A stretch of 21,812 bases of DNA, from positions 1 through 21,812 of the IMG/VR virus record IMGVR_UViG_3300032607_000978; one strand, given 5' to 3'. Position numbers and translations under genes: made by a program. Position 1 is the first letter of the stretch. Every line of letters starts with the position of its first letter. The notes under the pieces were generated by a model. The model saw only the letters and a program-made list of their open reading frames with translations, was not told the DNA's origin and made no database searches. Below are positions 1 through 21,812 of the stretch, in pieces. Origin of the DNA: a virus.

Positions 1-264
1 ACCCTGAACACCCTGTGCACCAGAACCAGTTGCTCCTTGAATACCTTGTGTACCAGTAGCACCCTGAGCACCATGTGCTCCTTGAATACCTTGAGCTCCT
101 TGTGCACCAGTAGCTCCTTGAACCCCTTGCGCACCTGAACCAGTTGCTCCTTGAATACCTTGTACGCCAGTAGCCCCTTGAACCCCTTGAACCCCTTGAG
201 CACCAGAACCAGTTGCTCCTTGGATACCTTGTGCACCCTGAGCACCCTGAACACCCTGAACACC
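1..264 (-). repeat. Collagen-type Gly-X-Y coding repeat
   Basis: Degenerate tandem 9-base units encode Gly-X-Y triplets. Longer units of about 36-60 bases, built around the peptide [15 protein letters not shown], recur three times. The repeat is translated without interruption, so it is a protein repeat rather than a CRISPR or satellite array. Such tracts are prone to slippage and to assembly collapse. Confidence 0.85.
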
Positions 265-357
265 ACTTGTAACAGAAATTGAATATTCACTGCGACTCGA
301 TATTGAACCAATAGAAGCGTTCTGACCAGATTCTAGGGTTGTTGTCAGAATAGTCAT
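1..357 (-). CDS. Collagen-like fibre protein (3' end outside window)
   Basis: The reading frame starts with ATG at 357 and stays open to the window edge, giving 119 residues of a longer protein. Residues 1-31 are a non-repetitive Ser/Thr-rich head. From Gly32 on the chain is collagen-like Gly-X-Y, with units such as GVQ, GIQ, GAQ and GAT. A two-residue slip (GAT-GS-GAQ) recurs three times, so the triplet register is interrupted periodically. Phage proteins of this type usually form trimeric tail or capsid fibres; the receptor-binding or C-terminal domain would lie outside the window. The start overlaps the stop of the next gene upstream as TAATG, suggesting translational coupling. I infer a fibre or appendage protein; the exact virion location is unknown. 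Confidence 0.85.
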
Positions 358-695
358 TAACTTACACCCCCACTCACTTTAACAACACCTTCCGCAACTC
401 GAGTCTTAAATCCAGCTCCAGAGGTTATTGATAGATCGTAAAAGTATCTCTGAATAGAAAGATTAGCAGTTTGTTCAGGAGTGAGTGACATTGTTACCTG
501 GCCAGCTGCAGCATTATAGATAGATGTTGTAAAGGAAATAGCTTGGGCATCAGGTGTATAAAAATCACTTTTAAGTTTAGCAGAGGTTGTGTAGCCAGTC
601 AAATTCAAAGGAGAAGCTCCAAGATTTACTGTAAAGGTTACTTCAAAACTTGATTTTTGATTAATAACAATATCGATTGTGTTATCGGCAGCCAT
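357..695 (-). CDS. BppU-like N-terminal virion protein (hypothetical)
   Basis: This 112-residue protein starts at ATG 695 behind a GGAAG ribosome binding site. Its pattern ([16 protein letters not shown], then [16 protein letters not shown], then a short YDL strand and a C-terminal [13 protein letters not shown]) is typical of the small all-beta domain at the N-terminus of phage baseplate upper proteins and of similar small proteins in marine T4-like phages. It has no signal peptide or membrane segment. It sits directly upstream of the collagen-like gene with a one-base overlap, so a role in attaching or assembling that fibre is plausible. Function is inferred from fold resemblance and neighbourhood. 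Confidence 0.8.
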
Positions 696-708
696 TTATC
701 TTCCTTGT

Positions 709-1143
709 TTAGTTGCACCAAGATTGTTTTGCGTCTCCGTAATACTCACGGGCAAGACCATTACTGATTAACCCAGCACGAACGCTTTGGCCATTAACAA
801 GAATATCACCTAAAACACGGCCACCAAACTTATCCCACCCATATAGAGTAGCTTGAATCTTACCACCCTTTGCAATCATATCGTAAGTAAATTTACTCGC
901 CAACTGCGCGCGCTGATCTTCTTGCGGACATTGAGCTCTGTGACCTTTTTCTGGAGTATCGACTCCGTAAATTCTGACTGCAAGTTCAGGCTTTAATGGT
1001 GCAGGTAAGAACGGTGCAGAGATTACAATAGTGTCACCATCATTCACTCTTAGAACTTGAGCATCATATGTCACACCAGTTGGTTGTTTTGCTGCTAATG
1101 CCAACAGAGGCAAAGCAAGTATCAGTAGTATTATCTTTTTCAT
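709..1143 (-). CDS. Secreted staphylococcal-nuclease-like (thermonuclease) protein
   Basis: This 144-residue protein carries a clear signal peptide: Lys2-Lys3, a hydrophobic run to about residue 16, and an Ala-rich cleavage region near 17-18. The rest is an SNase domain. DGDT at 35-38 supplies calcium-binding Asp, VRIYGVDTPE at 56-65 supplies the catalytic Arg57, Asp62 and Glu65, and KFGGRVLGD at 105-113 supplies the second catalytic Arg109. All key residues of the family are present, so it should be an active Ca-dependent DNA/RNA endonuclease, exported to the periplasm or outside. Its start overlaps the stop of the spanin-like lipoprotein gene as ATGA. Possible roles are host DNA degradation at lysis or clearing of extracellular DNA; the sequence does not decide. 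Confidence 0.9.
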   Translation of the reverse strand: MKKIILLILALPLLALAAKQPTGVTYDAQVLRVNDGDTIVISAPFLPAPLKPELAVRIYGVDTPEKGHRAQCPQEDQRAQLASKFTYDMIAKGGKIQATLYGWDKFGGRVLGDILVNGQSVRAGLISNGLAREYYGDAKQSWCN

Positions 1144-1424
1144 TTTACACTTTCAAATATTTGTTTCTGTGTATTATACCATTCAATCCATGATTCGTTC
1201 TGAATTGAACACTGATGATATTTTGTATAGTTATTTGTAACTGACTTTGCTATGTCGCTTAGCTTTGCTTCGTTTTCTAATTTTTCTAGCTGAGCGCATG
1301 GTTGCATTAACTTTTCAGGTGCTTGTGGAAATTTAGCTACGACAGGAACTATAGTACTGCAACCTGTTGCTAAGAATGCAAGTGTAATAAATATTAATAA
1401 CACAAAACCTTTAACTAAATTCAT
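1140..1424 (-). CDS. Outer-membrane spanin lipoprotein (Rz1-like)
   Basis: This 94-residue protein has a short hydrophobic signal (residues 7-19) ending in a lipobox, LATGC, with Cys22 as the lipidation site. A proline-containing stretch follows (VPVVAKFPQAPEKLMQPC), which is characteristic of phage o-spanins. The C-terminal part is mostly polar. Its gene begins with an ATGA overlap at the end of the gene for a membrane-anchored coiled-coil protein. This arrangement matches the i-spanin/o-spanin pairs that fuse inner and outer membranes in the last step of lysis. No holin or endolysin gene is visible next to it in this window. Confidence 0.75.
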   Translation of the reverse strand: MNLVKGFVLLIFITLAFLATGCSTIVPVVAKFPQAPEKLMQPCAQLEKLENEAKLSDIAKSVTNNYTKYHQCSIQNESWIEWYNTQKQIFESVK

Positions 1425-1849
1425 TTTGGTAACTCTGCTGCATTGTTTAATACATTAACTAATTCATTTGGTATTTCGCATCTATCGTTATACTTAACAA
1501 TCTCTTTATCAATATACTTAATAGTTTCCTCACCCTTGACTCTTACAATCTCAATCTTAGTAACAAATTTGGTTACAATCTTTACATTTTCTTCTGCAGA
1601 CTTTACTTCTGCAGCTGCTACTTTTTGTTCCATCTCTGCAACACGGTCTCTCCATACCTGGTCATTCCATGCTGCACCCAACATAAATGTTGAACCTACA
1701 ATAGCTACTACTGACACAAGCTGGATTGGAGTCTTGTACATATAGACAAACGGAATAAACTTCATTAAGTATGAAGCAATCAAGCCACCTATACCAGCTA
1801 GTAAGATGAAATAGAATATCCAATCAGGAAGGAAGCTTAGTATCCACAT
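1421..1849 (-). CDS. Inner-membrane spanin (Rz-like)
   Basis: This 142-residue protein has two predicted membrane segments, about residues 10-28 and 42-60. A long charged helix with heptad character follows from about 66 to 120. A short C-terminal tail contains CEIPNELVNVLNNAAE, a pattern seen in phage Rz-like proteins. It would sit in the inner membrane with the coiled coil in the periplasm, where it would bind the lipoprotein encoded just downstream. The four-base overlap with that gene suggests equal synthesis. The presence of two membrane segments rather than one is typical of marine T4-like versions, as far as I recall. The start at ATG 1849 overlaps the end of the preceding gene by 26 bases. 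Confidence 0.75.
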   Translation of the reverse strand: MWILSFLPDWIFYFILLAGIGGLIASYLMKFIPFVYMYKTPIQLVSVVAIVGSTFMLGAAWNDQVWRDRVAEMEQKVAAAEVKSAEENVKIVTKFVTKIEIVRVKGEETIKYIDKEIVKYNDRCEIPNELVNVLNNAAELPK

Positions 1850-2360
1850 ACGGTTTCTTTCTTCTCAACATACCTTTAGCTCTAGTAATCAAAAGAGGAT
1901 CGAACCCCTTCACATTACCACTACCAACATTATTTGTAGGGACTTCACCTTCTTCAGTAAGTTGGTTGTATACTTTCATAAACTGAGTCTCAAAATAGAC
2001 TTCGTTGAGCAACAAGTCACTCTTGTGCTCTTTGATCAGTAGGTACGAAGCAACAGAAGAACCAAGGACAGAGCTGCCACCCGGAATCTTTGCTAATAGT
2101 TTTTTAAGATTGTTTGTTAGAATGTCAAAATAACCCCATGCAGCCTTTTCTTGGTCTGTCTTGAGTGTATTTTTCTTTTTGAGAACCTTACCGTTCTTAT
2201 CAATGATACCTAGCTTGTAGGCATCAGACTTTTCAAACGGAACAACAATGCGTTTAAGGAACTGATAGGTCAAAAACATATCCATCATCGGATTCTTAGT
2301 CATCGATGGGACGTTTTTAATTTCTGTTGGGAACTTAGGTTGATTGTTTAGTTTGTTCAT
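1824..2360 (-). CDS. Conserved T4-like marine phage protein, function unknown
   Basis: This soluble-looking 178-residue protein has no signal peptide. It contains PMMDMFLTYQFLKRIVVPF near the N-terminus, then KLGIIDKNGKVLKKKNTL and an LKKLLAKIPGG segment. I recognise this combination from hypothetical proteins of T4-like cyanophages but cannot assign a function. The C-terminus is basic (MLRRKKPYVDTKLPS). The gene overlaps its upstream neighbour by 26 bases and the downstream spanin gene by 26 bases, so it belongs to one tightly packed transcript. A virion or assembly role is plausible from position only. Confidence 0.8.
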   Translation of the reverse strand: MNKLNNQPKFPTEIKNVPSMTKNPMMDMFLTYQFLKRIVVPFEKSDAYKLGIIDKNGKVLKKKNTLKTDQEKAAWGYFDILTNNLKKLLAKIPGGSSVLGSSVASYLLIKEHKSDLLLNEVYFETQFMKVYNQLTEEGEVPTNNVGSGNVKGFDPLLITRAKGMLRRKKPYVDTKLPS

Positions 2361-2748
2361 TTATTGTTCTTAATTTATCTACAATACCCTGATCCATAAA
2401 GATATCGGAGGTAATAATGTTCCTTCCCTCGACATTATATATGACATCTGGCAAATAGTTTAGAAGTAATAAAAATGGCTTGAGATACATGCCATAGTTA
2501 TCCATCTTTAAAAACAATAATCTTGTCGTTGCCTCAACACCAAACACATTATAAATGATGGTTAAATGATTGAGGACTAATCTTTCGTTAATCTCTCCAA
2601 ACTCCTCATATCTACTAAACAACTTCTTTAAATATTTGAATCTACTCAAATCCTCATAAAACTCTATTGTATCAAAGAAGTGAGGATTATCATAGTATTT
2701 AGCAGCATACAAAAGGGCATTCGCCTCGTTCAAATCATCAATGTTCAT
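2335..2748 (-). CDS. Conserved T4-like marine phage protein, function unknown
   Basis: This acidic, mostly helical 137-residue protein starts at ATG 2748. Its N-terminus (NIDDLNEANALLYAAKYYDN) and the segment RLVLNHLTIIYNVFGVEA are features I associate with a widespread hypothetical family in marine T4-like phages. It has no signal peptide, membrane segment or catalytic motif that I can see. Its gene lies one base after the preceding gene and overlaps the next by 26 bases. The family is usually found next to structural genes, but its function is unknown to me. Confidence 0.8.
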   Translation of the reverse strand: MNIDDLNEANALLYAAKYYDNPHFFDTIEFYEDLSRFKYLKKLFSRYEEFGEINERLVLNHLTIIYNVFGVEATTRLLFLKMDNYGMYLKPFLLLLNYLPDVIYNVEGRNIITSDIFMDQGIVDKLRTINEQTKQST

Positions 2749-2749
2749 A

Positions 2750-3034
2750 TTAGAAACTACTTAGTGCAACCCTTTTCAGTGTATTGTTTGCTGTTGCAAT
2801 ATACAAATAGGAAGTATCAAACATCAATGTACCCTTTTTAACAGTAATTGTACTGTTTGCAGGTGTCGAATTAAAAATCACAACGTTGGCTGTAGAATTA
2901 CCAAGTAAATTGCCAACAGTAACATACTTAGTAACAGGTGTACCTGATGGACTATCAACGATAACAATCAGATCATCAGCTGACGGAGCCGTCAATGCAG
3001 ACAGCTCCGTTATCTTTTTAGCACGATCACTCAT
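2750..3034 (-). CDS. Small virion-associated protein (tail-fibre-type N-terminal motif)
   Basis: This 94-residue protein begins with AKKITELSALTAPSADDLIV, a motif recurring at the N-terminus of phage structural and fibre proteins in marine T4-like viruses. VDSPSGTPVTKYVTVGNLL follows. The rest is Thr/Asn/Val-rich beta-strand sequence ending LKRVALSSF. Coding begins at ATG 3034, overlapping the stop of the previous gene by one base (TAATG). It is probably a small structural protein that attaches another component, but only the motif and the neighbourhood support this. Confidence 0.75.
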   Translation of the reverse strand: MSDRAKKITELSALTAPSADDLIVIVDSPSGTPVTKYVTVGNLLGNSTANVVIFNSTPANSTITVKKGTLMFDTSYLYIATANNTLKRVALSSF

Positions 3035-3891
3035 TATGCATCAGGTAAAACGTTATCATCAGATCCGTCTGTAGACATGGATCCCATAGCTACCAATGTT
3101 TCGTACTGAACACGTCCAGCACGTCCACCAGTACCTTCTGTTCTAACTACCCAACCAGCGTGCGCAATACCCTTGTTCTTTGCACCACCAACTGTAACAA
3201 CACCAGTTGCTGTTTGACCAGTCAACGAGTGACCGGCTTGGGCAGATGTTGGAACAGAAGAGATATTGACAGCAGGACCACCTAAAGTTTCAGAAAGCTG
3301 GATTGCAGTTGAATTAGTAGTTAATACAAAATATTGTGTGTTGTTTGATAATCCACCCAATGTAGTATTAGAAGCAGCAACCAAGTAAGTAACAATGTCG
3401 TTATTTACAAAGAAATCTCTATTGGAACCAAGTGTGATAAAACCATTGACAGAAGAGTTACCAATTGTGACGTTAGTTGTGTTACCTGGAAATGTTTGTG
3501 CTGATGGTGCTGATATAGTAATGATAGGAGACGTTGTAAATCCCGAACCATTTGTTGAAATATTAATAGCACTGATCTTACCTGAAGCACTTGATAAACC
3601 ATTTGCAACAGCTCCAGATCCTGTATTGTTTGATGTAAATGCAACTGTTGCATTAGCTCTGTATCCAGAACCAGCAAAAGTAAGGATACCGTCTACAACT
3701 GGGCCTGTTCCTACTGCCATCTCTGTTGTGTCGACACCGTATACACCAACAATTTCATTGGAAACAAAACTGTTAGGTGTTGTATTACCGTACAATAGAT
3801 TAGCATTAGCTCTTGTAGGTTCTTTATTAAATAATGCAGGTGCAGAAATTACTGAATTACCTGCTACGTCTGTTGATCCCCATAATGGCAT
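3034..3891 (-). CDS. Virion structural protein with inserted beta-repeat domain
   Basis: The 285-residue protein has termini typical of a common marine T4-like structural family: MPLWGSTD plus VYGVDTTEMAV at the start, and GWVVRTEGTGGRAGRVQYET with LVAMG near the end. Between them, roughly residues 65-220, lies a Gly/Ser/Thr/Asn-rich segment. It has repeated GSGY/GSGF units (TFAGSGYRANATVAFT and TNGSGFTTSPIITI) and a second motif, LSNNTQYFVLTTNSTAIQLS, common in phage adhesin-type domains. The ribosome binding site is AAGGAG, seven bases before ATG 3891. The 36-base space upstream holds no gene but lies below a possible late promoter. Confidence 0.8.
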   Translation of the reverse strand: MPLWGSTDVAGNSVISAPALFNKEPTRANANLLYGNTTPNSFVSNEIVGVYGVDTTEMAVGTGPVVDGILTFAGSGYRANATVAFTSNNTGSGAVANGLSSASGKISAINISTNGSGFTTSPIITISAPSAQTFPGNTTNVTIGNSSVNGFITLGSNRDFFVNNDIVTYLVAASNTTLGGLSNNTQYFVLTTNSTAIQLSETLGGPAVNISSVPTSAQAGHSLTGQTATGVVTVGGAKNKGIAHAGWVVRTEGTGGRAGRVQYETLVAMGSMSTDGSDDNVLPDA

Positions 3892-3924
3892 TTTTGACTC
3901 CTTGAATTTGAGGTGATTATCTTG

Positions 3925-3932
3925 TATTTAGT
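3925..3932 (-). promoter_or_regulatory. Possible variant late promoter (ACTAAATA)
   Basis: The minus strand reads ACTAAATAC here, two mismatches from the T4 late element TATAAATA. It sits about 34 bases before the start at 3891, overlapping the end of the 62-aa gene. CTAAATAC also occurs inside genes at 14808-14814 and 2696-2702, so this may be chance. Confidence 0.3.
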
Positions 3933-4116
3933 CTTTAGAAGAACTTAGCATATCAGAAAGAAAGGCTGACTCCTTGTACTTGATTAATGTGTCATCTGCT
4001 TCCCTTACCTTTTTAGGTGGTGGGAGTGTGGATATTGCATCTACTTGCTCTATTGACTCCAAAGCAGCCAACACAGTGTCACCACCAATAGTTATAATAG
4101 CTGCATTAGTTTCCAT
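3928..4116 (-). CDS. Small hypothetical protein (62 aa)
   Basis: This short acidic protein starts at ATG 4116 behind an AGGAAAA ribosome binding site and overlaps the stop of the 800-aa frame as TAATG. It has VLAALESIEQVDAISTLPPP in the middle and a charged tail ending LSDMLSSSKD, with no recognised domain. The tight coupling and good ribosome binding site argue that it is a real gene. Its place in the run suggests a virion or assembly accessory. Confidence 0.65.
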   Translation of the reverse strand: METNAAIITIGGDTVLAALESIEQVDAISTLPPPKKVREADDTLIKYKESAFLSDMLSSSKD

Positions 4117-5375
4117 TATTTTCCTGTTATAGCTTTGTGAACAGCCATAAGACTGTCATAGGATTTATGAAGTTCGTCGTGAGCAAATTTTCTATGCTCA
4201 GGTTTAAGTTTCTCTATCGCAGTAACAATGGTCTTTGCAACTGGTGATGATACATTATGTTTTTTACCGTTCTTGAATGATACCTCATAAGGCTTCATTG
4301 TAGAGTCAATTGCTTTCTTCAACTGAACATGAATGTGCTGATCCGCTTCTACACCACTATCAGGATCTAACTTATGATTTTTGGAATAGTCTTCTTCATC
4401 ATCTTCTTTGGCTTCAGCAACATAACCTTCATTCATCTCTGCTGTCATATAATCAGCAACAGTTGAAATGTAGTCTTCAGCTTTAGTAATTTTGGACTGA
4501 ACCCACTCAGCAAGATTAGTTGTATCTTTCAACATATCATGAACAGCTTGTGAATTAGCAATAATACTTCTCAATTGAGTCTTTGCCATATCACCTTCGT
4601 AATCATATTCACGAGGATCTTTGGCTTCATTAGTTTGTTTAGGAGTCAGAGCACGCTTTTCGTTCTCTTTCTTTTTTGCTTCTTCGGTTTCGCGCTGCTG
4701 CTTGACCTTTTGAAGAGCCTTGAACATTCTCATAGAAGCTGATTGTCCTTCTACCATATGACCTTCTGGCTCGTAGCTGTCCCCTACATACTGACCAGGT
4801 TTATGATCAGAGTATTCTTTAGCAACTTGATCCGGCAACGTTAGCTTATTTGTTAATCTTCTTACTGCACGACCTTGGCCAGACATACGTTGTTTTCTAT
4901 TCTCTTTGGACTTATCCTGAATAGACTTTTTAAAATAAGAATGAGTGAGCTCTTTTGAGATTTCATCAACTTGTTCAACGTCTTCTTTATTCAAACGTTT
5001 TACAGCACTATCTAAACCAGCCATACGTTTGCCAATAGTGGCTGATGTTTTATTAGCAGCCTTAGCATCCCCTGCTTTAATCTGAGGACCTAATACTCGA
5101 TGCTTAGCGGAGATCTGCTTATCAGCTTTATCTTGGTAAGACAGAAGTGTATCTTTGTTTAGCTCAGAAATAACTTCTTCATTATACTGACGGCCAACAA
5201 ACTTTTGGATTGAAGTTAACACGTCAGACTTATCTTCAGACTGAGGGTTGATAGTTTTGCGGTGAGCTCTGACTTTACGAGTAGTTGGCTTGCCTTGTGC
5301 ATCGACAGAATTAACCAATTTAAAGTCAGAAGATACTGCAACACCTTCCGATAGGATATCTTTTAATGTTTTCAT
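4116..5375 (-). CDS. Nested in-frame product of the 800-aa gene (internal start, 419 aa)
   Basis: ATG 5375 is in frame with the larger gene and is preceded by AGAAGGAACAAAAATG. The 651-aa gene start at 8473 has almost the same leader (AAGGAACAAAAATG). The product would begin MKTLKDILSE-GVAVSS, resembling the T4 internal-protein capsid-targeting sequence, with an L-x-E cleavage site after residue 10. Just upstream the codon CAA at 5390-5388 precedes GAAGGA; a TAA there would give the usual stop-plus-ribosome-site joint between separate genes. The start is therefore probably used, either in addition to the full-length protein or, if position 5390 is misread, instead of a fusion. Expression of the nested product is inferred. 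Confidence 0.55.
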   Translation of the reverse strand: MKTLKDILSEGVAVSSDFKLVNSVDAQGKPTTRKVRAHRKTINPQSEDKSDVLTSIQKFVGRQYNEEVISELNKDTLLSYQDKADKQISAKHRVLGPQIKAGDAKAANKTSATIGKRMAGLDSAVKRLNKEDVEQVDEISKELTHSYFKKSIQDKSKENRKQRMSGQGRAVRRLTNKLTLPDQVAKEYSDHKPGQYVGDSYEPEGHMVEGQSASMRMFKALQKVKQQRETEEAKKKENEKRALTPKQTNEAKDPREYDYEGDMAKTQLRSIIANSQAVHDMLKDTTNLAEWVQSKITKAEDYISTVADYMTAEMNEGYVAEAKEDDEEDYSKNHKLDPDSGVEADQHIHVQLKKAIDSTMKPYEVSFKNGKKHNVSSPVAKTIVTAIEKLKPEHRKFAHDELHKSYDSLMAVHKAITGK

Positions 5376-6518
5376 TTTTGTTCCTTCTTGTACAGACTTC
5401 CAGCTTCCGCCCTTACCCTTATACCATTTAGCTGCCCATCCGTTTGCATATGCAGAAGGATAGACATCGAACTTTGATCTGGCAAGTGTCTTGGCCCTTG
5501 CCCAAAGACCTGGGTTAGTTGGAACATTCTTTTCTTCTAGGTATTCTTCTGATTGCATGTTTATATAGAAATTAGCTTGTTTTTTATCCAATGTTGTTGC
5601 ATTGGCTCTATTTTTTAAACTTCTTACCTTGGCTAGTGTCAGTGTACCTTTGACCTTTGCTTTCAAAGTACCAGGTGCACCTCTTTTGCTGTGACTTTTC
5701 TTAATTAAATCTGATGTACTAACTTCTTGTATTACATCACAACCACAATGTTTAAAATGTTCATTTGTTGAATCTTTATAATATGAATTCGATGGATCAG
5801 CATCCTTTGTTTCATCTGGCCACCAATCTAATTCGAATTTCTTTCCTCTACTGAACATACTAGACATGCTTAGAATACGTTTCTCATATTCTTCTTTACT
5901 AGGCTTGACTCTACCAGCAACAACGTCCAACACATAGTTGATAGTCGTTGCATTAGCTGTAATCGATCCACATCTAGCCCCAACCTCTCCCTTTAGGAAG
6001 TCAATAAGAATACTTCCACTTGATTCAGCAAGAGCAGTTGCATATTTAACTGGAACAATTAAATCAACATAGCAATAAATGAAGTCATAATGAGGAGCTG
6101 GAGAGCTATGTAAAATATACTCATCCTTGACAACTATCCTCTTAAAACCATCCTTTGATTCCCAGACCAATTCTTCGTCTGTGGTTGAATCTGGCTGACC
6201 AAAGAATTTAGATAAGTGAATAGCGTAATCAGCTGGTTCTTTGTTTTTCCAATCAAGGGAGCGAATAGTCTGTTCCTTTATTGTTGCAACATTTACTGGT
6301 TTTTCACCCTTGCCTGATCTATCAGCAACAGGATCTTCTCTTCTTTTCCTACGAGTAGCAGCTGCTCTATCGTCTTTACTCATCGCACGTGCCTTTGCTA
6401 TAGGAAGACATTTTGGTTTACCTTCACCTTCATCTCGGGCACAGTCACCAATAATGTCTCCCTTGGTGTTCATTCGAACCCATTTATCACGAAACCAATT
6501 ACGCAGGTCCTCGTTCAT
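4116..6518 (-). CDS. Large head-associated protein, DUF5872-like N-terminal half joined to internal-protein half
   Basis: An unbroken 800-residue frame starts at ATG 6518. Residues 1-80 (LRNWFRDKWVRMNTKGDIIG, then GEGKPKCLPIAKARAMS and an RRKRREDPVADR tract) and about 320-375 (NPGLWARAKTLARSKFDVYP, then AKWYKGKGGSWKS) are hallmark segments of a phage protein family with a basic, cysteine-containing N-terminus. From Met382 the sequence changes character: a capsid-targeting-like MKTLKDILSE, two copies of a VDEISK-type module (about 447-560), and DYEGDMAKTQLRSIIANSQA with a helical region around 640-690. The tail is charged. The two halves look like two ancestral proteins joined in frame, with a retained ribosome binding site at the joint (see the nested start at 5375). 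A role inside the head or in scaffold assembly is inferred. Confidence 0.85.
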   Translation of the reverse strand: MNEDLRNWFRDKWVRMNTKGDIIGDCARDEGEGKPKCLPIAKARAMSKDDRAAATRRKRREDPVADRSGKGEKPVNVATIKEQTIRSLDWKNKEPADYAIHLSKFFGQPDSTTDEELVWESKDGFKRIVVKDEYILHSSPAPHYDFIYCYVDLIVPVKYATALAESSGSILIDFLKGEVGARCGSITANATTINYVLDVVAGRVKPSKEEYEKRILSMSSMFSRGKKFELDWWPDETKDADPSNSYYKDSTNEHFKHCGCDVIQEVSTSDLIKKSHSKRGAPGTLKAKVKGTLTLAKVRSLKNRANATTLDKKQANFYINMQSEEYLEEKNVPTNPGLWARAKTLARSKFDVYPSAYANGWAAKWYKGKGGSWKSVQEGTKMKTLKDILSEGVAVSSDFKLVNSVDAQGKPTTRKVRAHRKTINPQSEDKSDVLTSIQKFVGRQYNEEVISELNKDTLLSYQDKADKQISAKHRVLGPQIKAGDAKAANKTSATIGKRMAGLDSAVKRLNKEDVEQVDEISKELTHSYFKKSIQDKSKENRKQRMSGQGRAVRRLTNKLTLPDQVAKEYSDHKPGQYVGDSYEPEGHMVEGQSASMRMFKALQKVKQQRETEEAKKKENEKRALTPKQTNEAKDPREYDYEGDMAKTQLRSIIANSQAVHDMLKDTTNLAEWVQSKITKAEDYISTVADYMTAEMNEGYVAEAKEDDEEDYSKNHKLDPDSGVEADQHIHVQLKKAIDSTMKPYEVSFKNGKKHNVSSPVAKTIVTAIEKLKPEHRKFAHDELHKSYDSLMAVHKAITGK
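4842..5180 (-). repeat. Two diverged VDELSK-type modules within the 800-aa protein
   Basis: Two adjacent coding modules occupy about 4974-5180 and 4842-4973. Each starts with an acidic V-(I/D)-(S/E)-E-(L/I)-(N/S)-K motif followed by a T-x-x-S-Y segment, continues as a Lys-rich helix and ends with R-x-L-(N/T) before the next module. A third relative occurs in the 651-aa protein at about 7081-7270. Confidence 0.55.
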
Positions 6519-8473
6519 TACATCATTTTCTTTTTCTTCTTAGAGTGCATGTGCATTTCAGACACAAGGATCTCTAGTGTGTTTGTTGGAACATATCTTT
6601 CAATTCCGTGCTCAAACATAACATCGTACCATTCAATGTTACCATCTGCATCAGGACTAGCATGTTGAGTAGTGATTGTACGGCCTTCACCGAATGATTC
6701 ACTCTTCACGTGAACAGCACACTGATGTTCGTAGCTGTTTCCTGGTGTGTCTTTGTTTTCTTTAACACCACCAGCCTTAAGCATTGCAATACGGTCGCGA
6801 TATCCAGCAACTCCAGGTTTAATGTCTTTAGCGGCCTTCTTTAATGCTGGTGATGCATTAGGAATGTGTTTCATAGTAGTGGTAGCCTGGTGAGACATTA
6901 TCTGAGCCTCATCGGTTTGTTCTGCTTCTTTCATTGGCTTTTTACCAGTTTGAGGCATACCCATCTTCTTTTGAAGATCTTTACGTTGGTCTTCATCTGA
7001 TCCACCACCAAGTTTGTTGAGAACTTTCTTTGCCATGGACTTAGCAGTAGATCCCATGCCTTCATCTACCGACTCTTCAACATCTTCTTCTTTAGTCAAA
7101 CGGTCAACTGCTTTTACAATACCTTTTTGGCGTTTTTTCCCACGGGCATAGTCATTTTTATGGCCATAATGTTCTTGGTCTCTGCCGGCATCTTCAGCAT
7201 CTTTTGCTGATGCTTTGACATATGAACCAAGTGTTTTTTTGCTCAATTCATCTACAGGCTCAGCTTCTTCAGACATAATCATCTTTCTATGTGTGTCTAA
7301 CAGTTTATTGTTTTCACTATCATTATAGTCCGCAGCTTTGAAGGCATGCTTGGCAGTAGTGGCTTTGGCCAAATGATCGGCTTTCTTTTTAGTGTCACCA
7401 TTCTTATCAGCTGCTATGGCTTTGTCCATATGGTATTTAAATGTATTTTCTTCTAATTCAGCTTCTTCTCTAGTCACACCACGAGCTTTAAGAACATCTC
7501 CGTGAGTGATGCGTTTTGGATCTCCGTGGAATGCAGCAAGATCTTTTTCCTTTTCGTTACGAGGAATAGAACCTTCTTTGCTGTCTTTTTTCATTACTTC
7601 CATGACGGAATGATAAAGTGCATCTGTAATATTGAATTTTTTATTGATTGTAGATTCTTTCATTCCAAACACTCCCTTTAGTTTTTTTAGATTTTCTTGG
7701 CCTTGTTGTTGTCTTTTTTCATAACTACCAGGAGTTACTTTGCCTGTTTTTGAATCTGTATCACCAATTTCGTCATCTGAACGAGTCTTTAACGGTGAAC
7801 CATCACTAGTTGTAACTGTTCCACCCGAACCACTCTTAACTGTATTATCTGCAGCAGGAGCTGGTGTTGCTGCTGCTTGTGGTTTCTCTGCTGTTGGAGC
7901 TTCAACAGGCTTATCAGCAGCTGCTGAAGCGTTTGTGGTATTAACACTATCCATTGCTGATTTCTGACCCGCATTATTACTATAACTGGATGCTGTTTTT
8001 TGGGTACCAGCGTCGTCTGGACCTTTATCCATTGCTGATTTTGGTGCTTCAGCTGCAGCTGGTGCACCTGCAGCAATACCCTTCTTCATAGCATTTAAAT
8101 CAGGACCAGACTTTTCTGCACTACGTTGAGTTGCATTGAGTTTATCTTGGCTAGGACCAGCAGCCATTGTTGCTTGACCTGGCTTGGTAGCTGGTTTAGC
8201 TGGTGTTACTGATGCTTGTATTTTAGATTTTGTATTAGCTGCGGCAAGAGTGCTACTTGCATTTTGTTCTTTGGCTTTTGTATTAGCAGCAGCCAACGTA
8301 TTACTTGCAATTTTTTCCTTGTTGCTTGCAACATCTGCCTCTGCTCTTTTTCTATTTGCAGAAGGACTCAGAGCATTAGAAAGTCTATCTAGAAAGTTTG
8401 GTTGATTAGGTAAAGCACCTCCTCTAGCCGTAATTTCCATTACTTCTCTTGCTGATTCGTAAATTGATCTCAT
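6518..8473 (-). CDS. Large Ala/Lys-rich head-associated protein (651 aa)
   Basis: Coding begins at ATG 8473 behind AAGGAACAAAA. The first third is low-complexity: Ala, Lys, Thr and Asn with duplicated TLAAANTKAKEQ/TLAAANTKSKIQ and KSAMD units, then a Pro/Ala-rich stretch to about residue 215. The middle holds FNITDALYHSVMEVMKKD, FHGDPKRITHGDVLKARG and one VDELSKKTLGSYVKASAKDA module. The C-terminal 75 residues (YEHQCAVHVKSESFGEGRT onward) look like a small folded domain, ending in a Met/His/Lys tail (SEMHMHSKKKKKMM). Similar proteins occur in marine T4-like phages next to other basic internal proteins. A role in the prohead core or as a DNA-associated head protein is inferred from composition and neighbours. 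Confidence 0.8.
   Translation of the reverse strand: MRSIYESAREVMEITARGGALPNQPNFLDRLSNALSPSANRKRAEADVASNKEKIASNTLAAANTKAKEQNASSTLAAANTKSKIQASVTPAKPATKPGQATMAAGPSQDKLNATQRSAEKSGPDLNAMKKGIAAGAPAAAEAPKSAMDKGPDDAGTQKTASSYSNNAGQKSAMDSVNTTNASAAADKPVEAPTAEKPQAAATPAPAADNTVKSGSGGTVTTSDGSPLKTRSDDEIGDTDSKTGKVTPGSYEKRQQQGQENLKKLKGVFGMKESTINKKFNITDALYHSVMEVMKKDSKEGSIPRNEKEKDLAAFHGDPKRITHGDVLKARGVTREEAELEENTFKYHMDKAIAADKNGDTKKKADHLAKATTAKHAFKAADYNDSENNKLLDTHRKMIMSEEAEPVDELSKKTLGSYVKASAKDAEDAGRDQEHYGHKNDYARGKKRQKGIVKAVDRLTKEEDVEESVDEGMGSTAKSMAKKVLNKLGGGSDEDQRKDLQKKMGMPQTGKKPMKEAEQTDEAQIMSHQATTTMKHIPNASPALKKAAKDIKPGVAGYRDRIAMLKAGGVKENKDTPGNSYEHQCAVHVKSESFGEGRTITTQHASPDADGNIEWYDVMFEHGIERYVPTNTLEILVSEMHMHSKKKKKMM
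7081..7270 (-). repeat. VDELSK-type module within the 651-aa protein
   Basis: This coding module begins PVDELSKKTLGSYVKASAKD and ends AVDRLTKEEDV. It matches in layout the two modules in the neighbouring 800-aa protein (VDEISKELTHSYFKKS and the RRLTNK end). Sharing across adjacent genes points to duplication. Confidence 0.55.
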
Positions 8474-8496
8474 TTTTGTTCCTTGTAATTGTTCTT

Positions 8497-9102
8497 TTAT
8501 GCCATTACCTTATATCTAAAATCATAACCTTTGACGGATTTTTGCCTACCACTTAAACAGTTTGCAATGTCACCCTGTCTAATATTAAAGTACTGAGCTG
8601 CTTCTGTTTGAGAGTTGAATTCCATACTCCGTGTTATTTCAACAATTGGAGTTCTAGTGGCCGCAGGTTTGCCCCGACGTGACTTTCCTGGATCACCACT
8701 AGCAATTTTTACAGATACTTCCTCAGCAGAGTAATAATACGTCCAATGTCGTCTAGTCCCGTCATTATATCCTTGTTTTATTCTTTTTGAGTGTTGATTC
8801 TTTTTTTCCTCAGACCAAGCAGGCAGTGGCACACCAACTCTGTCATTAACAGGAGGTCTAATACCACCTTTGTTTATATTCCAACCAACCTTTGAAACTG
8901 GTCTTAGAGTCTCTTCATAAGCATAAGCTTCCTCTTCACGTTCAAAAGATTGTATAATGTCAACTACAAACTCTTCTTTACAAAACCATTTTTCACGTTT
9001 ATGGTCTTGTAAACGAATCTTTAAGTTTTTAGTAACACCAACATATCCTTGTGTATCAGGATCAGTATGGTCTGTTTTATGTATCCAATAGACTACTACC
9101 AT
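8497..9102 (-). CDS. GIY-YIG homing endonuclease with NUMOD-type C-terminus
   Basis: The 201-residue protein is read from ATG 9102, nine bases after a GGAG; an upstream TTG at 9111 is less likely. A GIY-YIG nuclease domain is recognisable: VVYWIHK and QGYVGVTKN for the two core strands, R-LQDHKR with the catalytic Arg, and AYAYEETLRP with the metal-binding Glu. WNINKGG follows. The C-terminal part (EFNSQTEAAQYFNIRQGDI, then LSGRQKSVKGYDFRY) looks like a NUMOD1-type DNA-binding repeat. Its start overlaps the last codons of the 88-aa gene, as expected for a free-standing endonuclease inserted between late genes. It probably cuts related phage genomes lacking it near this junction. Confidence 0.88.
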   Translation of the reverse strand: MVVVYWIHKTDHTDPDTQGYVGVTKNLKIRLQDHKREKWFCKEEFVVDIIQSFEREEEAYAYEETLRPVSKVGWNINKGGIRPPVNDRVGVPLPAWSEEKKNQHSKRIKQGYNDGTRRHWTYYYSAEEVSVKIASGDPGKSRRGKPAATRTPIVEITRSMEFNSQTEAAQYFNIRQGDIANCLSGRQKSVKGYDFRYKVMA

Positions 9103-9362
9103 GCTTGACAACTCCAGTAACGCGGCATGGTCTTAGGACCAGGATCATCGCAATTGTGTCTTGCTCTGAAACTACGGCGTCTTGCAGGAATGTTTTTCTT
9201 GATAGTCATATTTTTGTCGCCAAAGTTAACTTTAACAACGTTACCAGAATCATTCTTAACAAACACCTTGGACTTCTTTACATCACCTGCCATTGGTTTA
9301 TTAAGGGAAACAGTTTGTCCCTGATAATCAGCTTCGGCAATAAATTGTAAGAAACTTAACAT
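9096..9362 (-). CDS. Small conserved basic protein with capsid-targeting-like N-terminus
   Basis: This 88-residue protein belongs to a family I recognise from T4-like marine phages. It has VSLNKPMAGDVKKSKVFVKN, VVKVNFGDKNMTIKKN, then IPARRRSFRARHNCDDPG and a C-terminal PRYWSCQAW. It starts MLSFLQFIAE-ADY, very close to the T4 capsid-targeting sequence with an I-A-E cleavage site at residue 10. The rest is Arg/Lys-rich with two Cys and one His near the C-terminus, suggesting nucleic-acid or metal binding. It overlaps the 418-aa gene by seven bases and the downstream endonuclease by seven. I infer an internal head protein. Confidence 0.8.
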   Translation of the reverse strand: MLSFLQFIAEADYQGQTVSLNKPMAGDVKKSKVFVKNDSGNVVKVNFGDKNMTIKKNIPARRRSFRARHNCDDPGPKTMPRYWSCQAW

Positions 9363-10612
9363 GGGGTGTTCGCTTTTCTCTTGGCTCTCATCATTCGGGC
9401 AAAAGCTTCAACAACCTCACCAGGAGTGACTTTCTTATATTTATCTGTAAGTTTTTTAGTTCCTTCAAACCCAGCTCCAATGCCTTCACCAATTGTTAGA
9501 TATGAGTTAACGCGCTGCATTGCGAACTGGTGAGGAGAGTTTCTATCATTCTGAACATAGTCAGCAAGTCCCTGCTCAAATACATTGGTCACTTCTTCAA
9601 TTGATACACCGTATTTGTCTGCCTTCTTTTGAAGATGTTCTTCAGCCTTCTCTTGTAAGTAAGTCTCATAATCCCATTCTTTATGAGCAACAATGTTATT
9701 TGAAGGCTTTTGCTGCATCTGCTTAGTCTTTAACTGAGCTTGCTTTGTTCTTTCTTTTGACTGAATCAAAGACTGTTGATTCATCTTATCAGAGTATCTG
9801 TCTGACTTTTCTTTTTTCTCTTTATCAGGATCATCTTTACCAAGATTGGAAAGCTTTTTGTATCCATACAAAGTAGCAGCACCCAAAGCACCTGCAGTCG
9901 ATTGTGGTGTTTGAAGGGCGGCCGCCGTAGCTGCAGCACCACCAACTATCTTGGTTGCAAGTCTTACAGGAGCAAGTGCAGAGGATACAAATCCTTCATA
10001 CATTGAGAACATTGCGTTTAGGTCTTCACTAGATACCTTTTCACCTAGTAGCTTACTGTATATAACAGGATCGTAGCTCTGTGTAAGGTTTTGAACATTA
10101 CCGTAAACACCCTTAGTAGACTTATGAGTTCTCACAGCATTGAGTCTTTTCATCTCACCAGCTTTAACTCTAGGCATCAATCTTGTTGCAATTGCTTTAA
10201 GGTTTTTAGTTCTAGGCTCTACTTGTCTGTCAATATTCATCTTCTGCGCAGGAGACAACTTACTATAATTAGCACCTCTTGCACCAGCAGCCCTCTTTCT
10301 CAGCATGGTCTTAGCCATACGCATTGCACGGCGCATTAGCTGATCTTGAGTTGCAAGTCTTGTTTTTTTAATGTTTCGAGCGCGAGTAATTCTTGGCTTA
10401 CTGCGCTTCATTTGCAAAGCTCTTTTGCGTCTTTGCATCATGGTGACAACGCGTTCAATCAGTGTTTCTTCTGATTGAACTGCTTTCTTATCCACCTGAG
10501 GAGGACCAACAACTATTTTGTCTAACGGGTTTCCGGTAGCAATAGCTAGTCCTTTTTTTGCACGGGCGGCAATTATAGCTGGTGATGTTGACTGATCTTC
10601 TTCTTTTTTCAT
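9356..10612 (-). CDS. Basic head-associated protein (418 aa)
   Basis: Coding begins at ATG 10612, about 48 bases below a perfect late promoter. Residues 1-55 are of mixed composition, with VVGPPQVDKK. Residues 58-135 form a very basic region (MMQRRKRALQMKRSKPRITR, KKTRLATQDQLMRRAMRMAK, SPAQKMNIDRQVE) typical of marine T4-like phage proteins. A small Ala/Gly-rich segment near 220-250 could be membrane-active or a flexible linker. The C-terminal part has a Gln/Lys-rich helix and AEEHLQKKADKYGVSIEEVT. The charge suggests binding to packaged DNA. Late expression and clustering with other basic proteins support a head-internal role, though no enzymatic motif is seen. Confidence 0.8.
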   Translation of the reverse strand: MKKEEDQSTSPAIIAARAKKGLAIATGNPLDKIVVGPPQVDKKAVQSEETLIERVVTMMQRRKRALQMKRSKPRITRARNIKKTRLATQDQLMRRAMRMAKTMLRKRAAGARGANYSKLSPAQKMNIDRQVEPRTKNLKAIATRLMPRVKAGEMKRLNAVRTHKSTKGVYGNVQNLTQSYDPVIYSKLLGEKVSSEDLNAMFSMYEGFVSSALAPVRLATKIVGGAAATAAALQTPQSTAGALGAATLYGYKKLSNLGKDDPDKEKKEKSDRYSDKMNQQSLIQSKERTKQAQLKTKQMQQKPSNNIVAHKEWDYETYLQEKAEEHLQKKADKYGVSIEEVTNVFEQGLADYVQNDRNSPHQFAMQRVNSYLTIGEGIGAGFEGTKKLTDKYKKVTPGEVVEAFARMMRAKRKANTPC

Positions 10613-10659
10613 GTGGTTCCGCAGGTTTACCTAGGCCGTTTGACTGCTAGAGGATAATA

Positions 10660-10667
10660 TATTTATA
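10660..10667 (-). promoter_or_regulatory. T4-type late promoter (TATAAATA)
   Basis: The minus strand carries an exact TATAAATA, in the 57-base gap after the FkbM gene. Initiation about 10 bases downstream would leave a leader of roughly 40 bases before ATG 10612. Only three exact copies of this octamer were found in the window on the coding strand, all between genes. Confidence 0.8.
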
Positions 10668-10669
10668 AG

Positions 10670-11323
10670 TTATTCAACTGCAAATATTTTATCAGACCCT
10701 ACAGAGAGCTTATGTGTATATCCAAACTGAGCTAGTATGAGGTCAGTCTCACCATTTGTTGTTTCTAATGATATGACTGGTTTGAATCTTGCTATTGTAT
10801 CCATTGCACCCACGATTATATTAGGCTCATATCCTTCACAATCAAGTTGAATAAGATCACAGTGGTCTAAAGCTAGCTGATCAATAGTCATTGTTGGAAT
10901 AAATGATTGCATTGTGGTATATTTTGTAGGATCATCACCAACGGTGTGACAGCCTACATTGCCCTCATTACCATTGTAGATATGTAATAGTTTATTTGTT
11001 TCACCCAATGCAGCGTTGAACTTAAAAATATTAGGCATCTGACAATTATTAACAAGACAATGAAAATTCAACGGATCAGGCTCAAACGTATATACTCTTG
11101 TGAAGTATTGGGAGAACAACATTGGATACAATCCACAGTTACCACCTGCCTGCACTACAACGTCAAACTTCTTACAATATTTTAGGTATCCATCTTTATG
11201 AGTGCTCACCCACTCGGCACTAGGACCGTCCCATGCACCAGTGTCTGTCTTTGGCCACATCCAATGTGAAACCCCATCAACACTATCTTCTCTCACTCTC
11301 ACTTTACCATCGAATTGTTTCAT
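10670..11323 (-). CDS. FkbM-family methyltransferase
   Basis: This 217-residue protein has a Rossmann-type SAM-binding core. VVVQAGGNCGLYP (55-67) matches the glycine-rich motif I and YTFEPDP (78-84) the acidic end of strand 2. DLIQLDCEGYEPNIIVGA (156-173) is the FkbM signature region. The N-terminal 50 residues are Trp-rich and likely form a cap. FkbM enzymes methylate hydroxyl groups, often on sugars, and are common in marine myoviruses, where the substrate is usually unknown. It lies two bases after the nucleotidyltransferase gene and is the last gene before the second late promoter, so late expression is expected. Modification of a virion glycan or host surface sugar is possible. Confidence 0.88.
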   Translation of the reverse strand: MKQFDGKVRVREDSVDGVSHWMWPKTDTGAWDGPSAEWVSTHKDGYLKYCKKFDVVVQAGGNCGLYPMLFSQYFTRVYTFEPDPLNFHCLVNNCQMPNIFKFNAALGETNKLLHIYNGNEGNVGCHTVGDDPTKYTTMQSFIPTMTIDQLALDHCDLIQLDCEGYEPNIIVGAMDTIARFKPVISLETTNGETDLILAQFGYTHKLSVGSDKIFAVE

Positions 11324-11324
11324 A

Positions 11325-11936
11325 TTAATCCTTTACATTCATCCCTTTACGGACATCATTATAAATTTCTTTTGAGTGTGTTGCGTTCTTTTGAATCTTT
11401 GATGGAAGACCAGCTCTAAACTGATTAAAGTTTCCACTAGTAGCATGTTTTCTCATGTCTGTACCACTTACACCTTCTTTACGCTCACCTGTATTCTTTA
11501 CTGAAATTGAATCAAAGTTATACTCTCCATGAGCTTTTCCACTGACTCCATTGTACTTATTAAGGAGTGATTTATACTCTTCTGCTCTATCACTACCACC
11601 AGCAATTACCAAATGTTTGGCCCCAGTCTTAGCAATCTCTGATGCATGATGCATGATAGTAGGGTGTGCTTTAGATGCTGTAGCAATAGTTGTATTGTCT
11701 AAATGGCCAAATGCACGTTGTAAGTGCTTCTGCTTCTGGTCTGGTGAAAGAGGATTCTTTTTCTCGTCGTGTGAACCACTTGAAACAACATGAAGGTGGC
11801 CACCACTCGAACTTGCCAGATCGTGAGCTGCATTCACATTCTCTTCATGACCACTAGTAATTGGATTCATTCTACCAAAAAGTAGAACTGCGGTCTTTTC
11901 TTTTCCCTCCAAAAGGAAACTTAAAAATCTTTTCAT
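11325..11936 (-). CDS. NMNAT/cytidylyltransferase-like nucleotidyltransferase with capsid-targeting-like N-terminus
   Basis: The 203-residue protein shows FGRMNPITSGHEENV at 20-34, where TSGH (27-30) replaces the usual H-x-G-H of the nucleotidyltransferase superfamily. VSGTDMR at 156-162 matches the S-x-T/S-x-x-R nucleotide-binding motif near the C-terminus. HLVIAGGSDR (108-117) is a further core strand. Such enzymes transfer AMP or CMP to a phosphorylated small molecule such as nicotinamide mononucleotide. The first residues, MKRFLSFLLE-GKEK, are not part of the catalytic fold and resemble a T4 capsid-targeting sequence with an L-x-E cleavage site at residue 10. The protein may therefore be packaged in the head and injected. 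It is coupled by TAATG to the DUF6267-type gene. Confidence 0.85.
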   Translation of the reverse strand: MKRFLSFLLEGKEKTAVLLFGRMNPITSGHEENVNAAHDLASSSGGHLHVVSSGSHDEKKNPLSPDQKQKHLQRAFGHLDNTTIATASKAHPTIMHHASEIAKTGAKHLVIAGGSDRAEEYKSLLNKYNGVSGKAHGEYNFDSISVKNTGERKEGVSGTDMRKHATSGNFNQFRAGLPSKIQKNATHSKEIYNDVRKGMNVKD

Positions 11937-13102
11937 TATTGTCTCGCTAAGAAGTTTTGTTTACTAAATTCGTTCCTGTCAACCAACTTAGTTGGCCTGT
12001 TATTTACAACAGCAACGAACCCCTCTGGTTTAGTTTTAGTGTCACCGATGTGATGATCATAGTCTTGACCATGTGACATAGCATTAACCAATACATCCTT
12101 TGCTTTTTGTAGGTGGTGATGCATTGCAAATACATTATTAATGGTTTCATGATTAGCTCTGATATGAGATAAATTAGTATTCATTGCTTGTGTCTTTTGA
12201 TCTTTTGCTTTTGGAGTCTTTACTTTATCAATACCCTTTTCATGCTGATCCTTAACATGGTCGTAAAGACCTTCAGCTGATGGTTTAGTATCTTCTCTCA
12301 CCGTCTTATTAATATATGTCTTGATATGTTCTGTGTGAGGTTCGATAGTAGCATAGTGTTTTGATTTTAAACCATTACCAACATCTGTGGCGTCTTCTAA
12401 GTGACGTCTGAATTCCTTTTGGGCATCCTCATTATAATTTGCATTCTTTGTATTATATCCATACTTCATTAAATGAACACTATCATGATTTGCAAAGCCA
12501 GAAAGGTTTGGAGTATAGTTAGCTTTCATTGATTCAATATCATTACCATCATACCCAGTATGAACATATACACCAATCTTTGAATTTTTAATTGCATTAC
12601 CTTCTGCAGAATTAGATGGAGTAGAGTATTTAATTAAGTTTGGTTTGAAGTGAACCTTGCCACCTTTCTCACTAACATCCTCTGATGTATGCATTACGTC
12701 TCCTTGAAAGACACCTTTCTGAGGAGATACTTTTGGAAGATGAGCCAAAGCAGTCTTTAGTTTAGACACTAGACCAGGAGCATGGCCGTGATTCTGTTCA
12801 ATATCTTCGTCAGTGTAGTTGATCTTTGGATCTTTGTTGAAAGCAGACTTTGATGCAACAAAGAACTTACCAGTCTTTGGATGGTGTCCAAATACCAGAC
12901 TAGGACTGCCGTCATATTTGGTCATTAGACCAGCACCACCTTTTTGACCAGTCAGTGTCTTATGCACAGCGTTCAAAGTATTAACAGAGTGCTTGTATCC
13001 TTCAACACCAGCATTGATAGGATGGTCTTCTGCATGCTCAAGATGAGTGAGCTTTTCTTCATTGGCAGCAGACTCTGCTAGTAGAGTAAAAATATGACGC
13101 AT
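11936..13102 (-). CDS. DUF6267-type protein with ligase-like nucleotidyltransferase motifs
   Basis: The 388-residue protein starts MRHIFTLLAE-SAAN, again capsid-targeting-like. LEHAEDHPINAGVEGY is the entry to the family I know as DUF6267. Motifs of covalent nucleotidyltransferases follow in the expected order. They are TKYDGSPSLVFG with Lys62 as motif I, VFQGDVMH (131-138) as motif III, KIGVYVHTGY (175-184) as motif IIIa, EGFVAVVN (360-367) as motif IV and TKLVDR (371-376) as motif V. This is the layout of ATP-dependent DNA/RNA ligases. A His-rich helical insertion lies between IIIa and IV. An adenylylation or ligase activity is inferred; it sits next to another nucleotidyltransferase in the same late operon. 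Confidence 0.82.
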   Translation of the reverse strand: MRHIFTLLAESAANEEKLTHLEHAEDHPINAGVEGYKHSVNTLNAVHKTLTGQKGGAGLMTKYDGSPSLVFGHHPKTGKFFVASKSAFNKDPKINYTDEDIEQNHGHAPGLVSKLKTALAHLPKVSPQKGVFQGDVMHTSEDVSEKGGKVHFKPNLIKYSTPSNSAEGNAIKNSKIGVYVHTGYDGNDIESMKANYTPNLSGFANHDSVHLMKYGYNTKNANYNEDAQKEFRRHLEDATDVGNGLKSKHYATIEPHTEHIKTYINKTVREDTKPSAEGLYDHVKDQHEKGIDKVKTPKAKDQKTQAMNTNLSHIRANHETINNVFAMHHHLQKAKDVLVNAMSHGQDYDHHIGDTKTKPEGFVAVVNNRPTKLVDRNEFSKQNFLARQ

Positions 13103-14094
13103 TACTTTACATACCTTATTTTAGAGTCGTCTTTTCTTGCATTAGACATACCAACACCCCCTCGTCCAGGAATAGATGTATTTGGTATTGTTCTACCCTG
13201 CTCACCCTTTCTTACAAAGATACCAACATGTCCACTATGTTGCTTCTCTAAGGTAGGGATCATATTCTGTCCTTTGTTATGGAAGTCTAGATCAGAATGC
13301 ATGTGCACTTGACCCTTTGCGTTTGGTATAATTTGAACAGGGCCGTGATGAACACCGTTAATGTTTGATTCACCATGTGACTTGCCACCAACTTCTTTAC
13401 CAAATAATGCTTGTCTCACTACATGCTCATGATCTTCATTTCCAGCATGTAGTTTATGAAATGCCATCTCACCTTGACCTAATGGATTTGATGTTAGACT
13501 TTTTGATAGTTTAGTAGTTGCAGTTGCAATTGCTTTATTCTTCATATGAGAGAACCCACCATAACCAGAAAACTGATGTGCACCTGCACCAGCTTTCAAT
13601 GATCCGTGGTATACAGGCTTTCCTTCGTGATCATGTAATGAAAAGTCAGCCTTTACGTTTCCTTCAACCTTCTGGGCACTTGCTACTTTGTATTTCTTGC
13701 CACCAATATGAAGATCAATTGGCTTACCACCGTTGGCCTTTACATGATGAGCAATCTGCTTTTGCATATCGGATATCTGGCCTACTTCAGATTTAAGATT
13801 GCTATACTCACCAGGTTTTTCAAGATGGCCAGCAGGAATCTTTGTTGTAGCACCACCATGTTGAACATGTACATGAAACTCTTTCTTACCAGCTGGATTA
13901 ACAGTGGATGTTACTTTTTTGACTTTAACCTCTGCACCCTGTGGAATTCCACCAGTGTCTCTGGTCGTCTTATATGTATTCTGTTTAATCATGTGCTGGG
14001 AAAGATACTTTCCAACATCATACTCTGCTTTGGAGCCAGTTCCCTTGATAGCTGCGCGCTCGGTAATGAACTGGGTAAATGTAATAATTTCCAT
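13102..14094 (-). CDS. Late phage protein with possible nuclease-like fold and capsid-targeting-like N-terminus
   Basis: The 330-residue protein starts MEIITFTQFITE-RAAIKG, resembling a capsid-targeting sequence with an I-T-E site at residue 12. Its middle carries VKADFSLHDHEGKPVYHGSL followed by Lys167 and a Gly-rich FSGYGGFSH. In marine T4-like phages an equivalent K-A-D ... S-x-K ... F-Q-Q-Y-G-G pattern recurs, and its D ... (E/S)-x-K spacing recalls PD-(D/E)xK nucleases. The C-terminal half (residues 240-320) has VQIIPNAKGQVHMHSDLDFH and an Arg/Gly-rich tail. It is the first gene after the late promoter at 14119 and overlaps the DUF6267 gene by one base. The nuclease idea is tentative; the rest of the family is uncharacterised to me. 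Confidence 0.75.
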   Translation of the reverse strand: MEIITFTQFITERAAIKGTGSKAEYDVGKYLSQHMIKQNTYKTTRDTGGIPQGAEVKVKKVTSTVNPAGKKEFHVHVQHGGATTKIPAGHLEKPGEYSNLKSEVGQISDMQKQIAHHVKANGGKPIDLHIGGKKYKVASAQKVEGNVKADFSLHDHEGKPVYHGSLKAGAGAHQFSGYGGFSHMKNKAIATATTKLSKSLTSNPLGQGEMAFHKLHAGNEDHEHVVRQALFGKEVGGKSHGESNINGVHHGPVQIIPNAKGQVHMHSDLDFHNKGQNMIPTLEKQHSGHVGIFVRKGEQGRTIPNTSIPGRGGVGMSNARKDDSKIRYVK

Positions 14095-14118
14095 GTAATA
14101 CTCCGTGATATTATTAAG

Positions 14119-14126
14119 TATTTATA
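14119..14126 (-). promoter_or_regulatory. T4-type late promoter (TATAAATA)
   Basis: An exact TATAAATA lies on the minus strand between the terminator and ATG 14094. Initiation about 10 bases downstream gives a leader near 15-20 bases containing a CGGAG ribosome binding site. It would drive the run 14094 to 10670. Confidence 0.85.
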
Positions 14127-14130
14127 TCAT

Positions 14131-14153
14131 AAAAAAACCCACCGAAGTGGGTT
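14131..14153 (-). terminator. Rho-independent terminator after clpP-like gene
   Basis: On the minus strand AACCCAC-TTCG-GTGGGTT is a perfect seven-base-pair stem with a UUCG tetraloop, followed by more T residues. It starts 19 bases after the ClpP-like stop and lies just before the late promoter, so it separates the replication block from the late block. Confidence 0.92.
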
Positions 14154-14171
14154 GTTTAAAATAGAGAAGTG

Positions 14172-14732
14172 TTACAAAATAATATCAGCAACCCCGAGAT
14201 CCACGCACTCCTGTGCTGATAACCAAACATCTGATGGTGGGAGCAGCTTACGTTTGATTGTACGCTCATCCATTTCTGTACTATTTTTAATAATGTCAAG
14301 CATCTTTTGTTTGACAAACCGTGTCTCACGCTCTGATGCTTTGATATCGTGTTCCTTGCCTTCGTATGAGGTTGAGAACTGATGGCACATGATACTTGTA
14401 TTCTTCGCAAGTGTTCTACCACCTCTTTCACCCGACACAAAAATCATGAATGCAGCACTCATCAAACTTCCAAGACCAATTGTTCTAATTGGAACCTTAC
14501 TGGATTTCATCATATCTATTACAGCAAAAGAATCATATAGATCTCCACCAATACTGTTAATATAAAGTGTGAGGTATTCTTTCTTTACTGGCTTTGCATT
14601 CTCGCTAATGATCCAATGAATCAACGGAGTAGTGTTAAATTGTCCTATCTCTCCAGTTAAATAATGTATACCGTTTGTATACAGATCAACTTCAATTTGG
14701 TCTTCAACTGTGCTTATATTCTCTAGTAGCAT
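14172..14732 (-). CDS. clpP: ClpP-like serine protease
   Basis: ATG 14732 is chosen because TAAGGAATATT immediately precedes it; an upstream ATG at 14750 lacks a good site. The 186-residue protein aligns with ClpP along its length. LYINSIGGDL (56-65) forms the oxyanion region, GLGSLMSAAF has catalytic Ser92, IMCHQFSTS has His117 and SDVWLSA has Asp168. The complete Ser-His-Asp triad suggests activity. The substitution of the usual A-S-M-G-A by L-M-S-A-A is divergent. No ClpX or ClpA partner is seen here, so it may use host ATPase or assemble on its own. It follows two metallopeptidase genes. In T4-like phages the head-maturation protease is a different family, so its role is open. Confidence 0.93.
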   Translation of the reverse strand: MLLENISTVEDQIEVDLYTNGIHYLTGEIGQFNTTPLIHWIISENAKPVKKEYLTLYINSIGGDLYDSFAVIDMMKSSKVPIRTIGLGSLMSAAFMIFVSGERGGRTLAKNTSIMCHQFSTSYEGKEHDIKASERETRFVKQKMLDIIKNSTEMDERTIKRKLLPPSDVWLSAQECVDLGVADIIL

Positions 14733-14740
14733 AATATTCC

Positions 14741-15220
14741 TTATGGACATTTAATTATTCGAATTGCTTCACGAACAACACTATCATCTTGATCGTTGTT
14801 GCGCAAGTATTTAGCCTGAAGCCTATATGCTTCTTTCTCGTTATTGTACCACATTTTACAGTCTGTTGCTTCAAAACCACTATTTGATTGAATGTGATGA
14901 ATAAATTCGTGAATAAAAATAGAATTGGTTAGAGGATCATTTAAGTTGAGATCTTGCTTATAATATACTGTATTTTTAAAGTATACAGCAGATACCGGAC
15001 AATACTTAACTCCTTCACAAACTAGTGATTTGAGATATTGTTCTGTTGCTGGTACAATAGCAGGAAGTGCAATCTCGTCTTTGTATCTCATTAGCTTCTT
15101 TGCCTCGTTCATCAAAGAAACCATACCAGCGTCTGGTATGGTTGCAGCTTGTTTTTTGGACTGGCCAAAGCAAGACGCAGCAACGGTCGCAAAGAGGATA
15201 AAGATAATTAGTTTTTTCAT
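14741..15220 (-). CDS. Secreted HExxH metallopeptidase-like protein (DUF6647-like)
   Basis: The product from ATG 15220 has 159 residues and begins with a signal peptide (MKKLIIFILFATVAASCFGQ). An upstream TTG at 15238 would place six polar residues before it and is less likely. IFIHEFIHHIQ contains the zinc motif His104-Glu105-x-x-His108, and CKMWYNNEKEAYRLQAKYL could provide the third ligand (Glu128 or Glu130). Cys68, Cys74, Cys121 and Cys158 could form disulfides, fitting a periplasmic location. The layout resembles the DUF6647 family. It stops eight bases before the ClpP-like start at 14732, so the two are likely co-translated. Cleavage of cell-envelope proteins is possible but not shown. 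Confidence 0.75.
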   Translation of the reverse strand: MKKLIIFILFATVAASCFGQSKKQAATIPDAGMVSLMNEAKKLMRYKDEIALPAIVPATEQYLKSLVCEGVKYCPVSAVYFKNTVYYKQDLNLNDPLTNSIFIHEFIHHIQSNSGFEATDCKMWYNNEKEAYRLQAKYLRNNDQDDSVVREAIRIIKCP

Positions 15221-15251
15221 ACTGTGATTATCACTCAAACTAGACCTAATG

Positions 15252-15719
15252 TCAACTTAAGTCTATTTGCTTAATTTTGTCAAAGTCCAACATATCGTGA
15301 GTTAGACCAAAGAACATAAACTGTTGGTATAGAGATTCCTCATGCAGCGTTGCTTCTTTTTCCCATGGTTGTTCCTTATACTTTAGATTCCTGTACTTGG
15401 TACCTTTCCATGTATCAACTGGTGTACCACTCACAAATTTTGATTTCAATTGCTTGGTTGTATATTGCTTAAGATGCACCATCTCATGTGCAAGAGTAAT
15501 CATCATATGTTCAAAAGAAAGATCTTTATGTATTTCAATCTCATATTTGTAAGTACTCATGCACGTACAATATCCATCTGCATTTATATCATTTGCAAAT
15601 ATGTCAAGATGTACTTTGTGTTTTTGTTTAGGGATCAGTATATCTGCGTAGAAGTTAGCAGCTAGTTTAATTAACTTAATCAATTCTCTATTTTTAAACT
15701 TCCTTGTTTTGATCTTCAT
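15252..15719 (-). CDS. SprT-like zinc metallopeptidase
   Basis: This 155-residue basic protein contains TLAHEMVHLKQY with the His78-Glu79-x-x-His82 zinc motif. The downstream segment KEQPWEKEATLHEESLYQQF likely provides the third ligand, Glu120 or Glu122. This matches SprT-like domains often found in T4-like marine phages. SprT/Spartan proteins of cells remove proteins crosslinked to DNA, and a phage version beside uvsX and gp41 could serve repair or replication. It has no signal peptide, so it should act in the cytoplasm, unlike the next protein. Coding starts at ATG 15719 and overlaps the small membrane protein gene by 26 bases. Confidence 0.85.
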   Translation of the reverse strand: MKIKTRKFKNRELIKLIKLAANFYADILIPKQKHKVHLDIFANDINADGYCTCMSTYKYEIEIHKDLSFEHMMITLAHEMVHLKQYTTKQLKSKFVSGTPVDTWKGTKYRNLKYKEQPWEKEATLHEESLYQQFMFFGLTHDMLDFDKIKQIDLS

Positions 15720-15882
15720 TTTTAATCTTATCTAACAATACAAGGGAAGTAATAATGTCTGTGGGAAGATCAAACATTTTAGACAAGTAAAAGAATATGT
15801 GCTTTATTGTTAGTAGTATTGATGTAATAGTAAAGACAATTGTAAATTTAATTACAAAACTAGCTAAATGAATTAAATGCAT
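15694..15882 (-). CDS. Small membrane protein (62 aa)
   Basis: The protein has one strong hydrophobic segment, about residues 8-30 (IKFTIVFTITSILLTIKHIF), then FFYLSKMFDLPTDIITSLVL and a charged tail (KIKNEDQNKEV). It overlaps the end of gp41 by 23 bases and the SprT-like gene by 26. I see no strong ribosome binding site, so it may depend on coupling. It has no match to a known holin that I can assert, although the size and single segment would allow one. Confidence is moderate because short AT-rich frames can be open by chance. Confidence 0.55.
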   Translation of the reverse strand: MHLIHLASFVIKFTIVFTITSILLTIKHIFFYLSKMFDLPTDIITSLVLLDKIKNEDQNKEV

Positions 15883-17248
15883 CTTTGAACTTACCTTTTT
15901 CTGATTTGATTCTTATGCCGGAATCTGATTTGTCGAACACAGGACCGTCATCAACTATATCATTCTGCGCACTCTGTTCCACATCATACAGCTTCATCTT
16001 GGGTCTGTCAACTCCAATCACAAAACGTCTATGTACTCCTGGATCATTGTACCTGTTCTTCAATTGCTTAACCATCATTTGATTCAAGTCTTGTAATTCT
16101 TCAGAACTTATCAATGCAATCATAAAGTCAGCAGTCGCCGGCAAACCAAACGATTCACTAGTATCTTCTAATCCCAAATCACTGCTTGTGAAACCACTTC
16201 TAGTAGTCTGAGTAGCTGTAACAATAGGCACATCAAACTCAACAGCAAGACCTCTTAATTCCTCTGCAATTGCTTTGATGTAGGTGTAAGAGTTTACATT
16301 CGCACCGTACTTTAATCTTGAAGAGCTGCAGATATTTAGGTAATCGATGTATATAATATTTGGATGAAAGTTTCTCTTCAACTTTAATTCATTGAGCAAG
16401 TGTCTCATATGTCCAGCACCAGCAGATGCTGTTGGATACTCTTTAATAATCAGCTTACCATTAGTCTTCTCTTGCACACGTTCAATCTTCTTATCGTATG
16501 ACTCGCGTGGAAGAATTGTTAGCTCATCCAATGGTACATTAAGTAGGTTAGCATCAATACGTTCAGCAATCCTCTCTTCAGCCATCTCTAACGTAATGTA
16601 TAAAACATTTAGTCCAGCGGAAAGATTAGCAGAAGCACAGTGGCACATGAATAGAGATTTCCCAACTCCAGTTCCTGCTAAAATCACATTCAGCGTCTTG
16701 TTAGGTAATCCACCTTTTGTAATCTTGTTAAGATAGTCTAGATCAAAAGGCACTCTTGTTTCTCTTCTGTGATAGAAGTCATAACGAGAGGCAGAATCCT
16801 CAAGGAAGTCATGTCCAATATGAGAATCAAATGAGACTGCAAGAGCATCAGATAATATTTGAGGAATGGCACCTTTGCCAACCTTCTCTTTATCACTATC
16901 GAGAATCTGAATCGATTTCATGATAGCATTATAGATTGCCTTATCTTGACAGAACTTCTCAGTCTGATCAACTAACCAATCCATATTATCATTTGGTTGT
17001 TGTTCTAATTCGTTTATAAGAACAACCACCTCATCATAGTAGCTTGAAATCTCTTTGTTACTATCAAGTTCAATTGTCAAAGCTTCCTTGTTTGGAAACT
17101 TATTATATGTCTTTACAAACGTGTCTATCCCGTCATAGAGAGCTTTAACAGATCTCTCAACAAAGTACTCACTCTTTAGAAAGGGAATGGCCTTACGGCC
17201 ATACTCCTCATTCGAAAGAAGGTTCGATAAAATTAACTTCTCAATCAT
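15860..17248 (-). CDS. 41: Replicative DNA helicase gp41 (DnaB family)
   Basis: The start is placed at ATG 17248 because [20 protein letters not shown] matches the usual N-terminus of phage gp41; an upstream GTG at 17281 is less likely. The 462-residue product has an N-terminal helical domain. It is followed by the RecA-type core: AGTGVGKS (191-198, Walker A), [22 protein letters not shown] (297-304, Walker B), TATQTTR (344-350), and [11 protein letters not shown] before a C-terminal strand. It is a hexameric 5'-3' helicase that loads gp61 primase and unwinds DNA ahead of gp43. It lies downstream of uvsX, overlapping it by eight bases, as is usual in T4-like phages. The C-terminus is charged and ends DAFNSFS. 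Confidence 0.95.
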
Positions 17249-17717
17249 TAACAGTTCCGTAACTAAATTCTTTCTTAGCACACTCTTCTAAACGAGTCAG
17301 CACCTCTTCAGTGAAGTATAACTCTGGGTTAGTATTAATCTCTTTGCCATACATCTTACGACCATCAGGTAACTCGTACCGTGTGGATACCTTTTTCATT
17401 ATCTCATACTTCTCAGCAAGCTCTAGTAATCCAAAGTAACGATCTAAACCTTTGTTGTAAGTAAGTAACACAGTTGCTTCTTGGTTTTCTTTGGATAGTC
17501 TTGATTTGAAGGTTTTGATCTTGATTTGACTTCCAATGATTTCTCCGTCCCCGTCTTTCTCTTTTTTCTTGGAGAGCATAGCAATAGTGCTTGCGGCATA
17601 CTTGAGACCTGAGTTGTGTGTGACGACCCCGTTTTCGAGGATGTAGTGGTGCTGGTCATCAACCGTGATATCGTAAACTCGCTCATTATCAACCTTCTTG
17701 ATGTAAGATATATTCAT
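17241..17717 (-). CDS. uvsX: UvsX C-terminal half preceded by C-intein (fractured gene)
   Basis: The start is ATG 17717 with GAGG before it; an earlier TTG at 17729 adds four residues and is unlikely. Residues 1-35 are a C-intein: [20 protein letters not shown] (block F) followed by THN (block G), with Asn35 at the splice end. The C-extein begins Ser36 ([13 protein letters not shown]) and gives the last 123 residues of UvsX, including [20 protein letters not shown]. Protein trans-splicing with the N-half would rebuild a 341-residue recombinase. The gene overlaps the endonuclease upstream by 29 bases and gp41 downstream by 8, so it is probably translated by coupling. Without splicing neither half has the complete ATPase and DNA-binding core. 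Confidence 0.92.
17613..17717 (-). other. C-intein (35 residues) of split UvsX intein
   Basis: This segment contains Hint blocks F and G. The [12 protein letters not shown] motif has the block F His residues, and VVTHN ends with the conserved His34-Asn35 pair, followed by the Ser+1 nucleophile. The length agrees with other naturally split phage-type inteins (about 35-40 residues). Confidence 0.92.
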
Positions 17718-18402
17718 TAATAACCTCAATACTTTCTATTTCATATTTTTTAAAAAGATGAGTGCGCTTTCGGGTTACTAAACTAGCACCGAGACTTGCA
17801 CTCATACCCAGCAGGGGACCCAACTCCAATCTATTTCTCATCGTAACTTCTTTTCCGCATTCAAATTTAACCTTTATTGGTTTAGATCTAAACTCACTTA
17901 TTTTTTGTTTAGCATCGTGACTATGTTTCTTACCGTAAAAGGTATTCTGCAACCCGAATCTATGACATATGAGCCATTCTGGCCTTCCTAAAGCATACCC
18001 CTTTATTGTAAACAAATCAACTTCTTCTGGAGTAACAAAAACAACATCGCGATCCAAATACATCATTTTCTTACCCCAGCTATTATTCTTTTCACCAGGC
18101 GCTGAGTAAAAGGCTCTAATCGATCTGTTTCTTGAAAGATTCATAAACCTTGGATTCGAATCAACGTTAAATTTTTCATGTAAAAAACACTCATAAGCCA
18201 TTGCATCTACCCTTGTAGAAAACAATTTCAATACTTTAAATTTGAAATTATCAATACCGTATGTTTTTATGTATTGGTGAACGACTCGCGAGCTAGACCT
18301 GTATACTACAATATCTAACTTGGGCTCAATTTTTGAAGAACGAACTCCATAGTAATGTTGATTGGTTGACCTGCACGATATCCTATAAACGTAATGGTAC
18401 AT
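17689..18402 (-). CDS. Free-standing GIY-YIG homing endonuclease between the uvsX halves
   Basis: The 237-residue protein starts at ATG 18402 behind the strongest ribosome binding site seen in the window (AAGGAGG). [11 protein letters not shown] and HYYGVRSS form the GIY-YIG core strands. Ser/Arg-rich [15 protein letters not shown] and [13 protein letters not shown] (with the catalytic Glu) complete the domain. [18 protein letters not shown] is a NUMOD3 DNA-binding motif. A C-terminal helix-turn-helix-like segment ([15 protein letters not shown]) may contact the target. It lies exactly where an endonuclease domain is embedded in a standard intein, but as a separate gene. It probably cuts unoccupied uvsX genes and spreads the fractured allele. 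A late promoter sits 17 bases upstream. Confidence 0.92.
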
Positions 18403-18418
18403 AATACCTCCTTACGTT

Positions 18419-18426
18419 TATTTATA
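18419..18426 (-). promoter_or_regulatory. T4-type late promoter (TATAAATA) of the endonuclease
   Basis: An exact TATAAATA lies in the 35-base space between the end of the N-half and ATG 18402. It is flanked by TACGT/ACGTA inverted copies. It would also transcribe the C-half of uvsX and gp41 late. Confidence 0.8.
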
Positions 18427-18437
18427 AAATACGTATC

Positions 18438-19361
18438 TTAGACTTGTTCTACCCTTGGTAAAATTGCATTCTCAATCATCTCCTTAACCGAGACCCATGA
18501 GCCATCTGATAAGAATTTATGATCTGCACTACATCTAACTGTTGTTCCGTCTTCAAAACCTATTTCATATACATCTTTATCATCAAAAACGAATGTATTG
18601 GTTACCTTACGAGGGCCTTCGAGTGTTAATACCTCATCTCCTACTCTCACATCTTCTATATTTACATTGCCGGCGCTTGTTTGAATTTTAGTACCTGCGA
18701 CAAGGCATCCGCCTGATATCTCTTTTGTCGGAACATATGAACCTACTACCTCATAAACATGGTTTGTGACAAGCATCGGTACTTTCACCTTTGCCAACTT
18801 CAATGTCAGAACACGGAACGCAGCCTTAATTACTTGCGACTTCGTCATGTCTCTGACATCCTTTCCTTCTAAAGAATCTTCCATCTCTTTAGAAGTAGAA
18901 AGCAATCCCAGGCTATCAAGAACAAACATCATAGGTGGACGTTGGTCTGCTGGTTGTTTCTCATATGCTTCAATTAGTTTAAGAGCATGAGTCTTAAACT
19001 TCTGAATAGTATCTGGTTCTGCAATAATGACACGAGCTGTATCAATACCACGTGACTCCATCATCTGTCTTGTTACTGCTGCCTCTGTGTCGTAGTAGAC
19101 GACTGCTCCTGTTGGGTTCTTGTCAAGGAAGGCTCTAACGATACCAAGAACGAAGAAAGTTTTACCAGTAGCGGACTCTCCTGCAAAAGCAGTAATCTTG
19201 TTATCAGGTATGCCACCATAGAGGCTACCAGAGAGAAGAGCGTTGAGAATGTAGCTGCCAGTATCAATATAACCACCATACTCAGAACTAGCAGTGCCGT
19301 CAGAGGCCAAGTAAGTATTCTCATCATTTAATTCCTTTAACAGACTTTTCAAAAAACTCAT
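18438..19361 (-). CDS. uvsX: UvsX N-terminal half followed by N-intein (fractured gene)
   Basis: ATG 19361 is preferred (AAGGGAG five bases upstream) over a GTG three bases earlier. The 307-residue product has a UvsX N-terminus (SFLKSLLKELNDENTYLASD, then YIDTGSYILNALLSGSLYGG). The Walker A motif GESATGKT is at 61-68 and Walker B PMMFVLDSLG is near 143-152. The exteinic part ends EISGG at residue 218, at the conserved DNA-binding loop. The intein begins Cys219 with CLVAGTKIQTSAG (block A) and VRCSADHKF (block B, His281), then stops at RVEQV. UvsX is the phage RecA homologue that drives strand exchange in recombination-dependent replication and repair. It starts in overlap with the stop of the membrane/coiled-coil gene. 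Confidence 0.94.
   Translation of the reverse strand: MSFLKSLLKELNDENTYLASDGTASSEYGGYIDTGSYILNALLSGSLYGGIPDNKITAFAGESATGKTFFVLGIVRAFLDKNPTGAVVYYDTEAAVTRQMMESRGIDTARVIIAEPDTIQKFKTHALKLIEAYEKQPADQRPPMMFVLDSLGLLSTSKEMEDSLEGKDVRDMTKSQVIKAAFRVLTLKLAKVKVPMLVTNHVYEVVGSYVPTKEISGGCLVAGTKIQTSAGNVNIEDVRVGDEVLTLEGPRKVTNTFVFDDKDVYEIGFEDGTTVRCSADHKFLSDGSWVSVKEMIENAILPRVEQV
18441..18707 (-). other. N-intein (89 residues) of split UvsX intein
   Basis: The Hint domain N-half starts at the Cys codon 18707-18705. Blocks A (CLVAGTKIQT) and B (T-V-R-C-S-A-D-H) are clear, and VGDEVLTLEGPRKVTNTFVF lies between them. It ends naturally at a TAA, where a contiguous intein would continue to its endonuclease. Confidence 0.92.
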
Positions 19362-20245
19362 CACATCTCCCTTATTTGATCTTTATCAATCATGATTGTA
19401 CCACCTCTAATCTTACCAGTCAACTCTTTGAGTAACCTAGCACGTGATTCAATCTCTTCTTGTGTGTCTGGTTGCTCTTCTATTTGTGGTTCTTCAATCT
19501 TTGTCTTACTGAGTCCAATGTTTGCAGCAATCAATAAAATAATTGCTAACGGATCAAATACAATAACAATAAGAATGATTACCCAACGAACGGTCTTGTC
19601 TAAGAATTGAGAGTCGACTTTGTCGTAAAATAACTCTGCAATGAACTTGAGCGGTCCAACTTCTGCTTCTACTTTTCTGACCTGTACTGCGAGTGGTGCA
19701 CGATCTTCATTAAGTTTACTAATTGTTTTCTGGTAGGTTTGGATTTCCTCTTGTAACCTAACACGGTCTTTTTGTTGTGTACGACGAACCACCACTGCTT
19801 TTTCCGCACCTTTTTCTGTATCACTGCGGCCCATGATCTGGTCCACAGCCTCATCGTATTGTTTAAGTGCTTTGCGGTTTGCATCTATATTCTCCCTTGC
19901 TACTTTAATCTTTTCATCATATATTGCTAACTGAGCTACCACATCGCTAGAAGAGGTTGTCTGGTCAATATGTGCTTTTGAAAGGTATCCAAATGTTCCC
20001 ATCGACGTAATAAACATTAGGGTAATTATTGATGCAATCAGATATACTTTAATAGAGAACGGTGCAATGTTCCAATTACGATATGTCCAAGAAGCAGCAA
20101 CAACCTTTGCTACTTCAAGAGTACCACCCATAATAACAACAGGCCAGAATGAAGCTGCAAATATAGTTGTAAGACCAATAACAGAAAAGTAAGCAGCGAT
20201 GGCTGACAAGCCAATAGCAACCAACAAAGCAAGGTAGTTAATCAT
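19361..20245 (-). CDS. Membrane protein with central coiled coil (conserved in marine T4-like phages)
   Basis: The 294-residue protein has three hydrophobic segments near the N-terminus (about 2-24, 28-49 and 66-88), the second containing PVVIMGGTLEVAKVVAASW. A charged coiled-coil region follows, about residues 105-195 (KIKVARENIDANRKALKQYD and neighbours). A fourth membrane segment near 222-246 includes VIVFDPLAIILLIAANIGL, before an acidic Glu-rich tail. I recognise this organisation from a family encoded near uvsX in many marine myoviruses, but know no function. The coiled coil probably faces the periplasm or cytoplasm as a single block. Possible roles are membrane anchoring of the replisome or superinfection exclusion; neither is shown. 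Confidence 0.82.
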   Translation of the reverse strand: MINYLALLVAIGLSAIAAYFSVIGLTTIFAASFWPVVIMGGTLEVAKVVAASWTYRNWNIAPFSIKVYLIASIITLMFITSMGTFGYLSKAHIDQTTSSSDVVAQLAIYDEKIKVARENIDANRKALKQYDEAVDQIMGRSDTEKGAEKAVVVRRTQQKDRVRLQEEIQTYQKTISKLNEDRAPLAVQVRKVEAEVGPLKFIAELFYDKVDSQFLDKTVRWVIILIVIVFDPLAIILLIAANIGLSKTKIEEPQIEEQPDTQEEIESRARLLKELTGKIRGGTIMIDKDQIREM

Positions 20246-20540
20246 TTTCTACAATTTTGTTTACCTTATCGATAAATGCTGTCATCTTCTTTGATCTATC
20301 AGGCCATAGTATGTACTCTTTTTCTGGATCTTTCTGAAGGTTTATCAATAGAGGCATAATTAGTTTATAAAGAGCTTCCATTCTATCTTTGTACTCTTTA
20401 GAAGTCAACGTCAGTTGCTTTTCAGTTTGGATTACTTGTTGTTGCAATTGTCGTTCTAGTGCCTTTAGTTCATCCTCACTAACAGCAGAGAATCCAAAAT
20501 CATCGAATGCATCATCTAGTGATATATTAATTTTACCCAT
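20238..20540 (-). CDS. Conserved small protein next to polymerase (100 aa)
   Basis: This acidic N-terminus (NISLDDAFDDFGFSAVSEDE) is followed by a Gln-rich coiled coil, about residues 25-50. The conserved MPLLINLQKDPEKEYILWPD segment and a C-terminal helix (AFIDKVNKIVEND) complete the protein. The start at ATG 20540 has AGGAATATAA before it. I know this pattern from hypothetical proteins of cyanophages and pelagiphages encoded next to gp43. A role in replication is suggested only by position. The gene overlaps the next one by eight bases. Confidence 0.8.
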   Translation of the reverse strand: MGKINISLDDAFDDFGFSAVSEDELKALERQLQQQVIQTEKQLTLTSKEYKDRMEALYKLIMPLLINLQKDPEKEYILWPDRSKKMTAFIDKVNKIVEND

Positions 20541-20548
20541 TTATATTC

Positions 20549-21475
20549 CTATTCAAAGAATTGTTCTAGTGTTTGTCTACGGTCTTTAATCTGCCAACCA
20601 ACCGCATCAAGAATTGACTTGATTGGTTCTAAGAATGATTTATCAAACTGTCTCTCATAATCAACATATTGAAGAATATCTAACTGCTTTGGTAATTCAC
20701 CAGGTACAGATATAACAGAATCACGAGCTGGGTTTGGAGTTCTTAGATAAGCAAATTTAATCTTATCTCCATCACGAATGATAGGATACTTTGTATCTAT
20801 CTTATGCTCTCTTAGCAGTGCATTGTATATCAGAGAACCCTTGACGTGAATAGGAGTAGACTTTCTATAGATTGAAGAAGCGTCTTGGTACTTTTTTAAG
20901 TCTCTTACACTTCTTGGAAAGGCAATCTCCTCAAAAGGCAAGGTCATAAACTCCGTCTTGAAGTCGGTAATAAACTTAACAGCAGCTTGCTCATCCTGAT
21001 TCATAATCACTTCAAGAGCTTTCTTAATGTTCTTTCTACAAGCTGCTGGCGTTGATGAGCGGACTGCTTCAATACCTTGCATCTTCAACTTAGGCTCACT
21101 ATACTCAACACCCTCGTTATTGTACACGTTCAAGATGTAATGCTTCTTACCAGTCCATATACCCTTGTTGGCAATCGCTTCACGCTTCATTACCATCTTT
21201 TGATTCATCACTTGCATGTAGTCACCAAGGCTGGCAAAAGTATCGTCAATGAAAGGTTGCAGCTTCTTCTCACATACGTTATCAAGAAACTTTACTATCT
21301 TGTGGATGTCATGTTGATCGTCTTTGAATACACCATCGACTAATCTCTCAAGTCTGATATACATCGAGTCAGTATCACATGCAATTACATAGTCTTCGTT
21401 TTCTGTCTTGAATAACTTGTTCAAGTATTCGTTAATATGCTTCTCCATCCAACGAATTGATAGCTGACCAGACAT
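20549..21475 (-). CDS. 43: DNA polymerase gp43, C-terminal part (palm and thumb)
   Basis: This 308-residue reading frame starts at ATG 21475 (GAGGG eight bases upstream). It begins SGQLSIRWMEKHINEYLN, normally internal in family B polymerases of T4-like phages. DYVIACDTDSMYI (29-40) is motif C with catalytic Asp residues. KMVMKREAIANKGIWTGKKH is the later conserved KKxY-like region, and the thumb follows. The C-terminus RRQTLEQFFE resembles a sliding-clamp-binding motif. The preceding codons (GNVYFRWYQRNLAEGIT) are intact but are cut off from motif B by a 5-base insertion. It may be translated separately or be the end of a broken gene. Confidence 0.88.
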   Translation of the reverse strand: MSGQLSIRWMEKHINEYLNKLFKTENEDYVIACDTDSMYIRLERLVDGVFKDDQHDIHKIVKFLDNVCEKKLQPFIDDTFASLGDYMQVMNQKMVMKREAIANKGIWTGKKHYILNVYNNEGVEYSEPKLKMQGIEAVRSSTPAACRKNIKKALEVIMNQDEQAAVKFITDFKTEFMTLPFEEIAFPRSVRDLKKYQDASSIYRKSTPIHVKGSLIYNALLREHKIDTKYPIIRDGDKIKFAYLRTPNPARDSVISVPGELPKQLDILQYVDYERQFDKSFLEPIKSILDAVGWQIKDRRQTLEQFFE

Positions 21476-21525
21476 AGTAATACCCTCAGCAAGGTTACGC
21501 TGGTACCACCTGAAGTAAACATTAC

Positions 21526-21663
21526 CTAACCAAGAGCGCCGTAGGCACTATTCAACTGAATTTTTTTTGCCATCTGCATATTATTGCATCTTGCAATCTC
21601 GTTGATAGTTTGCCTACGGAGCTCTTGGAGGCCCTCCATAGTTAGTTGTTTAATATCTTGCAT
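21526..21663 (-). pseudogene. 43: DNA polymerase gp43, middle fragment with motif B (45 aa)
   Basis: In frame with the upstream fragment but after a TAA at 21675-21673, the sequence from ATG 21663 reads MQDIKQLTMEGLQELRRQTI and continues to NNMQMAKKIQLNSAYGALG, then TAG at 21528-21526. This is the second fingers helix and motif B (K-x-x-x-N-S-x-Y-G) of the polymerase. After GALG the sequence GGT-TAGGT-AATG contains five extra bases compared with the expected G-N-V-Y, shifting the frame. GAAGGAG lies 13 bases before the ATG, at long spacing. It may be a decayed part, a sequencing artefact or a separately translated piece. Confidence 0.75.
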
Positions 21664-21672
21664 TTGTATTAT

Positions 21673-21812
21673 TTAACTCCTTCGCACTATTTCCTGTTCA
21701 ATCTTTTCGAGCTCCTTCTTTGCTTCGATCATCCGCTTCTTCCAAACGGTACGGTCGTTATACATATTCTCCATCAACGTAGGAAGGAACCCAACCTTAT
21801 TCTTAGTGAACA
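21673..21812 (-). CDS. 43: DNA polymerase gp43, upstream fragment (5' end outside window)
   Basis: The frame enters from the window edge and ends at TAA 21675-21673. The 45 residues seen include FTKNKVGFLPTLMENMYNDR and TVWKKRMIEAKKELEKIEQE. This is the first fingers helix of family B polymerases, with Lys/Arg residues that contact the incoming nucleotide. The stop falls in the variable loop at the fingers tip. The N-terminal and exonuclease domains would be upstream, beyond the window. A split into gp43A and gp43B is reported for some T4-related Aeromonas phages, so a real split here is possible. Confidence 0.88.
   Translation of the reverse strand, partial: FTKNKVGFLPTLMENMYNDRTVWKKRMIEAKKELEKIEQEIVRRS

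Follow-up and report, generated by a model that had tools for sequence, protein, structure and literature searches.

How does a phage obtain its DNA polymerase from a gene 43 that is interrupted twice within about 150 bases? The question is raised by one end of a viral metagenomic sequence of 21,812 nucleotides (the window, meaning the whole stretch of DNA that was analyzed). A sequence-only reading had noted a TAA at 21675-21673 and a TAGGT insertion further downstream, and had called the polymerase gene gp43 broken. Re-reading of the window sequence confirmed the coordinates of both. The gene is nevertheless unlikely to be dead, as an equivalent insert was found at the same site in 54 lineages, with purifying selection on both sides. 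We propose, with good confidence, that gene 43 harbors a mobile cassette, decayed in the window, whose endonuclease-linked insert would block cutting and would be bypassed by a short ribosomal hop.

Gene 43 is split at the fingers tip, at the site of a homing endonuclease gene

The gp43 gene of the window is divided at the variable fingers-tip loop into two ORFs. On the minus strand, the N-terminal polymerase fragment gp43A (21673-21812, truncated by the window end) finishes with ...EKIEQEIVRRS, encoded up to GTG CGA AGG AGT TAA, and gp43A of the related loci L003, L004, L007 and L037 ends at the identical point (L-numbers are labels of related viral loci or contigs). Among 80 viral contigs that encode a close relative of gp43, most carry a continuous single gene. 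A GIY-YIG endonuclease gene of 230-240 aa (Pfam SegE_GIY-YIG/GIY-YIG) lies between gp43A and gp43B in L003, L004, L007, L037, L084/L086 and L089.

The intact endonuclease of L003 ends with ...KGYKCKILNN*, and its end overlaps the gp43B start. Read in another frame, the C-terminal KG[WY]xC codons of the endonuclease supply gp43B with its ATG and with a ribosome site resembling AAAGG (e.g. L003 5813-5834), an overlap by which polymerase expression and retention of the endonuclease gene may be coupled. Only the last codons of such a gene are left in the window (21642-21668, minus strand; YKCKILNN-stop, in a frame different from that of gp43B and matching the 3' end of the L003 endonuclease gene), and we therefore conclude that the endonuclease gene was deleted there. 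On this comparison, the TAA of the window is evidently the end of a natural gp43A, at the site of the intact GIY-YIG gene of the relatives. A natural gp43A/gp43B split had been offered as one explanation of the TAA, and L003 and Aeromonas phages are indeed split alike.

Two other arrangements were observed at this split. L001 carries a different, HNH-like endonuclease ORF (1213-1767) at the same position, without a stop insert. On the L105 contig (G005, 25251-32623), gp43A and gp43B/C are separated by ~6.7 kb with other genes between them, showing that the halves can separate fully.

A short stop-bearing insert recurs at one codon position

The second ORF of the window opens at ATG 21663, in the same frame as gp43A, and comprises 45 codons (21526-21663, minus strand) that translate as MQDIKQLTMEGLQELRRQTINEIARCNNMQMAKKIQLNSAYGALG, followed by TAG. 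It is the first segment of gp43B, as judged from its sequence and its relatives, and contains motif B (KKIQLNSAYGALG). The junction reads ...GGC GCT CTT GGT TAG GT AAT GTT TAC on the minus strand. Here, GGT (21529-21531) is Gly 45 of the small ORF and the candidate take-off codon, aligned across 54 lineages. The 5-nt gap TAGGT (21524-21528) consists of an in-frame UAG (TAG 21528-21526) and GT, and the proposed landing codon GGT lies inside it (bases 21526-21524). The polymerase frame, shifted after the gap, resumes at AAT (21523-21521) and stays open to 20549; its earliest ATG, at 21475, is the possible start named in the sequence-only reading. This gp43C segment (20549-21523, minus strand) has 324 aa, starts with NVYFRWYQRNLAEGITMSGQ and contains palm motif C and the thumb.

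The window and L003 are identical in DNA over the last 30 codons of the 45-codon ORF; over the 16 codons that follow the gap, they differ by 9 synonymous and 0 non-synonymous changes. TAGGT is identical in three independent metagenome assemblies (L003, L004 and L007), with a synonymously diverged 3' side, and identical junctions were also obtained in independent assemblies for L093/L125/L128/L133 and for L113/L118/L135. Given these identical junctions, reads without the insertion and the TAA would be unlikely.

Searches for a stop behind motif B, together with endonuclease scans, yielded 57 unique junctions in 54 lineages. This lineage count is a minimum (at least 54), shared cassette ancestry inflates some of the lineage counts given here, and the presence of a stop at the site in 54/54 is given by the search design. 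All inserts are located at one codon position, after the Leu (Ile/Val) codon of YGA[LIV]^G/S/A-N, and the stop opens the insert immediately or after one Gly/Ser/Ala codon. Gaps between the take-off and the resume codon measure 4, 5, 6, 7, 8, 9, 10 and 11 nt in 3, 14, 9, 2, 7, 10, 6 and 3 lineages, respectively, covering all three frames, and 37 distinct combinations of take-off and gap sequence were found. L247 was considered as a further case and rejected, as the motif plus stop was not seen there. All insert-bearing loci are metagenomic; isolate matches carried an intron at the site or endonucleases elsewhere, and none had the short insert, so that the evidence for the inserts comes from assembled environmental sequence.

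Take-off and landing codons match across the insert

We defined the landing codon as the codon directly before the resume point. In the window, take-off and landing codons match exactly (GGT/GGT). Take-off and landing codons specify one and the same residue in 47/54 lineages (Gly in 34, Leu in 10, Ala in 2 and Ser in 1), against a permutation mean of 25.6, and none of 100,000 shuffles was as high. Counting each type of take-off and gap sequence once gave 34/37 against a permutation mean of 16.9, again with 0 of 100,000 shuffles as high. The seven mismatched lineages (Ser-Thr 4, TCC to ACC/ACT; Gly-Ser 3, GGT to AGC) differ at codon position 1, and the middle base of the two codons is the same in 37/37 types. 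Where the take-off has moved by one codon to Leu (CTT/CTG), the landing codon is Leu too, in 10/10 cases, e.g. CTG TAGCGAATCTG. The codon matching could partly reflect how the inserts arise.

The stop at the site is TAG in 40/54 lineages, although TGA and TAA were found there too; among the remaining long ORFs of these loci, 33/343 end with TAG (p = 4e-23). A recoded stop codon was rejected as an explanation, since three different stop codons are used there and the majority of gaps change the reading frame. A start was assigned to the small ORF in 50 lineages, and its length is 44-46 codons in 39 of them. About 28 residues before the take-off, a basic LR[RK]Q recurs, and it is similar in the insert-free split genes of ACG-2014f and L192. 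RNA folding of the 75 nt upstream gave a mean z-score of -1.2 (18/53 loci below -2), compared with -0.7 downstream and 0 for the spanning region. As for a conserved RNA structure that might stimulate hopping, folding z-scores among these 53 loci thus revealed a weak upstream signal only and no strongly conserved stem-loop around the gap.

The sequence after the gap is under strong constraint

For the 16 codons that follow the gap, comparison of insert-bearing loci in 21 pairs gave a pN/pS of 0.044 (146 synonymous and 26 non-synonymous differences), and constraint was weaker in the segments on either side of these codons (0.19 and 0.17). The distance from the gap to the next in-frame start ranges from 1 to 48 codons, depending on the lineage; in L111, L104, L179 and L236 it is 45-48 codons, which puts the start next to the catalytic DTDS. 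Because start positions are this inconsistent, separate initiation is not the common solution. The pattern of selection suggests that the small ORF and the downstream frame give rise to a single protein.

The sequence-only reading had expected such a phage to need gp43 and had advised a search for a second polymerase gene. No second family B polymerase (PolB) was found in 15 insert-bearing contigs, including the 178.6-kb L229, and no family A polymerase (PolA) in 10 contigs, in agreement with that expectation. L229 carries gp43A, an intact endonuclease gene and the TAGGT insert together.

Inserts accompany the endonuclease gene

An intact GIY-YIG gene is located directly upstream in about 30/54 lineages; this number includes several intact genes that were missed by the pattern scan and were counted by length. 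The remaining lineages mostly show endonuclease fragments, clean deletions or contig ends, and L122 has another GIY-YIG type. In L112, the space between the two gp43 parts is occupied by a Vsr-like endonuclease instead of a GIY-YIG one; the gap TAACTGGT is nevertheless there, which makes this a cassette with a different nuclease.

Conversely, we examined the best 80 relatives of the endonuclease. Those linked to gp43 with a readable junction all carry the insert, except five (L182, L184, L186, L188 and L192), and all five have altered target codons (YGACG, YGSLA, FGSCG, YGSIG and YGSLG). Uninterrupted genes have YGALG or YGALS in 60/67. The codons beside the insert are also distinctive: the Tyr codon is TAC in 37/43 insert-bearing versus 15/67 uninterrupted genes, and the Gly codon is GGC in 31/43 versus 7/67 (both p below 1e-10). 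Part of this synonymous recoding may be due to descent of the cassettes from a common ancestor.

In several pairs of loci, DNA identity falls at the insert, from 95-100% before it to 71-93% immediately beyond: from 100% to 82% between the window and L003, and from 100% to 73% between L092 and L103. Such a drop would be expected if conversion tracts ended at a cleavage site there. The position of the insert points to the conserved, uninterrupted motif B sequence as the probable target of the endonuclease. The insert would then confer resistance to the enzyme, and the altered targets of the five insert-free loci are consistent with this. The proposal that the insertion is an error or a random repair scar did not survive these comparisons: 54 lineages have such an insertion, with matched codons on its flanks and an endonuclease gene or its remnant ahead of it.

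Aeromonas phages carry an intron at the same site

The split gene 43 of Aeromonas phages, with 43A, a GIY-YIG endonuclease and an intron-containing 43B, was reportedly described by Petrov et al. in 2010. In our comparison, Aeromonas phages 25 and phiAS4 showed the order 43A, GIY-YIG gene, 43B, the same as in the cassette, and a group I intron directly after YGAL (Rfam RF00028, 69 bits in phiAS4); gp43 of Aes012 and 44RR is split without an interruption. Gene order, A/B split and the interruption site YGAL^GN are therefore shared with phages 25 and phiAS4, whereas their interruption is an intron removed from the RNA and the one described here is a 4-11-nt gap in the coding frame. The 5-nt gap of the window leaves no group I ribozyme at the insertion site.

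The insertion site had been described earlier as a hotspot for inteins and introns. For mobile elements this holds, given the endonuclease cassette and the Aeromonas intron, but an intein at the insert site was rejected, as no intein sequence lies between the segments. Intron, hop and target substitution seem, from these sequences, to be three answers to one kind of endonuclease.

A short ribosomal hop as the preferred explanation

In the mechanism we propose, the full cassette would have two parts: a free-standing homing endonuclease gene of the GIY-YIG family, which separates gp43A from gp43B in the variable fingers-tip loop, and a stop-bearing insert, ~135 nt downstream and right after the YGAL codons of motif B, that interrupts gp43B with a gap of 4-11 nt. 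The insert, together with the synonymous recoding of adjacent codons, would render the gene resistant to the endonuclease. In the window, the ribosome would pause at UAG after Gly45, the peptidyl-tRNA-Gly would detach from the take-off GGU, move along by 5 nt and pair again with the landing GGU, and AAU would be decoded next. The product, ...YGALG-NVYF..., would contain zero extra residues, and gp43A and the hopped gp43B/C would assemble as in Aeromonas phage 25. The window has lost the endonuclease gene and would have kept the hop. We consider hopping best supported because one mechanism covers all gaps and frames, needs matching codons and gains from a slow stop, and the alternatives are weaker because each fails on at least one of these or related points.

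Among these alternatives, a polymerase in three pieces, with gp43A, a 45-aa motif B peptide and a re-initiated gp43C that assemble non-covalently, appears improbable. It would have a precedent in Aeromonas phage 25, where gp43A and gp43B are distinct polypeptides that purify together, with polymerase activity (PMC2988022), and ATG 21475 of the window is preceded by GAGGG, with L085 having an ATG one codon past the resume point. However, of all the codons measured, those 16 that separate the gap from ATG 21475 are the most constrained, the scattered first starts provide no common site for re-initiation, and both the matched codons and the TAG enrichment would be left unexplained. Readthrough of the stop, or a conventional programmed frameshift, could restore the frame at some loci, as 6- and 9-nt gaps keep it and the stop is mostly TAG, sometimes followed by C. 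Yet no single readthrough, +1 or -1 event fits gaps that span three frames, and extra residues would be placed at the conserved motif B junction each time, which makes this reading slightly less probable still.

We regard removal of the inserts from the RNA, as remnants of group I introns that are still processed, as very unlikely. A full intron does occupy the exact site in Aeromonas phages 25 and phiAS4, but 4-11 nt are too short for a ribozyme, and RNA removal has no need for a stop followed by a matching codon. The least credible explanation is a pseudogene or an assembly error; the window is a draft contig from a metagenome and gp43 lies at its end, which would favor it, but independently assembled junctions are identical, both sides of the insert are under purifying selection in a family of 54 lineages, and no substitute polymerase was found in the contigs searched. 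Beyond the window itself, short stop-hops of this kind are likely, though with somewhat less certainty than the account of the cassette, to be a recurrent and widespread natural decoding mode of phages, at one endonuclease-linked polymerase site, perhaps with many origins, with 4-11-nt gaps and co-varying codons for Gly, Leu, Ala and Ser.

Comparison with known bypass systems

Endonuclease-linked bypassing is already known from T4 gene 60, and Bonocora et al. are said to have described this bypass with its mobA homing endonuclease cassette in 2011. As in gene 60/mobA, a homing endonuclease gene here splits an essential replication gene, an ORF of about 46 codons ends with a Gly take-off and UAG, a matched landing leads into a new frame, and the insert is proposed to shield the gene from cleavage. 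The T4 element has a 46-codon ORF1, a GGA take-off, UAG, a matched landing and an upstream endonuclease (PMC11194080, PMC5009743); the likeness in ORF length (44-46 codons here) may be coincidence. The systems differ in the gene (topoisomerase gene 39/60 in T4, gene 43 here), the endonuclease (HNH versus GIY-YIG) and the gap (50 nt versus 4-11 nt). Unlike gene 60, the elements described here have no clear take-off stem-loop, and they show many gap lengths and take-off codons for Gly, Leu, Ala and Ser.

Synthetic stop-hops in Escherichia coli used matched codons around a stop at short distance (review, PMC5009743). These are laboratory constructs, whereas GGU UAG GU in the window has the same layout and is natural. 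The same review, from 2016, expected short-distance counterparts with matched codons and knew no natural in-frame stop-hop (PMC5009743). Mitochondria of Magnusiomyces capitatus contain 81 bypass elements in many genes (PMC5009743). They resemble the elements reported here in being numerous short inserts passed by hopping, with imperfect codon matches tolerated, but they are mitochondrial and spread over many genes, whereas the present ones occupy a single site in phage gene 43 and are tied to an endonuclease.

The literature covered, which lies mostly outside subscription journals, contained no report of this gp43 arrangement. To judge from it, what is new is the gene and the endonuclease family involved, how short the gaps are, the range of take-off codons and how widely the elements occur. 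Knowledge of efficient natural bypassing in bacteria and their phages comes essentially from a single case, T4 gene 60. The present loci would, if the proposal is correct, form a large collection of naturally occurring bypass elements from viruses of bacteria: a natural series at one site, with 37 take-off and gap sequences of 4-11 nt, four take-off amino acids and uninterrupted relatives as controls. Such a series could show how ribosomes choose landing sites, and how often mobile endonucleases impose unusual decoding on essential genes. For annotators, it means that interrupted polymerase genes of this type are not to be taken as broken.

Other mobile elements and features of the window

Elsewhere in the window, uvsX/RecA is split (17241-19364, minus strand). 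Its N-terminal part ends in an intein N-half (SGG-CLVAGTKIQT...), its C-terminal part begins with an intein C-half, and a GIY-YIG endonuclease gene (17689-18402) is located between the two, the arrangement of a fractured gene with a putative split intein. Another GIY-YIG endonuclease, with an I-HmuI/NUMOD-like domain, is encoded amid structural genes (8497-9111, minus strand). At the opposite end of the window, a collagen-like protein with GAQGVQG repeats (1-357, minus strand) continues past the contig end.
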